Source: Burkholderiales bacterium
Lineage (GTDB): Bacteria; Pseudomonadota; Gammaproteobacteria; Burkholderiales; Burkholderiaceae_C
Assembly (NCBI GenBank): GCA_947381415.1
Contig: CANCVB010000010.1
Coordinates: 1-64,000 of the forward strand
Direction of reading: 5' to 3'
DNA: 64,000 nucleotides
Part shown: positions 1 through 64,000 of the stretch, one piece after another
Layout of the letters: every line of letters starts with the position of its first letter
Position numbering within the stretch: position 1 is the stretch's first letter
The notes under the pieces: model-generated
What the model was told of the DNA's origin: nothing
The model's database searches: none
What the model saw: only the letters and a program-made list of their open reading frames with translations
Program-made: the position numbers and the translations under genes

Positions 1-265
1 GGGTTAAATGAATTCAATTCCAAAAAGCTGGAATTCATGGGGGGGGTGAAGATTAGTATTTTTTCATTTATCAGGCAAAGTCTACCTTCAACTAGAAGAG
101 ATCTAAGTACGAATATGTCTAGCTTGGGGTTCTGGGCTCAAGGGATCTCGCGCTGTAGGGCTGATTTGACGCAGCTGCTGTTTGCCCAAATGGGGTCTGC
201 ATTCCTTATTTTTTAAGCTGCGAAAAATTAGCACCCAGTACTTGACTTTTCATGGTGGTGAATTT

Positions 266-557
266 TAACCTCTCCTGAGGTTACATAACTGAACTCGCAC
301 GATGCCATTTGTGAAGTTGCTGAATCCATTCATGGCGTATTGATAGCGAGCCTTGCAGCTCGCTTGTGCTTTCACAAATCCCTTTTCGCTCGTCGCTCAA
401 GGATTTGTTTCAGCACATTCGTTTCTCGTTTGATCCTAGCGTTTGAATTGTCAATTTAATTTGATGTTGTACTGATGCTTGAAACTTTGATTGGTATTCA
501 AGGGCTTTCGCTAGATTCAACCCACACTGAGCCTTGTGCAAACAGGCTCAGTTTTTT
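266..557 (+). ncRNA. candidate structured RNA ending in an intrinsic terminator
   Basis: No convincing protein is encoded here, but several strong inverted repeats follow one another on the + strand: a 7-bp stem with a 4-nt loop (266-283), a perfect 7-bp stem with a 6-nt loop (345-364), directly abutting a two-part stem (365-370 with 412-417, then 375-381 with 401-407, separated by a symmetric 4x4 internal loop), and finally a terminator hairpin at 526-557. Consecutive stems ending in a terminator suggest a transcribed non-coding RNA of about 250-300 nt. No promoter is clear; TTGACT at 242-247 is a possible -35 without a good -10. I do not recognise it as a known RNA family. This is inference from hand-folded repeats only. 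Confidence 0.35.
526..557 (+). terminator. Rho-independent terminator
   Basis: An 8-bp GC-containing stem (526-533 with 545-552) with an 11-nt loop is followed immediately by a run of six T. No upstream gene is visible within the window that it would end, so it probably closes the candidate RNA before it. Confidence 0.7.
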
Positions 558-1141
558 GGGCAACACTCTTTCGCTGAGTTCGTTACCACAGCACTTCAGC
601 ACAACCCGATAGGGCAAGGGCGGTTTCGCGGTCTCCTTTTATGTGCTGCTAATGAAACGCAACAGTCTGCGACAGCCGAAGTGCCAACTGGACGCAGGGT
701 TTGCAAGTTGCTGTGTAGGCAGGGCTTGCTCGTGGTGCATGGACATTGAGTCCATCACCTTGGTGCTTGAATTCATTCTTGTGTCAATTGGGCAGCAACT
801 CCCAATAACATCCTCAACGGGTAGTGACAACAAGTCTCTGCTACCGCTCAGAATTTCCGTCCCTGCGAACACCAATGTCCAGGTCTAGGGCGTCAAGTAC
901 AACTGAGTGACGCTGCTCTTTTTCTCGGTAGTAATAAATGGCAGCACAAATCCAGTTCTTTGATTTCGCTGTCATGTTTATTTAGCTGAACCAAATAAAA
1001 GCTATAAAAAATCCGGTGATTTTTATGTGATTTTGGGCAAAGTCCCAGAGGTCTTTCGGGTTTCCATGACTGCGCGGTTGCCCAGAAATGCTGGTCGAAA
1101 CTAAAGTTGTTTTTGTCATTAACAAACAAGGAGCAAATGAC
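558..1141. other. intergenic stretch without recognised gene
   Basis: About 580 bases with only short overlapping reading frames on both strands, none with a good ribosome binding site or a recognisable domain. A 6-bp inverted repeat lies near 738-755. Nothing else can be supported here. Confidence 0.5.
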
Positions 1142-1579
1142 ATGAGCACAATCGCAACTCTCAAGCTGAGTACCAGCAAAAAGTCACAGGTGATGAACCC
1201 CGCAGCACAGCGCCGCAACAAGCTGTGCAAGAAATTGTGGGAGCAGATTCAACTGGCACAAGCTCACTTGGAAGGCAAAGAATTCACCACAACTCGCTTT
1301 CGCACTGTGACAGATCAAGATGGCCTGCGTCGCAGCATCGAGCTGCCCAAGCGTGTTCGCGCATGGTGGTGGAATGGGGACAACGGCAAGATTGCACTGA
1401 ATGTTCGCTATGGCGCAAAAGTGGTCGAGATTGCCAAAGGCAAAAGCACCATAGAAGTTGCTACACACACAGACTTGATCCCAACCTTGGAGTTGATCAA
1501 GCGGGCAGTAGAAGCTGGAGAGCTTGACACCCAAATTGAGACTGCCAGCAACAAGCTGCGTGAAGGCTTTGGCAAGTAA
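1142..1579 (+). CDS. DUF6641-type small conserved protein
   Basis: A 145-residue protein of unknown function that resembles a conserved Burkholderiales family annotated as DUF6641. The start at 1142 is preferred over an in-frame ATG at 1088 because AAGGAG sits 8 bases upstream and the family typically begins with the MSTIATLKL-like segment. The N-terminal part is Lys/Arg-rich (NPAAQRRNKL), followed by a segment rich in aromatic residues (RAWWWNGDNGK) and an amphipathic C-terminal helix region (residues about 105-145). No signal peptide or membrane segment. It is followed by a small hairpin and then a second small gene in the same direction. No function is assigned; the basic character would fit nucleic-acid binding, but that is speculation. 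Confidence 0.75.
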   Translation: MSTIATLKLSTSKKSQVMNPAAQRRNKLCKKLWEQIQLAQAHLEGKEFTTTRFRTVTDQDGLRRSIELPKRVRAWWWNGDNGKIALNVRYGAKVVEIAKGKSTIEVATHTDLIPTLELIKRAVEAGELDTQIETASNKLREGFGK

Positions 1580-1583
1580 ACAT

Positions 1584-1608
1584 CAGGCCTGATTGAATTT
1601 CAGGCCTG
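1584..1608 (+). terminator. hairpin after the DUF6641-type gene
   Basis: Two copies of the self-complementary octamer CAGGCCTG separated by 9 nt form an 8-bp stem just after the stop codon. There is no T-run, so it is a weak or factor-assisted terminator at best. Confidence 0.35.
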
Positions 1609-1721
1609 TTCACGCAGTGTCGGTTGAACCAACATCCTGAACCCTGGCTGGAACCGCACGGTCTAGGTTTTTCTTTATGCCCTGAGTACTTTTCCAATAA
1701 ATAAAAGAAAAGGAGTTGCAG

Positions 1722-2156
1722 ATGCGTATCAATGAAATTGCCAGTGCCGAGGATCAAATGGCCTTGTGGCGACTGGTCAGTGACAGTGTTTGGCAGGCCA
1801 TTGAAACCCAGCGTCAGCAACAAGCACAAGAGGAGCAGGCCAAAGCTGCCAAGGCCAAGCTGAAACCTCGGGGTGGTCGCAAAGGCAAAAGCAGATCAGC
1901 TGCGCCCTTAAACTCCCCCAAGCCACCCCCACCCAAGAAGTCCCCACCCCCAGCCAACCCCAGTGCCAAGCCCAGTCAACCCCCAGCTGCCAACCCACAG
2001 GCTCAGAGTCTGGCCCATCGTCAGCAAGCACTTGCGCCCCAAAAGCCTGTGACAACCGCCACAGTGCCAAATGCGCTTATCGCACCGAAAAGCGGGGTAT
2101 TTGCCCCGAATACTGCTGCGGCAGCGAAACCTGAACCATGGTCACGTCAGGCATAG
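1722..2156 (+). CDS. small protein with Pro/Lys-rich disordered tail
   Basis: A 144-residue protein that I do not recognise. ATG at 1722 follows AAAAGGAG by about 7 bases; the in-frame TTG at 1716 is too close to that site. The first 35 or so residues look helical (MRINEIASAEDQMALWRLV), then comes a Gln/Glu/Lys-rich coiled-coil-like stretch and from about residue 50 a long low-complexity tail dominated by Pro, Lys, Ala and Gln, with a basic PRGGRKGKS patch near residue 50. The tail is probably disordered. It stands alone between the DUF6641-type gene and the Kazal-like gene in an accessory-looking region. Confidence 0.6.
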   Translation: MRINEIASAEDQMALWRLVSDSVWQAIETQRQQQAQEEQAKAAKAKLKPRGGRKGKSRSAAPLNSPKPPPPKKSPPPANPSAKPSQPPAANPQAQSLAHRQQALAPQKPVTTATVPNALIAPKSGVFAPNTAAAAKPEPWSRQA

Positions 2157-2338
2157 TGGAAATGCTCAATCTCAAATTTGAGGGTTGATCCACCATCTGT
2201 TATGGCGACTCGAAAAAAGCCGCTGAGCAAGTGTCAGGAGCAACGGCACAGGTTTGCAATCACTGTTTTGAAAAATCATTTTCACAAGCACTCATTTTCA
2301 AAATACTGCAAAATATTGAATCATTTTTAAGGCAATCT

Positions 2339-2560
2339 ATGAAATTTATTGTGATCATTTTTGGCTTCTGCACAACACAATCAATTTTGGCTTGCACCGA
2401 AGAATTCAAACCAGTTTGTGGCTACTGGATGCACACACCTAAGACGCAAACATTCGTCAATGAATGCAAGATGCGTGAAGCAGGTGCAAAGATTAGGCAC
2501 TTAGGTACTTGCGCTGACAACAAGCAATCGACAAGAACTGAAAAAACAACTTCAAAATAA
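2339..2560 (+). CDS. secreted Kazal-like protein
   Basis: A 73-residue precursor. Starting at ATG 2339 gives a hydrophobic signal peptide (about residues 1-17, ending near SILA/C) and a single small Cys-containing domain with the Kazal pattern: C, then PVCG, a TFVNEC segment, and a closing GTC. Kazal domains are compact serine-protease inhibitor folds; bacterial copies are usually exported and of unknown target. The spacing between PVCG and the TF segment is expanded compared with the classic form. The C-terminus is a short Lys/Thr-rich tail. The longer reading frame beginning at 2231 has no signal peptide and no good ribosome binding site, so the internal start is favoured. Inhibitor activity is inferred from the fold only. 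Confidence 0.6.
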   Translation: MKFIVIIFGFCTTQSILACTEEFKPVCGYWMHTPKTQTFVNECKMREAGAKIRHLGTCADNKQSTRTEKTTSK

Positions 2561-2665
2561 TTATCGCCCTGTTGCCCAAGTGAGGGTGGAACCGACCTCC
2601 GAGCCTTCATCCCTTTACTGGACGCAGTGAAAGTTTCGTGTCACAGGACATTTCATCCTGGTTAG

Positions 2666-3052
2666 TTACTCATTCACAGGCGAGCAAATTTCAACCAGCG
2701 TGCCGTCGGGACATCTGACATAAGCAACCACCTGCCCCCAAGGTTTAGTGATGGGTGCTTTGATAAATTCAGCACCTGCATGGACTGCACGGTCAAAAGC
2801 AGCTTGCACATTTTCTGTGACCAAGCCGATTTCCACACCCAGCGGCTTGCCTTCATCTGCTTTGATGTAGCCTTCAGACAAGTTGCTGTTACCAAGTTCG
2901 TGTGACGCAAATGCCAATGCGGTCGCGCCTGTCTCTAATTCACCGTAGCCGCTTTCATGTACGAATCGCCGCTTCAATCCAAAGGCAGCCTCAAAGAACT
3001 CGATACTTTTTTCAACATCAGCGGTGTAGATGATGGTGTAGCCAAATTTCAT
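2666..3052 (-). CDS. VOC (glyoxalase/bleomycin-resistance) family protein
   Basis: A 128-residue protein of the vicinal oxygen chelate fold. It begins MKFGYTIIYTADVEKSIEFFE, the first beta-strand and helix typical of the family, and has the second half-module from about residue 70 (GVEIGLVTENVQAAFDRAV) ending in the family pattern PDGTLVEICSPV, where the Glu is a usual metal ligand. Length is normal for a single-domain VOC protein, which acts as a dimer. It could be a lyase, isomerase or resistance protein; the substrate is not deducible. It is monocistronic, facing away from tRNA-Met. Confidence 0.85.
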   Translation of the reverse strand: MKFGYTIIYTADVEKSIEFFEAAFGLKRRFVHESGYGELETGATALAFASHELGNSNLSEGYIKADEGKPLGVEIGLVTENVQAAFDRAVHAGAEFIKAPITKPWGQVVAYVRCPDGTLVEICSPVNE

Positions 3053-3198
3053 TTGTTATTCCTTGCAAGCATTTTCAGTGGATTTTGCACTGAAGATTCC
3101 CAAGGCACACTGTATCCCTGCACAACTTGCACAAGCTGAAAATTCCTCGGTCTCGCACCGTCTCAAACACTCCATCAAATCACCCACGCCAGTCTCGC

Positions 3199-3204
3199 TA
3201 TAAT
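3199..3204 (+). promoter_or_regulatory. -10 element of tRNA-Met promoter
   Basis: A perfect TATAAT lies 9 bases before the first base of the tRNA. No strong -35 is seen at the expected distance, which is not unusual for stable RNA promoters. Confidence 0.6.
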
Positions 3205-3213
3205 TCACGCCTC

Positions 3214-3290
3214 GGCGCTTTAGCTCAGTCGGTTAGAGCGATGGAATCATAATCCACAGGTCCGCGGTTCGAATCCGTGAAGCGCCACCA
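3214..3290 (+). tRNA. tRNA-Met (CAU)
   Basis: A 77-nt cloverleaf: acceptor GGCGCTT pairs with AAGCGCC, D arm GCTC/GAGC, anticodon loop ATCATAA giving anticodon CAT, T arm CGCGG-TTCGAAT-CCGTG and an encoded CCA end. The closing pair of the anticodon stem is an A-C mismatch. The CAU anticodon could also be Ile2 (lysidine) or initiator tRNA, but the D-arm and acceptor are most like elongator Met. It has its own promoter element and terminator. Confidence 0.93.
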
Positions 3291-3310
3291 TAATATACCC
3301 ATATAGATTA

Positions 3311-3341
3311 AGCACTTAGGAGAAATCCTAGGTGCTTTTTT
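3311..3341 (+). terminator. Rho-independent terminator after tRNA-Met
   Basis: A 10-bp stem (AGCACTTAGG with CCTAGGTGCT, one G-T pair) with a 7-nt loop is followed by six T. Confidence 0.85.
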
Positions 3342-3416
3342 CATGCTGTTTTTTCATTGCACAGTCATCGCACAATCACTCAACACCGCAATACCATCCA
3401 CTTTTAGAAATTCAAA

Positions 3417-3911
3417 ATGAATTCTCACAAACTCAAAATCCTATTTGTATGCATGGGCAACATTTGTCGCAGTCCTACGGCAGAGGGCGTTTTTAAAGCA
3501 AAACTGCAAAAAAACAAACTTCTCGACACAATCCATGTCGACTCAGCGGGAACGCACAACTACCACCCCAACTCTCCACCTGATTCGCGCAGTCAAATGC
3601 ATGCACTCAAACGTGGATATGACCTCTCCCATTTAAGGGCCCGGGCTGTCAATGAAATCGATTTTGAAAACTTTGACTTGCTGCTCACCATGGATTGGGG
3701 CAACCGTGCCGTGCTTGAGCAACGTTGCCCTCCTCACTTACAACACAAAATTCGGGGTTTTGCAGAGTTTTTAAAAACCTCCAAAGCCACTGTGATCCCT
3801 GACCCCTACTATGGTGACGAGAAAAATTTTGAACATGTTCTCGACTTGGTTGAGGAAGCTTCAGAGGGTTTGATGACATTTGTGATCAAGAAAGTGCATG
3901 GCCATGACTGA
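3417..3911 (+). CDS. low-molecular-weight protein-tyrosine phosphatase
   Basis: A cytoplasmic 164-residue phosphatase that hydrolyses phosphotyrosine or low-molecular phosphoesters. The P-loop C12-x5-R18-S19 (VCMGNICRS) is at the N-terminus as in the whole family, and the general-acid loop DPYYG carries Asp129, followed by a normal C-terminal helix. Length matches the family (about 155-165). It overlaps the following DUF2237 gene by 14 bases, so the two are translated together. No exopolysaccharide kinase gene (Wzc-like) is next to it, so a housekeeping role is more likely than capsule control. Confidence 0.93.
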   Translation: MNSHKLKILFVCMGNICRSPTAEGVFKAKLQKNKLLDTIHVDSAGTHNYHPNSPPDSRSQMHALKRGYDLSHLRARAVNEIDFENFDLLLTMDWGNRAVLEQRCPPHLQHKIRGFAEFLKTSKATVIPDPYYGDEKNFEHVLDLVEEASEGLMTFVIKKVHGHD

Positions 3912-4266
3912 GCAAGTACTCAACGTACTGGGCACAGAATTAATTCCCTGCTCATATGACCCGCTTACCGGGTTTTTCAGAGACGGCTGCTGCAAGACTG
4001 ACAGTCAGGACCATGGCAGTCATGTTGTTTGCGCCCGCATCACGCAGGAATTTTTAGATTTCACCCTCAAGCAGGGTAACGACTTGATGACACCTCGACC
4101 AGAATACAGATTCAAAGGACTCAAGCATGGCGATAAATGGTGCCTGTGTGCCTTGCGCTGGAGAGAGGCCTTGGCAGCGGGTGTGGCACCACCTGTGATT
4201 TTGGAAAGCACGCACCAGAAGGCTCTTGAATTTGTCACGCTCGATCAACTTAGATCAAGGCACTGA
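3898..4266 (+). CDS. DUF2237 family protein
   Basis: A 122-residue protein of the conserved DUF2237 family, function unknown. It shows the family signature LGTELIPCSYDPLTGFFRDGCC near the N-terminus (quoted here only to its pattern: a Cys, a P-x-TGFxRDGxC core), the segment DHGSHxVCAxxTxEFLxF and a C-terminal LRWxEAxxAGVAPPVxLxxTHxxAL motif. Conserved Cys residues suggest metal or redox chemistry, without proof. It overlaps the phosphatase gene; two possible ATG codons (3898 and 3904) differ by two residues. Confidence 0.88.
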   Translation: MAMTEQVLNVLGTELIPCSYDPLTGFFRDGCCKTDSQDHGSHVVCARITQEFLDFTLKQGNDLMTPRPEYRFKGLKHGDKWCLCALRWREALAAGVAPPVILESTHQKALEFVTLDQLRSRH

Positions 4267-4455
4267 CCTTTCATCGCTATGCCTAAAGAACACCATGAAA
4301 TACGGATTGCGGCTCATGCCAGAGATCTACGCGAAATTAAATCCCCTGCCCTAAGGCGATGCGCAACTCATGGAAGTAGGCCTGACCATCCGGTTGCAGA
4401 AGTTGGGCTATGCAGTTTGGCAAAACTGCTGAACTACGGGTAAACAGAAATTTTT
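4267..4455. other. short intergenic stretch, possible gene remnant
   Basis: About 190 bases between the DUF2237 gene and the channel. A 54-codon frame runs from 4279 to 4443 but lacks a clear ribosome binding site and matches nothing I recognise. No terminator is evident. Confidence 0.3.
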
Positions 4456-5406
4456 ATGCGTCAAATTTCAAAAGACAAAGAGCACGACAATACAGCCTCA
4501 ACAGAAAATTCCATGAGTTCTAAAAAAGTTTCTTCACGCCCGCTTAACCGATCTTCAGTCGAAGTTTCCTCACAAGGCGGACTTGACATCTACCATTCGG
4601 TGGTCTCTATGGGGTGGCTGGCTTATTTGTCTCTTTTTGCCTGCGCATTTTTGGTGGTCAATGTGGTGTTCGGGTTTTTGTACTACATCGGCGATTCAGC
4701 CATAGGTGGTTTACAAAACAACAGCTACCAAGAATATTTTTTCTTCAGTGTCCAAACACTGGCCACGATAGGTTATGGCAGTAAATTTCCACAAACTTTA
4801 TATGCCGACATATTGGTGACACTGGAAGCCATGATGGGCTTGCTCGGCTTAGGCATGTTCACCGGCATTGCGTTTGCCAGATTATCTATTCCGCGCTCTA
4901 GGATTATTTTTAGCAAGGTGGCGGTCATCGCCCCCTTTGAAGGCGTGCCTACGCTCATGTTTCGTGTATCGAACGAAAGAAATAACCGAGTGATAGGTGC
5001 AGAGGTTGAACTCACTTTGTTTTTACGCACCACCACCATTGAGGGTCAAGTTTTGAGGAGAATTTTTGATTTACCACTGATACGAAATCGTACCCCGATG
5101 TTGTCTTTGACTTGGCTGGTTTTCCACCCAATAGTGCCGGACAGTCCTTTGTTTGGACACACCGCTGACTCATTGGCTGAATTGGATTTCGCGTTGGTCG
5201 CAACGATCAAAGGTTTGGATGAAACCATTTCTCAAACAGTGCATGCCAACCAAGCCTATTCAAGCAATGACATCAAATGGAATTACCGCTTCAAAGATAT
5301 GTTCACTGAGAATTTGCAAACGGGTAAAGCCATGATCGATTTGAACCAGATCAGTGAAGTGGTGTCCTTAGTTCCTGAAACTTCGGATGTAAGTCGCCAT
5401 GACTGA
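4456..5406 (+). CDS. KirBac-type inward-rectifier potassium channel
   Basis: A 316-residue inner-membrane K+ channel. The disordered polar N-terminus (about 45 residues) precedes a slide helix region, transmembrane helix 1 (about residues 52-80), the pore helix and selectivity filter TIGYG (104-108), helix 2 (about 117-140), and a beta-rich cytoplasmic immunoglobulin-like domain to the C-terminus, as in prokaryotic Kir channels. The filter is canonical for K+. The start at 4456 has a weak ribosome binding site; an internal ATG at 4513 would remove 19 residues of low-complexity N-terminus without harming the fold. It appears to be transcribed alone. Confidence 0.93.
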   Translation: MRQISKDKEHDNTASTENSMSSKKVSSRPLNRSSVEVSSQGGLDIYHSVVSMGWLAYLSLFACAFLVVNVVFGFLYYIGDSAIGGLQNNSYQEYFFFSVQTLATIGYGSKFPQTLYADILVTLEAMMGLLGLGMFTGIAFARLSIPRSRIIFSKVAVIAPFEGVPTLMFRVSNERNNRVIGAEVELTLFLRTTTIEGQVLRRIFDLPLIRNRTPMLSLTWLVFHPIVPDSPLFGHTADSLAELDFALVATIKGLDETISQTVHANQAYSSNDIKWNYRFKDMFTENLQTGKAMIDLNQISEVVSLVPETSDVSRHD

Positions 5407-5579
5407 AGTGAGCATTGTGGGTCCGGATGGAAAACTCTATGCCCATGCAACAATGACCTGCTTGAACTTTGATCACTCTGAGTCCTGTAATTTTTAATTG
5501 CCCTGTCCGTCCTTGGCGTCGAATCCTCATCACTATCAACACCTAAAGTGATTTCTACGCAGTCTTTTTTGCGTTACAA

Positions 5580-5954
5580 CTACTCCAAGCTCTCGAGGGG
5601 GCTGAAATTGAGCTCAATCTTGGCGCCACTCGGGTCTTGACAAAACAGTTGCCACGGTCCGTTGGGGCGGTGTTGCAATTTGTAAGGGTATCCTGCATCA
5701 TCAAAAACTGATTTCACCGCTTTTAAATCTTTTGCGGTGAAAGCCATGTGGTCTATCACGCCGGCAGGTGGGTTGGGTATGGGGCGTTCAAAATACAAAT
5801 GCAAGACAGCTGTGTCACCCGCATACAACCATGCCCCAGGAAAACCCAGATCAGGTCTAGGCCCCACTTTCAGGCCAATCATGTGCTCATAAAAATCCAA
5901 AGTGGTTTTGGGATCCTTAGCAATAGCTGTGAAATGGTTCATTCCAACAATCAT
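5580..5954 (-). CDS. VOC family protein (dioxygenase/lyase-like)
   Basis: A 124-residue VOC protein starting MIVGMNHFTAIAKDPKTTLDFYE. Expected metal ligands are His7 near the N-terminus, the His of DHMAFTAKD around residue 68, and the Glu of GAKIELNFS near the C-terminus. Many VOC proteins with this pattern are ring-cleaving dioxygenases or isomerases in aromatic pathways. It lies 19 bases after the FAH-family gene and shares a leftward unit with that gene and the TetR regulator, so a role in the same catabolic pathway is likely. Confidence 0.87.
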   Translation of the reverse strand: MIVGMNHFTAIAKDPKTTLDFYEHMIGLKVGPRPDLGFPGAWLYAGDTAVLHLYFERPIPNPPAGVIDHMAFTAKDLKAVKSVFDDAGYPYKLQHRPNGPWQLFCQDPSGAKIELNFSPLESLE

Positions 5955-5973
5955 GGCTCAATACTCCCCGACT

Positions 5974-6846
5974 TCAAGCGACAAAAGTGTTTTCAATCAC
6001 ACCCAATTCTGCAATTTCAATACGAACTTTATCGCCTGGCTTTAAATATTGGGGCGGATTGAGCCCCATTCCCACACCCGCAGGTGTACCTGTTGCAATC
6101 AAGTCGCCAGGGTACAAAGTAATACCGCGTGAGCAAGTTTCAATCAATGTGGGAATGTCAAAAATCATGTTCGAAGCATTGCCATCTTGTCTCAATTCTC
6201 CGTTTACCCAACATTTCACATGGGCATTCAAGCCATCAAATACATTGGCAGTCGCAACCCAAGGGCCCATGGGGCAAAAGGTATCAAAAGATTTACCCAA
6301 ATCCCATTGCTGGTGGCGCATTTGCACATCACGCGCAGTGACATCGTTAACCACGGTATAGCCATAGACATGGCCCATCGCATTTGCTTTGGAAATATTT
6401 TTCCCCTGTACACCTATAACGACCAACAGTTCGGCTTCGTAGTCAATTTGTTGGGACACATTGACAGGTAAAAGCACTTCGTCGTAGGGCCCTGTCACGC
6501 ATTCAGGTACTTTGGTGAAAACAATGGGCCAGGCATTCGGATCGGCATTGTTGTCTTTGAACACAGTGGTTGAAAGCTCTTTGGCATGCGCATGGTAATT
6601 TCTTCCTACACAAAAAATATTGCGCATCGGACGGGGAATAGGTGCCATTAACTTCACCTGAGACACAGCAACAGCTTCAGAGCTGACAGCTGGAAAAGGT
6701 TGACCGCTGGCTTTTCTGTCAACCAAAGCCAGTATGCCTCTCTCCACTTCCGCTGCGCTTAAATGCAAAGGATGGAGATTTAATCCATCGTCACTCAATA
6801 GACCTACATATGGGCTACCGTCGTGAAGATATGTTGCTAGCTTCAT
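5974..6846 (-). CDS. fumarylacetoacetate hydrolase (FAH) family protein
   Basis: A 290-residue cytoplasmic enzyme of the FAH superfamily, which cleaves or decarboxylates beta-diketo acids at the end of aromatic catabolism. The catalytic core shows NIFCVGRNYHAHAKE, the metal-binding E-x-E pattern in IDYEAELLVVIG, the YGYTVVNDVTARDVQ block, the KSFDTFCPMGPWV block, and the closing LxPGDLIATGTPAGVG motif. The N-terminal approximately 75 residues form the usual smaller domain. It overlaps the TetR gene by 4 bases and is therefore translationally coupled to the regulator. Exact substrate unknown; 2-hydroxyhepta-2,4-diene-1,7-dioate-type hydrolase/isomerase or acylpyruvase are alternatives. Confidence 0.92.
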   Translation of the reverse strand: MKLATYLHDGSPYVGLLSDDGLNLHPLHLSAAEVERGILALVDRKASGQPFPAVSSEAVAVSQVKLMAPIPRPMRNIFCVGRNYHAHAKELSTTVFKDNNADPNAWPIVFTKVPECVTGPYDEVLLPVNVSQQIDYEAELLVVIGVQGKNISKANAMGHVYGYTVVNDVTARDVQMRHQQWDLGKSFDTFCPMGPWVATANVFDGLNAHVKCWVNGELRQDGNASNMIFDIPTLIETCSRGITLYPGDLIATGTPAGVGMGLNPPQYLKPGDKVRIEIAELGVIENTFVA

Positions 6847-7538
6847 GGTTTTCCTTTCAGCGATGTTCTTTGGGAAACTTTGGGTGTTTGTGAGTTTATG
6901 CGAGCCTTAGCTTGGGTTTGGGCTGCCTCCACCAATGCTTTTGCCATCCAAAGCACTGTTGTTTCTACTTGTTTGCTCGATTCATTCCAAATATCTTTTA
7001 AAACGATGTAAGGCTCAATGCCATACACAACCGACAAGGCTTTATGCAGTTGTTTATAAATATCCTCTGGCAGCTGCGCGCGGAACGGTTCCATGGCATG
7101 CGCCAAAATTTGAATTCTGTATCCACGCCGAAACGCCGGCTCTTTCAACTGTCCCGCCAGCGAAAGTGCACGTTGCTCCAACGAAAGTTGCACAGCTGTT
7201 CGAAGTGACGTTTCATTTTGACTCAATCGAGGCAAACTTCGAGAAAACAAATCCAACACCCTGTCTAGCCCCTCTAAATGGTCAGAGGCAAAGGTACGCA
7301 TCGGACCCAATGAAGCGCCCACCACTGCTGTCAGCATGGCTGCTCGGCTTGGAAAGCAACGATAAGCCGTTGCTCTGGACACACCAGCCAGCAAAGCCAC
7401 TTCCGAGACCGATGGTGCCATGCCAGTCGCTTCAATTCTCTGACGCGCAATGTCTAGTAAATGGTTAAAAGTTGCTTGCTTAACACCCTGAGGCGCTAAT
7501 GGTTTATCCGGAGTAGGTGAAGGAATAGGTCGTGCCAT
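6843..7538 (-). CDS. TetR-family transcriptional regulator
   Basis: A 231-residue repressor-type protein. After a Pro-rich N-terminal tail of about 20 residues, residues about 22-70 form a TetR helix-turn-helix (SVSEVALLAGVSRATAYRCFPSR...). The C-terminal helical ligand-binding domain is followed by a basic tail. It heads the leftward unit with the FAH and VOC genes and is divergent from the long catabolic series starting at 7728. A perfect 18-bp inverted repeat at 7615-7632 in the divergent region is the obvious candidate operator. The effector is probably a pathway intermediate. No strong Shine-Dalgarno is seen before ATG 7538. Confidence 0.9.
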   Translation of the reverse strand: MARPIPSPTPDKPLAPQGVKQATFNHLLDIARQRIEATGMAPSVSEVALLAGVSRATAYRCFPSRAAMLTAVVGASLGPMRTFASDHLEGLDRVLDLFSRSLPRLSQNETSLRTAVQLSLEQRALSLAGQLKEPAFRRGYRIQILAHAMEPFRAQLPEDIYKQLHKALSVVYGIEPYIVLKDIWNESSKQVETTVLWMAKALVEAAQTQAKARINSQTPKVSQRTSLKGKP

Positions 7539-7614
7539 CAGGGTAAATCAGGATAAAAAAATTGCCAAGGTCACTTTCACAGCAAAGCTCCAAGCTTTAG
7601 CATGAACACAAGAA

Positions 7615-7632
7615 ATGAGACGAGCGTCTCAT
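7615..7632. promoter_or_regulatory. candidate TetR operator (perfect palindrome)
   Basis: ATGAGACG-AG-CGTCTCAT: two perfect 8-base arms around a 2-base centre, in the region between the divergent TetR and hydrolase genes. Size and position fit TetR operators. This position also argues against a hydrolase start at 7602, because the coding frame would then run through the operator. Confidence 0.65.
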
Positions 7633-7686
7633 TTGGTTTTCGACAGTTTATAGCCCTACCCAACTTTATTGGCAATAGGAGTCTGC

Positions 7687-7731
7687 ATGATGTCAAAAAA
7701 GATTCGCACCACTCTCTGGGAGATGGGATGA
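7687..7731 (+). CDS. short leader ORF upstream of the hydrolase
   Basis: A 14-codon frame (two Met, then a Lys/Arg- and Thr-containing peptide ending WEMG) preceded by a good AGGAG at 7677-7681. Its stop TGA overlaps the ATG of the downstream hydrolase (ATGA), so translation could be coupled. It could be a leader peptide or simply chance. Not supported by any known family. Confidence 0.3.
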   Translation: MMSKKIRTTLWEMG

Positions 7732-8513
7732 GTTTTTACCTGCTGGACCAGGTGGCCGTAGAAGAAAGCGGCACGGGTTCGCCTGTGGTGTGCGTGCACG
7801 GTTTGGGCGGAAGTTCAAACACTTGGACGGCAATGCATCCCAGTCTTGACGCTCACCGCTTGGTGCGCATCGACCTGCCTGGCAGCGGCCGCTCCCCATT
7901 ACCCAGTGAAAGTTTGAGCCTGACACTTTTGGTGCAATGTCTGCAAACTGTTTGCAAGCGTTTAGGTATTTCTCAAGCCCAATGGTTAGGCCACTCCATG
8001 GGCACCATAGTGGTTCAACATCTGGCCATTACAGCACCTTCGCTGGTGAAAAGCATGGTGTTGTTTGGCCCTTTGGCAGAGCCTCCCGAAGTTGCTCGCG
8101 AGAGCATTCGCGCCAGAGCAAGCAAGGTTCGAAACAATGGTATGCAGGGTCTGCAAGAAGTGACAGAAGCCTTGTTGACTTCTGCCGTTTCGGAACACAC
8201 CAAGCGAAATAACCCCAGCGCATATGCTTTTGTACGTGAAAGTTTGATGCGACAGTCACCGAACGGGTATGCAGCAAGCTGTGACGTGTTGTCGCAAGCG
8301 CGCAGCACAGACATTGAGCGCATTTCATCTCCCGCCTTGCTTATCACTGGCGAAGAAGACAGGGTTTCACCCCCAGAGGCTGTCCATGCCCTAGGACGGC
8401 GGTTTTCATCGGCAAAGACTGTTGTCCTCACGCGATGCGGTCACTGGACCCCCATTGAAAAACCCCATGAATGTGCCCGTGAAGCACGTGCATTTTTAAA
8501 GCGACACGCTTGA
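7728..8513 (+). CDS. alpha/beta hydrolase
   Basis: A 261-residue cytoplasmic hydrolase opening the rightward catabolic series. HGLGGSSNTW is the oxyanion-hole loop, GHSMGT carries the Ser nucleophile, an Asp lies in TGEEDRVSPP, and GHWTPIEKP supplies the catalytic His, so the triad is complete. ATG 7728 is chosen because it follows GGGAGA and because an upstream in-frame ATG at 7602 would place the palindromic operator inside the gene and add a segment foreign to the family. Ten bases separate it from the first amidohydrolase. Likely roles are hydrolysis of a C-C bond in a ring-cleavage product, or of an ester or lactone. Confidence 0.88.
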   Translation: MSFYLLDQVAVEESGTGSPVVCVHGLGGSSNTWTAMHPSLDAHRLVRIDLPGSGRSPLPSESLSLTLLVQCLQTVCKRLGISQAQWLGHSMGTIVVQHLAITAPSLVKSMVLFGPLAEPPEVARESIRARASKVRNNGMQGLQEVTEALLTSAVSEHTKRNNPSAYAFVRESLMRQSPNGYAASCDVLSQARSTDIERISSPALLITGEEDRVSPPEAVHALGRRFSSAKTVVLTRCGHWTPIEKPHECAREARAFLKRHA

Positions 8514-8523
8514 AGGAAAACCT

Positions 8524-9837
8524 ATGAGCCAAGTGCTGTTTACCAATGTCAATGTATTTGATGCCACTGGGGAAATGCCTTACCCCGGTGAAGTCCTTGT
8601 CGAAGGCAACAAAATTGTTCGTGTAACCAAGACCCACCAAGGCATGCGAAATATGCCTTTGGCTGGACAAACTGTGATTGATGGTGCCGGTTGTTTTTTG
8701 ATGCCAGGCATGGTGGAGGCGCACACACATTTTTCATGGAACAACCAGCCAAGCCTCGATGCCATTCAACGCATGCCACCCGAAGAACATATTTTGTGGT
8801 GTGCCGAGGTTGCCAAAATTTACCTTGACATGGGATGGACCTCGTGTGTGGGTGCCGCTGCAGCCAAGCCCAGACTGGACGTCGTGATCCGAAATGCCAT
8901 CAACGATGGAACCATCATTGGGCCGCGTTACACCGCTCCAAGTCAAGAAATCACGGTGCCTGGTGGTCTGGGCGACAGCACACAACCGCACCTGCCCCAG
9001 CAAGAATTCTCTTTTGGTGCAGTCGTCAGTGGTAACGATGAAATGCGTCGCTGCGTTCGCATGTTTTGCAAATACGGGGTTGACACTTTAAAAATCAATC
9101 TCTCTGGTGAATCCATCACTGGCATGTCCAGTGAGCAAAGCCAATTCACTGAAGAGGAAATCACCACCTGCGTTCAAGAAGCGAAAAGCTGGGGCAAATG
9201 GGTAGCTGCGCACGCCCGATCCACTTGGTCTGTGAAACAGTGCGTCAAGCAAGGCATCAACGTCATTTACCACGCCAGTTTCTTAGACAACGAAGCACTG
9301 GATTTGCTGGAGCAGCACCGCAATATGCATTTCATTGCGCCCGGTCTGGCCTGGCTGATCAATACTTGCCACAACGCCAAAGAGTATGGGCTGACTCCTG
9401 ATGTGGTCCAAAAAATGGGGTATTTCAAAGAGCTCGATGCAGCCATTGAATCCATGCGCGCTTTGCACAAGCGTGGGGTACACATCATGCCCGGTGGCGA
9501 CTACGGTTTTGCGTGGACACCGCATGGCACCAATGCCAAAGACCTTGAATACTTCACCAAGCATATCGGTATGTCTAACTTAGAGGCATTGCTCAGTGCC
9601 ACGGCCTGGGGCGCACCCATGATGCGCAGTGCCGAACCCTTGGGCCAACTACGCGAAGGTTTCTTGGCCGATATTCTTTTGATTGACGGCGACCCCATGG
9701 CTGATATCACGGTGTTGCAGGACAAGTCGCGCATCTTGGCTGTCATGAAAGACGGCAAGTTCCACCGTGAACCGCCCTCCGTCACCGGCAGAGGAACACC
9801 CACTCGTCAGTCACCCCCCACGCGTTGGGCCGCTTAA
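8524..9837 (+). CDS. amidohydrolase family protein (first tandem copy)
   Basis: A 437-residue metal-dependent hydrolase of the amidohydrolase superfamily. A small N-terminal beta-domain precedes the TIM barrel, which begins with the metal-binding H67-T-H69 (EAHTHFSWNN). Later barrel-strand ligands are the Lys in DTLKINLSG (possible carbamylated Lys), His in AAHARS, His in VIYHASF and Asp in MPGGDYGF. The C-terminus returns to the beta-domain (GFLADILLIDGDPM). It resembles imidazolonepropionase-like or dipeptidase-like members that cleave cyclic or linear amides. It is followed 20 bases later by a clear paralogue, so both may act on related amide or lactam substrates of the same pathway. Confidence 0.9.
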   Translation: MSQVLFTNVNVFDATGEMPYPGEVLVEGNKIVRVTKTHQGMRNMPLAGQTVIDGAGCFLMPGMVEAHTHFSWNNQPSLDAIQRMPPEEHILWCAEVAKIYLDMGWTSCVGAAAAKPRLDVVIRNAINDGTIIGPRYTAPSQEITVPGGLGDSTQPHLPQQEFSFGAVVSGNDEMRRCVRMFCKYGVDTLKINLSGESITGMSSEQSQFTEEEITTCVQEAKSWGKWVAAHARSTWSVKQCVKQGINVIYHASFLDNEALDLLEQHRNMHFIAPGLAWLINTCHNAKEYGLTPDVVQKMGYFKELDAAIESMRALHKRGVHIMPGGDYGFAWTPHGTNAKDLEYFTKHIGMSNLEALLSATAWGAPMMRSAEPLGQLREGFLADILLIDGDPMADITVLQDKSRILAVMKDGKFHREPPSVTGRGTPTRQSPPTRWAA

Positions 9838-9857
9838 GCATTCAAGAGGAGACCTTC

Positions 9858-11141
9858 ATGACATCCACGCTATTTACCAATGTACGCATTTTGGATGGCT
9901 CAGGGGCCGCGCCTTACGCCGGCAGTGTTTTGGTGGAAGGTAAACGCATCAAGCACATCAGTAAATCTGCTGCGCCAATGTCTGCGGGTGATGCCATGCA
10001 AGTGGACGCTGCGGGTGCCACTCTCATGCCAGGTATGTGCGAAGCGCATACGCATTTCTCTTGGAACAATGCGGCCAATTTGGCAGGTATACAAACCATG
10101 CCTTTGGAAGAGCACGTGTTGTGGAGCGCCAAGGTTGCCAAAATCTATTTGGAAGCGGGTTGGACCTCGTGCGTTGGTGCGGCCTGCGCCAAACCGCGAC
10201 TGGATGTGGTGATTCGCAACGCCATCAACAGCGGACAGATCCCTGGTCCTCGCTACTTGGCAGCCAGCCAAGAAATCACGGTGCCTGGCGCTTTGGGGGA
10301 TGAAACCCTGCCGCACTTACCGTTTCCCGAATTCAGCTTTGGCGCCAACGTCAATGGTGCAGAAGATATGCGTAAATGTGTGCGTCAATTTTTGAAGTAT
10401 GGCGTTGATTCCATCAAACTGAATTTGTCTGGAGACAATTTCACACCCGACTCACCAGCAGAAACACATTGGATGACTGATGCCGAAGTGGCAGCCGCCA
10501 TGGAAGAGGTTCGCATGCGCGGCAAGCGAGGTGCAGCACACGCACGTTCTGGACCTTCGGTGCAACAAGCATTGCGACACGGCATAGACATCATTTACCA
10601 CGCCAGCTTTTGCGATGAAAAAACACTAGACATGCTGGAAGCAGCCAAAGATCGTGTGTTTGTTGTACCTGGCATTGGCATTGTTCACGCCCTGCTCAAC
10701 GAAGCTTCCGAATGGGGTGTTACACGGGCCAAAGCAGAAAGCATGGGTTATGGCATTGAATGGGAAGCTGCGTTGAAATCTCTGTCTGCCATGCACAAGC
10801 GAGGCGTTCGTGTCATGCCGGGTGGTGACTATGGGTTTGCATTTACACCGCACGGGCAAAACGCACGTGATCTGGAATTTTTCGTGCGCTACCTCGGCTT
10901 TACGCCAATGGAAGCGATTCGTTCCTGCACCTTGTACGGCGGGCAAATCATGATGAAGCCCAATGAACTGGGTTTGGTCAAAGAAGGTTATTTGGCTGAC
11001 CTGCTGTTGGTGGATGGCGACCCCTTGACCAATTTAGCCATTTTGCGAGAGCCATCGCGGATGTTGGCCGTTATGAAGGATGGCGTGTTTGCCAAACATC
11101 CACCGACCACCCGCCAACGTGCTTGGGAGCGTGCCGCATGA
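9858..11141 (+). CDS. amidohydrolase family protein (second tandem copy)
   Basis: A 427-residue paralogue of the preceding gene, alike over its whole length and identical at all metal-ligand blocks: H64-T-H66, DSIKLNLSG, AAHARS, IIYHASF and MPGGDYGF. ATG 9858 is chosen over an in-frame codon at 9825 because AGAGGAGA lies just before it and the resulting N-terminus aligns with the first copy. Its stop overlaps the ATG of the permease gene by ATGA, tying enzyme and transporter in one transcript. Differences are concentrated in the loop after the ligand Lys and in the region after IYHASF, suggesting different substrate preference. Confidence 0.9.
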   Translation: MTSTLFTNVRILDGSGAAPYAGSVLVEGKRIKHISKSAAPMSAGDAMQVDAAGATLMPGMCEAHTHFSWNNAANLAGIQTMPLEEHVLWSAKVAKIYLEAGWTSCVGAACAKPRLDVVIRNAINSGQIPGPRYLAASQEITVPGALGDETLPHLPFPEFSFGANVNGAEDMRKCVRQFLKYGVDSIKLNLSGDNFTPDSPAETHWMTDAEVAAAMEEVRMRGKRGAAHARSGPSVQQALRHGIDIIYHASFCDEKTLDMLEAAKDRVFVVPGIGIVHALLNEASEWGVTRAKAESMGYGIEWEAALKSLSAMHKRGVRVMPGGDYGFAFTPHGQNARDLEFFVRYLGFTPMEAIRSCTLYGGQIMMKPNELGLVKEGYLADLLLVDGDPLTNLAILREPSRMLAVMKDGVFAKHPPTTRQRAWERAA

Positions 11142-12079
11142 GCCGTGGGCGTTTGGCTTTTTGGTGGTTATTGGTTTTTCCCTTGGTGTTTTTAGCACTG
11201 TGGGGTTTGTTTGATGACGCCGTTCTGTTTCTCAAAACTTTCCTCAATGGTTTGACCTTGGCTTCTCTTTACTTCATCGTCGCCAGTGGTTTTACGCTGG
11301 TGTTTGGTTTGATGCGCAATGTCAATTTGGCCCATGGCTCTTTGTTCTTGGTCGGTGCATATATAGGCTGGGTGGTGGGTGATCAAACGGGCTCTTGGTT
11401 GCTTGCTGTTCTGGCTGGTTTCGTCACCTCTGCCTTGTTAGGTATCGTGATTCAAGTGGTGGTTTTCAGGCGCATGCAGGGTGAAGATCTGAGGCAAACC
11501 TTGGTAACCATAGGTTTGTCTATCGTGCTGGCTGACTTGATGCTTTGGTACTTTGGTGGGGAGATTTACACCTTTGACCCGCCCGCATGGATTTACGGCA
11601 CCATGAGTTTGCCCATCATCGAGAAATTTCCCACCTATCGCATTGTTGTCCTGCTGATTGCCATAGCCATTGGCTTGCTGTTGTGGGGCTTACTCAATGG
11701 CACACGCATAGGCATGATGATTCGCGCAGGGGTCGACGACCGAGGCATGCTTTCCGCATCGGGGGTCAATGTGCAACGGATTTTCGCGCTCACCTTTGCC
11801 TTGGGGGCAGGACTTGCTGGCTTGGCGGGTGTGGTTGGTGGCACGGCATTGTCCATTTCCCCCGGAGAAGACACCCGCTATTTATTGGCCTCTTTGGTCG
11901 TGGTGATTGTGGGCGGTATGGGGAGTGTGCCTGGGGCGGCGATTGGTGCTTTGTTGATTGGTTTGGCAGAGCAATTTGGACAAGCTTATGCGCCCACCTA
12001 CAGCGTGGTATTCACTTTCGTCATCATGATCATTGCATTGGCATTCAGACCACGCGGTGTTTTAGGAAAAGCCACATGA
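11138..12079 (+). CDS. livH: branched-chain-type ABC transporter permease (LivH family)
   Basis: A 313-residue polytopic inner-membrane protein of the LivH permease family. Characteristic segments are FLNGLTLASLYFIVASGFTL near the N-terminus, GLMRNVNLAHGSLF, and the cytoplasmic loop around GTRIGMMIRAGVDDRGMLSASGV that contacts the ATPases. Eight or so hydrophobic helices can be traced. ATG 11138 overlaps the previous stop and gives the standard length. Together with the next four genes it forms a full importer, probably for the pathway substrate or another carboxylate/amide rather than for amino acids. Confidence 0.93.
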   Translation: MSRGRLAFWWLLVFPLVFLALWGLFDDAVLFLKTFLNGLTLASLYFIVASGFTLVFGLMRNVNLAHGSLFLVGAYIGWVVGDQTGSWLLAVLAGFVTSALLGIVIQVVVFRRMQGEDLRQTLVTIGLSIVLADLMLWYFGGEIYTFDPPAWIYGTMSLPIIEKFPTYRIVVLLIAIAIGLLLWGLLNGTRIGMMIRAGVDDRGMLSASGVNVQRIFALTFALGAGLAGLAGVVGGTALSISPGEDTRYLLASLVVVIVGGMGSVPGAAIGALLIGLAEQFGQAYAPTYSVVFTFVIMIIALAFRPRGVLGKAT

Positions 12080-13227
12080 GTGCAGCCCATTGGCGTCGAG
12101 CCATGAACACCCAGTCCCCTGGCGTCAAGGTGACTGTCAGCACACAGCCAGCTGCCGTGTCTGGCAATGTGTCTCGCACTTCGCGTTACAGCGCACCTGC
12201 CTATCAGAGCACAGGTTGGTGGTCACGCCTGTGGGCACCCGTGCACCTGCGCCATTGGATCGTCATGCTCATGGTGTTGCTCTATCCGGCAGTGGCCTCG
12301 CCTTTCTTCACTTACCAAATTGGCGCACAGTCGCTGGCACTGGGTTTGATTGCTTTGTCACTGACATTTTTAGGTGGCTATGGCGGTATGGTTTCGCTGT
12401 CGCAAATGACGGTCGCAGGACTCAGCAGTTACCTCATCGCAATCTTTGGTACCAGCAGCATGCAGGCCATCAGTCTGGGCTGGCCATGGTGGTTGGCTGC
12501 CATTTTCGCCATGCTTATTTCAGTGGTGTTTGCCACTTTGATTGGTTGGTTGTCTATCCGCACAGAGGGCATTCACACCATCATGATCACGTTGGCTATT
12601 GGCGTGGCATTCTTTTATTTGACCCAACAAAATTATGGCCTCTTCAATGGGTTCCAAGGATTCAGCAAGATTGGAGCGCCCACCGTGGGTGAAGTGGACT
12701 TCACTGACCCCGTTGCGTTTTATTTTTTGGCATTGGGCTGTGCACTGGCAGGATACTGGGCAGTCAAATACCTGGTTCGTGCGCCTTTTGGCTTAGCGTT
12801 ACAAGGCATACGTGATAACGCCAGACGCATGAATTCTTTGGGTTTCAACGTCACCGCACACAGACTTGCCGCACATGCCTTTGCCGGGTTACTCGCCTCT
12901 GTGGGTGGCATTCTTTTGGTTTGGTACAACAACCGCGTTTCCCCTGGGTCTATCAACACAGGCGCACTGATCAACGTATTGGTGATTGCTGTTTTAGGTG
13001 GCATGAAACACCCCTTGGGCGCTTTCATAGGTGCAATAACTTTTGTACTGCTACAAAACTTTGCCATCGATTTGGTAGACAGGCAACGCTTTAATCTGGT
13101 GATTGGCGGTGTTTTTTTGCTGATTGTTTTTTTCTCGCCAGATGGCCTATTGGGTCTGTGGCAAAAATTTCGCTCGCGCTGGTTGACGACGTCTCCCGCG
13201 CCTGCTTCTGAAAGTCGCCGCGCATGA
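12076..13227 (+). CDS. livM: branched-chain-type ABC transporter permease (LivM family)
   Basis: The 383-residue second permease. The correct start is ATG 12076, overlapping the livH stop (ATGA); a much longer frame open from 11587 is only the alternative frame of livH. A non-membrane N-terminal extension of about 50 residues precedes the first helix. Family blocks include GYGGMVSLSQMTVAGLSSY, the loop RAPFGLALQGIRDNARRMNSLGF, and the C-terminal AVLGGMKHPLGAFIGA. LivH and LivM form the heterodimeric channel. Confidence 0.93.
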   Translation: MSAAHWRRAMNTQSPGVKVTVSTQPAAVSGNVSRTSRYSAPAYQSTGWWSRLWAPVHLRHWIVMLMVLLYPAVASPFFTYQIGAQSLALGLIALSLTFLGGYGGMVSLSQMTVAGLSSYLIAIFGTSSMQAISLGWPWWLAAIFAMLISVVFATLIGWLSIRTEGIHTIMITLAIGVAFFYLTQQNYGLFNGFQGFSKIGAPTVGEVDFTDPVAFYFLALGCALAGYWAVKYLVRAPFGLALQGIRDNARRMNSLGFNVTAHRLAAHAFAGLLASVGGILLVWYNNRVSPGSINTGALINVLVIAVLGGMKHPLGAFIGAITFVLLQNFAIDLVDRQRFNLVIGGVFLLIVFFSPDGLLGLWQKFRSRWLTTSPAPASESRRA

Positions 13228-13265
13228 TTGGTAGTTTCATCAATCTGTTTGGTAACTCGACGCTG

Positions 13266-13311
13266 TGGCCGGTGGGTCCGGGCGTCTTTTCACCGGCCAT
13301 TGGCCTTTTTT
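13266..13311 (+). terminator. hairpin between livM and the binding-protein gene
   Basis: A perfect 9-bp GC-rich inverted repeat (13266-13274 with 13291-13299) with a 16-nt loop, followed after five bases by a run of six T. It sits in the only sizeable gap of the transporter genes. It may be an attenuating terminator or a stabilising hairpin that sets the high expression of the binding protein relative to the permeases. Confidence 0.55.
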
Positions 13312-13329
13312 CAACCTGAGGAGACAACA

Positions 13330-14583
13330 ATGCATTCGAGTAAAAGAACACTGGCACGTACTGTGATCAGCGCAGCTATATTGGCGGCAACCACGGGATT
13401 TGCTTTCGCTGAAGGAACCTTGAAAGTGGGATTGCTTTCAATTCTTGAAGGCCCATTTGCCGTACCTGGACAAGACGGTATTCGTGGCGCTGAACTCGCC
13501 CTGAAACAAAAAGGTGGCACTGCTGGTGGCATGAAAATTGAACTGATCAGCGGTTCATCAGATGGCAACCCAGACAAAGCTGTTGCCGCCACACGCAAAT
13601 TGGTTGAACAAGACAAGGTCCAAATCATGATTGGCCCTTTGTCGGGTGACGAAGGTATTGCGGTGAAAAACTATGCCAAAACACAGGCTGGTATTACCTT
13701 TGTGAATGGCTCATCAGGTGCGCAAGCTGCCACCTTGAACGACCCCTCTGTCAACTTTTTCCGTTTCAACACTGAAGGTGCGCAATGGATGGTGGGTCTG
13801 GGCGAACATGCCTTGTCCAAAGGCTACAAAAAAATGTTTTTGATTGCTGAAGACTATGGTTTCCCTTATTCACAGGTTCAAGGCTTCATGGCCAGTTACT
13901 GTGCCAAAGGCGGAAAAGTGGTTGATAAGGCATGGGTACCACTGGGCACCAAAGACTACGCTTCTGTGATTGCCAAAATTCCCAAAGACATTGATGCTTT
14001 ATTGGTTGTGTTGGGTGGCTCGGATGCGGTTAACTTTTTGACCCAGTACGAGCAAGCAGGTGGCACCAAGCCCATGGTGGGCGGCTCCATCACCGTGGAC
14101 CAAACCGTGCTGAATTACAAAGGAAAGCGCCGTGAATCATTGTTGGGAACAGCCTCTGCTGGACCCATGGCAGATTCGCTGGACACAGCGGAGTGGAAAA
14201 AGTTTGTTGCAGACTACAAAGCAAACTTTAAAGACGGTTTCCCCAGCCCTTCACTGTTTGCTTACCTTTACTACATCAACACCAAAGCGGCTTTAGATGG
14301 TTTGGATGCTGTCAAGGGTGATTTGAGCGGTGGTCAGAAGAAATACCGTAAAGCACTGCAAAAAACCAAGTTTGTCGGCCCAGCTGGCGAAGTGGTGATT
14401 GACGCCAACCGCAACGGTGTGGGTCCCACTTACATCACTGAAGTGACCAAGGCGGCCGATGGCTCCATGTTCAACAAAGTGGTCAAAACGGTCCCCAATG
14501 TCAGCCAAACGCTGGGCTTGCCAGAAGCCGATTTCAAAAAAATGGGCTTGGGTTCACGCGATATTCCTGACTGCCGTAAGTAA
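13330..14583 (+). CDS. branched-chain-type ABC substrate-binding protein
   Basis: A 417-residue periplasmic binding protein (type I fold, Peripla_BP_6 family). ATG 13330 follows GAGGAGA and gives a clean signal peptide of about 27 residues (basic start, hydrophobic core, FAFA-type cleavage). The mature part opens with TLKVGLLSILEGPFAVPGQDGIRG, the strand and ligand loop of this family, and continues with the RKLVEQDKVQIMIGPLSGDEG block. It delivers the substrate to LivHM. Unlike amino-acid receptors it sits among catabolic enzymes, so an aromatic acid or amide ligand is plausible. Confidence 0.92.
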   Translation: MHSSKRTLARTVISAAILAATTGFAFAEGTLKVGLLSILEGPFAVPGQDGIRGAELALKQKGGTAGGMKIELISGSSDGNPDKAVAATRKLVEQDKVQIMIGPLSGDEGIAVKNYAKTQAGITFVNGSSGAQAATLNDPSVNFFRFNTEGAQWMVGLGEHALSKGYKKMFLIAEDYGFPYSQVQGFMASYCAKGGKVVDKAWVPLGTKDYASVIAKIPKDIDALLVVLGGSDAVNFLTQYEQAGGTKPMVGGSITVDQTVLNYKGKRRESLLGTASAGPMADSLDTAEWKKFVADYKANFKDGFPSPSLFAYLYYINTKAALDGLDAVKGDLSGGQKKYRKALQKTKFVGPAGEVVIDANRNGVGPTYITEVTKAADGSMFNKVVKTVPNVSQTLGLPEADFKKMGLGSRDIPDCRK

Positions 14584-14600
14584 GCACCGGGCAGACAAAG

Positions 14601-15428
14601 ATGGCATCCATCACCGCATTGCGTTCAACCGCGCCAGACTTGACGCGGCCCTTGGTGGCTTCGTCTCGCGAAGTCCCCCTCATGTCTTCCGAAGCTTTGG
14701 TTTTGGAGAATGTGACACGGGCATTTGGCGCTTTGCGGGCGGTGGATGATGTATCTTTGTCTGTTCTCGCCGGTGAAAAGCGTGCCATCCTGGGTGCCAA
14801 TGGCGCAGGCAAAACCACCTTGTTCAATGCCATCACCGGCGACTTTCCGCCCACATCGGGCCGTATTCGTTTTTTTGGTGAAGATGTCACTTACATGGAC
14901 CCGTTTGAGCGCATCCGAAAGGGACTGCGACGAACTTACCAATCTTCATTGCTATTTCGCGACCTGAGTGTGCGCGACAACCTGTTTCTGGCGGTCCGGG
15001 GTGTAGCCAACGCACGATTCAGTTTTAGACGGGCAGGTAAAAACCACCCCTCAACATTGGCTACCCAAGAATTGCTAGAGCGGGGTCGGCTGACCCACAT
15101 TGCTGACGAGTTGGTCAGCAATCTCGCCCATGGACAGCAGCGACAGTTGGAAATTGCCATCGCCTTGGCGGGCGCGCCTCGCTTGATTTTGTTTGATGAA
15201 CCAGCGGCTGGTTTGTCCCCTGCTGAACGGCGTGAGTTGGTCAAACTGCTGACATCGCTGCCCTCGCACATGAGCTTTGTATTGATTGAACACGACTTGG
15301 AAATTGCTTTGCGGGTGGTTGAAAAAGTCACGGTGATGCACAACGGTGCAGTGATTAAAACAGGCACCCCTTCAGATATTGAGAACGATGCGCAGGTACA
15401 AGCCATTTACATGGGAGGCAAACACTGA
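14601..15428 (+). CDS. livG: ABC transporter ATP-binding protein (LivG family)
   Basis: A 275-residue ATPase energising the importer on the cytoplasmic face. Walker A GANGAGKTT (about residue 70), signature LAHGQQRQLEIA, Walker B LILFDEPAAGLSP and the switch His (LIEHDLEIA) are intact. The start is uncertain: ATG 14601 gives an approximately 27-residue extension with no clear ribosome binding site, while ATG 14682 gives the usual family N-terminus. The stop overlaps the next gene by one base. Confidence 0.9.
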   Translation: MASITALRSTAPDLTRPLVASSREVPLMSSEALVLENVTRAFGALRAVDDVSLSVLAGEKRAILGANGAGKTTLFNAITGDFPPTSGRIRFFGEDVTYMDPFERIRKGLRRTYQSSLLFRDLSVRDNLFLAVRGVANARFSFRRAGKNHPSTLATQELLERGRLTHIADELVSNLAHGQQRQLEIAIALAGAPRLILFDEPAAGLSPAERRELVKLLTSLPSHMSFVLIEHDLEIALRVVEKVTVMHNGAVIKTGTPSDIENDAQVQAIYMGGKH

Positions 15429-17587
15429 TGGTCTGGTTTGGTGAAGCCCCCTCCCGCAGCCACAAAGGTCCCTTGCTTGTGGTTGAAAATTTGCATGTCT
15501 ACTACGGTCAAGCCCATGTTTTGCAAGGCATCTCACTCTCGCTAAGCCAAGGGGTATTGGGGATTGTGGGACGCAATGGCATGGGCAAGACCACCCTATG
15601 TAATGCGCTCACAGGATTGGTGTCTGCCCAAGGCAGCGTGCGCTTGGCCGGTGAAGAAATTTTGGGCAAGTCCCCCCATGAAATCACCCGCCGCGGTATG
15701 GCTTATGTGCCACAGGGTCGACGTGTGTGGCCCTCTTTATCCGTAGACGAAACCTTGCGCCTTGTGGCACCGCAACGTGGCGATGTCGACCGCGTCTATG
15801 CCATGTTTCCGCGCTTGGCGGAACGAAGAAACAATGGGGGTTCGCAACTGTCTGGTGGTGAGCAGCAAATGCTGGCCATTGGACGCGCACTGCTGCTCCG
15901 TCCACGGGTATTGGTGATGGACGAACCCACTGAAGGTTTGGCGCCCGTGATTGTCGAGCAGGTAGAGGCATCGTTGCGGCAACTGGCGACCGAGGATGGT
16001 ATTGCTATTTTGTTGATTGAACAAAATTTGGGCGTAGCGGTTGCCAGCGCAGACCGAGTCGCTGTGATGGTCAATGGGCGTATTCAAGATGAAATGCCGG
16101 CCACTGACTTGGCCAATGACAAGGCTTTACAAGAGCGCCTGCTGGGTTTACGTTCGTCAGGTGAGGTGATCGAAGAAGCATCGGTGGAGCCTGTCTCCCA
16201 AGAACCTGCGACGGTGCTGCGTGTTCAAAGAGCCTACAGCGCAGAAGACGAACCCTTTAGCCAACAATTCAGCAAAGCTTTTAACGCTTCAGAAGCGGCC
16301 AAGGGTGCCCCACCACTGATGGTGTCGCCGGTTCAGGTTTTTGATTTTCCCGTTGCTGCCAGCAGTGGCCAAGCTGCCTATGTGGCAGGTACGTTTGACA
16401 CGAAAGGCAAGGAACTGTTTTTCTTACGGCAATGCCTTGAAAAACTGGGGTTGCGTGTCGTCACTGTAGATCTCTCCACCACAGGACGCCCTTCCCCTGC
16501 GTCGGTGCATCCACGCGAGGTCGCTCGCCACCATCCCCAAGGTGAGCAAGCAGTTTTCAGTTCTGACCGCGGTAGCAGCGTGGCGGCAATGGCAATTGCG
16601 TTTGAATGTTTTATTCGCACACGCAGAGATGTGGGTGGTTTGATTTCTGCTGGCGGCTCAGGTGGAACATCCTTGGCGACAGCAGCCATGCGTGTATTGC
16701 CTATCGGGGTTCCCAAGGTCATGGTGTCCACCATGGCCTCAGGCGATACCCGTCCGTATGTAGGGCCCAGCGATATTTGCATGATGTATTCGGTCACAGA
16801 TGTACAAGGCATCAACCGTATCAGCGAAAAAGTGCTGTCCAATGCAGCACATGCGCTTGCTGGCATGGTCAAACACAAGCACCAAGGCTCAGACACTGTG
16901 AAGCCTGCCGTGGGATTGACCATGTTTGGTGTCACTACGCCTTGTGTACAAGCGGTCACCAAGCGGCTGGAAAACCACTATGACTGCCTGGTATTCCATG
17001 CCACCGGAACAGGTGGTCAGTCCATGGAAAAACTTGCCGCATCCCATTTGCTCAATGGTGTGATTGATGTGTCGACCACCGAGGTCGCTGATGAAATTGT
17101 GGGCGCGACATTGTCTGCAGGACCTGATCGCATGGATGTGTTTGCCCAGGTCGACTTGCCCTATGTGGGTTCTTGCGGCGCTTTGGACATGGCGAACTTC
17201 GGCCCTTATGACACTGTGCCGGAGCGATTCAAGGGGCGTCTTTTGTACAGACATAACCCGAATGTCACCTTGATGCGCACCACCGCAGAAGAATGTCGTT
17301 TGATGGGCGAGTTCATTGCGCGAAAACTCAATGCCATGCAGGGCGATGTTCGCTTTTTAATCCCTGAGAAAGGCTTGTCTGCCATCGACAAAGAAGGGCA
17401 GGTGTTTTATGACCCCCAAGCAAACCAGGCTTTGTTTGCCGCACTGCAATCCAACTTTCGGCCAACGGCGAAACACAAATTGGTCAAACTGCCCCTGCAT
17501 ATCAACGATGAAGCTTTTGCACAAGCTTTGGTAGATGCTTGGGACGAGCTCAATGCCATCAGCGCGCGCCCATCCAAAACAGCCTAA
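15428..17587 (+). CDS. LivF-type ATPase fused to Tm-1-like (UPF0261) domain
   Basis: A 719-residue two-part protein. Residues 1 to about 240 are a complete LivF ATPase: Walker [10 protein letters not shown], signature LSGGEQQML, Walker [14 protein letters not shown], switch His replaced by Gln-type LLIEQNLG as in LivF. A linker of about 70 residues leads to a UPF0261 domain from about residue 315 ([14 protein letters not shown]) with the family blocks [42 protein letters not shown] and [11 protein letters not shown]. This is the domain that makes up the N-terminal half of the plant Tm-1 virus-resistance protein. The reading frame is continuous with no sign of frameshift. The next gene encodes the second half of Tm-1. 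The fusion ties the Tm-1-like function to the transporter; its chemistry is unknown. Confidence 0.92.
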
Positions 17588-17604
17588 GGACCACAGGAAC
17601 CTTT

Positions 17605-18447
17605 ATGCCTCGTATTGCCCGACAAACCATTCTTGCCAATTTGCGCCACAAGGTGGCACAGGGCATACCCATCATTGGTGGGGGCGCAGGTACGGGCTTA
17701 TCAGCCAAATGCGAGGAAGCCGGTGGTATCGATTTGATTGTGATTTACAACTCGGGGCGCTACCGCATGGCAGGTCGGGGTTCCTTGGCTGGCTTATTGG
17801 CCTATGGCAATGCCAACGACATCGTGTGCGACATGGCCAAAGAAGTGTTGCCTGTGGTCAAGCACACGCCGGTATTGGCGGGTGTCAACGGCACAGACCC
17901 CTTTATGTTGCCCGATGAGCTTTTACATCGCCTGATACGTTTAGGTTTTTCTGGTGTTCAAAACTTCCCTACGGTTGGACTGATTGATGGTCTGTTTCGT
18001 GCCAATTTGGAAGAAACTGGCATGGGGTACGGCCTAGAAGTAGACATCGTTCGACAAGCGCATGCCCTTGACTTATTGACCACACCCTATGTTTTTCACA
18101 GCGACCAAGCCACAGACATGGCGCGGGCTGGTGCAGACATTGTGGTTTGCCATATGGGTTTGACCACTGGTGGCAGCATTGGTGCAGACACAGCGATGAA
18201 ACTCAGCGACTGCGTGGCGCCTATCCATGAATGGTGCGAGGCCGCGTTGAGAGTCAATCCCGACGTCTTACTGCTGTGCCATGGTGGACCGATTGCCACG
18301 CCTAAAGATGCTGAATGGATATTGCAGCACTGCCCAGAGCTGCACGGTTTTTATGGGGCCAGCTCCATGGAGCGACTGCCTACTGAAATTGCTTTAACGG
18401 ATACCACTCGCCAATTTGTGAACCTGCGACCGCAAAGTTCCCAATGA
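17605..18447 (+). CDS. phosphoenolpyruvate hydrolase-like TIM-barrel protein (Tm-1 C-terminal half)
   Basis: A 280-residue protein of the family annotated as PEP hydrolase-like, the TIM-barrel that forms the C-terminal half of Tm-1 proteins. Visible blocks: [61 protein letters not shown], and the late barrel [21 protein letters not shown] 17605 is used because the upstream in-frame start at 17539 would lie inside the preceding gene; the spacing to that gene is 17 bases. Together with the UPF0261 part of the preceding protein it reconstitutes a bacterial Tm-1. The reaction is not established for this family. Confidence 0.9.
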
Positions 18448-18499
18448 AGCAAGTTGTTTGTGTTGACTGTTGTTTGTTTTATATGCTGGAGAATTGACC

Positions 18500-20203
18500 A
18501 TGACGGGCTCTCAATTTGGTGAGTTTTTACTCGGCCTCATCGTTTTAGCAATTGTCGTTGCCATCGCGGTATGGTTGCTGCACTGGCTGTATTTGCGAAG
18601 CAGCAAAGAACGTGCATTTGTTCGCACGGGTTTGGGTGGCGAAAAAGTGGTGGTGGATGGTGGCGCATTTGTGTTGCCTATCTTGCATGACGTCATTCCA
18701 GTCAATATGAATACCTTGCGACTCGAAGTCATTCGCGGCCGTGACAAGTCATTGATCACCAAAGATCGTATGCGTGTGGATGTGATTGCCGAGTTTTATG
18801 TACGGGTGGCAGCCAAACCCGAATCGGTAGCAGCGGCTGCACAAACCCTGGGGCAACGAACCCTAGAGCCCGAGCGCTTGAAAGAATTGATTGAGGGTAA
18901 GTTCATTGATGCGCTGCGCACAGCAGCCGCTGACATGACCATGGAAGAGTTGCATGAAAAGCGTGGCGTGTATGTTCGTCGCGTGCGTGAGGCGGTGGCG
19001 GAAGATTTAACCAAAAACGGTTTAGAACTTGAAGCGGCGTCCTTGACGCAACTCGACCAAACCAGCATGGAATTCTTTAACCCCAGCAACGCGTTTGACG
19101 CCGAAGGTTTGACGCGCCTGACCGAGCAAATTGAGCACCGCAAAAAGCAGCGCAACGACGTTGAACAAGACACCTTGATTGCCATTCGAAACAAAAACCT
19201 GGAAGCAGAAAAACTGTCACTGGACATTGATCGCGAAGCTGAACTGGCTCGCTTACAGCAAAACAGAGAGGTTGAGTTTGCCCGAGCTCGCCAACGCTCA
19301 GAGCTAACCACCGAGCGTGTTGAACGCGATCGAGAGTCCGAAAGTGCTCAAATCATCGCCCGTCAATCCATTGAGAGTGCGCGTATTCATTCTGAAGAAA
19401 CACTTGAGAAGGAACGCATTCAAAAGGAGCAGGCTTTACAGGCCATCGAAATCGAACGGCGCAAAGCATTGGAATTGGCTGAGCAGCAACGCGCCATCGC
19501 GGTAGCGATTGAGAGCAAGCAACACAGTGAGGCTTTGGCCAAAGCCGATGAAGCACGCGCTTTGGCAGTGAGTGCGGAGGAGCGCGTATTTACTGCGCGA
19601 GAGGTTGAAGTTGCCAATCGGCAAAAGGAAATTGAACTGATTGCAACCCAGCAAGATATCGAGCGCGAAACCATGCGCATCATTCAAACGGCGCAGGCTG
19701 AGCAAAGCGCCAGTGCCAGCCGAGGGGCAGCCATTCGTGCCAATGCAGAAGCCGATGCCGATGCAGAAAAAATTCGCGCCATGGCACAACGTATTCGTGC
19801 CGAGGTAGAAGCCGAGTCATTGATGATGATGAACAAAGCCCACAACACACTGACACCAGAAGCCCGCGCATCCGCCTTGCGCATGCGCTTGGTTGAAAAA
19901 GCTGAAGCCATTATTCGCGAATCAGTTCGCCCCATGGAACGTATTGAGGGTATCAAGATCATGCATGTAGACGGTTTGGCCGGTGGCGGTGGCCACAGCA
20001 GCTCAGAGCATGGCGGTCAAGCAGGTTTTGCCGATGGCATTGTCAATTCAGCTCTGCGCTTTAGAGCCCAAGCGCCCATTGTTGACCAACTTTTGAAAGA
20101 AATTGGTTTAGAAGGTGGCGATATTCAACGCTTGGTCTCAGGTGTTTCAGGTGCCAATGCAGGGATGAGCGACAGCATCACACCACCGGCTATCAAGGAG
20201 TAG
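18500..20203 (+). CDS. SPFH/flotillin-like membrane protein
   Basis: A 567-residue protein with one N-terminal transmembrane helix (about residues 9-31), an SPFH domain (about 35-200, including GGAFVLPILHDVIPVNMNTLRLEV), and a long Glu/Arg/Ala-rich coiled coil from about 220 to 480, the arrangement of flotillins of the YqiK type. Such proteins oligomerise at the inner membrane and organise membrane microdomains. ATG 18500 is preceded by GGAGAA; an upstream in-frame start at 18470 is less likely. It lies between the Tm-1-like gene and the START-like genes in the same direction with short gaps, but it may be a passenger with no direct catabolic role. Confidence 0.9.
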   Translation: MTGSQFGEFLLGLIVLAIVVAIAVWLLHWLYLRSSKERAFVRTGLGGEKVVVDGGAFVLPILHDVIPVNMNTLRLEVIRGRDKSLITKDRMRVDVIAEFYVRVAAKPESVAAAAQTLGQRTLEPERLKELIEGKFIDALRTAAADMTMEELHEKRGVYVRRVREAVAEDLTKNGLELEAASLTQLDQTSMEFFNPSNAFDAEGLTRLTEQIEHRKKQRNDVEQDTLIAIRNKNLEAEKLSLDIDREAELARLQQNREVEFARARQRSELTTERVERDRESESAQIIARQSIESARIHSEETLEKERIQKEQALQAIEIERRKALELAEQQRAIAVAIESKQHSEALAKADEARALAVSAEERVFTAREVEVANRQKEIELIATQQDIERETMRIIQTAQAEQSASASRGAAIRANAEADADAEKIRAMAQRIRAEVEAESLMMMNKAHNTLTPEARASALRMRLVEKAEAIIRESVRPMERIEGIKIMHVDGLAGGGGHSSSEHGGQAGFADGIVNSALRFRAQAPIVDQLLKEIGLEGGDIQRLVSGVSGANAGMSDSITPPAIKE

Positions 20204-20207
20204 TGTT

Positions 20208-20651
20208 GTGATTCAGGTCTACACCTCCAGCGTGATTGACGCAAGTGCAGATGCTGTTTGGGCCAAAATTCGGGACTTCAACGCTTTGCCCCAATGGCAT
20301 CCTGCTATTGCTGACAGCCGCATCGAAAACAACCAAGCATCAGACCGCGTGGGTTGTGTGCGGTACTTTCACTTGCGTGATGGTGGTCTGATACGCGAGC
20401 GCTTGCTGGCTTTGTCAGACTATGACTTCACCTGCACCTACAGTATTTTAGAAAGCCCCATGGGGGTTGAGAACTATGTCGCCACTCTAAAGTTAACGCC
20501 CATCACCGATGGCGGGCGCTGTTTTGCCGAATGGAGCGCTGAGTTTGATTGCCCTGTGCAACGCGAATCGGAGTTGTCGCAATCGATCGGACAAGGGGTA
20601 TTCCAGGCTGGCTTTGACGCACTGAAACGCCATTTTTCTGGCCGCCGTTAA
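20208..20651 (+). CDS. SRPBCC (START/Bet v 1-like) family protein
   Basis: A 147-residue hydrophobic-ligand-binding fold protein beginning at GTG 20208, with AAGGAG about 7 bases upstream. It shows the family start SSVIDASADAVWAKIRDFNALPQWHP and the GCVRYFHLRDGGLIRERLL strand pair, as in polyketide cyclase/dehydrase members. Its sequence is clearly related to the N-terminal domain of the next protein, so the two arose by duplication. They may heterodimerise or handle successive intermediates. It overlaps the next gene by one base. Confidence 0.88.
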   Translation: MIQVYTSSVIDASADAVWAKIRDFNALPQWHPAIADSRIENNQASDRVGCVRYFHLRDGGLIRERLLALSDYDFTCTYSILESPMGVENYVATLKLTPITDGGRCFAEWSAEFDCPVQRESELSQSIGQGVFQAGFDALKRHFSGRR

Positions 20652-22135
20652 TGGCTTTGCAAAAAGTTGTTCGCTCGACGGTGATCGACGCACCAATTGA
20701 AAAGGTGTGGGCCGTGTTGCGGGACTTTAATAGCCATGACCAATGGCATACCGTTGTAGATACCAGTGAAATTGAAGACGGTAAAACCAGTGACCGTGTC
20801 GGCTGTGTGCGTAATTTCACTTTGCAAGATGGCAACCATATCCGTGAGATGCTGCTCAGCTTGTCTGACAAAGACCATGTCAGCACCTACACCATCGTGG
20901 AAGCGACAGTCCCCTTGCAACGCTATGTGGCCACGGTCACGCTCAAACCTGTCACTGATGGCCAACGCACCTTTTGGCACTGGGCTTCGACGTTTTCTAC
21001 ACCTGCGGGCATGGAAGCGCAATTGCGGGAGATGGTGGCGCACGGTGTGTATGAGGCGGGCTTTGCCAATCTCAAACGCCATTTGCAATTGGGACACAGT
21101 ACTGCACGAAGCACCACCCGTTCAACGGGTAACTTGCCTATACGTCAGGCGTCACCGATAACGGCCCAAACCATCAAGGTAAGGGAATATGGGGATGCCA
21201 CCCAACTGCGCGCAGAAACCTCGGATGTGCCGCCTCCTGGCCCAGGTGAAGTTCGTATTCGACAAACAGCAATTGGCGTGAATTATTTGGATGTGTATTT
21301 GCGCAAAGGATGGATACCCGATTTTCTCCCTTTGCCTGGCACACCTGGCATGGAGGCTGCAGGTGAAGTCATTGATGTGGGAACGGATGTGACCAGTCTT
21401 TTGCCAGGAGACCGCGTAGCTTATATGGGGCCATTGCCTGGGTCTTACAGCTCGGTGCGCAATGTTCCAGTGGCGTGGACTGTCCGATTGAGTGGTGGCA
21501 TGGATGACATCACGGCAGCTGCCAGCTTGCTCAAGGGCATCACCGCCGACTATTTGTTGCACGACCTCGGGCGGGTGCAGGCGGGTACGCGACTGTTGGT
21601 GCATGCCGCTGCCGGAGGCGTTGGGAGCATGGTGTGCGCCTGGGCACGCAACAAAGGGGCTTTGGTCATGGGCACCGTCAGTTCCGAGGCCAAAGCGCGT
21701 ATCGCACGCGACCATGGTTGCCAACACGTCATCGTAACTTCCGACTACACCTTCAGCGCCGCTGTTCACAGCATTGCCCAAGGGGCTGATGTCATCATTG
21801 ACGGTTTGGGAGATGCGGCACGCGAGGAAAATTTTGCTGCTCTCGCACCCTGTGGGCATTGGATCAGTCTGGGCCAGGCCAGCGGGCCGTTGCAGCCCCT
21901 TTCGCCTGATTGGTTGGTCAGTAAATCAGTGAGTTTCTCGCGCCCTGTGGCGTTTGCCTATGTCGCGAACCATGCTTTACTCAATCAACGCGCTGAGCGT
22001 GTGTGGCAAGCCATGCGCGAAGGGATCGTGCCGCCCGTACAAACTGAGCGCTTTGCTTTGAAAGATGCTGCGGCTGCACATGCGCGACTGGAGTCTCGCC
22101 AAAGCACCGGCGCTTTGGTTCTTTTGCCTGGCTGA
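20651..22135 (+). CDS. SRPBCC domain fused to quinone oxidoreductase (MDR superfamily)
   Basis: A 494-residue fusion. Residues 1 to about 150 are an SRPBCC domain paralogous to the preceding protein (STVIDAPIEKVWAVLRDFNSHDQWH...). After a linker of about 20 Thr/Ser/Arg-rich residues, the rest is a complete NADPH:quinone oxidoreductase-type medium-chain reductase: the GroES-like part with GVNYLDVYLRKG and PGMEAAGEV, then the Rossmann part with the nucleotide loop HAAAGGVGSMVCAWA. No catalytic zinc-ligand set is seen, as expected for QOR. The frame is continuous. The fusion suggests that the START-like domain presents a bound intermediate to the reductase. Confidence 0.92.
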   Translation: MALQKVVRSTVIDAPIEKVWAVLRDFNSHDQWHTVVDTSEIEDGKTSDRVGCVRNFTLQDGNHIREMLLSLSDKDHVSTYTIVEATVPLQRYVATVTLKPVTDGQRTFWHWASTFSTPAGMEAQLREMVAHGVYEAGFANLKRHLQLGHSTARSTTRSTGNLPIRQASPITAQTIKVREYGDATQLRAETSDVPPPGPGEVRIRQTAIGVNYLDVYLRKGWIPDFLPLPGTPGMEAAGEVIDVGTDVTSLLPGDRVAYMGPLPGSYSSVRNVPVAWTVRLSGGMDDITAAASLLKGITADYLLHDLGRVQAGTRLLVHAAAGGVGSMVCAWARNKGALVMGTVSSEAKARIARDHGCQHVIVTSDYTFSAAVHSIAQGADVIIDGLGDAAREENFAALAPCGHWISLGQASGPLQPLSPDWLVSKSVSFSRPVAFAYVANHALLNQRAERVWQAMREGIVPPVQTERFALKDAAAAHARLESRQSTGALVLLPG

Positions 22136-22139
22136 TCAC

Positions 22140-22697
22140 ATGTCCAACTACGACACCACTCCTGACAACCTTCCCGTCCCCCAGGACGACGGGGCCGCAA
22201 ACCATTTGCTGGGCATGCAATTACCAAGCCTTTCTCTGGCCAGCACCCAGGGGGGCGTTGTCGATGTATCTGCTTTCAGCGATTGGTTGGTGATTTACTG
22301 TTATCCCATGACAGGTATACCTGGTGTGCCATTGCCGCCAGGTTGGGACAACATACCTGGTGCGCGTGGCTGTACCCCTCAAACCAACGCCTACAAGCAG
22401 GCGCATCCTGCGCTCAAGGCGATGGGCGCCCAGGTTTTGGGACTCAGCACACAAGACACGGCATATCAGCAAGAAATGGCTGAGCGACTGCAACTGCCCT
22501 TTGCTGTTCTGAGTGACAAGCATTTGCATTTTCAACAGGCTTTGGGCCTGCCAACGTTTGTTGTTGAGGGCAAGACCCTGCTTAAACGGTTAACCCTTGT
22601 GGCACACCAAGGCTTGATACAAAAAGTGCATTACCCGATTTTTCCAAGCGATGCCGATGCCGCTTGGGTTTTGCGCTACCTGCAGTCTGTCTCATAA
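22140..22697 (+). CDS. peroxiredoxin-like protein
   Basis: A 185-residue thioredoxin-fold protein of the AhpC/TSA (peroxiredoxin) type. The usual YPxxxTPGC active-site segment is altered: the YCYPM strand is followed by an insert of about 15 residues before GARGCTPQT, whose Cys should be the peroxidatic one. The C-terminal half (VLSDKHLHFQQALGLPTF) is typical. ATG 22140 follows the preceding stop by four bases, so it belongs to the same transcript. It probably reduces organic peroxides; a second resolving Cys is not obvious apart from the one in YCYP. Confidence 0.8.
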   Translation: MSNYDTTPDNLPVPQDDGAANHLLGMQLPSLSLASTQGGVVDVSAFSDWLVIYCYPMTGIPGVPLPPGWDNIPGARGCTPQTNAYKQAHPALKAMGAQVLGLSTQDTAYQQEMAERLQLPFAVLSDKHLHFQQALGLPTFVVEGKTLLKRLTLVAHQGLIQKVHYPIFPSDADAAWVLRYLQSVS

Positions 22698-22757
22698 TCT
22701 CCCCCTGCAACTTGTCTTCGCAAATCTGAGTTTTTGATCGCCAAAGGGGCCGATAGT

Positions 22758-25700
22758 ATGTTGTTCGATATGGTGGGCGTTGCCCTTAAAAGGCCTTATA
22801 CATTTGTAGTCATGGCCCTGTTGATATTTGTACTCGGACCGTTGGCTGCGCTGAGAACCCCGACAGATATTTTTCCTGAAATTCGCATCCCTGTGATCGC
22901 AGTGGCATGGGCCTACACCGGTTTACCGCCTGATCAAATGGCAGGTCGCATCACCACTTTGTACCAACGTGTGTTGACAACCACGGTCAATGACATTGAA
23001 CATATTGAAGCCAATTCCTATGCCGGTGTGGGTATCGTCAAAATCTTTTTCCACCCCGGTGTCAATATTGCGGTTGCCAATGCGCAGATCACTGCCATTT
23101 CCCAAGTGATGATTCGGCAAATGCCACCTGGCACCTTGCCGCCCCTGATCGTCAATTACAACGCCTCGACCGTTCCGATCCTGCAATTGGCTTTGTCGGG
23201 CAAGGGCTTGTCAGAGCAAAACCTGGCCGATATTGGCTTGGTGCAGGTTCGAACCCCTTTGGTCACCGTTGCTGGAGCGGCCATTCCCTTTCCTTACGGG
23301 GGCAAATCGCGTTTGGTGCAAATTGATTTAAAGCTGCCCGAACTCCAAGCACGCGGTCTCGGCGCGCAGGATGTGGCCAATGCTTTGGCGGCACAAAACG
23401 TTGTCACACCTGTAGGTACGCAAAAGATTGGCAGCCTTGAGTACACGATCAATCTGAACAACGCCGCCAGCGACATCAAAGACATGGCCAACCTGCCCAT
23501 CAAGTCGGTGAATGGCGCCATGATTTACATGCGCGATGTGGCCGATGTCCATGACGGTAACGCCCCGCAAACCAATATTGTTCATGTGGATGGCAACCGC
23601 TCCGTGCTGATGTCTGTGTTGAAAAACGGCGCCACTTCTACCTTGGCGATTGTGGACGGTGTTCGCGAAAAACTCATCAGCATGAAAGCTGCTTTGCCAC
23701 CCAATCTGGTCGTGAAGCCAATGAACGACCAATCGATTTTTGTTCGTGCAGCCATCTCTGGCGTTGCCATGGAAGCTGCTATCGCGGCGGCTTTGACCAG
23801 TTTCTTGGTGTTTTTGTTCCTTGGCAGTTGGCGCTCCACCGTCATCATTGCAATCTCTATCCCCTTGTCCATCCTTGGCGCCATCTTTTGCCTGGCTGCT
23901 TTGGGCGAAACCCTCAACATCATGACCTTGGGTGGGTTGGCATTGGCGGTGGGTATTTTGGTTGACGACGCCACCGTGACGATTGAGAACATCAACTGGC
24001 ATCTTGAACAAGGCAAAGATGTCCGAACAGCCATCTTGGATGGTGCGGCGCAAATCGTCACACCTGCGTTCATATCACTGCTGTGCATTTGTATTGTGTT
24101 TGTACCAATGTTCTTTTTGGATGGCGTCGCACGCTTTTTGTTTGTACCAATGGCAGAAGCTGTGATGCTGGCCATGGTCTTCTCCTTTTTCTTGTCACGC
24201 TCATTGGTCCCCACCATGGCCAATTACATGCTCAAACCCCATGCAGCCCATACCGACATGCATGGCAATAACCTCTCACTGCCCCGCAGTCGCAACCCCA
24301 TCATTCAACTGCAAAGAAGTTTTGAAGCGGCTTTCGAGCAATTCCGTGCAGGTTACAAAAATATTCTTCACTTGGCTTTGCTCAATCGCATCAAAGTAGT
24401 GACGGTGTTCATGGCGCTGATGGCGGCCTCGTTTGCACTGCTGCCTTACTTGGGCACCAATTTCTTTCCCGATGTGGATGGTGGACAAATCTTGATCCAT
24501 GCCCGCGTCCCTGTGGGTACGCGTGTGGAGGAAACCGCGTCGCGTTTTGCGGCCATAGAAAAATCGATACAAAAAGTGATCCCTGCCGAAGAAATCACCA
24601 CATTGGTTGACAACATCGGTTTACCACCAAGTTGGATCAACCTGATTTATAACAACACTGGCGTGATTGGCACCCAAGATGGTGATATTCAGATCGCTTT
24701 ACGCAAAGACCATTTACCCACTGCTGACTACGTGCGTGAGTTACGAAAAACCCTGCCTAGGGAATTTCCTGACACCGTTTTTTCCTTTCCACCTGCAGAC
24801 ATCGTGAGTCAGATTCTGAATTTTGGTGCACCTGCACCTATTGATATTCAAATTCGTGGCGCGAATTTGGCGGGTAACTTTGAGTACGCCAATAAATTGC
24901 TGAAAGAGATTCGTCGCATACCTGGTGTTGCAGATGCGCGCATTCAACAGTCATCCAAAAGCCCGGTATTCGACGTCAACATGGACCGTGGGCAAGCCCA
25001 AGATTTGGGCATCACACCCAAGGACGTCACCAATAACTTGGTGGTTAATTTGGCCGGTAGCAGCCAAGTTGCACCCACCTATTGGCTAAACCCTGCGAAT
25101 GGCATTTCTTACAGCGTGGTGATGCAAGCGCCGCAATACAACCTCGACTCGCTCAGCGATTTGGCCAACTTGCCAGTCTCTTCAGGCAATACCAACGCCC
25201 AGCAACAACTGTTGGGTGGCATTGCCAGTTTCAACCGAACCACGCGAAATGCGGTGGTGAGTCAATACGATATTCAACCCTTGGTTCAAATCAATGCGAC
25301 CACCCAAGATACCGATCTGGGTTCGGTGGCCAAAGAGGTGCGCCGCCTCATTGCCGAGACCGAAGCAGACCTGCCCAAAGGCACGAAAGTGGTTTTACTC
25401 GGTCAGGTACGCACCATGGAGAAAGCATTCTCGGGCTTGCTTTGGGGTTTGTTGGCTGCTGTGGTCTTGATATATTTTTTGATCGTGGTGAACTTCCAAT
25501 CTTGGCGTGACCCCTTTGTGATCGTCAGTGCTTTGCCCGCAGCATTGGCAGGTATTGTCTGGATGCTGTTTGCCACGCGAACAACCTTGTCTGTGCCCGC
25601 CTTGACGGGAGCCATCATGTGCATGGGTGTGGCCACGGCCAACAGTGTCTTGGTCATCAGCTTTGCCAGAGAACGTCTTGAAGAATGGGGCGACCCCTTG

Positions 25701-25964
25701 GCAGCCGCTTTGGATGCAGGATTTGTCCGCTTTAGGCCCGTGTTAATGACGGCTTTGGCCATGGTGATTGGCATGATTCCCATGGCCTTAGGTCTGGGTG
25801 AGGGAGGCGAACAAAACGCGCCTCTGGGTCGCGCTGTCATCGGCGGTTTGTGTTTTGCCACTGTGGCCACCTTGGTCATCGTTCCCCTTGTTTTCAGTCT
25901 TGTGCATACCAAGCGTGGTTCATCTCGCGCTACCCCCTCGTCTTTCGGAGTCAAGCATGTTTGA
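22758..25964 (+). CDS. RND-family efflux pump inner-membrane subunit
   Basis: A 1068-residue proton-driven exporter of the AcrB/HAE family. It has the family layout of one N-terminal helix (RPYTFVVMALLIFVLGPLAA), a large periplasmic loop, helices 2-6, the amphipathic segment, helix 7, a second large loop and helices 8-12. The central helix 4 carries the proton-relay Asp pair GGLALAVGILVDDATV. ATG 22758 follows AAGGGG; a start at 22734 has none. The N-terminal part (IFPEIRIPVIAVAWAYTGLPP) is of the HAE1-like kind used for solvents or metabolites. The adaptor gene follows with an 8-base overlap; no TolC-type outer-membrane gene is present in the window. Confidence 0.93.
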   Translation: MLFDMVGVALKRPYTFVVMALLIFVLGPLAALRTPTDIFPEIRIPVIAVAWAYTGLPPDQMAGRITTLYQRVLTTTVNDIEHIEANSYAGVGIVKIFFHPGVNIAVANAQITAISQVMIRQMPPGTLPPLIVNYNASTVPILQLALSGKGLSEQNLADIGLVQVRTPLVTVAGAAIPFPYGGKSRLVQIDLKLPELQARGLGAQDVANALAAQNVVTPVGTQKIGSLEYTINLNNAASDIKDMANLPIKSVNGAMIYMRDVADVHDGNAPQTNIVHVDGNRSVLMSVLKNGATSTLAIVDGVREKLISMKAALPPNLVVKPMNDQSIFVRAAISGVAMEAAIAAALTSFLVFLFLGSWRSTVIIAISIPLSILGAIFCLAALGETLNIMTLGGLALAVGILVDDATVTIENINWHLEQGKDVRTAILDGAAQIVTPAFISLLCICIVFVPMFFLDGVARFLFVPMAEAVMLAMVFSFFLSRSLVPTMANYMLKPHAAHTDMHGNNLSLPRSRNPIIQLQRSFEAAFEQFRAGYKNILHLALLNRIKVVTVFMALMAASFALLPYLGTNFFPDVDGGQILIHARVPVGTRVEETASRFAAIEKSIQKVIPAEEITTLVDNIGLPPSWINLIYNNTGVIGTQDGDIQIALRKDHLPTADYVRELRKTLPREFPDTVFSFPPADIVSQILNFGAPAPIDIQIRGANLAGNFEYANKLLKEIRRIPGVADARIQQSSKSPVFDVNMDRGQAQDLGITPKDVTNNLVVNLAGSSQVAPTYWLNPANGISYSVVMQAPQYNLDSLSDLANLPVSSGNTNAQQQLLGGIASFNRTTRNAVVSQYDIQPLVQINATTQDTDLGSVAKEVRRLIAETEADLPKGTKVVLLGQVRTMEKAFSGLLWGLLAAVVLIYFLIVVNFQSWRDPFVIVSALPAALAGIVWMLFATRTTLSVPALTGAIMCMGVATANSVLVISFARERLEEWGDPLAAALDAGFVRFRPVLMTALAMVIGMIPMALGLGEGGEQNAPLGRAVIGGLCFATVATLVIVPLVFSLVHTKRGSSRATPSSFGVKHV

Positions 25965-27120
25965 GTCATCCCCGCCACCCGTGTCGCGCAGCCTGTTGTG
26001 GACCGCACTTTTTTTAGCAGGTGGTGTAGCCGCCTATGTGGTGTACACAGGCATCAGTTCTCGCTCTGCAGATGCGGTGCATTTGAAAGAACACGCTCAG
26101 TCGCAATCGGTGATGACGGTCACCGTCATTGCACCCGCCCCTGCCAATGCCACGCCCACGCTGGAATTGCCTGGACGCATTGAAGCCTTTGCCAAAGCCC
26201 CCATTTATGCACGCATCAGCGGTTACCTAAAAAACTGGAAGGCCGACATTGGCACGCCTGTGAAAGCAGGTCAATTGCTGGCAGAAATTGACACCCCCGA
26301 CCTTGACCAGCAAATTCTGCAAGCCAAGGCGGAGTTAGCCAGTACGCAGGCCAATGCGGCATTGTCTGAAAACACCGCCAAGCGCTGGCAGTCTTTGCTG
26401 GCCACCAATTTTGTCTCTTCCCAAGCTGTCGAAGAAAAACTGGGGGACTACAAAGCCAAGCAAGCAATCGTGACAGCATCGCAAGCCAATGTCAGTCGCA
26501 TTGAAGCGATGAAAAACTTCAGTCGCATTGTTTCCCCTTTTGATGGCGTGGTCACAGCGCGCAATACCGATGTCGGTGCACTCATCAATGCGGGGGGAAA
26601 TGCTGGCAGTGAATTGTTTGTCGTATCCGACGTCAAACACTTACGCTTGTATGTGAATTTGCCCCAAACCTATGTCTCACACATTCAAAAAGGTGCCATC
26701 GCCAAGTTCACCGTACCTGAGAGTCCGGGCAAAACCTATATTGCCAAAGTTCAAACCATGTCGCAGGCCATCAATGCGGGCTCTGGCAGCATGCTGGTGC
26801 AACTCTCGGCTGATAACCCTAGTGGCAACTTGCTACCTGGTGGTTTTGCCAATGTCAGCTTTGACTTGCCAGGCATTTCAGCAGGCCTGAGTGTGCCGCC
26901 CAGTGCGCTGATTTTCACCAAATCGGGCTTGCGAGTGGCGACAGTTTCGGCAGATAACAAGGTTGTTCTGAAGACCGTGGTCATTGGACGCGACTATGGC
27001 AACAAAGTTGAACTGTCTTCTGGTTTAGACGTGAGTGACCGTGTCATTGAGAGTCCACCGGATGGCGTCACAGATGGTGACGTGGTAAAAATTGCTGTTG
27101 CTGAACCCAAGAAGCCATGA
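25957..27120 (+). CDS. RND efflux periplasmic adaptor (membrane fusion protein)
   Basis: A 387-residue adaptor of the HlyD/MFP family anchored by one N-terminal helix (about residues 10-30). It contains the lipoyl-type half-motif PGRIEAFAKAPIYARISGYLKNW, a helical hairpin with coiled-coil character (about 100-150), the second lipoyl half SPFDGVVTARNTDVGALI and a beta-barrel domain. ATG 25957 overlaps the end of the pump gene. The order pump-then-adaptor is the reverse of the more common acrAB order. It overlaps the following VOC gene by 4 bases. Confidence 0.92.
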   Translation: MFESSPPPVSRSLLWTALFLAGGVAAYVVYTGISSRSADAVHLKEHAQSQSVMTVTVIAPAPANATPTLELPGRIEAFAKAPIYARISGYLKNWKADIGTPVKAGQLLAEIDTPDLDQQILQAKAELASTQANAALSENTAKRWQSLLATNFVSSQAVEEKLGDYKAKQAIVTASQANVSRIEAMKNFSRIVSPFDGVVTARNTDVGALINAGGNAGSELFVVSDVKHLRLYVNLPQTYVSHIQKGAIAKFTVPESPGKTYIAKVQTMSQAINAGSGSMLVQLSADNPSGNLLPGGFANVSFDLPGISAGLSVPPSALIFTKSGLRVATVSADNKVVLKTVVIGRDYGNKVELSSGLDVSDRVIESPPDGVTDGDVVKIAVAEPKKP

Positions 27121-27506
27121 ACATGACAAGCACTCGCAATCCTGTCGGTTGGTTTGAAATCCATGTCGCAGATATGCAACGCGCCAAGGTTTTTTACGAA
27201 GCTGTTTTCAAACGACCTTTGTTTGCTTTAGAAACAGGCGATGAGAGTTACAGCATGCATGTGTTTGCAGGTGATGTGCAGTCCGCAGGTGCCACAGGCG
27301 CTTTGGTTCACCACCAGATGCGACAACCTACCTCGGAAGGTGTGATGGTGTATTTCTCCTGTGAAGACTGCGCTGTCGAGTCACAGTTAGCGATCGAACA
27401 TGGGGGTTGTGTTTTCAAACCCAAGCGAAGCATTGGCGACAATGGCTTCATTGCCATCATTGGAGACACCGAAGGCAATGCCATTGGACTGCATTCAATC
27501 AAGTAA
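27117..27506 (+). CDS. VOC family protein
   Basis: A 129-residue VOC protein that is the last gene of the long rightward series. It begins after a short tail with PVGWFEIHVADMQRAKVFYEAVF and ends with DTEGNAIGLHS, the pattern of VOC proteins with a Gly-rich last strand; the usual C-terminal metal ligand Glu is not obvious in the last strand, so it may be a non-metal or differently liganded member. It overlaps the adaptor gene by ATGA-type coupling. Function unknown; resistance or lyase roles are possible. Confidence 0.85.
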   Translation: MNMTSTRNPVGWFEIHVADMQRAKVFYEAVFKRPLFALETGDESYSMHVFAGDVQSAGATGALVHHQMRQPTSEGVMVYFSCEDCAVESQLAIEHGGCVFKPKRSIGDNGFIAIIGDTEGNAIGLHSIK

Positions 27507-27578
27507 ATCACGAGCAATTAGCGCTAAGGGTTTGTTTGTAAATCATTTAAATCATCTAAAAAAACAAAAAAGGATTTC

Positions 27579-27608
27579 TTGACGCAACATGTCAAATCCG
27601 TTAATAAT
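27579..27608 (+). promoter_or_regulatory. sigma-70-type promoter for the YkgJ unit
   Basis: TTGACG (27579-27584) and AATAAT (27603-27608) each match five of six consensus bases and are 18 bases apart, in an AT-rich gap between the catabolic series and the YkgJ gene. The predicted leader is about 150 nt. Confidence 0.5.
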
Positions 27609-27766
27609 TAATTCATCTTGTTGGTACGTGTTCACTACATAGGAATTTTTGGTTTGATCTTCGTTAAATGATGTTGTTTCAGGCCTGCCAAAGATTGATG
27701 ACACTTGTAATGATTTGCCCCATGCGCACGATGACGTTCTCAGCATGTATCACTCGGAGCTGATGC

Positions 27767-28225
27767 GTGTTGTTTGACCACTGTGCCGAATGTCAGCGTT
27801 GCTGCAACGTTGAGCCAGGATACCCTTCTCTTGAAATTACCTTGACCCGTCAAGAAGAGAAGAAGCTGGGCAGTATTTGTATTCAAACCCAATGCGACCA
27901 TTTAGGTCACAAAGGTTGCACCTTGGACGAAGATAAACCTTTTGGTTGCACGCTTTACCCACTGAGTTACAACCCGAAAAAACAAAAATTTTATTTTGAT
28001 GCTGATTGCCCTTTGATGGATGTGTATGTGCACAGCTTGGCTGACAGCAACAGTGAAGCTTCAGCCCATTTGGCCAAAGTCACCCAGACAGTGGCAAAGC
28101 TTGAAGTTTCTGATCCAGCTTTTTTGCAGCAAAACTATGAGGTGGACAAGGCGTATTTCGACTTGAAAAAAATCACACCCAAGAAAAGTAAATCTAAAAA
28201 ATCAACACAAAAGGCAACACTATGA
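27767..28225 (+). CDS. YkgJ-family cysteine-cluster protein
   Basis: A 152-residue protein with the CxxCxxCC cluster at its very N-terminus (C6, C9, C12, C13) and further Cys in CDHLGHKGC and GCTLYP, the pattern of the YkgJ / zinc- or iron-chelating family (PF03692). The start is GTG 27767: GGAG lies 8 bases before it and an in-frame stop is immediately upstream. The C-terminus is a Lys/Ser-rich tail. It overlaps the next gene by 4 bases, implying joint function. Members have been linked to Fe-S or oxygenase chemistry, but no reaction can be assigned. Confidence 0.88.
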   Translation: MLFDHCAECQRCCNVEPGYPSLEITLTRQEEKKLGSICIQTQCDHLGHKGCTLDEDKPFGCTLYPLSYNPKKQKFYFDADCPLMDVYVHSLADSNSEASAHLAKVTQTVAKLEVSDPAFLQQNYEVDKAYFDLKKITPKKSKSKKSTQKATL

Positions 28226-29130
28226 ATGGCACGCTTTACCAGTTCAAACCTGCTAACCTGTTTTCTACAGCACCGCGTGTGCGGCATGTGGGTTACCAAA
28301 GTTGGACCGAAGACAACCTCTTGGTAGAAAGCGACCATAACGACATTCTTTACTACACAACACGTTGGGATGCACTTTGCCCCTATATCAATGTCTCTGA
28401 TGAAATGCTGGCTTTTGCGCCACGTCCTTTTGTGGTCTATGCCCTGCCACCTGACAGCCCCTATGGCGTTCCTATCAATGACAAATACGGTTTGGTAGAT
28501 ACTTTTTCAGACGATTTCTGGCAAGAAGCGCGACGTGAACGTAAATTTCGCGAACTCGACAAGCAATACAAACATTTCACTTACACCGAAGAATGTATTC
28601 CTGGCAGCCAACTCACCGTAGAAGACATGTTTGAAATGGGTGGCGAGCATTTCGCCAACTATTGCATTGATGACCGGGAGGTCGAAGGTTTTGTCGACTA
28701 CGTTCGCGATCTTGACGTGCTGATCTTGCGCGTGCGCGACACGGAAGGCGAATTGGTGCTGACAGATGTCTCCATCCTGCTACCCCAATACAACCAACTG
28801 TATGGCAGCTTTTGCCAATGGAACCGTGCCCACAAAAACCGCTCGCCTGGCATCTACGCCTGCTTACAGGCTTGTCGCTGGGCAGCCAAGAATGGATTAC
28901 GCTACTACAACCTAGGCCCCGTCGACGACTATGGTTACAAAGCCTTGTTCGTGACTGATTTCGAACCCATTTACGCAATGGCGTTGATAGATCCCACGCA
29001 TGCCTTGGCCACCGACCCGACTTCTCCCTTGGTCACTGACTTTAAACCTCATCAGTTCAATCAAGTCTTCCGAGATGTGCCTGCCGCTTGCCAAGCCGAG
29101 GAAACCATGGCCTTGGCCATGGTGGGATAA
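28222..29130 (+). CDS. GNAT-like protein of unknown function
   Basis: A 302-residue soluble protein. The second half (about residues 165-250) resembles an acetyltransferase/aminoacyl-transfer fold: VLILRVRDTEGELVLTDVSI, then a helix and the segment ACRWAAKNGLRYYNLGPVDDYGYKALF, as in proteins that recognise a group on a lipid or peptide. The first half is rich in aromatic residues and lacks signal peptide or helices. I cannot name the reaction. It is translationally coupled to the YkgJ gene and its end is six bases from the end of the SET-domain gene on the opposite strand. Confidence 0.6.
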   Translation: MNGTLYQFKPANLFSTAPRVRHVGYQSWTEDNLLVESDHNDILYYTTRWDALCPYINVSDEMLAFAPRPFVVYALPPDSPYGVPINDKYGLVDTFSDDFWQEARRERKFRELDKQYKHFTYTEECIPGSQLTVEDMFEMGGEHFANYCIDDREVEGFVDYVRDLDVLILRVRDTEGELVLTDVSILLPQYNQLYGSFCQWNRAHKNRSPGIYACLQACRWAAKNGLRYYNLGPVDDYGYKALFVTDFEPIYAMALIDPTHALATDPTSPLVTDFKPHQFNQVFRDVPAACQAEETMALAMVG

Positions 29131-29136
29131 AGCCAT

Positions 29137-29556
29137 CTAGAAAAAGTGCTTCTCGCCGAAGCTGATGTCGTAATCGATAAACAACTCTTCACCTTCGGCG
29201 ATTTCTCTCAAGCTCACCAGTACACCAGCCTTCTTGAATCGCAGGTTGGGGGTTTTCGAATGGTTGAGGTAGACCGCCACATCAAATGAATTCAGCCCAA
29301 TGGTGGGAATCGATACCTTTTTCTTGTCGTAGTAACAAAAGGTATCGATTTGTTGGCGAACGCCTTTGGGCAAGTCCTTGATCAGTTTTTTACTGATGTC
29401 GATTTCTTTGATTCGCAAATAGCTTTTCAAAGGGTAAATGCCTTTGGGGATGTCGCGCACGGCAAAAACGCCAATGCCATGAATGGGCGAGACCCCCAGT
29501 TTGCAATAGACCTCGCTGTGGAGGTGTTCAAGAAGTTTCTTCTGTGTCGTGGGCAT
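29137..29556 (-). CDS. small SET-domain protein
   Basis: A 139-residue protein that is essentially a minimal SET domain, a fold used for S-adenosylmethionine-dependent protein lysine methylation. The N-terminal motif SPIHGIGVFAVRDIPKG (about 23-39), the NHS motif NHSKTPN (98-104) and the closing GEELFIDYD (122-130) with the catalytic-type Tyr are in the right order. The usual post-SET Cys cluster is absent, as in most bacterial members. The stop is 5 bases upstream of the beta-lactamase-like gene's end side, so both may share a leftward transcript. The target protein is unknown. Confidence 0.85.
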   Translation of the reverse strand: MPTTQKKLLEHLHSEVYCKLGVSPIHGIGVFAVRDIPKGIYPLKSYLRIKEIDISKKLIKDLPKGVRQQIDTFCYYDKKKVSIPTIGLNSFDVAVYLNHSKTPNLRFKKAGVLVSLREIAEGEELFIDYDISFGEKHFF

Positions 29557-29561
29557 GCCTG

Positions 29562-30866
29562 CTACTCCAATGCTTGATAAACCAATTGTTTGACCATGCG
29601 GCGGTAATATTGACGAATGGGTCCAGGGGTCTGCGCCATCAATACACCAATGATTTTTTCCTTAGGGTCAACCCAAAAGAAAGTACCCCCTGCGCCTGCC
29701 CATGCGTAGTCCCCCTCAGAACCGGGAACACTGGCGATGCCTGCACCTTGCCTGACCATGAAGCCCAAGCCAAAGGTGTAGCCCTGCACACCCATCAACA
29801 GCTCGCCGGGTTGTAGGGGGGTCGCAACCTTGGGTCCTAAGTGGTCAGAGGTCATCAAAGCCACGGTACTGCGGCTGAGGTACCGCCTGCCGTCTAAGCT
29901 GCCACCGTTGAGCAACATCTGGCAAAAACGAAGGTAATCATCTGCAGTGGTGCTTAAACCAGCACCGCCAGAATCGTTGCCTTGGGGCTGTGTCACATCC
30001 AACATGGGGGCCATGGGGGCTTTGGTCAGGGGATCCACCGCCAAAGGCTGGGCAAGTCGGTCCATTTTGCTCTGGGGCACCACAAAATGGGTGTCTTTCA
30101 TCCCCAAGGGTTTGATCAACCGTTCTTCCAACAAGCTGCCTAAAGTCTTCTTGCCAACCACTTCCAAAACCCTGCCCAACAGGTCGGTAGACAAACTGTA
30201 CTCCCACGTACTGCCTGGTTGCCACTGCAAAGGCGCTTTGGCAAAAGCCTGCACCTGCTGCTCTGGGGTGAGGGTGATCCACAAGGCTGAGTTGTCGAGG
30301 GAAAACAAGCCTGCCTGCTGGTAAGCGCTTTTCATGCTGGGCGAACGGGTGAATTCCGCATAGGTCAGCCCAGAGGTATGACGCAGCAAGTCATGGACCG
30401 TGATTTGGCGCGCAGCAGGCACTGTTGCGCCAGAACTGTCAGCGGGATTGACCAAGACTTGCATATTGGCCAAGGCGGGAAGAAATTTTCCCACCGGGTC
30501 AGCCAACTGAAGTTGGCCTTCCTCAACCATCATCATGGCCAACACCGATACCATCGGTTTAGTCATCGAATAGGCACGAAACAAGCTGTCACGCTTGAGC
30601 GGTTTACCACTGGCAGGGTCTTGCAAACCAATCACTTCTGAATGCACCACCGAGCCTTGGCGAGCCACCAACAAGACAGCGCCAGGCATTCGCTGCGCAT
30701 CAATCTCGGCCTGTAAGACTGGACGGATGCGGGTGAGCCGCTCTGCCACCATGCCCTTGGATGCCGGGGAGGCAGAAGAGATGTCTGCGCCCAGCGCAGA
30801 CCAAGGCAAGGCCAATGCCAAAACAGCCGAAGCGCATAAACGTCGGGGGAATGAAGAAGTCATCAT
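29562..30866 (-). CDS. exported serine hydrolase, beta-lactamase class C family
   Basis: A 434-residue beta-lactamase-fold hydrolase. Starting at ATG 30866 (AGGAA upstream) gives a signal peptide with a basic stretch SSFPRRL and an LPWSALGA-type cleavage region. The S-x-x-K motif is in FRAYSMTKP, and the Tyr motif is likely YSLSTD near residue 210. A third motif of HxG/KTG type is not clear (GGTFFWVDP may replace it). Members are esterases, D-aminopeptidases or penicillin-binding proteins more often than lactamases. An in-frame ATG at 30902 is possible but adds non-signal residues. Confidence 0.88.
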   Translation of the reverse strand: MMTSSFPRRLCASAVLALALPWSALGADISSASPASKGMVAERLTRIRPVLQAEIDAQRMPGAVLLVARQGSVVHSEVIGLQDPASGKPLKRDSLFRAYSMTKPMVSVLAMMMVEEGQLQLADPVGKFLPALANMQVLVNPADSSGATVPAARQITVHDLLRHTSGLTYAEFTRSPSMKSAYQQAGLFSLDNSALWITLTPEQQVQAFAKAPLQWQPGSTWEYSLSTDLLGRVLEVVGKKTLGSLLEERLIKPLGMKDTHFVVPQSKMDRLAQPLAVDPLTKAPMAPMLDVTQPQGNDSGGAGLSTTADDYLRFCQMLLNGGSLDGRRYLSRSTVALMTSDHLGPKVATPLQPGELLMGVQGYTFGLGFMVRQGAGIASVPGSEGDYAWAGAGGTFFWVDPKEKIIGVLMAQTPGPIRQYYRRMVKQLVYQALE

Positions 30867-30926
30867 GGGCGTTCCTGAAGATGAAAAAAAGCGCGGAATC
30901 AATGCTGGCTTAGTCTATGTGCAAAT

Positions 30927-31934
30927 TCAGACAATTGGGTCCCAAGCCTGCAACCATTTCACAAAATGTTCCAAGCCTGCCTCCAAGGGCGTTTCACGCC
31001 AGTGGCCCAACATGCCCACCAAGCGGTCCTCGCTGGCACAAGTCAAGGCCACATCAGCCACCTGCATGGGCGCGTACTCGATGAGGGGTTGCCGTTTCAA
31101 ATGCCTGGCCAGCAGGTCGATAAAGGCATTGACTTCAACGGGGCGTTGGTGCCCCATATTCACAATTTGCGCCCCTTGCAGCAGTTCAGGGCGCCCAACC
31201 AAGCCCACGATGGCCTCCACAATATCGTCCACATAGGTGAAATCACGACGCAGTTTGCCCTCGCCAAAGACCTTGATGGGCAGGCCTCGGCGAATATTTT
31301 GAGCAAACATAAAGGGGGCCATGTCTGTACGCCCCCACGGTCCATAAACAGTGAAAAAGCGCATACCTAACGACGCCATACCGTATTGCGAGTGGTAGGC
31401 ATAAGCCATCAACTCGTTCGCCATTTTGGTCGCTGCATAGAACGACTGCGGCTGATCGGTGCGGTCGTCTTCCATGAAAGGAACTTGGCTGCGCATGCCA
31501 TAGACGCTGGACGAACTGGCGTACAAAAGGCGAGGGATGTGTAAACGGTGGCAAGCATCGAGCACGTTGGCAAAACCCACCAGATTGGGTGTGACAAAAT
31601 CCATAGGCGCTTGCATGGAATGTCTGACACCGGCCTGCGCTGCCAAGTGCACCACTGTGTCGGGTTGCCACTGCGCCACCACTGAAGCAAAGGCGTCTGT
31701 TTGCCCAATATCGATTTGAAAATACTTCACACCCGTTTGGGTGACGCTTGCAGCGAGGCGTTCTTTGCGCAAACGTGCCAACAACGGTTCAGTGGTATCG
31801 AATGCGCCAGCCAAGCCGTTGGCTGGATCGACCTTGTCACACCCCGCCACCACATAGCCCATTGCACTCAACTGCTTCACCAAATGTGAACCAATGAAAC
31901 CCGCCACACCGGTTACCAGTATTTTTTTGCTCAT
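30927..31934 (-). CDS. NAD-dependent epimerase (UDP-glucuronate 4-epimerase-like)
   Basis: A 335-residue extended short-chain dehydrogenase. The Rossmann motif is GVAGFIGSH, the catalytic triad Ser is in YASSSSVYG and the Y-x-x-x-K in SFYAATKMA (Tyr followed by Lys four residues on). The AAQAGVRHSM segment and the early DTTEPLLARLRKERL region are typical of UDP-GlcA 4-epimerases, which make UDP-galacturonate. It is divergent, 8 bases apart, from the PAP2/glycosyltransferase operon that could use its product. Confidence 0.88.
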   Translation of the reverse strand: MSKKILVTGVAGFIGSHLVKQLSAMGYVVAGCDKVDPANGLAGAFDTTEPLLARLRKERLAASVTQTGVKYFQIDIGQTDAFASVVAQWQPDTVVHLAAQAGVRHSMQAPMDFVTPNLVGFANVLDACHRLHIPRLLYASSSSVYGMRSQVPFMEDDRTDQPQSFYAATKMANELMAYAYHSQYGMASLGMRFFTVYGPWGRTDMAPFMFAQNIRRGLPIKVFGEGKLRRDFTYVDDIVEAIVGLVGRPELLQGAQIVNMGHQRPVEVNAFIDLLARHLKRQPLIEYAPMQVADVALTCASEDRLVGMLGHWRETPLEAGLEHFVKWLQAWDPIV

Positions 31935-31942
31935 GTCATTCC

Positions 31943-32800
31943 ATGGTTGTCATTGCATGTTTACCGAGGCTCAAGCCAGCCATGCGCCCGCTGTTTAGTT
32001 CATCGCCTCGCATGACGGCACGCAGCCAAGGGATGTGGTTATCGCTGGCATCGCTGTGTTTGCTGATGGCATGGGGCTTGTGGCACTCTGCGTGGAACAA
32101 AGACATCTTGCTGGCAGTGCATGCCACCGACATGGGACCTGCTGCCTTGTGGATTTTTGTCACCCAATGGGGCGACGCGGCGCTGGTGTTGCTGCTGTTG
32201 CTGGCAGTGGGCCGCTCGAGTCGCAGAGGTGCTGCGTTGGCACTCAAAGGGTTTTTGATGGGGTCGGTGGTGTCGCCACTGCTCAAACTATGGTGGTCCG
32301 TGCCCAGGCCCTTGGCCGTACTGGATGTTTCTTTGCTCAATCCCATGGGTAACCCACCCGGCTCGGCCAATGCCATGCCCTCTGGCCATGCATTGGCAGC
32401 GTCCACCTTGGTGTGCCTGATCATTCTCATGTATCCCCAACTTCTGCGCCGCAAGGCTTTGCTCTGGCCTTTGATTTTAGGTGGCTTGGTGGTGGCATTC
32501 TCAAGGGTGGTGGTCGGGGCCCACTGGCCAGCCGATGTGTTGGCAGGCATAGGCCTTGGCGGATGGATCGCTTGGCTGTCGTTGCGCTTGGAGTGGCTCT
32601 GGCCATGGGCACCATTTTTATCGACGCGCTCCGGCAATGTTTTATTGCTTGTTTTGGAGTTGGGCTTGTCTATTTACTTGGTGGTGAACGCACCACCTGA
32701 AAACTCGGCCAGGATCGCCATGGGTTTGGTGGCTGTGCTGGGACTGCTGAGTGCTTTCAGCCGTTACATGGATGTGCGACACCAAGGCCTTGTCAAATGA
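31943..32800 (+). CDS. PAP2-family membrane phosphatase (first)
   Basis: A 285-residue integral membrane phosphatase of the PAP2 family. The three catalytic motifs are present: K-x-W-W-S-V-P-R-P, the PSGH block (ANAMPSGHALA), and SRVVVGAHWPADV. About six helices are visible. It dephosphorylates lipid phosphates, for example undecaprenyl diphosphate or lipid A. The start may be ATG 31943 or 31982. It overlaps the following gene by 4 bases, opening a six-gene envelope operon. Confidence 0.9.
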   Translation: MVVIACLPRLKPAMRPLFSSSPRMTARSQGMWLSLASLCLLMAWGLWHSAWNKDILLAVHATDMGPAALWIFVTQWGDAALVLLLLLAVGRSSRRGAALALKGFLMGSVVSPLLKLWWSVPRPLAVLDVSLLNPMGNPPGSANAMPSGHALAASTLVCLIILMYPQLLRRKALLWPLILGGLVVAFSRVVVGAHWPADVLAGIGLGGWIAWLSLRLEWLWPWAPFLSTRSGNVLLLVLELGLSIYLVVNAPPENSARIAMGLVAVLGLLSAFSRYMDVRHQGLVK

Positions 32801-33717
32801 CAGCTTCGGCTTCTTTGCTTCGCTGGCTCAAATTGCTGTTGGGCTGGGGCTTGGGCGGGGGCTTGCTTTGGTGGTTGCTGCGTCAGGTCGATACCTCGCA
32901 GGTGTCTCACAGCGCCGCGCTCGTTCCGGCTTGGCTCTGGTTCATCTGCTCTTCACTGTGGTTGCTCAGCTTTGTCTGCCGCGGGCGCCGGATACAACAA
33001 GAATGGCATTGGCGACGTCCTGTCAGCTTGTCTGTGGCCATGCGACTGGTGCTCTTGCACAACGCAGCGGTGCTGCTACTGCCATTTCGAGCGGGTGAAG
33101 CAGGCTACCCTATGCTCGTGAAGCAGGTTTTTGGCGCCCCGCTGAGCCAATCGGTGCGCAGTTTGCTGTGGCTTCGTATCCAAGATGCAGGTGTCTTGGG
33201 CTTGTTACTGGTTTGGCTATGGCCAGGGCTGGACTGGCGCTGGCCATTGCTTTGCACCACCCTTGCTGTGGCCTTGATCCTGTTGCCGGCCAGCTATTGG
33301 TTACGCCTGCTCAAACGCCGCAACGCGTGGGCCCGTGTGTTGCGCACCCTGTTGCATCGCCGTGCGCCCCGCAGCGCTTGGTTGTTATCGCTTTGCAATT
33401 GGTTGTGCAAACTCAGCGTGGTGGCCATGCTGCTGTCAACGCTGTTGGATATTCCTGTCAGAGCGGCATTTCAAGGTGCTTTGGGCGGCGAGTGGGCTGG
33501 TTTACTGCCCTTGCAAGGACCTGCAGGTTTAGGCACCTACGAAGCTGCTGTCTGGTTAGCCGCCGGACTGCATGACAGCCAACTTGCCAGCCAACTGCCT
33601 GCGGCGGCCTTGCTGGTACACGTGTTTTGTCTGGCGGTATCCTTGGGCGCAGCCTTGCTTGCTTGGCTGGCCTTTCGCTGGCCAGAAACCAAGCTTGCGA
33701 ATGGCGACAATAGCTGA
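32797..33717 (+). CDS. LPG-synthase-TM / flippase-like integral membrane protein
   Basis: A 306-residue protein with about eight membrane helices and the pattern of the lysylphosphatidylglycerol synthase transmembrane family (UPF0104): QVDTSQVSHSAALVPAWLW, then LLLPFRAGEAGYPMLVKQ, and the late GLLPLQGPAGLGTYEAA. Family members are thought to flip lipids or lipid-linked sugars. It sits between a PAP2 phosphatase and a lipid-P glycosyltransferase, which fits a role in moving a lipid-linked sugar. The next gene starts right after its stop codon. Confidence 0.85.
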   Translation: MTASASLLRWLKLLLGWGLGGGLLWWLLRQVDTSQVSHSAALVPAWLWFICSSLWLLSFVCRGRRIQQEWHWRRPVSLSVAMRLVLLHNAAVLLLPFRAGEAGYPMLVKQVFGAPLSQSVRSLLWLRIQDAGVLGLLLVWLWPGLDWRWPLLCTTLAVALILLPASYWLRLLKRRNAWARVLRTLLHRRAPRSAWLLSLCNWLCKLSVVAMLLSTLLDIPVRAAFQGALGGEWAGLLPLQGPAGLGTYEAAVWLAAGLHDSQLASQLPAAALLVHVFCLAVSLGAALLAWLAFRWPETKLANGDNS

Positions 33718-34764
33718 ATGACATCCTTGACCATGAACACTCATCTTTCGACCGGCGACAGCTTGGCTCACCGAATTCCTGCACACCGACTGTCGGTGGT
33801 GGTGCCTATGTACAACGAGGTCGAACTTGCGGCCGATTTGATCGACGCGGTGCAAGCGGCACTCAGCGACTACCCTTGGCCTTGGGAGTTGGTTATCGTT
33901 GATGACGGCAGTACCGACGGCACTTGGTTTCGCTTGAGCCAACGCGCCGCAGAAGTGGGGCCACATATCCGTGCATTGCGCCTGCAACGCAATTTCCGTC
34001 AAACGGCTGCCATGCAGGCGGGCATCGATTGCGCACGCGGCGATGTCATAGTCACCATGGATGGCGATTTGCAAAACGACCCGCGTGATATTCCCATGCT
34101 GGTAGAACACCTGTTACGTGAAGACAAAGACATCGTGGCGGGCTGGCGGCAAAACCGCCAAGATGGTTTTTTGTTGCGCAAAATCCCTTCCTACTTTGCC
34201 AATCGGCTCATTCGCAAGGTGAGCGGTTTGAACTTCAAAGATCTGGGCTGCAGTTTGAAAGCGTTTCGTGCGCCTGTCTTGCGCAAAATCCGACTCTACG
34301 GCGAAATGCACCGCTTCATCCCTGCTTGGCTCTCCACCGTGACATCCCCTGATCGCATGGCTGAGTTGCCCGTTCGCCACCATGCGCGCACCAAAGGTCA
34401 ATCCAAATACGGCATTTCTCGCACTTTGCGGGTGATCGTGGACTTGCTGTCCATCCACTATTTTTTGCGCTTTGGCACCCGACCAGGGCATTTCTTTGGC
34501 GGCATTGGCTTGGCGGTGTTGATGCTGGGCATGGGCATTTTGGCTTACCTGATGGTGCTTAAAGCCTTGGGCGAATCGATTGGAACGCGGCCGTTGATGT
34601 TTGTGGGGTTTTTCTGTGTGTTGGGTGGCTTGCAGTTCCTCACCACCGGCGTGTTGGCCGAATTGCTGATGCGAACCTATTACGAGGGCGGTAAAGCACA
34701 GGCTTACCAATTGGTCGATGCGCCCACCCCGCAACACAACGAAGGCTGGCATGGCAGGGTCTGA
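33718..34764 (+). CDS. GT2 polyprenyl-phosphate glycosyltransferase (ArnC/DPM-like)
   Basis: A 348-residue inner-membrane enzyme. The GT-A domain has VVIVDDGSTDGTW, the metal-site block TMDGDLQNDPRDIP and the acceptor segment RTKGQSKYGISR; two C-terminal helices (around residues 258-285 and 293-325) anchor it, as in ArnC, DPM1 and RgtE-type enzymes that charge undecaprenyl phosphate with a sugar. ATG 33718 follows directly on the previous stop; ATG 33733 is an alternative. It overlaps the first GT39 gene by 14 bases, which would use the product. Confidence 0.92.
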   Translation: MTSLTMNTHLSTGDSLAHRIPAHRLSVVVPMYNEVELAADLIDAVQAALSDYPWPWELVIVDDGSTDGTWFRLSQRAAEVGPHIRALRLQRNFRQTAAMQAGIDCARGDVIVTMDGDLQNDPRDIPMLVEHLLREDKDIVAGWRQNRQDGFLLRKIPSYFANRLIRKVSGLNFKDLGCSLKAFRAPVLRKIRLYGEMHRFIPAWLSTVTSPDRMAELPVRHHARTKGQSKYGISRTLRVIVDLLSIHYFLRFGTRPGHFFGGIGLAVLMLGMGILAYLMVLKALGESIGTRPLMFVGFFCVLGGLQFLTTGVLAELLMRTYYEGGKAQAYQLVDAPTPQHNEGWHGRV

Positions 34765-36319
34765 TGCGGCCGTCGGGCGCGCTTGGGGCTGGCTGGGCGC
34801 GTTTTTATTGCTAGCGTATTTTTTACTTGGCCTTGGCCAAAGCCTGTTGTTTGACGTCGATGAGGGTGCATTTTCCGAAGCCACGCGTGAAATGGTGGTG
34901 AGCGGCGACTGGGGCCACACCACCCTCAATGGCGCTGACCGCTTTGACAAACCCATAGGCGTTTACTGGCTGCAAGCCATCAGTGTCAAGGTGTTCGGCG
35001 TGAACGAATTTGCGTTGCGCCTGCCCTCTGCGCTGGCTGCTTGGTTGGCGTGCTTGGCATTGGCGTGGGCGGCCTTCCAGGCTTGGGGGGTGCGTGCCGC
35101 CATGCTGGCTGCCATGGTTTTTGCAAGCAGCTTAGGGCCATGGGCCATGGCTCGCACGGCCACGGCAGATGCACTGCTGGGTTTGTGGTTGATGCTCTCG
35201 GCATGGGACCTGTGGCGCTATGTTGCCAATAGCCATCCCCAAGCACTCAGACGCTTGGCCTTGTGGATGGCTTTGGGGGTACTCACCAAGGGACCGGTAG
35301 CGGTTCTGATACCTGTGGCCGTGTTGTTGCTGTGGCAATGGATAGGCCCGGCGCCTGGCTTGCTTCTTCGATGCTTGCGCGATGGCTGGTCATGGCTGAT
35401 TTTTGGTGGGGTGGCCGCGCCTTGGTATGTGTATGCGTGGCTGCGCCACGGCGACGCCTTTATCCAAGGGTTTTTTCTGCGCCACAACCTCGATCGCTTC
35501 AGTGCCCCTATGGAAGGGCATGGCGGCGGTTGGCTGTATTTTTTGTTGGTGATGCCTTTGCTGTGGATGCCTTGGACACCGTTGATCATCAGTCTCTTCC
35601 CACGGTGGAAGGAACTCTGGAACACCCCACTCTTGCGCTTTGCGTTGGTATGGACCGGCTTTGTGGTGGTGTTTTTCTCCTTGTCTGCGACCAAGTTGCC
35701 GCACTATGTGTTGTATGCCGCACCTGGGGTGGTGGTGCTGCTTACTTACGCTGGCGTGCATGCCAAAACCGTTTGGTGGTGGATCTGCGGGGTGGTTTTG
35801 CTTGCTTGGCTGGCGTTGCTATTGGTGCTGCCTGCGGAATTACAAAGTCATCCCAACTGGGTTGGCGATAGCTTCTACCGCACGCTTTTACAAAGCGCCC
35901 AGCCCCCCGACTTCACTCGCACACTGAGTGCAGCGGTGCTGATGGTGCAAGCGCTGTGGTTGCTGTCAAGTTATTGTTTACCGTCTGCGCTGCAATTGCC
36001 TCGCTTTGGTTTGTTGGCCATGGGACATTGCGCCGTTTTATCGCTGGCTGTGTTGCCATGGTGGAGTCAGGCATTGCAAGGCCCTGTTCATGCATTGGCT
36101 GGCCAAGCAGTGGGGCAGACAGCGGTTCAATGGGGCGTTCATTTCCCTTCGTTTGCGTTGTACCGCCAAAGCCCTGTTCCAAGGCGTGCACCTGAAGAGG
36201 GAGAGGTGGCTTTGGTTCGAAGCGACAAACCCACTTGGCCTGCAGACTGGCCGGTGGTGGGCAGTGAACGAGGCTTTGCTTTGGTTTTGCGACCCGTGGG
36301 TTCAGCGCCTGCCAAGTAA
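34751..36319 (+). CDS. ArnT-like GT39/83 glycosyltransferase (first)
   Basis: A 522-residue polytopic membrane glycosyltransferase of the ArnT/PMT superfamily that takes sugars from polyprenyl phosphate on the periplasmic face. The first periplasmic loop carries the acidic motif FDVDEGAFSEATREM, with Asp-Glu as in ArnT, and the second has PIGVYWLQAIS. About 12 helices are visible and a soluble C-terminal domain closes the protein. ATG 34751 overlaps the GT2 gene and gives a short cytosolic tail. A second member follows 16 bases later. Confidence 0.9.
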   Translation: MAGSDAAVGRAWGWLGAFLLLAYFLLGLGQSLLFDVDEGAFSEATREMVVSGDWGHTTLNGADRFDKPIGVYWLQAISVKVFGVNEFALRLPSALAAWLACLALAWAAFQAWGVRAAMLAAMVFASSLGPWAMARTATADALLGLWLMLSAWDLWRYVANSHPQALRRLALWMALGVLTKGPVAVLIPVAVLLLWQWIGPAPGLLLRCLRDGWSWLIFGGVAAPWYVYAWLRHGDAFIQGFFLRHNLDRFSAPMEGHGGGWLYFLLVMPLLWMPWTPLIISLFPRWKELWNTPLLRFALVWTGFVVVFFSLSATKLPHYVLYAAPGVVVLLTYAGVHAKTVWWWICGVVLLAWLALLLVLPAELQSHPNWVGDSFYRTLLQSAQPPDFTRTLSAAVLMVQALWLLSSYCLPSALQLPRFGLLAMGHCAVLSLAVLPWWSQALQGPVHALAGQAVGQTAVQWGVHFPSFALYRQSPVPRRAPEEGEVALVRSDKPTWPADWPVVGSERGFALVLRPVGSAPAK

Positions 36320-36335
36320 ATAACGTGCTTCAAAC

Positions 36336-37886
36336 ATGACGAACACGCCGACCACCAACCGTACCTATTTTTCAGGGCAATGGGGTGCATGGGCTTTGCT
36401 GGTACTGTTGCTGCCGGGGCTTTGGCTGCTGCGCATGTGGACCGCCGCCCACAGCGGAGCAGGGTTGTTTGTCGATGAAGCCCAATACTGGGAATGGAGT
36501 CGCGAGTTGGCTTGGGGCTATTACTCCAAACCACCGGTATTGCCTGCCTTGATCAAATTATCGGTAGGGGTCGCGGGCGATAACACCACCGGTGTGCGCT
36601 GGTTGGTGCAGCTGTGTTGGGCTGTCGTGCCATTGGTACTGTGGCGACTGGGTTGGGAGATGCAGCGCGACAGTCAACAACCGCTGGCCTCGCCCCATGC
36701 GGTGGGCGCGTGGGCCGCAGCATTGTTTGCCAGCAGCTTGGCCAGCGGCGTGCTGGGTCAAGTGGCCACCACCGATGGGCCTCTTTTGTTGTGTTGGTCT
36801 TTGCAACTGTGGGCCATGTGGCGCGCATTGAAGCAACCGTTGCGCACCAGACCTTGGCTGCTCGTTGGTGCTGTATTGGCTTTGGGTGTGTTGTCCAAAT
36901 ACACCATGTCCGCTGTGTTGCTGAGTTGGCTACTGTGGTGGCTGGCTGATCGATCCGTCACGGTGCTCAAGGGCATGGTCTGGGCTGGATTGCTGGCCGG
37001 GCTGGCTTTGCTGCCGCATCTGGCTTGGAACCAAGCCCATGACTGGCCCACCCTTAAACACACCGCGGATCTCTTGTCCGGTGGCCAAACCGCTTCTGTA
37101 ACGGGTTTGAATGCTGTAGCGGTTCATTTGGCGGAGTATCTGGCCTCACAAGCTTTGGTCATGGGGCCTGTTTTGCTGATCATGGTGGTGGTCGGTTTGC
37201 GCCGCTTGGCTTGGCAACACCGACCCCAGTTCTTCGCCCGCCCCACCCATCACCCTGCGCTGTGGGCTTGGCATGGCAGTTGGCCTTTGTGGCTGATTGG
37301 TGGCCTGCAAGCCATGCAAGGTACGGCGCAAATCAATTGGCCTGCGCCTGCCCTGCTGGGTGCGTGTTTGGCGCTGGCGTGGCTATTGGTGTCTCAACAA
37401 GCGCAGTGGCGTTGGCGAGGACCGATCGTGGTTGTGGTGATTTCTGCTTTGCTGGCATGTGGTTTGTCACTGGGTGGCGATTGGCGTGCCCGCTTAGGTC
37501 TGCCAGTTCAAAAATCCCAATGGGATTTATGGGGACGCGCCCGTGGCTGGGAGGACGGTTTGCGTTCGTTAAAGCCTTGGTTGTCGACCTATCCACAGGC
37601 CACCTTGGTCGCGTTTGACCGCACACTGATTGTTCACGCGGCCTATGCATGGCGTGACCAGTCCACGTTGGCACTGAGTTGGCAACAAACACCCCACCCG
37701 CTACACCACTACGATTTGCTGCACCGTTTTGACCCTTCACTGGGCAAACAACCGGTTTTACTTTTGGTGATGGGGGAATTGCCAGATGCCGTGCGTGCAC
37801 GCTATGCACATGTCGAACTGCTATCTGCCCCCCAACCCGTCGGTCGGCCCCTGTTCATGTGGTTACTGAAAGACCCCCGCCCATGA
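36336..37886 (+). CDS. ArnT-like glycosyltransferase (second)
   Basis: A 516-residue member of the same superfamily as the previous gene. The acidic loop is GLFVDEAQYWEWSREL and the second loop reads YYSKPPVLPALIKL; the Asp-Glu is conserved. The remainder is a series of Leu/Trp-rich helices followed by a C-terminal soluble region of about 110 residues. Two GT39-type enzymes next to one GT2 suggest transfer of the same lipid-linked sugar to two positions or acceptors. The stop overlaps the next ATG. Confidence 0.9.
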   Translation: MTNTPTTNRTYFSGQWGAWALLVLLLPGLWLLRMWTAAHSGAGLFVDEAQYWEWSRELAWGYYSKPPVLPALIKLSVGVAGDNTTGVRWLVQLCWAVVPLVLWRLGWEMQRDSQQPLASPHAVGAWAAALFASSLASGVLGQVATTDGPLLLCWSLQLWAMWRALKQPLRTRPWLLVGAVLALGVLSKYTMSAVLLSWLLWWLADRSVTVLKGMVWAGLLAGLALLPHLAWNQAHDWPTLKHTADLLSGGQTASVTGLNAVAVHLAEYLASQALVMGPVLLIMVVVGLRRLAWQHRPQFFARPTHHPALWAWHGSWPLWLIGGLQAMQGTAQINWPAPALLGACLALAWLLVSQQAQWRWRGPIVVVVISALLACGLSLGGDWRARLGLPVQKSQWDLWGRARGWEDGLRSLKPWLSTYPQATLVAFDRTLIVHAAYAWRDQSTLALSWQQTPHPLHHYDLLHRFDPSLGKQPVLLLVMGELPDAVRARYAHVELLSAPQPVGRPLFMWLLKDPRP

Positions 37887-38599
37887 GAGCCCGCCAACGT
37901 GAATGCTTGGTGGGCATCAGCGGCCTGGTTTTGTCCATGGCTGTCTTTGCAATTTGGCCGGGGCTGGATGTGTGGGTCACCCAGGTCTTTTATGACCCAT
38001 CCAGCCATTCGTTTCCAGCCAACCAATCGCCATGGGTGCATGCGCTTTATGTGGCCACGCCCTGGTTGACTCGCACGTGTTTTGTGGTCGCTTGTGTGGT
38101 GTTTTTCTATTTGAAAACGCAATCCAAACGCCATGCGCTTGGCTGGCAAAGACGTGTGCTTGCGTGGTTACTCATGGCCATAGTGGGCTTGGGCGTGGTG
38201 GTGGACTGGGGCTTGAAAGATAACGTGGGGCGTCCGCGCCCCGAGCAACTCGACATTTTCGGAAGCACCAAGCCCTTTGTGCCTGCTTTCACCTTGAGTA
38301 CGCAGTGTGATGTCAACTGCGGCTTTGTCAGCGGCCATGCTGCAGCCGGCTTCAGTGTGATGGCTTGGGGTATGTGGTCGACTTGGTCTAGACGCAAGCG
38401 CTGGCTTGTGGCGGCAACCCTGTCCGGGTTCGTCATTGGCGCAGTGCGTATTGTGCAAGGTGGTCATTTCCTCAGCGATGTGGTCTTCGCTGGTTGGGCT
38501 GTTTGGTTAACCTATATGGCCATTCGTCAAGCCTGGTTGGTATTGCGATGGCGTCGCTGCAAGCATGCCTTGACAGGCGCAATGCCCCTTCAAAAATGA
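37883..38599 (+). CDS. PAP2-family membrane phosphatase (second)
   Basis: A 238-residue PAP2 phosphatase. The motifs are LKDNVGRPRPEQ, NCGFVSGHAAAG and RIVQGGHFLSDV. It differs enough from the first PAP2 protein of this cluster to suggest a different lipid phosphate. A short Cys-containing loop (STQCDVNCG) precedes the SGH motif and may form a periplasmic disulfide, as in LpxE/LpxF-like or other lipid phosphatases. ATG 37883 overlaps the preceding stop, closing the operon. Confidence 0.9.
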   Translation: MRARQRECLVGISGLVLSMAVFAIWPGLDVWVTQVFYDPSSHSFPANQSPWVHALYVATPWLTRTCFVVACVVFFYLKTQSKRHALGWQRRVLAWLLMAIVGLGVVVDWGLKDNVGRPRPEQLDIFGSTKPFVPAFTLSTQCDVNCGFVSGHAAAGFSVMAWGMWSTWSRRKRWLVAATLSGFVIGAVRIVQGGHFLSDVVFAGWAVWLTYMAIRQAWLVLRWRRCKHALTGAMPLQK

Positions 38600-38652
38600 C
38601 GTGATTGGCATACGCTAAAGTTCACCCCGCTTACTTTTAACGAATACACACC

Positions 38653-39405
38653 ATGGAACTTCTGACAGACCCCCATATGTGGGTGGCCTTGGCCACCTTG
38701 ACATTGCTTGAGTTGGTGCTGGGCATCGATAACATCATCTTTATCTCTATTTTGGTGAGCAAACTGCCGCAAGCCCAGCAAGAAATGGCAAGGCGCGTGG
38801 GTTTGTTCATGGCCATGTTCATGCGCATTGGTTTGCTCTTGCTGCTGTCGGTCATCATCGGATTGGTTGAACCTTTGTTGACTGTCATGGGCCAGGCATT
38901 CTCAGGCCGTGATTTGATTTTGTTGGCTGGGGGTTTGTTCCTGATTTGGAAAAGTACCGGCGAGATTCACCACTCGCTGGAAGGCGATGAGGCACCTGCA
39001 GACGTCAAAGCCAAAGTGAATGTGATGGCCACCATCGTTCAAATCATGCTGATTGATTTGGTGTTTTCGCTCGACTCCATCATCACCGCTGTAGGTATGG
39101 TGGACGATGTGCGCATCATGATTGCCGCCGTTGTCGTGTCGCTGGGCTTGATGATGCTGTTTGCCAAAAGCATTGGTGAATTTGTCGACGCCCATCCCTC
39201 TATCAAGATGCTGGCTTTGAGTTTTTTGGTGGTGGTCGGTGTGGTGCTGGTCGCTGAAGGTTTTGGTCACCATGTGCCCAAGGGATACATCTACTTTGGA
39301 ATGGCTTTCGCTTTCGGCGTAGAAATGCTCAATATCCGTTTTCGGAAAAAGCGCTCGCAAGCGGTACAACTGCGACCGTCCACCATGCCTGGCGAAGACG
39401 CTTGA
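38653..39405 (+). CDS. TerC-family integral membrane protein
   Basis: A 250-residue polytopic protein of the TerC family, several of which are manganese exporters or serve metalloenzyme export. It begins directly with the helix that carries ELVLGIDNIIFISIL, whose Glu and Asp are conserved in the family, and has the second half-repeat DLVFSLDSIITAVG. Both acidic motifs are intact. It overlaps the next gene by 4 bases. No riboswitch fits in the 53-base gap upstream. Confidence 0.92.
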   Translation: MELLTDPHMWVALATLTLLELVLGIDNIIFISILVSKLPQAQQEMARRVGLFMAMFMRIGLLLLLSVIIGLVEPLLTVMGQAFSGRDLILLAGGLFLIWKSTGEIHHSLEGDEAPADVKAKVNVMATIVQIMLIDLVFSLDSIITAVGMVDDVRIMIAAVVVSLGLMMLFAKSIGEFVDAHPSIKMLALSFLVVVGVVLVAEGFGHHVPKGYIYFGMAFAFGVEMLNIRFRKKRSQAVQLRPSTMPGEDA

Positions 39406-39818
39406 TGACCACCCATTTCAAAGCCTTGTCTCAGGCAGCCCTGATGGCCTGTGCATGTTTACCTTCATTTGGATGGGGCCAAAGCGCCAGTTGTGTGCAG
39501 AGTGCCACTTACTACGCCGAGTTTTACCAAGGCTTGTACACCATGCACCGACATGGCTTGGACAAATTTCCAACGGATTCAGCTGATCGGCAGTTGTATT
39601 TTTTTCAAGTTCAGCGCAATGGTGACAAAGTAGAAACCAATATTGTGAAAAGCGTTCACGCAGACAACGGTTTGTCTGCCAACGACAAAACCAAGCTCAT
39701 GGAATTGCACCACGCGGTGGGACAACGCCTGCGCGACATGGCAGCAGCTGACGCCATGAAGGCGCAACCCAAAGACAAAGCCAGTGCTTTGTTGGCGCTG
39801 CAAGAGGCTTGTCTGTAA
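39402..39818 (+). CDS. small exported protein, unknown
   Basis: A 138-residue protein with a signal peptide (about residues 1-26, ending in SFGWGQ) and a helical mature part containing two Cys (SCVQSA and the C-terminal EACL) that could form a disulfide. No family is recognised. It is translationally coupled to terC, its only clear partner. Confidence 0.65.
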   Translation: MMTTHFKALSQAALMACACLPSFGWGQSASCVQSATYYAEFYQGLYTMHRHGLDKFPTDSADRQLYFFQVQRNGDKVETNIVKSVHADNGLSANDKTKLMELHHAVGQRLRDMAAADAMKAQPKDKASALLALQEACL

Positions 39819-39836
39819 GCCTTGCAGCAGCGGCCA

Positions 39837-40361
39837 TCAGCAGCCTGAATCGTTCACAGTTCCATCAGGCATAACGGTTTTGCACAACTTGGCGTCATCG
39901 AGCTTGGCGTCATCCATCTTGGCCCCTTTGAGGTTGGTGCCAAGCAATATTGCGCCTTTCAAATTGGCCTTGCTCAGTACGGCGTCACCCAAGTCTGCAC
40001 CACTCAAATTGGCTTCACGAAGATAGGCATTGGTGAAATTGGCCATGTGCAAATTGGCACCAGTGAAATCGGCGCGGCGCAAATTGGCATCTTCAAAATT
40101 GGTCACCAAGGTGCGTTTTTCCATGGGACGCTCGGCCATATTGGCTTTGTCCATCTTGGCACCCGATAAATTGGCGTTTTGGAAGTCTGCACCACGCATA
40201 TCGCGACCGCTCATGGGTGCGTCGGTCAAATCACAGTATTTACAGACATTCGTGGTCTTAAAGTCTTCCAGTTTGCTTGCATCAAAGGCCACAGCCGGCC
40301 AAGCCCATGCCACACACGACAAGACGATGGGCGTACAGCATGATGAAAATTTCAATACCAC
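39837..40361 (-). CDS. exported pentapeptide-repeat protein
   Basis: A 174-residue protein. A GTG start at 40361, with AAAGGAA just upstream, gives a good signal peptide (hydrophobic core and a VAFDA cleavage region); the longer frame to 40535 does not. The mature part has a CKYCDL segment and about 12 tandem A(D/N)Lxx or A(D/N)FxG pentapeptides, predicted to form a right-handed quadrilateral beta-helix, then a short Cys-containing tail. The target is not known; exported forms differ from the gyrase-protecting cytosolic ones. Confidence 0.85.
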   Translation of the reverse strand: MVLKFSSCCTPIVLSCVAWAWPAVAFDASKLEDFKTTNVCKYCDLTDAPMSGRDMRGADFQNANLSGAKMDKANMAERPMEKRTLVTNFEDANLRRADFTGANLHMANFTNAYLREANLSGADLGDAVLSKANLKGAILLGTNLKGAKMDDAKLDDAKLCKTVMPDGTVNDSGC

Positions 40362-40495
40362 GGCAATTCCTTTGTAAAACGCAATGTCAGCGCCTAATAA
40401 TACCCAACCCCCTGCTTCACTGGGAATTGTGTGGCCTTCGTCTCGAAAGTGGCGATCCATGCGATCATTGCCGACCTGTTCACGAGGTTTTGCCC

Positions 40496-40867
40496 ATGTT
40501 GTGTAACCACAAACTTTTGTCTGCTTTTCTTTCAACGTTGTGTGTGGTGAACCTAGGAATGTTCTATTCTGTGAATACCGCCCACGCGCAAACGGCCTTC
40601 AAAGCCCAAGCGCAATCTGGCCTGAAATCCTCTGCGTCATCTGGCGTCACCATCAACCAGCCGGGCGCGCCAGCCGTGCTGATTGATGGCAACAAAATCA
40701 TGGACGCCAAACCTGAGACGGCCACCAAGCCCCGCAGACCTGCGGCGCCAGCGCCTGCGGACAGTTACACCTCACGCGGTGGCGTTCCACAAAGCAGCAC
40801 GGAAGAAAGCCACTTATCAAATGGCTTGGTCTGTAAAACCGACAACGGAAAACGCACATGCCGCTAA
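40496..40867 (+). CDS. small exported protein, unknown
   Basis: A 123-residue protein starting at ATG 40496 with a signal peptide ending at AHAQ (about residue 31) and a Ser/Ala/Pro-rich, probably disordered mature chain. The segment TINQPGAPAVLIDGNKI is the only ordered-looking part and the C-terminus has two Cys (VCKTDNGKRTC). No family is recognised. It overlaps the next exported protein by 10 bases. Confidence 0.6.
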   Translation: MLCNHKLLSAFLSTLCVVNLGMFYSVNTAHAQTAFKAQAQSGLKSSASSGVTINQPGAPAVLIDGNKIMDAKPETATKPRRPAAPAPADSYTSRGGVPQSSTEESHLSNGLVCKTDNGKRTCR

Positions 40868-41289
40868 TGCGCTTGGTTTGCTTTTACTGTTCGGCTTTGG
40901 TGTTCAGTTGCCTGGCCAGTTTCAGCGCATGGGGCTATACGCTCACCTGCGATGCACAAGGCAGTTTTCCGGAGATGGAAAAAATCTTGGTCAAGCCAGC
41001 CACTGTCGAGGTCAACATCGAGAGCATTGGCAACCATTTGTACATCAAGATTGAAGGGCCAAAGCTGTATGGCATGTTCGTCAATACCTTGACCACTGAA
41101 GAATTCAAAGGCCAAGACCTGACCTCCAAAACCAGTATTTGGGTCAAGCGCAAAAGCCTGGCCAGCCAAGAAGAAACCGAAATCAAAATCACCCGACAAC
41201 CTGTCACGCTGTTTGCCACCAAGGATATTCAGCGCTACGGTAAGAATTTAAAATTTGTCGTCACTGGCCCTTGCCAGTTACCTGCCTAA
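40858..41289 (+). CDS. small exported protein, unknown
   Basis: A 143-residue protein with a signal peptide of about 26 residues (CLASFSAWG) and a beta-rich mature domain of about 115 residues with one Cys near each end (LTCDAQG and TGPCQLP), likely a disulfide-closed sandwich. It is coupled to the gene before it. I do not recognise the family; both may act together in the periplasm. Confidence 0.65.
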   Translation: MPLMRLVCFYCSALVFSCLASFSAWGYTLTCDAQGSFPEMEKILVKPATVEVNIESIGNHLYIKIEGPKLYGMFVNTLTTEEFKGQDLTSKTSIWVKRKSLASQEETEIKITRQPVTLFATKDIQRYGKNLKFVVTGPCQLPA

Positions 41290-41302
41290 GCCTGCACTCA
41301 CC

Positions 41303-42127
41303 ATGTCTGATTTGACTGTTCGAAAACTGCTGATTGATTTGGATACATCGTTCGATGTGCGTTGGAACGGGGGAGATGCGTTCACATCGGCTTTCATGAA
41401 CGCTTTGTCGATGAGTTTTCCTGTGGGTGAGCAATTCTTCATCGATTCGCTGCGCCGAGGCATCACAGAATTAAGTCCTGAGCAACAAGCCAGTTTTGCC
41501 CAAGAGGTGAAAGGCTTTGTCGGTCAAGAAGCAACCCACCGACGCATCCATGAACGCTTCAATCAACATGTGTTGAACCATGGCATGGTGAACCATTGGG
41601 AGAAGCGTGCTTTGCGCCGTATTGCCCGCATCAACGAGAAAAAAGCCATTCATGCAGTGGCTGTCACCGCCGCTTACGAACATTTCACCTCGGTATTTGC
41701 AGCCTGGCTACTGAATCACCCGTATTTTTTGGCACAAGCGCCTGAGCGACTGCAGACCATGTGGTTATGGCATGCCAGCGAAGAAACCGAACACCGCAGC
41801 GTGTCCTTTGACATTTACCGTGCCATGGGTGGCAATGAGGCTTGGCGTCGCCGCTGGATGCTCACCGTCACTGTGTTTTTCTTAAGCGACATACTGCGTC
41901 AAACCTGCAATAACCTGTGGCATGACGGCAGCCTGTTCAAAGCCAGCACGTGGCGCAGTGCGTGGCGTCATTTGTTTGCCAAAGAAGGCCTTTTTACCTC
42001 TTCTTTTGCATCTTGGAAAAGTTATTTCCGCACAGACTTTCATCCTTCTGAGCATGACGATCAAATGTCACTTCAGTGGTTGCAAGCACACCAACAGACT
42101 TACCAAGCCATTGGTCAGTCCTCTTAA
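41303..42127 (+). CDS. metal-dependent hydrolase family protein (PF10118 type)
   Basis: A 274-residue helical protein resembling the predicted metal-dependent hydrolase family PF10118, which has a ferritin-like di-metal arrangement. Candidate ligands are the Glu and His in GQEATHRRIHERF, the AYEHFTSVFA block and the ASEETEHRSVSFD block. The start ATG 41303 is chosen over 41255, which would overlap the preceding gene. The substrate is unknown; members often occur near lipid or aldehyde genes. Confidence 0.85.
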   Translation: MSDLTVRKLLIDLDTSFDVRWNGGDAFTSAFMNALSMSFPVGEQFFIDSLRRGITELSPEQQASFAQEVKGFVGQEATHRRIHERFNQHVLNHGMVNHWEKRALRRIARINEKKAIHAVAVTAAYEHFTSVFAAWLLNHPYFLAQAPERLQTMWLWHASEETEHRSVSFDIYRAMGGNEAWRRRWMLTVTVFFLSDILRQTCNNLWHDGSLFKASTWRSAWRHLFAKEGLFTSSFASWKSYFRTDFHPSEHDDQMSLQWLQAHQQTYQAIGQSS

Positions 42128-42151
42128 CAACTTCTATTTCTTGAACTGACC

Positions 42152-43090
42152 ATGCTCGATCCTCAAGCCAAAGCCCTCTTACAACTCATGGTGGACCGTG
42201 GTGTGCCACCGGTCAACACCTTGCCGCCCAAAGAAGCGCGCGATTTTTATGTCTTGCGCAAATCCTTGACGCAACCAGACCCGCCAGCCATGTCGCACGT
42301 TCATGACCATTTACCTGCTTTGGGTGGTGTGCAAGTACCTGTCCGCGAATACCGTCCCTTGGGCGCGACCACCAACCAAGTCTTACCGGCACTGGTTTAC
42401 TACCACGGTGGGGGCTGGGTGATTGGCAACATTGAAACCCATGATGTCTTGTGCCGTCAACTCAGCAACGCCAGTGGTTGTGCGGTGTTTTCGGTGGACT
42501 ACCGCCTGGCCCCAGAGCATGTGTTTCCAGCGGCCTACGACGACGCACTGGCCGCTTTCAACTGGGTGGTGGCACAGGCCACGACTTTGCATATTGACCC
42601 ACGCCGCGTGGCCGTGGGTGGCGACAGCGCCGGTGGCAATTTGGCGGCTGCCGTCTGTTTGGGCAGCAAAGATGCAGACCTCAAGCCTGCTTTTCAATTG
42701 CTGATCTACCCTGCCACCCTGATGTACCCCGATACCCCGAGTTACCACGCCAATGGCGAAGGTTATGGCCTGACGGCAGCGGCCATGCATTGGTTCATGG
42801 ACCACTATCTACCCACCCGCGAACACGCCAACGATTGGCGTGCCTCACCCCTCAAAGCGCCGTCCCATGCAGGGCTTGCCCCAGCTTTGGTGTTAACCGC
42901 TGGCTATGACCCCTTGAAAGACGAAGGCTATTTGTACGCCGATGCCTTGTCTGCAGCAGGTGGCGTGGCGGAATATGTTTGCTTTGAGCGTCAAATCCAT
43001 GGCTTTATCACCATGGGCCGCATCATGCGAGAAGCTTTGAGTGGCGTGGAAGTTTGCGCCCAAGCGCTGCGCCGGTATTTGGCCTCTTAA
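42152..43090 (+). CDS. alpha/beta hydrolase, hormone-sensitive-lipase family
   Basis: A 312-residue esterase/lipase. The oxyanion-hole motif HGGGW ([11 protein letters not shown]), nucleophile motif [10 protein letters not shown], an Asp in GYDPLKDEG and the His in RQIHGFIT give a complete triad. The fold length is normal for family IV esterases. It precedes the molybdenum hydroxylase genes by 14 bases and may share the transcript. Confidence 0.92.
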
Positions 43091-43104
43091 CCCCTAAGCA
43101 CACC

Positions 43105-43563
43105 ATGAAACTTAACGTCAACGGACAAACCCATCAACTCGATGTTGAACCCGAGATGCCCTTGTTGTGGGCACTGCGAGACGAACTCGACATCAAAGGT
43201 CCCAAGTATGGCTGTGGCATCGCCCAATGTGGCGCTTGCACCGTCTTGCTCAATGGCGAACCCGTGCGCTCTTGCTCCTACCCCGTTTCGTCTGCTGCGG
43301 GCCAGCAGGTTGTGAGCATTGAAGGCTTGGCACAAAAAGGCAAACTCCATGCGGTTCAGCAGGCTTGGATAGACCACCAAGTACCACAATGCGGTTACTG
43401 CCAAGGTGGGCAAATGCTGGCCGCTGTCGCCTTGCTGAAGAAGAAACCCAAACCGACCGACGAAGACATAGACGCAGCCATGACCAATATTTGTCGCTGT
43501 GGCACATACGCACGCATGCGAACCGCTATTCAAGCCGCCGCACGTCAGGCAGGTCAATCATGA
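43105..43563 (+). CDS. 2Fe-2S subunit of molybdenum hydroxylase (IorA-like)
   Basis: A 152-residue iron-sulfur protein of the xanthine oxidase family small subunits, closest to isoquinoline 1-oxidoreductase alpha subunit. The plant-ferredoxin cluster ligands are C37, C42, C45 and C57, and the C-terminal helical domain holds the second cluster in CGYCQGGQ and ICRCGTY. It transfers electrons from the Mo site. ATG 43105 replaces an upstream in-frame start at 43054 that lies within the esterase gene. It overlaps the catalytic subunit gene by 4 bases. Confidence 0.92.
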
Positions 43564-45725
43564 AGTCACTCCACAACGCTGGTATCAACCGCCGTGGTTT
43601 TTTGCAAGTCAGTGCCAGCACCACGGCGGCCTTGAGTCTGGGTTTTGTTTTGCCCAGCCATGCCCAAACGGGCGTCAATACCGAAGTCAATGCTTGGATT
43701 GACATTCATTCAGACGAATCGGTGGTGATTCGTTACGCACGTACCGAAATGGGTCAAGGCAGTCGCACCTCTGCCCCGATGCTGATCGCTGAAGAGCTGG
43801 AAGTTGATTGGAAAAAAGTGCGGGTTGAGAGTGTGCAAGCGCATGAAAACTTGAAGCGCAAACGCGCTTATGGTGACATGGCCAGTGTGGGTAGCCGCAC
43901 TATTCGCAACTCGCAGGAGTATTTGCGCAAAGCGGGTGCTTCGGCACGCATGATGTTGGTACAAGCCGCGGCCCAGCGCTGGAGCGTTCCCGTGACCGAG
44001 TGCCAAGCTGTGCTGGGTAAAGTGGTTCATAAGCCAAGTCAAAAAACCCTGAGCTACGGACAATTGGCAAGCGATGCCGCCAAACTCAGCCCACCCACGG
44101 AAGTTCCACTCAAAGACCCCGCCACATGGACACTGGCAGGCAAACCCCTCCCCCGCGTGGACATGCATGACATCGTCACGGGTCGGATTCGGTTTGGCAT
44201 TGACACCCAGTTGCCCGGCATGTTGCACGCTGCCATTGCCCAATCTCCTGTGTTTGGTGGCAAAGCCGTGAACATTGACAGCAGCAAAGTTGACAACCGC
44301 CGAGGCATTGTCAAAGTGTTGAACATGGGCGAGTTTGTGGCCGTGGTAGCAGACAACTGGTGGCGCGCCAAAGAGGCGCTGCGCGATGTGGCCATTGAAT
44401 GGGACAGTGGCAAGCACGGCCAGGTCAACAGTGCCAGCCTGATAAAGTTGTACCGTGATGGGTTAAGCCAAGGTGAAGCAGCTGTCGCCCGCCAAGACGG
44501 CAACACGGTGGCCACACTGGAGAAAGCCGCCAAAGTCATTGAAGCCGAGTACTACACCCCTTACTTGGCACATGCCACGCTTGAGCCCATGGTGTGTACC
44601 GCATGGTTGCAAGACGATCAATTGCAGATTTGGGTCTCTACCCAAAACCCTGAATCAAGTTTGACCGCCGCCGCAGGCACGGCGGACGTACCCCAAGAAA
44701 ACGTCAAAGTTTTTGCCATGCAAATGGGTGGGGGTTTGGGCCGAAAAAGCCCGCAAGACTTCACCCGACAAGCGGTTGCCATTGCCAAGGCCTTGCCTGG
44801 TAAACCTGTCAAACTCTTGTGGAGCCGAGAAGAAGACACCCAACACGATCTGTATCGACCCGCCAGCATGGTCAAGGTGCGCGCCAGTCTTTTGCCTAAC
44901 GGCAAACCTGAAGCACTGCATATCCGTGTGAGCGCGCCATCGATTTTTTCGCAGTTGCTGCGCATGCCTTTGCAAAACGGCGTCGATCCGCAAGCTGTGG
45001 CCTCTTTCAACGATCACCCCTACGACATCGCGCACTGCTTGGTGGACTTTGCCCAGCGCGGTGCTCATGTACCGGTGGGGTTTTGGCGTACTGTGGGTCA
45101 CTCGCAAAACCCCTTTGTGCGAGAGTGCTTTATTGACGAGTTAGCCCATGCAGCGGGTGCGGATCCCTTGGCTTACCGACTCTCGCTCTTACCCAACAAC
45201 GAAAAAGCCAACCGTGACCGCGGCATTTTGCAAGCCATTGCCAAGGCCGCCGATTGGGACAAGGCATTGCCTGCTGGGGTGTTTCGCGGCATTGCAGAAA
45301 CCGAAGGCTATGGCAGTTACACCGCCTGCGTCTGTGAGGTGTCCGTTAACGCCAAAGGCGAGGTGCGCATCCACCGCATCGTCATTGGCATTGACCCTGG
45401 CTATGCGGTCAACCCTGACAATATCCAAGCACAACTCCAAGGCAGTGTGGTGCACGGTTTGTCAGCCATTTTTTGGGGCGAAATGACGGTCAAAGACGGA
45501 CGCATTGAGCAATCCAATTTCCACGATTACCGCATGATGCGCATGAATGAAATGCCCAAAGTGCAAACCGTGATCGCCCCCAGCGGTGGTTTTTGGGGCG
45601 GAGTGGGCGAACCCGCCCAAGCACCTTTGGCGCCTGCTTTGGGCAATGCCTTGTTTGCGGCCACTGGCAAACGCATTCGTTCCTTGCCTTTGAAAAACCA
45701 CGGCTTGAGTTTGGTGAAAGCATGA
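43560..45725 (+). CDS. molybdopterin-binding subunit of molybdenum hydroxylase (IorB-like)
   Basis: A 721-residue catalytic subunit of the xanthine oxidase family, isoquinoline 1-oxidoreductase beta-like; it hydroxylates an aldehyde or N-heterocycle. A Tat signal with NRRGFLQ at about residues 9-15 shows export of the folded holoenzyme with its partner. Key blocks are [13 protein letters not shown]-type near the start, the Mo-cofactor region [13 protein letters not shown] and the C-terminal [22 protein letters not shown], with the catalytic Glu expected in GVGE. There is no FAD subunit gene, as in the IorAB group, which uses cytochromes instead. It overlaps soxX. Confidence 0.92.
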
Positions 45726-46126
45726 AGCGTCTTGTGTTGCTTGCGGTATTGGCGTGTAGCCCATGGCTGTGGGCCGCCGATACGCTGCCTGCAACGCCGT
45801 CAGCGGCCACGGCAGATGCAGCGCGTGGTCGCAAACTGCTGCTCGCACGCCAAGATACCGGATGTATCTTGTGTCACCAACTGCCTGGTTTCAAAGAGGG
45901 TGGCGAGATGGGGCCCTCGTTAGTGGGCGTGGGCGAACGACTCAGTAGCGAACAAATTCGCCAGCGCATCGCCGACCCGCGTGTACTCAACCCCCAAACC
46001 TTCATGCCTGCTTATTTCAGTACAACAGGTCTTCATAATGTCGCCAAAGCTTTGCAAGGCAAGACCGTACTCACTGAGCAAGGTTTGGAAGACATCATTG
46101 CTTACTTATTAAAAAACCCTGTATGA
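45722..46126 (+). CDS. soxX: sulfur-oxidation cytochrome c SoxX
   Basis: A 134-residue periplasmic monoheme cytochrome. The signal peptide is about 19 residues (ending WAAD), the heme motif is CILCH and the distal Met is in the family block TFMPAYFST. The order SoxX, Y, Z, A and the overlaps support the call. It is also a possible electron acceptor for the molybdenum hydroxylase encoded just upstream, whose gene it overlaps by 4 bases. Confidence 0.88.
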   Translation: MKRLVLLAVLACSPWLWAADTLPATPSAATADAARGRKLLLARQDTGCILCHQLPGFKEGGEMGPSLVGVGERLSSEQIRQRIADPRVLNPQTFMPAYFSTTGLHNVAKALQGKTVLTEQGLEDIIAYLLKNPV

Positions 46127-46635
46127 GGTCTGACTTGTTATCTCGTCGTCAATCGATCTTGAAGCTTTTGCAAACCACTTTGGCCACCAGCCTAGGGGCT
46201 GGCTGGTTAAGCTCGGCCTATGCCCAAGTGGACAAGCTCACAATCACGGGTTTGGCCGAAGCGCGTTTGCGCACCTTTGAAGAAATGGTGCGCCCCTATG
46301 TGCAAACCCAAACGCTGACAAAGGAAGCGGTGAGCTTGTCTTTGCCCTTGTTGGCTGACAACGGCCACATGGTGCCCTTGAGCCTGAAAATCGACAGCCC
46401 TATGACCGAAGAAGCGCACATCACCCACGTCTACCTTTTATCGCAGCGCAACCCCGTGCCTTTGATGGCCAAATTTGTATTAGGTCCTTGGAGCGGTCGC
46501 GCCGATCTGAGTACGCGGGTGCGCTTGTCGGGCAACCAAAACGTGATCGCATTAGCCCGACGATCCGACGGCAGTTTTATTTACGATGTGCAAGAGGTGG
46601 TTGTCACCGAAGCCGCCTGTGTGGACAACGGCTGA
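46123..46635 (+). CDS. soxY: sulfur carrier SoxY-like protein with atypical C-terminus
   Basis: A 170-residue Tat-exported carrier (SRRQSILKLL in the signal). The mature domain has the SoxY immunoglobulin-like pattern, with LPLLADNGHMVPLSLKIDSPM as the central block. SoxY normally ends in GGCGG, whose Cys carries the sulfur; here the end is EAACVDNG, so one Cys remains five residues from the terminus but the flexible Gly arm is lost. It forms a complex with SoxZ, whose gene overlaps by one base. Confidence 0.82.
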   Translation: MRSDLLSRRQSILKLLQTTLATSLGAGWLSSAYAQVDKLTITGLAEARLRTFEEMVRPYVQTQTLTKEAVSLSLPLLADNGHMVPLSLKIDSPMTEEAHITHVYLLSQRNPVPLMAKFVLGPWSGRADLSTRVRLSGNQNVIALARRSDGSFIYDVQEVVVTEAACVDNG

Positions 46636-46985
46636 TGACTTCCGCTCGCTTGCAAGTCCCACCCCGCATTGTCCAAGGCGATGTATTCAAACTGCGCTTG
46701 TTGGTCAACCATCCCATGGACAGTGGTTTTTTACGTGACATAGACGGCGTGCTGATCCAGCGCAATGTGATCCGTCACCTGCTGTGTACCTTGAATGGTA
46801 GAGAGGTCTTTCGGGTCGAACCGACCACGGGCGTTGCCGCCAACCCTTTGTTTGAGTTTTATTTGCGGGCAACCGAGTCTGGCGATATGTTGTTCCGTTG
46901 GGTAGATGACAAGGCCTATATCGGGGAGTTGCGCCACACCCTGGTGGTAGAGCCCGCCAACGCCTCCAAACCTGCCGGTAACTGA
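46635..46985 (+). CDS. soxZ: sulfur-oxidation protein SoxZ
   Basis: A 116-residue SoxZ-type protein, partner of SoxY. The pattern KLRLLVNHPMDSGFLRD, then VEPTTGVAANPLFEFYLRA and the final strand FRWVDDKAYIGE are characteristic. There is no signal peptide of its own, as expected since SoxZ is co-exported with SoxY. The start ATG 46635 overlaps the soxY stop. Confidence 0.9.
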   Translation: MTSARLQVPPRIVQGDVFKLRLLVNHPMDSGFLRDIDGVLIQRNVIRHLLCTLNGREVFRVEPTTGVAANPLFEFYLRATESGDMLFRWVDDKAYIGELRHTLVVEPANASKPAGN

Positions 46986-46994
46986 GTCTTCACC

Positions 46995-47789
46995 ATGTCC
47001 TTTGCGGTCTGCAGGTCTTTGCTTGTTGGGTTTGGGATGGCTTTGACATTGGTCTTCTCTTTGCACGCCCAACAACGCGTCATTGCACTGGATAAATTGC
47101 AGTCTGGACTGCAATTTTCAGGCGCCGAGGTGCAGTCCTTGCAAGCCGATGAATTTGCCAACCCAGGCAATATCGCTTTGGACAATGGCAACAAGCTTTG
47201 GAGCAAGCCCGACGGTAACAGCAACAAAAGCTGTCAGTCTTGCCATGGCGAAATCGGTCGCATGAAAGGCGTGTCTGTTCTCTACCCTGCGATCGACAAA
47301 ACCACTGGCAAATTGTTTAACCTCGAAGACCGCATCCGCAACTGTCGTGTCAAGCACCAAAAAGCTTCCGATTGGGTTTTCGAGTCTGATGAATTGCTTG
47401 CGGTGAGTTTGGCGGTGACCACAAGTTCGCGTGGTCTGCCTTTGCAAGCTTCCATCGACGGTGCAGCCAAAACCCATTTAGAAAACGGTCAACGTCTCTT
47501 CATGACCCGCCAAGGACAAATGAACTTGGCCTGCACCCATTGCCACGACCAAAGGTATGGACAAAAACTCTTTACCGACCCCTTAAGCCAAGGTCAAGCC
47601 AATGGCTACCCTTTGTACCGCATCGATTGGCAAAGGCTTGCGTCTTTGGAGCGGCGACTGCGCTTTTGCTACACCGGCGTGAAAGCCGAAATCCCCCCTT
47701 GGGGCCACAGTGACATGCGCGACATCAGCTTGTATTTGATGTGGCGAGGCCAAGGTTTGCCCGTAGAAGCACCCGCCGTACGCAAATAA
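46995..47789 (+). CDS. soxA: sulfur-oxidation diheme cytochrome SoxA
   Basis: A 264-residue exported cytochrome with a signal peptide of about 25 residues, two heme motifs (C80-x-x-C83-H84 and C180-x-x-C183-H184) and the conserved active-site Cys225 in RRLRFCYTG, which in SoxA is the persulfide-modified heme ligand. It pairs with SoxX to load sulfur onto SoxYZ. The SoxB and SoxCD genes that complete thiosulfate oxidation are absent from this window, so this is a partial set. Confidence 0.92.
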   Translation: MSFAVCRSLLVGFGMALTLVFSLHAQQRVIALDKLQSGLQFSGAEVQSLQADEFANPGNIALDNGNKLWSKPDGNSNKSCQSCHGEIGRMKGVSVLYPAIDKTTGKLFNLEDRIRNCRVKHQKASDWVFESDELLAVSLAVTTSSRGLPLQASIDGAAKTHLENGQRLFMTRQGQMNLACTHCHDQRYGQKLFTDPLSQGQANGYPLYRIDWQRLASLERRLRFCYTGVKAEIPPWGHSDMRDISLYLMWRGQGLPVEAPAVRK

Positions 47790-47795
47790 GCAAGG

Positions 47796-48635
47796 CTAAA
47801 AAGTAGCAAGTACCTTGCGCCACAATGCAGGGGTCACCTCGGGCATGACCCCAAACCATGCGGCGAACGCAGGCCTTGCCTGATGTAACAGCATCCCCAA
47901 GCCATTGACTGTCGGGTTGCCTTTGTCTGCCGCTCTTTTGAGCAAATCGGTTTGCAACGGGGTGTATACGATGTCAGACACCAAGGCATGGGCTGGTAAG
48001 TCATCCAAATGCAATTCCAGCGCGGGTTGTCCCTGCATACCTTGCGTGGTGGTGTTGACCAACAAGGACGCGCCATCCAGTGCGCTGTGTCGCTGCGACC
48101 AAGCAAAGGCTTTGACAGGCAAACCAAATTCATCTGCCATGGCCTGCGCTTTGTCGCTGCTACGGTTTAACAAGCGAATTTCTTTGGCACCCGCATCCGC
48201 CAAAGCCCAGACCACCGCCCGCGCTGCACCCCCTGCACCCAAAACCACGGCGGGTCCTGCGTTGGCTTGCCACTGGCTGTGTGCTTCACGCAAACTTTGG
48301 ATGAACCCAAACGCATCGGTATTGGTACCATGCAAACGGCCATCGGCCTTGACTGACAAGGTATTGACTGCGCCTATGCGTTGCGCCACCGCTTCCAATT
48401 CGTCCACCCACGGCAGCGCCTCAATTTTGTGCGGCAGAGTCAGGTTACAACCTGCAAAGCCAAGCGCTTTCAAACCCGCCAAGGCCTGGGGCAAATGCGC
48501 GGGATTGACAGCCAAAGGCACATAGGCCCCATGCAAACCGTGCTCGTCTATCCAGTGTGAATGAATCAGCGGAGAACGTGAATGGGCAATCGGCCAACCC
48601 ATGACTCCCGCCAAAATAAATGATGAAGCTGCCAT
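47796..48635 (-). CDS. aroE: shikimate dehydrogenase
   Basis: A 279-residue NADP-dependent enzyme of aromatic amino-acid biosynthesis. The substrate-binding motif is GWPIAHSRSPLIHSHW, Lys and Asp appear in LTLPHKIEALP and NTDAFG, and the cofactor loop is VVLGAGGAARAV. The start ATG 48635 gives the normal length; an upstream in-frame extension to 48776 has no conserved sequence. It is convergent with soxA and divergent from the dioxygenase gene. Confidence 0.95.
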   Translation of the reverse strand: MAASSFILAGVMGWPIAHSRSPLIHSHWIDEHGLHGAYVPLAVNPAHLPQALAGLKALGFAGCNLTLPHKIEALPWVDELEAVAQRIGAVNTLSVKADGRLHGTNTDAFGFIQSLREAHSQWQANAGPAVVLGAGGAARAVVWALADAGAKEIRLLNRSSDKAQAMADEFGLPVKAFAWSQRHSALDGASLLVNTTTQGMQGQPALELHLDDLPAHALVSDIVYTPLQTDLLKRAADKGNPTVNGLGMLLHQARPAFAAWFGVMPEVTPALWRKVLATF

Positions 48636-48722
48636 AAGACCCTTAGCATATCGCCAGTTGGACGGGGATCTGTTCCCGCCCGCATGTGAAACAATCAGCC
48701 CAGTTATATCAACAGTTCCGAG

Positions 48723-51104
48723 ATGCCAGCCGCCACGCCCACTTCCATTGCCCGTTTTCACCATTTCTTGGCGCAAATCACGCGCTTGGTGGATATTGCA
48801 CCTGCAGAGGCCGAGTTATTGGCCCAAGGTCGCCAGTGCTTGCACGAACTGGTGTCGCATGATGACTGGTTGCTGCCAGAGTTTGCCCAGCCTGATGCAA
48901 AGTACTACCAACAGTATTTGTTGTATGCCGACCCACAAGACCGTTTTTCAGTGGTGAGTTTTGTCTGGGGCCCAGGTCAAGCCACACCCATCCATGACCA
49001 CACGGTATGGGGGTTGGTCGGCATGTTGCGTGGTTCAGAATCGTGCCAGCCCTATAGCCGCATGTCTGATGGTCGCTGGGTACCCGCAGGTTTTCAAGTC
49101 GACATGTTGCCAGGTGATGTGGAAGCTGTTTCACCCCGCATAGGCGATGTCCATAAGGTCTGGAACGCTTTGCCCGACCAGGTTTCGATCAGTATCCATG
49201 TGTATGGCGGCAATATTGGATTGATTGAACGCAACAGCTACCGTGACGATGGCACCCGCAGCAAATTTGTATCTGGTTACACCAATGTCCAAGCCGTGAC
49301 AGACACGCAAGCACCTATACCCGCGGTCACCGCAACCGTTGCACCGCCGCCTGCACCACCATCGCCATCCGTGCAGACCGACACCTCTGCCGCCACGATC
49401 GTATCCACGGTTTTGGCACCTCAGCCAACAGAAGAAACCGTACACCAAGCTGTTGTGCTACCCAACAGCGAAGTGGCCCCCGAGGTTTTGGCCATAGATG
49501 TCGCCCATCCCTACGCCATCAGCAGCTATGCACAAGTCAGGGCGGCATTGTTAGCCAAAGAAGAAATCGCATTGGTGGATGTTCGTGAAGAAGACCCTTA
49601 TGCACAAAGCCACCCGTTGTTTGCGATCAACTTGCCTTATGGCCGCATTGAATTGGATGCATGGCGACGGATTCCCCGACGCGATACACCTGTGGTGGTG
49701 TACGACAACGGCGAAGGATTGGCCCTGCAAGCCATTCCCATATTGCAACGCTTAGGCTACACCCAGCTGAGTATGTTGCAAAACGGTTTGGCAGGTTGGG
49801 CTGCGGCAGGCGGCGAATTGTTTCGCGATGTGAATGTGCCCAGCAAATCGTTTGGTGAACTTGTGGAGTCGCAACGCAAAACCCCCTCGTTTTCTGCGCA
49901 TGAAGTCAAGGCCTTGCTCGAACGAGACTCAGACATGGTGATATTGGATGCGCGCCGTTTTGACGAATACCAAACCATGAGCATCCCCAATGCCATCAGT
50001 GTCCCAGGCGGCGAATTGGTTTTACGCGCGCGCGCCTTGGCACCCAGCCCAACCACGCGCATTGTCGTCAACTGTGCAGGCCGTACACGCAGCATCATCG
50101 GCGCGCAATCCCTCATCAATTCAGGCATACCCAATCCGGTTTGCGCTTTGCGCAACGGCACCATTGGTTGGACACTGGCGGGGCTGGATTTGGTCAAAGG
50201 TGCTGACAAACGGTTTGGCAGCATCACCGACAACGATCAGAGCAAAGCCGCTGCTTCCGCACTGGCCTTGTTGTTTCGCGCGGGTGTGCCAAGGGTTGAT
50301 CAGGCCACGGTAAAACAGTGGTTGACTGAAAACGATCGCAACACCTATGTGTTTGATGTACGCACCCCGGAAGAATATGCCCAAGGCCATTGGCCAGGTG
50401 CTGTCAGTGCACCCGGTGGTCAGCTGGTACAAGAGACCGATCACTTTGTGGGCGTGAGGGGTGCGCGTGTTGTGGTCTATGACGATGATGGTGTGCGCGC
50501 CAGCATGACGGCGTCTTGGTTGGCGCAAATGGGCTGGCAGGTTGCGGTCATGAAAGACGTTACCAGCCAAGATTTGTCCAGCCAAATTGTGGCGTCTGAA
50601 GACGATTTGCCGCTGACTCTGGCGCCCGTGGCGGTGGTGGATCCCCCTACCCTCAAAACCTGGTTGGCCAATCGCAGCAACCTCAGCATGGTCATCGATG
50701 TGGGCGACAGCGCCACCTATGTCAAGCGCCATATCCCCGGTGCATGGTGGTTGTTGCGTTCGCAATTGGCACAAGATTTCACCCGTGTGCACAAAGCCAA
50801 TCGCTATGTTCTCACCTGTGGCGATGGACGGGTGTCACGCTATGCCGTGGCAGAGTTACAACCCTTGTTGAGACCCGGTGTAGAAGTCTTCTGGCTACCG
50901 GGTGGCAACGCTGCATGGCAAGCAGCAGGCTTTAGCACCCAACAAGGGGAGTCTTATGTGGCCAGTCAACGCATTGACCGCTACCGTCGTCCTTACGAAG
51001 GTACCGATAATCCTGCACAAGCCATGCAAGCCTATCTAGATTGGGAATACGGTTTGGTCGAACAACTCAAACGTGATGGCACCCACCATTTCAAGGTCAT
51101 TTAA
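48723..51104 (+). CDS. thiol dioxygenase fused to four rhodanese domains
   Basis: A 793-residue fusion. Residues 1 to about 200 are a cupin thiol dioxygenase of the cysteine/3-mercaptopropionate dioxygenase type: ligands His-x-His in TPIHDHT and a third His in GDVHKVW, the SIHVY Tyr motif and a QYLL segment typical of the mercaptopropionate type. A Pro/Ala/Thr-rich linker leads to four rhodanese domains from about residue 255. The second and fourth have active-site Cys (C451 in NCAGRTRS, C699 in TCGDGRVS); in the first and third the site is Asp (D328, D587), so they look inactive. In Pseudomonas a dioxygenase and a separate sulfurtransferase gene lie side by side (from memory). It would oxidise a thiol and move the sulfane sulfur. 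Confidence 0.93.
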   Translation: MPAATPTSIARFHHFLAQITRLVDIAPAEAELLAQGRQCLHELVSHDDWLLPEFAQPDAKYYQQYLLYADPQDRFSVVSFVWGPGQATPIHDHTVWGLVGMLRGSESCQPYSRMSDGRWVPAGFQVDMLPGDVEAVSPRIGDVHKVWNALPDQVSISIHVYGGNIGLIERNSYRDDGTRSKFVSGYTNVQAVTDTQAPIPAVTATVAPPPAPPSPSVQTDTSAATIVSTVLAPQPTEETVHQAVVLPNSEVAPEVLAIDVAHPYAISSYAQVRAALLAKEEIALVDVREEDPYAQSHPLFAINLPYGRIELDAWRRIPRRDTPVVVYDNGEGLALQAIPILQRLGYTQLSMLQNGLAGWAAAGGELFRDVNVPSKSFGELVESQRKTPSFSAHEVKALLERDSDMVILDARRFDEYQTMSIPNAISVPGGELVLRARALAPSPTTRIVVNCAGRTRSIIGAQSLINSGIPNPVCALRNGTIGWTLAGLDLVKGADKRFGSITDNDQSKAAASALALLFRAGVPRVDQATVKQWLTENDRNTYVFDVRTPEEYAQGHWPGAVSAPGGQLVQETDHFVGVRGARVVVYDDDGVRASMTASWLAQMGWQVAVMKDVTSQDLSSQIVASEDDLPLTLAPVAVVDPPTLKTWLANRSNLSMVIDVGDSATYVKRHIPGAWWLLRSQLAQDFTRVHKANRYVLTCGDGRVSRYAVAELQPLLRPGVEVFWLPGGNAAWQAAGFSTQQGESYVASQRIDRYRRPYEGTDNPAQAMQAYLDWEYGLVEQLKRDGTHHFKVI

Positions 51105-51110
51105 TTCAAC

Positions 51111-51800
51111 ATGGATACCGCTTGGGTTGCGCTTGCACTCACCTTGAAAGTGGCCGGTTGGGCCACGGTCATCAACATGGTCTTGGGTGTTGCTGTGGGA
51201 TTGGCCTTGTCGCGCTGGCGATTTGTGGGTCGCGATGTCATTGACGCCCTGCTCACCTTACCCATGGTGTTACCGCCTACCGTCTTGGGCTATTACTTAT
51301 TGGTTTTACTGGGGCGGCACGGCGTGATCGGTCAATGGTTAAAAACCACCTTGGGCATACAACTGATTTTCACTTGGCAGGGCGCTGTCATTGCGGCCAG
51401 TGTGGTCGCTTTCCCTTTGGTATTTAAAGCCGCCCGTGCCGCATTTGAAAATGTGGAACCCAGCTTAGAGCAAGCAGCCAGAGTACTGGGACTGAGCGAA
51501 GCCGCCGTATTTTTTCGTGTCACCCTGCCTTTGGCTTGGCGCGGTATTTTGGCTGGCAGCTTACTGGCGTTTGCACGGGCCACAGGCGAGTTTGGTGCCA
51601 CCTTGATGGTGGCAGGAAGTATTGCGGGCGAAACGCAAACGCTGTCGATCGCTGTGTATGAAGCCGTGCAAGCTGGTCAAGACGCTACAGCGAATTTTTT
51701 GGTGCTGGTGACCTCGGTGAGTTGTTTGGCCTTGCTCTTGAGTGCAGGCTATTTGGCTCCCGGTCGCATCGCCGGCCACACCCAACGGGGTGCGCGATGA
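51111..51800 (+). CDS. modB: molybdate ABC transporter permease
   Basis: A 229-residue inner-membrane permease with about five helices. The blocks LTLPMVLPPTVLGYYLL, the cytoplasmic loop LEQAARVLGLSEAAVFFRVTLPLAW and EFGATLMVAGSIAGETQTL are those of ModB. Six bases separate it from the preceding gene and the stop overlaps the ATPase start. The periplasmic ModA is not encoded in the window. Molybdate would be needed by the Mo hydroxylase nearby. Confidence 0.92.
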   Translation: MDTAWVALALTLKVAGWATVINMVLGVAVGLALSRWRFVGRDVIDALLTLPMVLPPTVLGYYLLVLLGRHGVIGQWLKTTLGIQLIFTWQGAVIAASVVAFPLVFKAARAAFENVEPSLEQAARVLGLSEAAVFFRVTLPLAWRGILAGSLLAFARATGEFGATLMVAGSIAGETQTLSIAVYEAVQAGQDATANFLVLVTSVSCLALLLSAGYLAPGRIAGHTQRGAR

Positions 51801-52498
51801 TGTGGCAAGTTCAGCTGCACAGCCGGCTCGGTCATTTACCGTCGGCTTTCGATCTGAACATCTCTTTTGCCAGTGATGCAAAACGCTTGGTGTTGTTTGG
51901 GCCATCGGGGGCTGGCAAGACACAAACCTTGATGATGATGGCCGGTTTGACCACGCCCCAGCAAGGCAAAGTGGTTTTCAATGAAACGCCTTTGTTTGAC
52001 AGTTCAAGCCAACTGAATGTACCTACACGCCAGCGTGGTCTTGGCTATGTGTTTCAAGATTACGCTTTGTTTCCGCATCTGACCGTGCGTCAAAACATGG
52101 GGTTTGCATTGCACCAGGGATGGGGCAACCCGTCCCCTACACACACCAGCCCTGAGGTAGACCGTTGGTTACAAGTGTTTCAGCTTCAAGCTGTTGCCCA
52201 TTTGTTACCCGAACAAATTTCTGGTGGGCAACGACAGCGAACAGCGTTGGCTAGGGCATTGGTCGCACAACCAAGGGCTTTGCTGTTGGACGAACCATTC
52301 GCAGCCATGGACCGACCACTCAGACAGCGTTTGCGCAGCGAGTTGTTACAGCTTCAAACCGAATTGTCTTTACCGATGGTTTTAATCACCCACGACGAAG
52401 AAGATGTAGATGCCTTTGCCCAAGCGCTTATTCATATAGACAAAGGCAAGGTCGTCAGCGGCGCCAACCCATCCGACTCAACAAACCATCGCGTTTGA
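51797..52498 (+). CDS. modC: molybdate ABC transporter ATP-binding protein
   Basis: A 233-residue ATPase starting at ATG 51797 in the modB stop. Walker A GPSGAGKT (about residues 35-42), the Q-loop in VFQDYALFPH, signature ISGGQRQR and Walker B ALLLDEPF are intact, ITHDEED has the switch His. It is much shorter than typical ModC (about 350) and lacks the C-terminal TOBE domain that senses molybdate, so transport may lack this feedback. Its end overlaps the convergent cytochrome b561 gene by 44 bases. Confidence 0.88.
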   Translation: MMWQVQLHSRLGHLPSAFDLNISFASDAKRLVLFGPSGAGKTQTLMMMAGLTTPQQGKVVFNETPLFDSSSQLNVPTRQRGLGYVFQDYALFPHLTVRQNMGFALHQGWGNPSPTHTSPEVDRWLQVFQLQAVAHLLPEQISGGQRQRTALARALVAQPRALLLDEPFAAMDRPLRQRLRSELLQLQTELSLPMVLITHDEEDVDAFAQALIHIDKGKVVSGANPSDSTNHRV

Positions 52499-53033
52499 CA
52501 AACTGATGCCACAGTGCAGCAATGACATGCAAGGCGATCAACGTCATCAGTACATCGGCAGACAGTTCATGCAATTCGCCAAAAAACTCCTTGCCTTCTG
52601 GCGATGCATCCCATAATTTTGGTAAAGCCATGCCAAAGAACTTGACAGGGTAAGGTGAAAAACTGGAGCCCAAAAAACCGGACACGGGTAACACCACCAT
52701 GCACAGGTAGAGCAATCGGTGGTTCCAAGTACCTAGCTTTTGCAGAAAGGGACTCACTCCCAAAGGCGCAGCGGGAACGGAGTGGGTGACACGCCAACCC
52801 AAGCGCCACAAAATCAACAGCCCCAAACAAATGCCGATTGATTTATGAAGATTGAACCACTGCGCACGAATGCCGGGTGGGTCTTTGGGAATATCTTCCA
52901 TCCACACACCCAAGCCTAATTGGGCAATGAGGCCAAAGGCCAATACCCAATGCAAGACGACCAACATTCGGTCATATTTCAAAGCAGGCGTTGGATCGTT
53001 AGGCGCCGTCTCCGTTGTGACTTCTGGATTCAT
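52455..53033 (-). CDS. cytochrome b561 family protein
   Basis: A 192-residue membrane cytochrome with four helices. Candidate heme ligands are His in MLVVLHWVLAFG and WFNLHKSIG, the HELSADVLM helix and HVIAALWH near the end. ATG 53033 with GAGAAAG upstream is preferred over an earlier in-frame start at 53090. It lies 40 bases after the beta-propeller gene in the same leftward unit, suggesting a respiratory link with PQQ enzymes. Confidence 0.9.
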   Translation of the reverse strand: MNPEVTTETAPNDPTPALKYDRMLVVLHWVLAFGLIAQLGLGVWMEDIPKDPPGIRAQWFNLHKSIGICLGLLILWRLGWRVTHSVPAAPLGVSPFLQKLGTWNHRLLYLCMVVLPVSGFLGSSFSPYPVKFFGMALPKLWDASPEGKEFFGELHELSADVLMTLIALHVIAALWHQFVKRDGLLSRMGWRR

Positions 53034-53073
53034 AAGGTCTTTCTCTGTGTTCAAGTTGATTACTTCATTTACT

Positions 53074-54018
53074 TCATTGCGCAACCACACCCCAAGGCAA
53101 TTTACCCGTTGGGATTTCTTTAACCATCTTGCGGCTGGCTATATCGACCACGCTGACTGAGCCACTGCGGCCTGCGGCCACATACAATTTTTTGGCATCC
53201 GGGGAAAATGTCATGTTCCATGGGCGCTGACCAATAGCAATGTTGTCGACCAACTTGAAAGTTGCGGTGTCGACCATAGAAACATTGGCATCGCCACCGT
53301 TGCTGGCAAACACATAAGCGCCATCTGGTGACACGATCACCCCAGCGGTTCGCTTGCCCACAGCTTGCTTGCCAACTACTTTTCGTTCAACCATGTCAAT
53401 GGCTACCAGCAAACTGGCGGCCTCTACAGCAACATAGGCTTTTTTTCCATCAGGGCTGAATGCAATGCCACGGGGACGCTCGCCTACTTTCACAGAACCC
53501 ACTTGCTTGCGTTTTTCAAGGTCCAAAATGTCCACTTGATCGGCTTCTTCGGCGGAGACCAGCATGAATTTCCCATCGGGACTGAACACCCCATGCTCGG
53601 GGTTTTTGCCATGCACCACGATGTCAAACTCCACTTTCAATCGCTGTGTGTGAATGAAGCTGATGCTGTTCGCGCCTTCATTGGCGATACCCAACCAATC
53701 TCCATTGGGGGAACAATACACAGCTTCAGGTGAGTCCCCCAATTGCACACGTTGTTCGATCACTCCTTTGCCAGGATCAATCACCCACAACTGCGCTTTG
53801 GTCTGTTCAGTGACATAGAGTTTTTTGCTTCCCTTGCAGACAGCCAGTCCACGCGGTTTACCACCCGTCTCAATGGTGGAGATGACCGTATCGGTCGCAA
53901 CATCAATGACAGAAACAGTACCCGCGCCTTCATTGGTGGCGTAGGCAAGCGACTGTGCAAACACTGAATTGCTGAATAACAACAAGAAAAGAAGGGATAC
54001 ACAATGCAAGCGTTTCAT
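53074..54018 (-). CDS. YVTN-type beta-propeller protein
   Basis: A 314-residue exported seven-blade propeller. The signal peptide is about 21 residues (ending FAQ). Blades repeat the pattern GTVSVIDVATDTV / RPRGIAFSPDGKKAYVA about seven times. Propeller proteins of this length have been described as associated with PQQ-dependent catabolism. It forms a unit with cytochrome b561 and lies about 1.5 kb from the pqq operon, supporting that link. No enzymatic residues can be assigned. Confidence 0.9.
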   Translation of the reverse strand: MKRLHCVSLLFLLLFSNSVFAQSLAYATNEGAGTVSVIDVATDTVISTIETGGKPRGLAVCKGSKKLYVTEQTKAQLWVIDPGKGVIEQRVQLGDSPEAVYCSPNGDWLGIANEGANSISFIHTQRLKVEFDIVVHGKNPEHGVFSPDGKFMLVSAEEADQVDILDLEKRKQVGSVKVGERPRGIAFSPDGKKAYVAVEAASLLVAIDMVERKVVGKQAVGKRTAGVIVSPDGAYVFASNGGDANVSMVDTATFKLVDNIAIGQRPWNMTFSPDAKKLYVAAGRSGSVSVVDIASRKMVKEIPTGKLPWGVVAQ

Positions 54019-54108
54019 CTCAAAACTTTCAAGTCATAAAGCAAAGAAACCATCTTAATTGAATTAAATGCCCTTAACAGGCATGAGAGTACTCAGCTAC
54101 ATTTCGGT

Positions 54109-55539
54109 ATGGACACCGTCAAGACATTTGAAGAGAACACCTCGCCCACAAGCACAACCAAACGTATTCTTCCCCTGATAGTGGGTGTGTCTTTGTTCAT
54201 GGATCAGCTTGACGCCACCATCGTCAACACGGCCATACCGGCCATGTCGCTCAGTCTGGGGGTTGCCCCGCTGAGTCTCAAAGCTGTCATGACGAGCTAC
54301 ATCCTTAGCTTGGCTGTGTGCATCACGCTCAGCGGCTGGATGGCAGACCGTTTGGGCACGCGCCGCGTATTTGCCAGCGCCGTTGCGCTGTTCACAATTT
54401 CATCTTTGTTATGTGGACTGTCCAATTCGCTGGAGATGCTGATTGCCTCCAGAATATTGCAAGGTATTTCTGCGGCACTCATGATGCCAGTTGGACGTCT
54501 TTTGATTGTCAGGACCTTTGACAAATCAGAGCTGCTAAAGGCCATGAATTTTGTCATTGTTCCAGCCTTGATTGGCCCATTGCTTGGGCCGACCATTGGC
54601 GGTTTGATCGTCCATTGGTTTTCGTGGCACATGGTTTTTTTCATCAATATCCCTATTGGGATTGCTATTTTGTGTTTGGTCAAAAACCATGTGCCTCAGT
54701 ACCTTAGCGATGAGAAAAAACCCTTTGATTGGCTAGGCTTTTTGTTGTTTGGAACAGGTTTTGGACTGTTGACTTGGTTGTTGGATTTGCTTGGTCACAC
54801 CCACGCACATTTTGAGTACGTCATTCCTGTGGGTGTCATTTCCGTTTTGATGCTCGTCAGCTATGTTTTGTATTCTCAAAGGGTCAGTGCACCCTTGCTG
54901 AATTTGCATTTATTCCGTATCCGAACATTTCGTATCTCTATGCTCGGCGGTTTTTTTAGCCGTCTTGGCTTGGGCAGCTTACCCTTTCTGATGCCGTTTT
55001 TTTTCCAAGTTGGGCTGGGCTTTCCTGCATGGCAAGCTGGCTTGTTTACCATTCCCATGGCGCTTGCAGCCATCAGCATGAAGGTTTTCTCCTCCCATAT
55101 TTTGGCGAAGTTAGGGTACAAAAACGTGCTGGTTCTGAACACCCTCTTGATTGCAATGGCTTTGTTTGTTTATGCGTTGATAGATAAACAAACACCCATT
55201 GAACTTATTTTGCTGATGAATTTAGGCTTGGGTTGCCTGAGCTCTTTGCAAATCGCCAGCATCAACTCGATGGCTTTTTCAGACATCGCCAAAAAAGACG
55301 CCAGCATGGCAAGCACCATCAGCAGCTCGATGCAACAAATGACAATGAATTTTGGCTTAGCCAGCGGTGCTTTAGTCACTGGGTTTTTTCTGCAAACCAC
55401 AGAACCTGCAGTGCTTCGCAATATCACTGCCGCGGTGCATCAATCTTTCATTGCACTCAGCTGGGTCACAGCCGCATCAAGCATATGGTTTTTGTACTTG
55501 AAACATGAAGATGGCGCGCAAATCAGTGGGCATCAGTGA
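54109..55539 (+). CDS. MFS transporter of the DHA2 (EmrB) type
   Basis: A 476-residue drug/metabolite exporter with 14 predicted helices. The first helix has VGVSLFMDQLDATIVNTAIPAM, the typical D1 motif of this group, and the loop between helices 2 and 3 reads GWMADRLGTRRVF (motif A); motif C lies in ALIGPLLGPTIGGLI. It is alone, divergent from the beta-propeller gene. A 5-bp inverted repeat (ATGCC-7-GGCAT, 54068-54084) lies just before the start. The substrate is unknown. Confidence 0.9.
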   Translation: MDTVKTFEENTSPTSTTKRILPLIVGVSLFMDQLDATIVNTAIPAMSLSLGVAPLSLKAVMTSYILSLAVCITLSGWMADRLGTRRVFASAVALFTISSLLCGLSNSLEMLIASRILQGISAALMMPVGRLLIVRTFDKSELLKAMNFVIVPALIGPLLGPTIGGLIVHWFSWHMVFFINIPIGIAILCLVKNHVPQYLSDEKKPFDWLGFLLFGTGFGLLTWLLDLLGHTHAHFEYVIPVGVISVLMLVSYVLYSQRVSAPLLNLHLFRIRTFRISMLGGFFSRLGLGSLPFLMPFFFQVGLGFPAWQAGLFTIPMALAAISMKVFSSHILAKLGYKNVLVLNTLLIAMALFVYALIDKQTPIELILLMNLGLGCLSSLQIASINSMAFSDIAKKDASMASTISSSMQQMTMNFGLASGALVTGFFLQTTEPAVLRNITAAVHQSFIALSWVTAASSIWFLYLKHEDGAQISGHQ

Positions 55540-55554
55540 GATGCCTCATTGCAC

Positions 55555-56703
55555 TCACTCCACTTTGCTCAATTTTTTGGAATTGATACTGTCGCGAAAA
55601 ATCAAAGGCTTGATGTCCACGCGCTTTTCGTCTGGCAATTGGGCCAGCGCCAGCGCATCCTGAACCACCTGGTGATGCGGTGATTTGTCACAAACGGGAT
55701 CGGCATTCGCCGCATCGCCTGTCAGCATCAAGGCTTGGCAACGACAGCCACCCAAATCTTTTGTTTTCTCAGGACAACTGCTGCAAGGCTCTTTCATCCA
55801 AGCATCACCTCGGTAATGGTTGAATGGTTTGGACTCGTACCAAATGTCTTTCACAGACATGTTTTTCACATTTGGAAAATCCAAATGCTTAATCATCTTG
55901 GCAGTGTGACATGGCAGCGCTGTGCCATCAGGGGTGATGGTTAAAAACACATTGCCCCATCCGTTCATACATTTTTTTGGACGCGTTTCGTAATAATCGG
56001 GCACCACGAAAAAGATTTTCAGTTTGTCCCCTAATTTTTCTCGATAGGTATTCGTGATGTGCTCGGCACGAACCAGCTGCTCGCGACTCGGCATCAAACC
56101 ATCTCGGTTGAGTTGGGCCCACGAATAATATTGGCTGTTAGCCAATTCAAGGTACTCTGCACCTAAATCGACAGCCAACTCAATGATCTTGTCGATGTAG
56201 TCAATATTCAATCGATGCACAACGCAATTGAGCACCATGGGCCATCCGTTTGACTTGATCAAATCTGCGGCTTTTTGCTTTAATGCATAGGTTTTGGTGT
56301 GTGACAAAAAGTCATTCAATTCTCTGGTGGAGTCTTGAAAAGACAATTGAACATGGTCTAAACCTGCCAGCTTCAATGCCTTAGCGCGTTCTGGCGTGAA
56401 GCCAATGCCAGAGGTAAGTAAGTTGGTATAAAAACCCAGTTTATGTGCCTCTGCGACCAACTCTTCTAAATCGTCTCGCACCAAAGGTTCACCACCAGAA
56501 AAACCGCATTGAACACTGCCAGCGGCGCGCGCGTCACGCAAAACATGAATCCACTGTTGGGTCGTTAACTCTTGGCCATGTTGGGCGAAATCCACTGGGT
56601 TGTAACAAAATACACAATGCAAAGGACATGCGTAAGTGACCTCCGCCAATAACCAAAGGGGTGGCCCGACCTGGGGGGTGGCATGGTCAAGATTGGTACT
56701 CAT
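55555..56703 (-). CDS. pqqE: PQQ synthase PqqE (radical SAM)
   Basis: A 382-residue radical SAM enzyme that forms the Glu-Tyr carbon bond in PqqA. The SAM-cluster motif is C26-x3-C30-x2-C33 (CPLHCVFC), followed by GGEP, and the SPASM domain has the Cys set CMNGWGN, LPCHT, PCSSC and GGCRC. ATG 56703 overlaps the pqqD stop; an earlier in-frame start at 56715 lies inside pqqD. It is the last gene of the leftward pqqABCDE operon. Confidence 0.96.
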   Translation of the reverse strand: MSTNLDHATPQVGPPLWLLAEVTYACPLHCVFCYNPVDFAQHGQELTTQQWIHVLRDARAAGSVQCGFSGGEPLVRDDLEELVAEAHKLGFYTNLLTSGIGFTPERAKALKLAGLDHVQLSFQDSTRELNDFLSHTKTYALKQKAADLIKSNGWPMVLNCVVHRLNIDYIDKIIELAVDLGAEYLELANSQYYSWAQLNRDGLMPSREQLVRAEHITNTYREKLGDKLKIFFVVPDYYETRPKKCMNGWGNVFLTITPDGTALPCHTAKMIKHLDFPNVKNMSVKDIWYESKPFNHYRGDAWMKEPCSSCPEKTKDLGGCRCQALMLTGDAANADPVCDKSPHHQVVQDALALAQLPDEKRVDIKPLIFRDSINSKKLSKVE

Positions 56704-56978
56704 AGCTTCACCCATCCTTGTTGAATAGCGATTTCCAAGAACCCCAGCACCTCTTTTTGCAAACCAGTGGTTTCAAACTCCGTTTCCAGTTCGGTGATGA
56801 GCGCTGACATGGTTTTTTCTCCATCGAGGCGTTTCATGATCTCACCTGCACTGTTGTTGAGTTTGACCATACCCTCTGGGTAAAGCAAGACCCATGACTG
56901 TTGAACTTCTTCCCACTGCAAACGAAACATGGAAGAAACAACAGGCTTACTTGTCAGCATCGCTTCATCTGTCATCAT
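56700..56978 (-). CDS. pqqD: PQQ biosynthesis chaperone PqqD
   Basis: A 92-residue small peptide-recognition (winged-helix) protein that presents PqqA to PqqE. The pattern [24 protein letters not shown], then [11 protein letters not shown] and the C-terminal helix is typical. It starts at 56978 or 56975, the two adjacent Met codons. It overlaps both pqqC and pqqE by a few bases. Confidence 0.95.
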
Positions 56979-57736
56979 TTTTTAGGGCCGGTGATTTGAA
57001 TTTCGCACTGATCGAGCATGATCGCGTCCGCCAGCGACCATAAAACATCGAGCTTGAATTGCAGGATTTCCAAAGCGCGTTCTTGCAGCGCGCGGGTTTG
57101 ACTGAAGTAATTTAATGTAAATCCCAGTCCATGCGCCACATCTCTGCGCGCTTGCGTCAATCTGTTTTTAAAGTAAGTCAATGCGACCGCATCTACCCAA
57201 GGGTATTGTTGTGGCCAAGTATCGATTCGCTGCTGATGTATGTGCGGCGCAAACAGCTCTGTCAAACTTGAGGCAACCGCTTCTTGCCATGAGTGTCTGC
57301 GTGCGAAATTGACATAGGCATCCACTGCAAAACGGCTTGCAGGCGCTACATAGCGCAAGGACACCATGTCTTCACGGCTGAGCCCAACCGCTTGCCCTAA
57401 CTGTATCCATGCTTCAATGCCACCTTCGTCTTTGGTGCCGTTTAAATCGAATCCATCGTGGTCCAGAATGCGCAATATCCACTCACGCCGAATTTCCCTG
57501 TCATTGCAGTTGGACAAAATGGCCGCATCTTTAATTGGGATAGAAATTTGATAGTAGAAACGATTGGCCACCCATCCACGCAATTGTTCGGCAGAGAGTT
57601 TTCCCTCTGCCATCATGACGTGAAAGGGATGGTGAATGTGGTAACTCGTGCTTTTACCCCTTAGCAGTGATTCAAACTCTTCCTTGCTCCAAGGTTCACG
57701 TTGGTCATTAAAGACCTCGATAGATACATTTTTCAT
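56975..57736 (-). CDS. pqqC: pyrroloquinoline-quinone synthase PqqC
   Basis: A 253-residue helical cofactor-free oxidase that makes the last ring closure of PQQ. Signature blocks are [40 protein letters not shown] and the C-terminal region [21 protein letters not shown]. Length is normal. It overlaps pqqB and pqqD by 4 bases. Confidence 0.96.
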
Positions 57737-58647
57737 AGGTTGATAACCATTCCGTCGTAGGCCACTTCAATGCCGTGCGCAGTCAGCATTTGACGCTCAG
57801 GGCCGTTCTCATTCAAGATAGGGTTGGTGTTGTTGATGTGAATCAAAATTTTTCGAATATGGCTGGGCAATTTGTCTAACCATTCAATCATCCCGTCAGG
57901 ACCGGTTTGTGGCATGTGCCCCATACCACGAGAGGTTTTCTTTGAAGCACCTAAATCAATCATTTCATGGTCTGTCCATAAGGTGCCATCGACCAAAACA
58001 CAATCGGCTTTTTGCATGGCAGCCCACACATGGGGTTCCATTTGTCCTAACCCAGGTGCATAAAACAATGTTTTGCCTGTGCTTTCGTCGACAACACGCA
58101 AACCAATGTTGTCACCTGCTTGTGGTCGATCGCGGTGTGGGGAGTAAGGTGGTGCGTTGCTGATCAACGGGATAGCCTCAAACATCAGTTGATGCAGTTT
58201 GGGAATATGGAAGGGTTGCTGAAGCGCCAAGGAGTTCCAGTCAACGCCGCAGTAATATTCCAGCACATTGAACAGAGGATTGCCGGTTGTCAGGTCTTCT
58301 TTGACCAATGGATGGCACCACAGAGGTAAACGCCCTTTGTGTTCACGCAGCATCAAAAGCCCTGTCGTGTGGTCAATTTGGGCATCCATAAGCATGACCG
58401 CTGCGATACCTGTGTCGCGCAATGCGCGCGCAGGCTGCAAATCTGGCAGGGCTTTGAGTTGCTGAAGAATATCTGGTGAAGCGTTCACCAACAGCCACTC
58501 TTGGGCATTCGATGAAATCGCAATAGAAGACTGTGTGCGTGCTTGGTGATGTGGACTTCCTGCCCGCACAGCGCTGCATTGTGTGCAATTGCAATTCCAC
58601 TGCGGGTATCCACCGCCTGCTGCCGAGCCAACAACTTGAATTTTCAA
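57733..58647 (-). CDS. pqqB: PQQ biosynthesis protein PqqB
   Basis: A 304-residue metallo-beta-lactamase-fold protein of the pqq pathway, assigned to hydroxylation of the Tyr in the peptide. The N-terminus [13 protein letters not shown] carries the zinc-binding CNCTQC pattern, and D-H in DAQIDHTTG plus the late GHMPQTG and HINNTNP blocks give metal ligands. It is separated from pqqA by a terminator and a hairpin (58660-58730). Confidence 0.95.
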
Positions 58648-58659
58648 AATAAATTACCT

Positions 58660-58683
58660 AAAAAAAAACCGCGTCAAGCGCGG
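58660..58683 (-). terminator. intrinsic terminator between pqqA and pqqB
   Basis: Reading leftward, a 5-bp G/C stem (CCGCG with CGCGG, loop CTTGA) is followed by a run of nine T. It ends pqqA mRNA in part, so that pqqBCDE depend on read-through. Confidence 0.85.
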
Positions 58684-58704
58684 AAATAGTCAAACAACTC
58701 AAGA

Positions 58705-58730
58705 GGTCTGTTGAGTTGCCTCAACAGACC
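58705..58730 (-). promoter_or_regulatory. stable hairpin downstream of pqqA
   Basis: A perfect 11-bp stem (GGTCTGTTGAG with CTCAACAGACC) and 4-nt loop, starting 10 bases after the pqqA stop and before the terminator. Such a hairpin can protect or process the short pqqA transcript. Confidence 0.75.
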
Positions 58731-58739
58731 ACCGTCAAA

Positions 58740-58814
58740 TTAACGGTTTGCAATGTACATGGTAATTTCGAAACCGAAACGCATGTCGCTTGCTGCAGGG
58801 GTTTGCCATTTCAT
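58740..58814 (-). CDS. pqqA: PQQ precursor peptide PqqA
   Basis: A 24-residue peptide. It begins MKWQTPAASD and contains Glu16 and Tyr20 in the order E-x-x-x-Y (EITMY) that become the PQQ rings; a basic end follows. AGGAGA lies 6 bases before ATG 58814. It is too short for usual gene finding. It is followed by a hairpin and a terminator, so it is made in excess over pqqB-E. Confidence 0.96.
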   Translation of the reverse strand: MKWQTPAASDMRFGFEITMYIANR

Positions 58815-58957
58815 GTTGGATCTCCTAATGAAAGCCGCAAATTACGGCTAATCGTGAACAGAGACATTCTGAACACAAGTGAATATTATGCTTGTTCGAG
58901 CCTTGTTAGCACTCCATATTTCAAGGAATTTGACCTCATGAATATCTTGATGTTTAC

Positions 58958-58974
58958 CTAGGGGAAATCCCTAG
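58958..58974. promoter_or_regulatory. inverted repeat upstream of pqqA, candidate regulator site
   Basis: CTAGGG-GAAAT-CCCTAG, perfect 6-bp arms around five bases, 144 bases upstream of pqqA and 52 bases upstream of the rightward peptidase gene. On the pqqA strand it reads CTAGGG-ATTTC-CCCTAG, close to the element at 63383-63398 before the PQQ dehydrogenase. Confidence 0.55.
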
Positions 58975-59025
58975 ACCCTACCAAGACAATCGAATCATTC
59001 GTGACTTCAAGCCTATATTCTGAGC

Positions 59026-60009
59026 ATGCACATTGAGAACACTTCGGGTTTGTTTGCACCCATCGCGCCTTTTCACCATGGTCACTTGCCTGAAGAAGAT
59101 GGTCACTTGGTGTATTTCGAGGAATGCGGTAATCCCAAGGGCGTTCCCGTCATTTTTCTGCATGGCGGGCCAGGCAGCGGATGCAGTCCGCGGCACCGAC
59201 AATTCTTTGATCCGCACAAGTGCAGAGCTGTCTTGTTTGATCAGCGCGGCTGTGGCCGAAGCAGCGCCAAAGATCTGTTGTTTGCCAACGATACGCCGCA
59301 TTTGATTCATGACATGGAGCGTTTAAGAAAACATTTGAACATCAACACCTGGTTGGTTGTGGGGGGGTCATGGGGTGCCGGACTGGCCTTGGCATATGCC
59401 AAACAACATCCGCAGGCTTTGACGGGCGCTGTTCTCAGAAACACCTTTCTCTCGAGACAAAGTGATTTGCAATGGTTTTTCCAAGATGCCAAACAACTGA
59501 TGCCTCAAGCCTGGGATGCGCTTGTCGCGCATATTCCTGAACATTTCAGAAACGATGTCTGTCAGTATTTATGTCGCCATATTCTTGAAAGCGATCGGTC
59601 CACAGCACTCCAATTGGCCAACAGTTGGAGTCAATGGGAGAACGCCCTGTTACAACGATCATCAACTGTTTTATCAACGGCTCCCGCAAGCCCTCAAGAA
59701 ACAGAAACACTTTTAAGTAAATTCAAAATTCAAAGCCACTATCTTCAAAACCTTTGTTTCTTCCCTAAAGAAGGCCTGTTGCCTTGCCTAAAAAACCTAG
59801 GCGGTATAGAGATTGATTTGTTGCATGGCACCCTTGACTGGGTTTGCAGACCTGAAACCAGCTGGGAGATACACCATCAACTGCCGCACAGTCGTCTCCA
59901 ATGGGTGAACCCAGCGGGGCACGGGCTGTTTGAACCCCCTATGGTTCTCAGCATGACAAACACCATTTCACAAAGAGTGTCAGCACTTGAACACCCATCG
60001 GTTGCGTGA
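59026..60009 (+). CDS. pip: proline iminopeptidase-like alpha/beta hydrolase
   Basis: A 327-residue S33-family peptidase. The HGGPGSG oxyanion motif, the DQRGCGRS block, nucleophile GGSWGAG, an Asp in GTLDWVCRP and the His of NPAGHGLFE are the family set. It cleaves N-terminal Pro residues in the family. Located between pqqA and a response regulator in divergent orientation, it might serve PQQ precursor processing, but that is a guess; a housekeeping role is just as likely. Confidence 0.92.
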   Translation: MHIENTSGLFAPIAPFHHGHLPEEDGHLVYFEECGNPKGVPVIFLHGGPGSGCSPRHRQFFDPHKCRAVLFDQRGCGRSSAKDLLFANDTPHLIHDMERLRKHLNINTWLVVGGSWGAGLALAYAKQHPQALTGAVLRNTFLSRQSDLQWFFQDAKQLMPQAWDALVAHIPEHFRNDVCQYLCRHILESDRSTALQLANSWSQWENALLQRSSTVLSTAPASPQETETLLSKFKIQSHYLQNLCFFPKEGLLPCLKNLGGIEIDLLHGTLDWVCRPETSWEIHHQLPHSRLQWVNPAGHGLFEPPMVLSMTNTISQRVSALEHPSVA

Positions 60010-60021
60010 CATGACCTCCCA

Positions 60022-60666
60022 ATGACTGCGCTTAGATTGATGCTGATTGATGACCATTTGTTGGTGCGAATGGGCTTCAAAAGTTTGCTCACGACTTTTC
60101 AAGATATATCCGTCGTTGCTGAAGTTTCTTGTGGGGAAGAGGCCCTGGATGCGTACAAGCTTCACCAACCTGATATCGTGATTTCGGAAATTGACTTGCC
60201 AGGTATGGGTGGCTTGGAAACCATGAAGCGACTGTTGAGCAAACACCCCCATGCCAAGATCATTGCTCTCACTGGGCACGAAGAAATCATTTACCTCAAG
60301 CGTGTTCTTGACCTGGGTGTCTTAGGTTATCTCTCCAAAAAATCAGCGCATTCGATCTTGCATGAAGCCGTCAAAACAGTCGCGCAAAAAAAACGCTACA
60401 TCGACCCATTGCTTTCGCAAAAGTTACTTATCGATGGCTTAGATGGCAATATCGACCCCTTGAAAGACCTTTCATCCAGAGAATTTGGGGTGTTTTTACA
60501 ACTGGCCACGGGACTTCCCCTGCCCAAAGTTGCTGACCGATTGAACCTGTCCCCATCGACCATTTCTACCCACTTGGCCAGCATCAGGCAAAAGCTACAG
60601 GTCAGCAGCAACTCCGAACTTATTTTGATAGCTCGACGTCTGGGTTTAACCCATTTAAGCGATTAA
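60022..60666 (+). CDS. LuxR-type response regulator with Glu at the phosphorylation site
   Basis: A 214-residue NarL-type regulator: receiver (about 5-120) and LuxR HTH (about 150-210: SSREFGVFLQLATGLPLPKVA and NLSPSTISTHLASIRQKL). In the receiver, acidic D10/D11, T84 and K106 are in place, but the phosphoacceptor is Glu56 (ISEIDLPGMGG) instead of Asp. Regulators of this type control PQQ-dependent alcohol oxidation in other bacteria. It starts 12 bases after the peptidase gene. No histidine kinase is in the window. Confidence 0.9.
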   Translation: MTALRLMLIDDHLLVRMGFKSLLTTFQDISVVAEVSCGEEALDAYKLHQPDIVISEIDLPGMGGLETMKRLLSKHPHAKIIALTGHEEIIYLKRVLDLGVLGYLSKKSAHSILHEAVKTVAQKKRYIDPLLSQKLLIDGLDGNIDPLKDLSSREFGVFLQLATGLPLPKVADRLNLSPSTISTHLASIRQKLQVSSNSELILIARRLGLTHLSD

Positions 60667-60671
60667 TGGTT

Positions 60672-60691
60672 ATTGGGGATACATACCCAAT
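60672..60691. promoter_or_regulatory. inverted repeat downstream of the regulator gene
   Basis: ATTGGG and CCCAAT, perfect 6-bp arms eight bases apart, between the regulator gene and the ExbB-like operon. There is no T-run, so an operator is as likely as a transcript end. Confidence 0.35.
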
Positions 60692-60742
60692 GCCTGAGAC
60701 AAGTCCGTTATCATCCGCCCCACTTTATACAAGGCCGTTCAC

Positions 60743-61423
60743 TTGAAGTCTTTTTTTCAAAGCTTGAAAAACACAAACCCGCATTGGGAAGTCGAGCCAC
60801 TGTGGTTTGAGTGGTTGGTATTGGTGGGTTTGTTTGTCTTTGCCACTTGGCTGCTTGGCATTCAAGGGGTATGGCACTTGCTGCTCAGCTCAGACCCTAC
60901 CGGCATCACACTGGTCATCATCATTGTCTTTGGAGTTTCCACTTTATGGTGTGGTGTTCGTTCGCGAGAATTGGCGCACCAAAGAGAGTTGCTTGCCTCT
61001 GCAAGCAAAGGTAACTTGGAGACCTTGGTACTGGCCGAGGGCTGGGCTGGCGAATACTGGAATGCCTTGGCTTTGAACCCCCAAGACAGCGGAGCACCTT
61101 TGGATTTGTTGATGGAGCACACCCATGGCCCACACGCCACCGCATGGTGGGTCAATGGCGTGCAACTGAAGTTGGGACTGCTGGGCAAAGTCATTGGTTT
61201 TTCTGTGCTGGCTATGCAAATTGGTCAAATCCAAAGTTTCGATCCCTCCCAAGCCCAAGACCTGTTGCGTAACCTGACCTCTGGCTTGGGTGTGGCATTG
61301 CTGACAACCATGGTGGGTTTGGTTGGCAATATCTTGCTGGGCTTGCAACTCACCCGCATGGACCGTTTTGCCGATGACTTGGTGGCCCAAGCGCAGCGCC
61401 ATGGCATGCGCATCGCACGCTAA
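60743..61423 (+). CDS. MotA/TolQ/ExbB-like proton channel protein
   Basis: A 226-residue membrane protein starting at TTG 60743 (AAGG about 9 bases before). Two N-terminal helices (about 22-45 and 52-72) are followed by a cytoplasmic stretch and two more helices that match the ExbB/TolQ core, KLGLLGKVIGFSVLAMQI and LTSGLGVALLTTMVGLVGN, including the conserved Thr-Thr. It should pair with the ExbD-like protein encoded next to form an ion-driven unit. No TonB, TolA or MotB partner is present, so its load is unknown. Confidence 0.85.
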   Translation: MKSFFQSLKNTNPHWEVEPLWFEWLVLVGLFVFATWLLGIQGVWHLLLSSDPTGITLVIIIVFGVSTLWCGVRSRELAHQRELLASASKGNLETLVLAEGWAGEYWNALALNPQDSGAPLDLLMEHTHGPHATAWWVNGVQLKLGLLGKVIGFSVLAMQIGQIQSFDPSQAQDLLRNLTSGLGVALLTTMVGLVGNILLGLQLTRMDRFADDLVAQAQRHGMRIAR

Positions 61424-61437
61424 GCACAGCGGGTTGT

Positions 61438-62067
61438 ATGCGCAAATCTCGACATTCACGCGAACCCGAGGTTGATCCTTTTTATGACATGTTATTCAAC
61501 ATGCTCATTGCGTTTGTTTTTTGCTTCATCATTGCTTTGCTGGCCATGAACCCCAAGGCGCTGAAATCAGGTGATATTCCTGCCAAAGCGGAGTTCATCA
61601 TCACCTTATCTTGGCCCGACATGGATCCCAATGATTTGGATTTATGGGTGCAAGGTCCCTCGGGTGAAAGTGTGTGGTTTCGCAACCGTGAGGCTGACCT
61701 CATGCACCTAGACCGCGACGACCGCGGCAACAGCAACAACACCATCATGATCAACGGCAAAAAAGTGGTCAATCCTTTGCGCCAAGAAGTGGTGACGATT
61801 CGCAGCATCGTGCCAGGTGAATATGTGGTGAATGCGCATTACTACGAAACCAAAGAAATTGACCGCAATGACCCAAAGGTCGGACAACCGGTGGAAGCCA
61901 CCTTGTCAGTCATCAAAGTCAACCCTAAAGCCGAAGTTGTCTACTATGGTCAGGCCACGCTGGACAGTCGCGGCAAAGAAGTCACCATGGCACGTTTTAC
62001 AGTCACGCCCAATGGTGGTGTCGACAACATCAACACCATTCCTAAAATTCTTGTGAAGTCCTTTTGA
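61438..62067 (+). CDS. ExbD-like stator protein with YfaP-like periplasmic domain
   Basis: A 209-residue protein with a single helix (about 16-38) preceded by VDPFYDMLFNM, which matches the ExbD/TolR segment and places the conserved proton-relay Asp at 17. The rest is not an ExbD periplasmic domain: it is a beta-sandwich with NDLDLWVQGPSGE and PGEYVVNAHYYE, the pattern of the YfaP/DUF2135 family. The joined arrangement looks unusual. It is 14 bases after the channel gene and 1 base before the next. Confidence 0.78.
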   Translation: MRKSRHSREPEVDPFYDMLFNMLIAFVFCFIIALLAMNPKALKSGDIPAKAEFIITLSWPDMDPNDLDLWVQGPSGESVWFRNREADLMHLDRDDRGNSNNTIMINGKKVVNPLRQEVVTIRSIVPGEYVVNAHYYETKEIDRNDPKVGQPVEATLSVIKVNPKAEVVYYGQATLDSRGKEVTMARFTVTPNGGVDNINTIPKILVKSF

Positions 62068-62068
62068 T

Positions 62069-62566
62069 ATGACACTTACTTTTATTCTTGCCTTTGTGGC
62101 TTTTACCTTGCTGGTCACCCTGGCTTTGGTGTTTTCGCGCTGGCCGAACTGGCTAAAAGGCCTATTGGCCTTGGGCGTTGCGGGGTTTTATTTCTTTGGT
62201 TTTGGCAGTGTGCATTCTTTGCTGGGTTTGCCAAGCACCGATGCCTTGCCCGAGCGTTTTGTCATGATTGCGGCCATCGTGGATGAACCCAGAGGCAAAT
62301 TCCCTGGCGCTTTGTATATGTGGGTCACACCCATTGAAGAAGGTAAAAGTGTGATGCAACCACGTGCCTACAAATTACCCTACTCACGCGTGCTACACGA
62401 GCAAATTGCGGACGGTATGAAAAAGGGCCGTGAAGGCGTGCCTCAAATGGGCACAGCCGAAGTCAAGGCGGGCAATGGCAAAGGGCCCAGTTGGCTCAAT
62501 CCGGGCACCGATGAACAAGAGGTGAAGATTTTGGATTTGCCCACACCCCAAGTGCCTGAGAAATAA
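62069..62566 (+). CDS. membrane protein of the ExbB-like operon, unknown
   Basis: A 165-residue protein with two N-terminal helices (about 3-22 and 30-50) and a soluble domain of about 105 residues with a Pro-rich tail (PTPQVPEK). The segment MYMWVTPIEEGKSVM-like near residue 90 resembles nothing I recognise. Its position inside a four-gene unit makes it a likely structural part of the ExbB/ExbD-like complex. Confidence 0.6.
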   Translation: MTLTFILAFVAFTLLVTLALVFSRWPNWLKGLLALGVAGFYFFGFGSVHSLLGLPSTDALPERFVMIAAIVDEPRGKFPGALYMWVTPIEEGKSVMQPRAYKLPYSRVLHEQIADGMKKGREGVPQMGTAEVKAGNGKGPSWLNPGTDEQEVKILDLPTPQVPEK

Positions 62567-62568
62567 GC

Positions 62569-63288
62569 ATGCGCTACCCGTTTATTTTTCTATGCAGTAT
62601 GTTGGCACTTGCGGCTTGTGACAAGCCTTCCAACGACAACCCTTTGTTCCCTTTGGCAGAGGGCAAACGCTGGACTTACCAGATTGAAACTGTCTACGAC
62701 AACCCGGAAAGCAAAACGGTCAAACAAACCTTGGAAGTGCACAACTTAGGCAGTGCCAGTTTGGCCGATGGCTCGAACGCTTGGCTTAGACGCACGAGCA
62801 ACGGCCATGAATACTGGTTTCAAATTTCGGATCAAGGTGTGCAACGTGTGGCCATGAAGTCGCCTTTGCAAGAGCAAGCGGTGATGGACGAAGCGCCACG
62901 TCAAGTCATCTCCAACGCCATGGTTGTGGGGACCCAATGGAAGCACAACACCACGCCGTATTTCTTGCGTCGTCGCAACGAAACACCCTCAGAATTTCGC
63001 TATGTAGACAAGTTCAAAAGTATTCCCATGACTTACACCTTGGCTGCGGTGGATGAAGCCTTGGATACCCCTGCAGGTCGCTTCGAACATTGCGCACGGG
63101 TAGAAGGTCAAATGGAGTTGATGCTGTGGCATGACGACATCTATGCTTACAAACCCACCCCTTTATTGACCCGAGAGTGGTATTGCCCGGGGGTGGGACT
63201 GGCGCAGTTTGAACGTGATGAACCGACCACAGCCAAGTTTTTCCAAGGTGGTCACTTGCGTATGCGTTTGCTCGGTTTCACGCCTTAA
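62569..63288 (+). CDS. lipoprotein of the ExbB-like operon, unknown
   Basis: A 239-residue lipoprotein: signal with lipobox LAAC (Cys17), and a mature beta-rich domain starting NPLFPLAEGKRWTYQIE, a pattern seen in outer-membrane-associated lipoproteins of unknown role. It ends the four-gene unit and a terminator follows. It probably faces the periplasm at the inner or outer membrane and may be the load or anchor of the ion-driven complex. Confidence 0.65.
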   Translation: MRYPFIFLCSMLALAACDKPSNDNPLFPLAEGKRWTYQIETVYDNPESKTVKQTLEVHNLGSASLADGSNAWLRRTSNGHEYWFQISDQGVQRVAMKSPLQEQAVMDEAPRQVISNAMVVGTQWKHNTTPYFLRRRNETPSEFRYVDKFKSIPMTYTLAAVDEALDTPAGRFEHCARVEGQMELMLWHDDIYAYKPTPLLTREWYCPGVGLAQFERDEPTTAKFFQGGHLRMRLLGFTP

Positions 63289-63324
63289 CTGAACCCAAAC
63301 TTACTTATAACTTTTCAGCTTCTT

Positions 63325-63354
63325 ACACATCCAAACGCGGGTGTGTTTCTTTTT
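63325..63354 (+). terminator. intrinsic terminator after the ExbB-like operon
   Basis: An 8-bp stem (ACACATCC with GGGTGTGT, one T-G pair) and 6-nt loop, then TTCTTTTT. It separates the operon from the dehydrogenase gene. Confidence 0.7.
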
Positions 63355-63382
63355 GAGAATTTCGATGAATTGAATACCCCAA

Positions 63383-63398
63383 CTAGGGTTTCCGCTAG
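63383..63398. promoter_or_regulatory. pqqA-like inverted repeat upstream of the PQQ dehydrogenase
   Basis: CTAGGG-TTTCCG-CTAG, 83 bases before the start codon. It matches the element upstream of pqqA (on its coding strand) in 15 of 16 positions once a one-base gap is allowed. A 10-bp palindrome CTTATATAAG follows at 63407-63416. Confidence 0.5.
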
Positions 63399-63480
63399 GC
63401 TCGGTCTTATATAAGTCTTTCAAAATGTATGGGTTAGTTGAATTTCCCGTTGTTCTTTATTTAACCCTGAAGGAACTTGT

Positions 63481-64000
63481 ATGAAACTGTTAGTGAAATC
63501 AGTCGCGTTGGCTGCCGTTCTCGGCACAGCAACGTTGGCCAGTGCGCAAAGCTGGCCCACCTATGGTGGCGACACCGGCAACACACGCTATAGCGAAGGC
63601 ACACAAGTGACCGCCGCTAACGTGAACAAGTTGTCTGTCAAATGGGCGCTGCAACTCGGCTCCAACCGTTCACAAGAATCGTCCCCCATTTTGGTTGGCG
63701 ATACTTTGTACGTGACCTCTTCTTTCGGCCCCAAAAACGTTTTTGCTGTGAATGCAAAAACCGGTGAAATCCGTTGGAAATACTCTCCTGAGATGCCCAA
63801 AGCGATTGACCAATACGCTTGCTGTGACGTGAACAGCCGCGGTGTGGCTTACAACGACGGCAAGATCTTCTTTGGCCGCTTGGACTCTCAAGTCACTGCT
63901 CTCGACGCCAAAACCGGTAAAGAGTTGTGGACTTCCAAAGTGGTTGACTACACCCAAGGTTCTGTCATCACTTCACCCCCCACCATTGCTAAAAACCTGG
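63481..64000 (+). CDS. PQQ-dependent alcohol dehydrogenase, N-terminal part (cut by window end)
   Basis: The first 173 residues of a periplasmic quinoprotein dehydrogenase, family of methanol/ethanol dehydrogenases. The signal peptide is about 22 residues (ASAQ), the mature chain begins SWPTYGGDTGNTRYSE, and YACCDVNSRG has the vicinal Cys pair that contacts PQQ. The first propeller blades (VFAVNAKTGEIRWKYS, VTALDAKTGKELW) follow. Full length should be about 560-600. AAGGAA lies 8 bases before ATG 63481. The frame stays open to the end of the window. Whether it is an XoxF-like or Exa-like enzyme cannot be told from this part. Confidence 0.94.
   Translation, partial: MKLLVKSVALAAVLGTATLASAQSWPTYGGDTGNTRYSEGTQVTAANVNKLSVKWALQLGSNRSQESSPILVGDTLYVTSSFGPKNVFAVNAKTGEIRWKYSPEMPKAIDQYACCDVNSRGVAYNDGKIFFGRLDSQVTALDAKTGKELWTSKVVDYTQGSVITSPPTIAKNL

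Follow-up and report, generated by a model that had tools for sequence, protein, structure and literature searches.

Organization of the locus and its predicted proteins

Near the 3′ end of the window (the whole 64,000-nucleotide stretch of Burkholderiales DNA analysed here), four open reading frames lie on the plus strand, separated by intergenic gaps of 14, 1 and 2 bases: gene A (226 amino acids (aa), TTG start; 60743–61423), encoding a MotA/TolQ/ExbB-family channel protein; gene B (209 aa; 61438–62067), a one-helix protein with a YfaP/DUF2135-like β-sandwich; gene C (165 aa; 62069–62566), a two-helix membrane protein with a small α/β domain; and gene D (239 aa; 62569–63288), a DUF3108-like lipoprotein. 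These coordinates confirmed the four-gene order proposed in an earlier, sequence-only reading of this DNA, and domain and profile matches identified the two neighbours that it had named: a REC-GerE two-component response regulator upstream (60022–60666, plus strand) and, downstream, the N-terminal part of a PQQ-dependent alcohol dehydrogenase (63481–64000, plus strand; TIGR03075, E 1e-50 on this part), which extends beyond the window and was matched above cut-off at the genome level (G000:C10:63538-65064). PQQ biosynthesis genes occupy positions 55555–58647 of the minus strand, where PqqE was confirmed (55555–56715, minus strand; TIGR02109, 524.8 bits) and the others, which from gene order and general knowledge we take to be PqqD, PqqC and PqqB, include a Pfam Lactamase_B_2 match in the gene called PqqB. 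The same reading had closed the unit with a terminator; a terminator-like hairpin followed by a T-run does lie 3′ of gene D (63325–63346, plus strand), but such hairpins occur in the region at approximately chance frequency (6 found versus 4.7 expected), and its role as a terminator is putative.

The ExbB/TolQ-like character assigned to the gene A product was supported at the family level. The copy in the window matched Pfam MotA_ExbB (PF01618) with E 5e-4 and 20.2 bits, under the cut-off of 22.9; all 55 aligned A family members matched (E up to 10; best 7e-12), all three phage copies tested did so above cut-off, and the A profile aligned with TolQ and other family members. The protein probably has four membrane segments, three above the hydropathy threshold and another, containing K143 and K149, placed by the alignment with TolQ. 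Profile search of the window's genome turned up five further MotA_ExbB genes and four of ExbD, so A–B–C(–D) is an extra system.

For gene B, structure prediction gave one helix (residues 14–37) followed by a 12-strand sandwich (mean pLDDT 91.7), and the Asp-bearing helix described earlier was upheld, with the conserved Asp17 (codon at 61486–61488, plus strand) aligned with the proton-site Asp of ExbD/TolR. The likeness of the sandwich to YfaP/DUF2135 was supported weakly: DUF2135 (PF09906) was matched weakly by 16 of 65 B members (best E 8.5e-4) and not by the window copy. The window B and a seven-row B profile each matched one long protein bearing DUF2135 above the Pfam cut-off; the B match and the DUF2135 stretch overlap in one of these proteins (L139), and the B match stops approximately 24 residues before that stretch in the other (L007). 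The claim that B is homologous to ExbD failed in profile searches, an outcome that the sequence-only reading had itself named as refuting, although the Asp residues align. A PF02472 (ExbD) search of the window's genome returned four matches, none of them B; ExbD had no place among the Pfam families listed for the 65 B members (25 of 33 families); and hhalign comparison of B with ExbD N-terminal segments gave a probability of 17% (E 0.0015 for one comparison), with Asp17 placed on the ExbD Asp in an alignment biased toward that pairing by the choice of ExbD rows by an Asp-containing motif (12 of 14 loci passed). We therefore rejected B as a member of the ExbD family and retained ExbD as a working likeness.

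The predicted structure of the gene C product (pLDDT 91.0) has helices at residues 2–22 and 27–51 in addition to the small α/β domain; PDB fold searches with the models of B and C gave nothing at or below E 0.001. Gene D carries a lipobox (LALAAC, identified by eye), and DUF3108_like was matched by 26 of 29 gene D members (best E 2.7e-8).

Linkage in bacteria and phages

The partner genes are linked across genomes, as the sequence-only reading would require. Among 130 bacterial loci selected by B, gene A was present in 128, gene C in 127 and gene D in 93 (counted with HMMs refined on these same loci); among 82 viral loci also selected by B, A was present in all and gene C in 79. Where all three genes occurred together, 124 of 125 bacterial loci, more than expected by chance, and 79 of 79 viral loci had them in the order A–B–C, on the same strand and spanning no more than 2.6 kb. 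The conserved core is the three genes A, B and C, with D in only part of the family; this, together with the wide occurrence of the core in phages, had been missed earlier.

Some viral triads adjoin phage head and tail genes, and the core was present in all three Rhizobium-group phages examined. In PHROGs, the single phage copy tested had no family match at E 0.001 for A, B or C; phrog_1735, of unknown function, was matched by the window B (E 2e-5). Among bacteria, many copies are found repeatedly at the same sites, metabolic or housekeeping in character, and the B-positive genomes include some of 1.0–1.1 Mb. No publication on an A–B–C module was recognised among the matches listed from the open-licence literature (titles and abstract openings), and a term search of PMC7674155 and PMC10728633 found nothing on it.

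Association with PQQ-dependent alcohol oxidation

The association of the operon with PQQ systems, suggested earlier from its position beside the dehydrogenase, is good. Among the named bacterial loci (the best 80 of at least 417, and for that reason leaning to the window's clade), 69 had at least one PQQ-dehydrogenase-system gene, as did 47 of the 50 that spanned at least 18 kb, both as raw neighbourhood counts. At the genome level, PQQ alcohol dehydrogenase was found in 28 of 40 B-positive genomes of the class versus 36 of 329 others (Fisher P = 2e-15, which ignores kinship); 2 of 42 B matches (G517 and G613, domain matches in 898- and 1150-residue frames) were dropped from this count and a 102-residue B fragment (G412) was kept. 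At the family level, a B-positive genome containing the enzyme was present in 18 of the 24 B-positive families. Proximity to PQQ-system genes varied with gene D: among 43 loci from the class and phylum sets, 7 of 9 D-positive loci lay near such genes versus 4 of 34 D-negative loci.

The enzyme was absent at E 1e-60 from 12 of the 40 B-positive class genomes and was lacking in 3 of 17 further B-positive genomes, and the PQQ-system representatives matched none of the 82 viral loci, though they match bacterial loci; PQQ therefore cannot be the core function of the module. Sulfur oxidation was also considered. Among the 15 B-positive genomes in which the PQQ enzyme was missing, SoxB was matched in 12 (11 above cut-off), with SoxB present in 150 of 369 class genomes overall; no association was seen over the 40 B-positive genomes (16 of 40, P = 1.0), and that among PQQ-negative genomes (9 of 12 versus 124 of 293, P = 0.036) was too weak to use.

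The ion path, known motors and possible functions

Asp17 of B is retained by 121 of the 130 bacterial loci and by all 82 viral loci. In the window A, the first of the two channel Thr sites (TolQ T145/T178, ExbB T148/T181) is occupied by Lys149 (codon at 61187–61189, plus strand), and Thr is kept at the second as T189; at site 149, 6 of the 130 bacterial loci could not be read and the other 124 have Lys (80) or Thr (44), and Thr stands at the site aligned with TolQ T145 in 81 of 82 viral loci. The TolQ T145A substitution is described as severely defective in PMC12965293. Because Lys149 lies where TolQ, ExbB and nearly all phage copies have a functional Thr, ion drive is doubtful in the window's clade, and the ion-driven machine of the sequence-only reading has to be qualified accordingly. 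On a tree from which L174, L175, L041, L029, loci without A or gene C and near-duplicates were left out, Lys149 appears as one change and is shared by every one of the 26 rows of a single supported clade. All 80 Lys149 loci keep Asp17 and 79 keep T189. Asp17 is lost from nine bacterial loci on two other branches, and all nine have a Lys four residues on; Lys in the ion path thus recurs.

Parts of this architecture are found in known systems. ExbB–ExbD and TolQ–TolR resemble it in that A belongs to the same Pfam family, B is adjacent and has one helix with its Asp in the corresponding position ahead of the helix core, and both Thr are present in phage copies and in bacterial ones other than those of the Lys clade. 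ExbB has three membrane segments, whereas A probably has four; B bears the YfaP-like sandwich and lacks the ExbD/TolR domain, subunit C is added, the window's clade is marked by Lys149, and neither a TonB nor a TolA partner is found among A–D (at E up to 1, none of the four window proteins matched a Pfam TonB family). MotA–MotB pairs a four-segment channel protein with a one-helix partner, as A (probably) and the Asp-bearing B do, but no OmpA-like domain appears among the Pfam matches listed for B (25 of 33 families), and A from viral loci has a median length of only 153.5 residues. Phage A weakly resembles ZorA of the Zorya system (PADLOC, E 6e-7), and among PDB entries A matches best 8vvn (E 0.0012), a 696-aa MotA/TolQ/ExbB-domain protein that we take to be ZorA; A has 226 aa versus 420–780 positions in the matched ZorA models, and no PADLOC model was matched at E 0.01 by the B or gene C copies tested or by the window D. 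The similarity to Zorya is thus confined to A, and A–D do not qualify as a Zorya system. The likeness to YfaP/DUF2135 proteins runs through the two long proteins noted above, but there the domain sits in 1025- and 1150-residue frames and here on a membrane-anchored one-helix protein, whose own similarity stays under the Pfam cut-off. Generic ion transporters, described in PMC12505986 as non-flagellar MotA/ExbB homologues with diverse added domains, carry DUF3450 or DUF2341 additions on their A subunits, and the accessible part of that paper mentions no DUF2135-type B, C partner or phage copies. Motors of the MotA/TolQ/ExbB class drive flagella, TonB-dependent uptake, Tol-Pal, gliding and Zorya, as is generally understood and in part set out in PMC9389320.

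With moderate confidence, we interpret A–B–C as a phage-shared, MotA/TolQ/ExbB-class inner-membrane energy transducer that D would tie to PQQ alcohol oxidation in the window's clade. A would form a ring-shaped channel around a central pair of B helices, putatively with the 5:2 stoichiometry (pentamer of A, dimer of B) of rotary motors; Asp17 would take up ions, B would carry its YfaP-like sandwich into the periplasm in place of an ExbD/TolR or OmpA-like domain, and the gene C product would be an added membrane partner. Phages and those bacteria that lie outside the window's clade mostly have a complete ion path (the B Asp and two A Thr), so ion flow there probably moves the sandwich. Within that clade, Lys149 in place of one Thr suggests that the drive is altered or lost, and D would couple PQQ-dependent alcohol oxidation to the complex; this coupling would most likely consist in delivery or loading of a cofactor or metal, or in enzyme maturation, with the periplasm or the outer membrane as its site. 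Motor-like proteins with a different outer part, found both beside alcohol-oxidizing enzymes and in phages, may represent an undescribed kind of cell-envelope machine. A bolder form of this proposal, which we advance tentatively, is that A–B–C constitutes an undescribed class of self-contained envelope motor that is driven by ions and has a moving part of YfaP type, serving as a standard gene block of tailed phages (T4-type and Rhizobium phages included) that would work on the host envelope during infection, put to use by bacteria for periplasmic redox systems and independently rewired with lysine in the ion path on three branches.

Other explanations would account for parts of these data. The complex of the window's clade could be a fixed scaffold or sensor rather than a motor, with Lys149 paired with Asp17 and shutting the ion path, so that one branch of an ion-driven ancestor would have been frozen and kept to anchor D and the sandwich in the membrane. 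The single change to Lys149 throughout its clade, the severe defect of TolQ T145A and the Lys gained in all nine loci of the two Asp17-less branches are consistent with this explanation; a dead channel would need neither Asp17 nor T189, both of which are almost invariably kept in the Lys149 loci, and Lys itself could take up protons, and we consider a fixed complex unlikely, if still a serious contender. Carriage by phages, together with the ZorA-like matches of A, would also suit a distantly Zorya-like module of phage–bacteria conflict, with which phages would guard the host envelope or exclude rival phages and of which bacteria would have kept captured copies. The lack of PADLOC matches for the tested B and C copies, the recurrence of many bacterial copies at the same metabolic or housekeeping sites and the retention of the genes in genomes of 1.0–1.1 Mb argue against this possibility, which we regard as improbable. 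Least probable, in our estimation, is an auxiliary ExbB/ExbD-type energizer of TonB-dependent receptors through which the dehydrogenases would be supplied with PQQ, lanthanides or chelates: a gene cluster whose representative is a TonB-dependent receptor does occur in 24 of the 130 loci, but B is without an ExbD domain, A–D include no TonB family match, phages carry the triad, and the genome already has other MotA_ExbB and ExbD genes.

If the transducer interpretation is correct, A–B–C would add a further motor class with a different output domain, one widely used by phages, and would raise the question of why phages carry an envelope motor. Natural experiments on the ion path would be provided by the Lys149 clade and by the two branches in which Asp17 was lost and a Lys acquired, and the PQQ link would provide a testable candidate for an energy-using step of alcohol oxidation. 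In a published comparison of Ca against La, MEALZ_3990/3991, candidate counterparts of A/B annotated as MotA/TolQ/ExbB, were down-regulated together with mxaFI (PMC6277846).

A conserved gene core and the families of its products

Four closely packed open reading frames at 60743-63288 on the + strand of the window encode a channel-like protein (A), a one-helix protein with a sandwich domain (B), a two-helix protein (C) and, from a lipobox judged by eye, a putative lipoprotein (D). We assessed their linkage at 130 bacterial loci selected through B only (1 plasmid record, 6 stretches taken from related genomes or the window's own, 80 named contigs and 43 class- or phylum-level stretches; E ≤ 1e-5, with HMMs refined on these very loci); the named contigs, chosen as the top 80 among at least 417 relatives, tilted toward the window's clade, and at least one genome was counted twice (L011 and L082). 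The sequence-only reading had treated the four genes as one operon, and their linkage across genomes was borne out: B was accompanied by A at 128 of the 130 loci, by C at 127 and by D at 93. Where A, B and C (the triad) were all present, they occurred in that order, on one strand and within 2.6 kb, at 124 of 125 loci (the exception being L150). One of the two loci lacking A (L021) begins at a contig edge; at those lacking C (the divergent loci L149, L174 and L179), a different small protein (cluster 85), unmatched by the C model, occupies the C position.

The distribution of B was patchy: 7 of 250 genomes in the order (one a short domain match), 42 of 369 in the class (two domain matches in long frames and one fragment) and 18 of 398 in the phylum (including a domain match within a long frame and a short match containing a stop), with two copies in each of five genomes (G367, G388, G462, G482 and G596). 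Three very small genomes of 1.0-1.1 Mb (G390, G502 and G597) retain A, B and a divergent C (L170-L172), a retention that suggests an important role; a search for PQQ alcohol dehydrogenase at E 1e-60 found no match in these three. On a Piscinibacter aquaticus contig (L075, near 10001-10342), the B frame is shortened to 113 residues and D is split over two frames.

The window's copy of A scored 20.2 bits against the Pfam MotA/TolQ/ExbB model, below the cut-off of 22.9; all 55 aligned family members matched the same model at E ≤ 10 (best 7e-12), and on these profile matches A is a MotA/TolQ/ExbB-family protein. Hydropathy placed three segments of A above threshold, and alignment with TolQ points to a fourth, containing Lys143 and Lys149. 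B was confidently modelled as one helix (14-37) with a 12-strand periplasmic sandwich (pLDDT 91.7), C as two helices with a small domain (pLDDT 91.0), and 26 of 29 D family members were DUF3108-like. The proposal that B is ExbD-like fared unevenly. Searches spoke against it (PF02472 matched four other genes in the window's genome, B not among them, and hhalign of B against ExbD gave 17% probability), but the likeness stood in its true-family partner, A, and in the alignment of Asp17 of B with the ExbD proton-site Asp. The sandwich may be YfaP/DUF2135-like, to judge from weak DUF2135 matches in 16 of 65 family members; two long proteins matched by the window's B or by a family profile also contain DUF2135 above cut-off, one match overlapping the Pfam DUF2135 stretch and the other stopping about 24 residues before it.

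Carriage of the triad by phages

The most surprising part of the analysis, absent from the sequence-only reading, was phage carriage. The B family profile found relatives in 125 of 157 candidate viral-contig stretches, of which the best 80 (35-48% identity to the window's B) were kept together with two from another search. Among these 82 viral loci, 53 of them with distinct B sequences by a k-mer measure, A was present in all (median length 153.5 residues) and C in 79, all 79 in the order A-B-C; two of the three loci without C terminate at B or just past it, and D was found in none (A, C and D sought at E ≤ 1e-3). Several triads lay near phage genes for a major head protein (E 2e-161; cluster in 9 loci), tail tube (cluster in 12), tail sheath, helicase, DNA polymerase B and T4 neck protein. 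Among named phages, 28 records matched the window's B: 27 from Rhizobium or Sinorhizobium phages, several being RefSeq copies, and one from a Pectobacterium phage, a weak match (E 9e-4) within a serine protease. All three Rhizobium-group phages examined (L266, L267 and L268) carried A, B and C. For the single phage copy compared with PHROGs, none of the three proteins matched a family at E 0.001.

In the same three Rhizobium-group phages, a trypsin-like peptidase gene lies some 3 kb or less from the triad (from annotation or note; Pfam-confirmed in L266 only). In 19 of the 82 viral loci (L187, L196, L197, L200, L206, L210, L218, L223, L227, L233, L241, L242, L244, L248, L253, L258 and L261-L263), B is followed 2-7 genes later by a gene of a cluster whose representative is an SbmA/BacA-family peptide transporter (E 1.8e-132). 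One bacterial stretch (L180, G788:C38:9900-29800) holds a divergent triad amid genes that look phage-like by eye and is perhaps a prophage; among named phages, its B is matched by those of Rhizobium and Sinorhizobium.

A putative ion path and its lysines

PMC12965293 describes shared proton residues, TolR D23 with TolQ T145/T178 and ExbD D25 with ExbB T148/T181, and reports T145A as severely and T178A as moderately defective. In a TolQ profile alignment, Lys149 of the window's A falls in the column of the first channel threonine and Thr189 in that of the second. Asp17 of B was conserved at 121 of 130 bacterial and 82 of 82 viral loci. The Lys149 site was threonine in 81 of the 82 viral loci and, among 124 readable bacterial loci, threonine in 44 and lysine in 80. 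The nine loci without Asp17 (valine in L177, L178 and L181-L183; alanine in L157, L159, L161 and L162) all have a lysine four residues further on; at the 203 remaining loci, bacterial and viral, this site is asparagine in 190 and lysine in none. A 96-row tree, computed by a quick method with both residue columns excluded (stars on 47 of its 93 inner branches, and some branches long), placed the threonine-to-lysine replacement as one change, within a 26-row clade including the window, and the loss of Asp17 as two. By parsimony, lysine would thus have been gained in the ion path three times. The virus versus cell distinction took two changes, and a single supported group took in 32 of the 34 viral rows.

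We propose that A and B assemble into a complex of ring and axle, in which ions would pass at Asp17 in threonine-type members, the B sandwich would be the moving or gripping part, and C might tune or anchor the sandwich or the complex. The strongest point against this working is Lys149 in the window's own clade, and its main rival is that the complex is a frozen scaffold; at the 80 lysine loci, Asp17 is retained in all 80 and Thr189 in 79. The ion-path lysine may reflect a switch of ion, a complex locked in place or some different mode of coupling. Because A belongs to the known MotA/TolQ/ExbB class, the module would be a variant of that class; we know of no described system with such B and C, and none was found among open-licence papers.

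Genomic settings of the triad

In the window, a PQQ alcohol dehydrogenase gene adjoins the unit and PqqE is nearby; the contig carries another PQQ alcohol dehydrogenase (G000:C10:75123-76667) some 10 kb past the copy beside D. Among the 80 named contigs, which are mostly Burkholderiales going by titles and rank highest of at least 417 relatives, the dehydrogenase cluster occurred in 52 and at least one PQQ-dehydrogenase-system cluster in 69, as raw counts with no random-locus background. For the 50 of these contigs of at least 18 kb, again as raw counts, the figures were 38 and 47, with PedF in 27, a relay hydrolase in 27, a beta-propeller protein in 23, PedC in 18, a binding protein in 18, SoxYZ-like proteins in 12, PqqE in 8 and PqqC in 7 (clusters named from one representative apiece; PqqE and PqqC by sequence). 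The association extended to whole genomes: in the class sample, PQQ alcohol dehydrogenase was present in 28 of 40 B-positive versus 36 of 329 other genomes (Fisher P = 2e-15, kinship ignored) and in 18 of 24 B-positive families, and it was found in 14 of another 17 genomes with B, which came from searches of the order and the phylum. D tracks this setting: among the 43 class- and phylum-level loci, PQQ genes lay in the stretch at 7 of 9 D-positive versus 4 of 34 D-negative loci. In the window's clade, D would couple the complex to alcohol oxidation.

In another genome group, the triad has housekeeping genes as neighbours and gains three extra partners, each counted at 10 loci: a protein with von Willebrand A and FHA domains, an L,D-transpeptidase-like protein and a DUF302 lipoprotein. 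With PQQ genes and D in one setting, these proteins in another, and no match of PQQ-system representatives in any of the 82 viral loci, the triad is one core with differing partners. At L142-L162, triads with these three partners adjoin tilS-, accA-, dnaE- and rnhB-like genes (named by eye).
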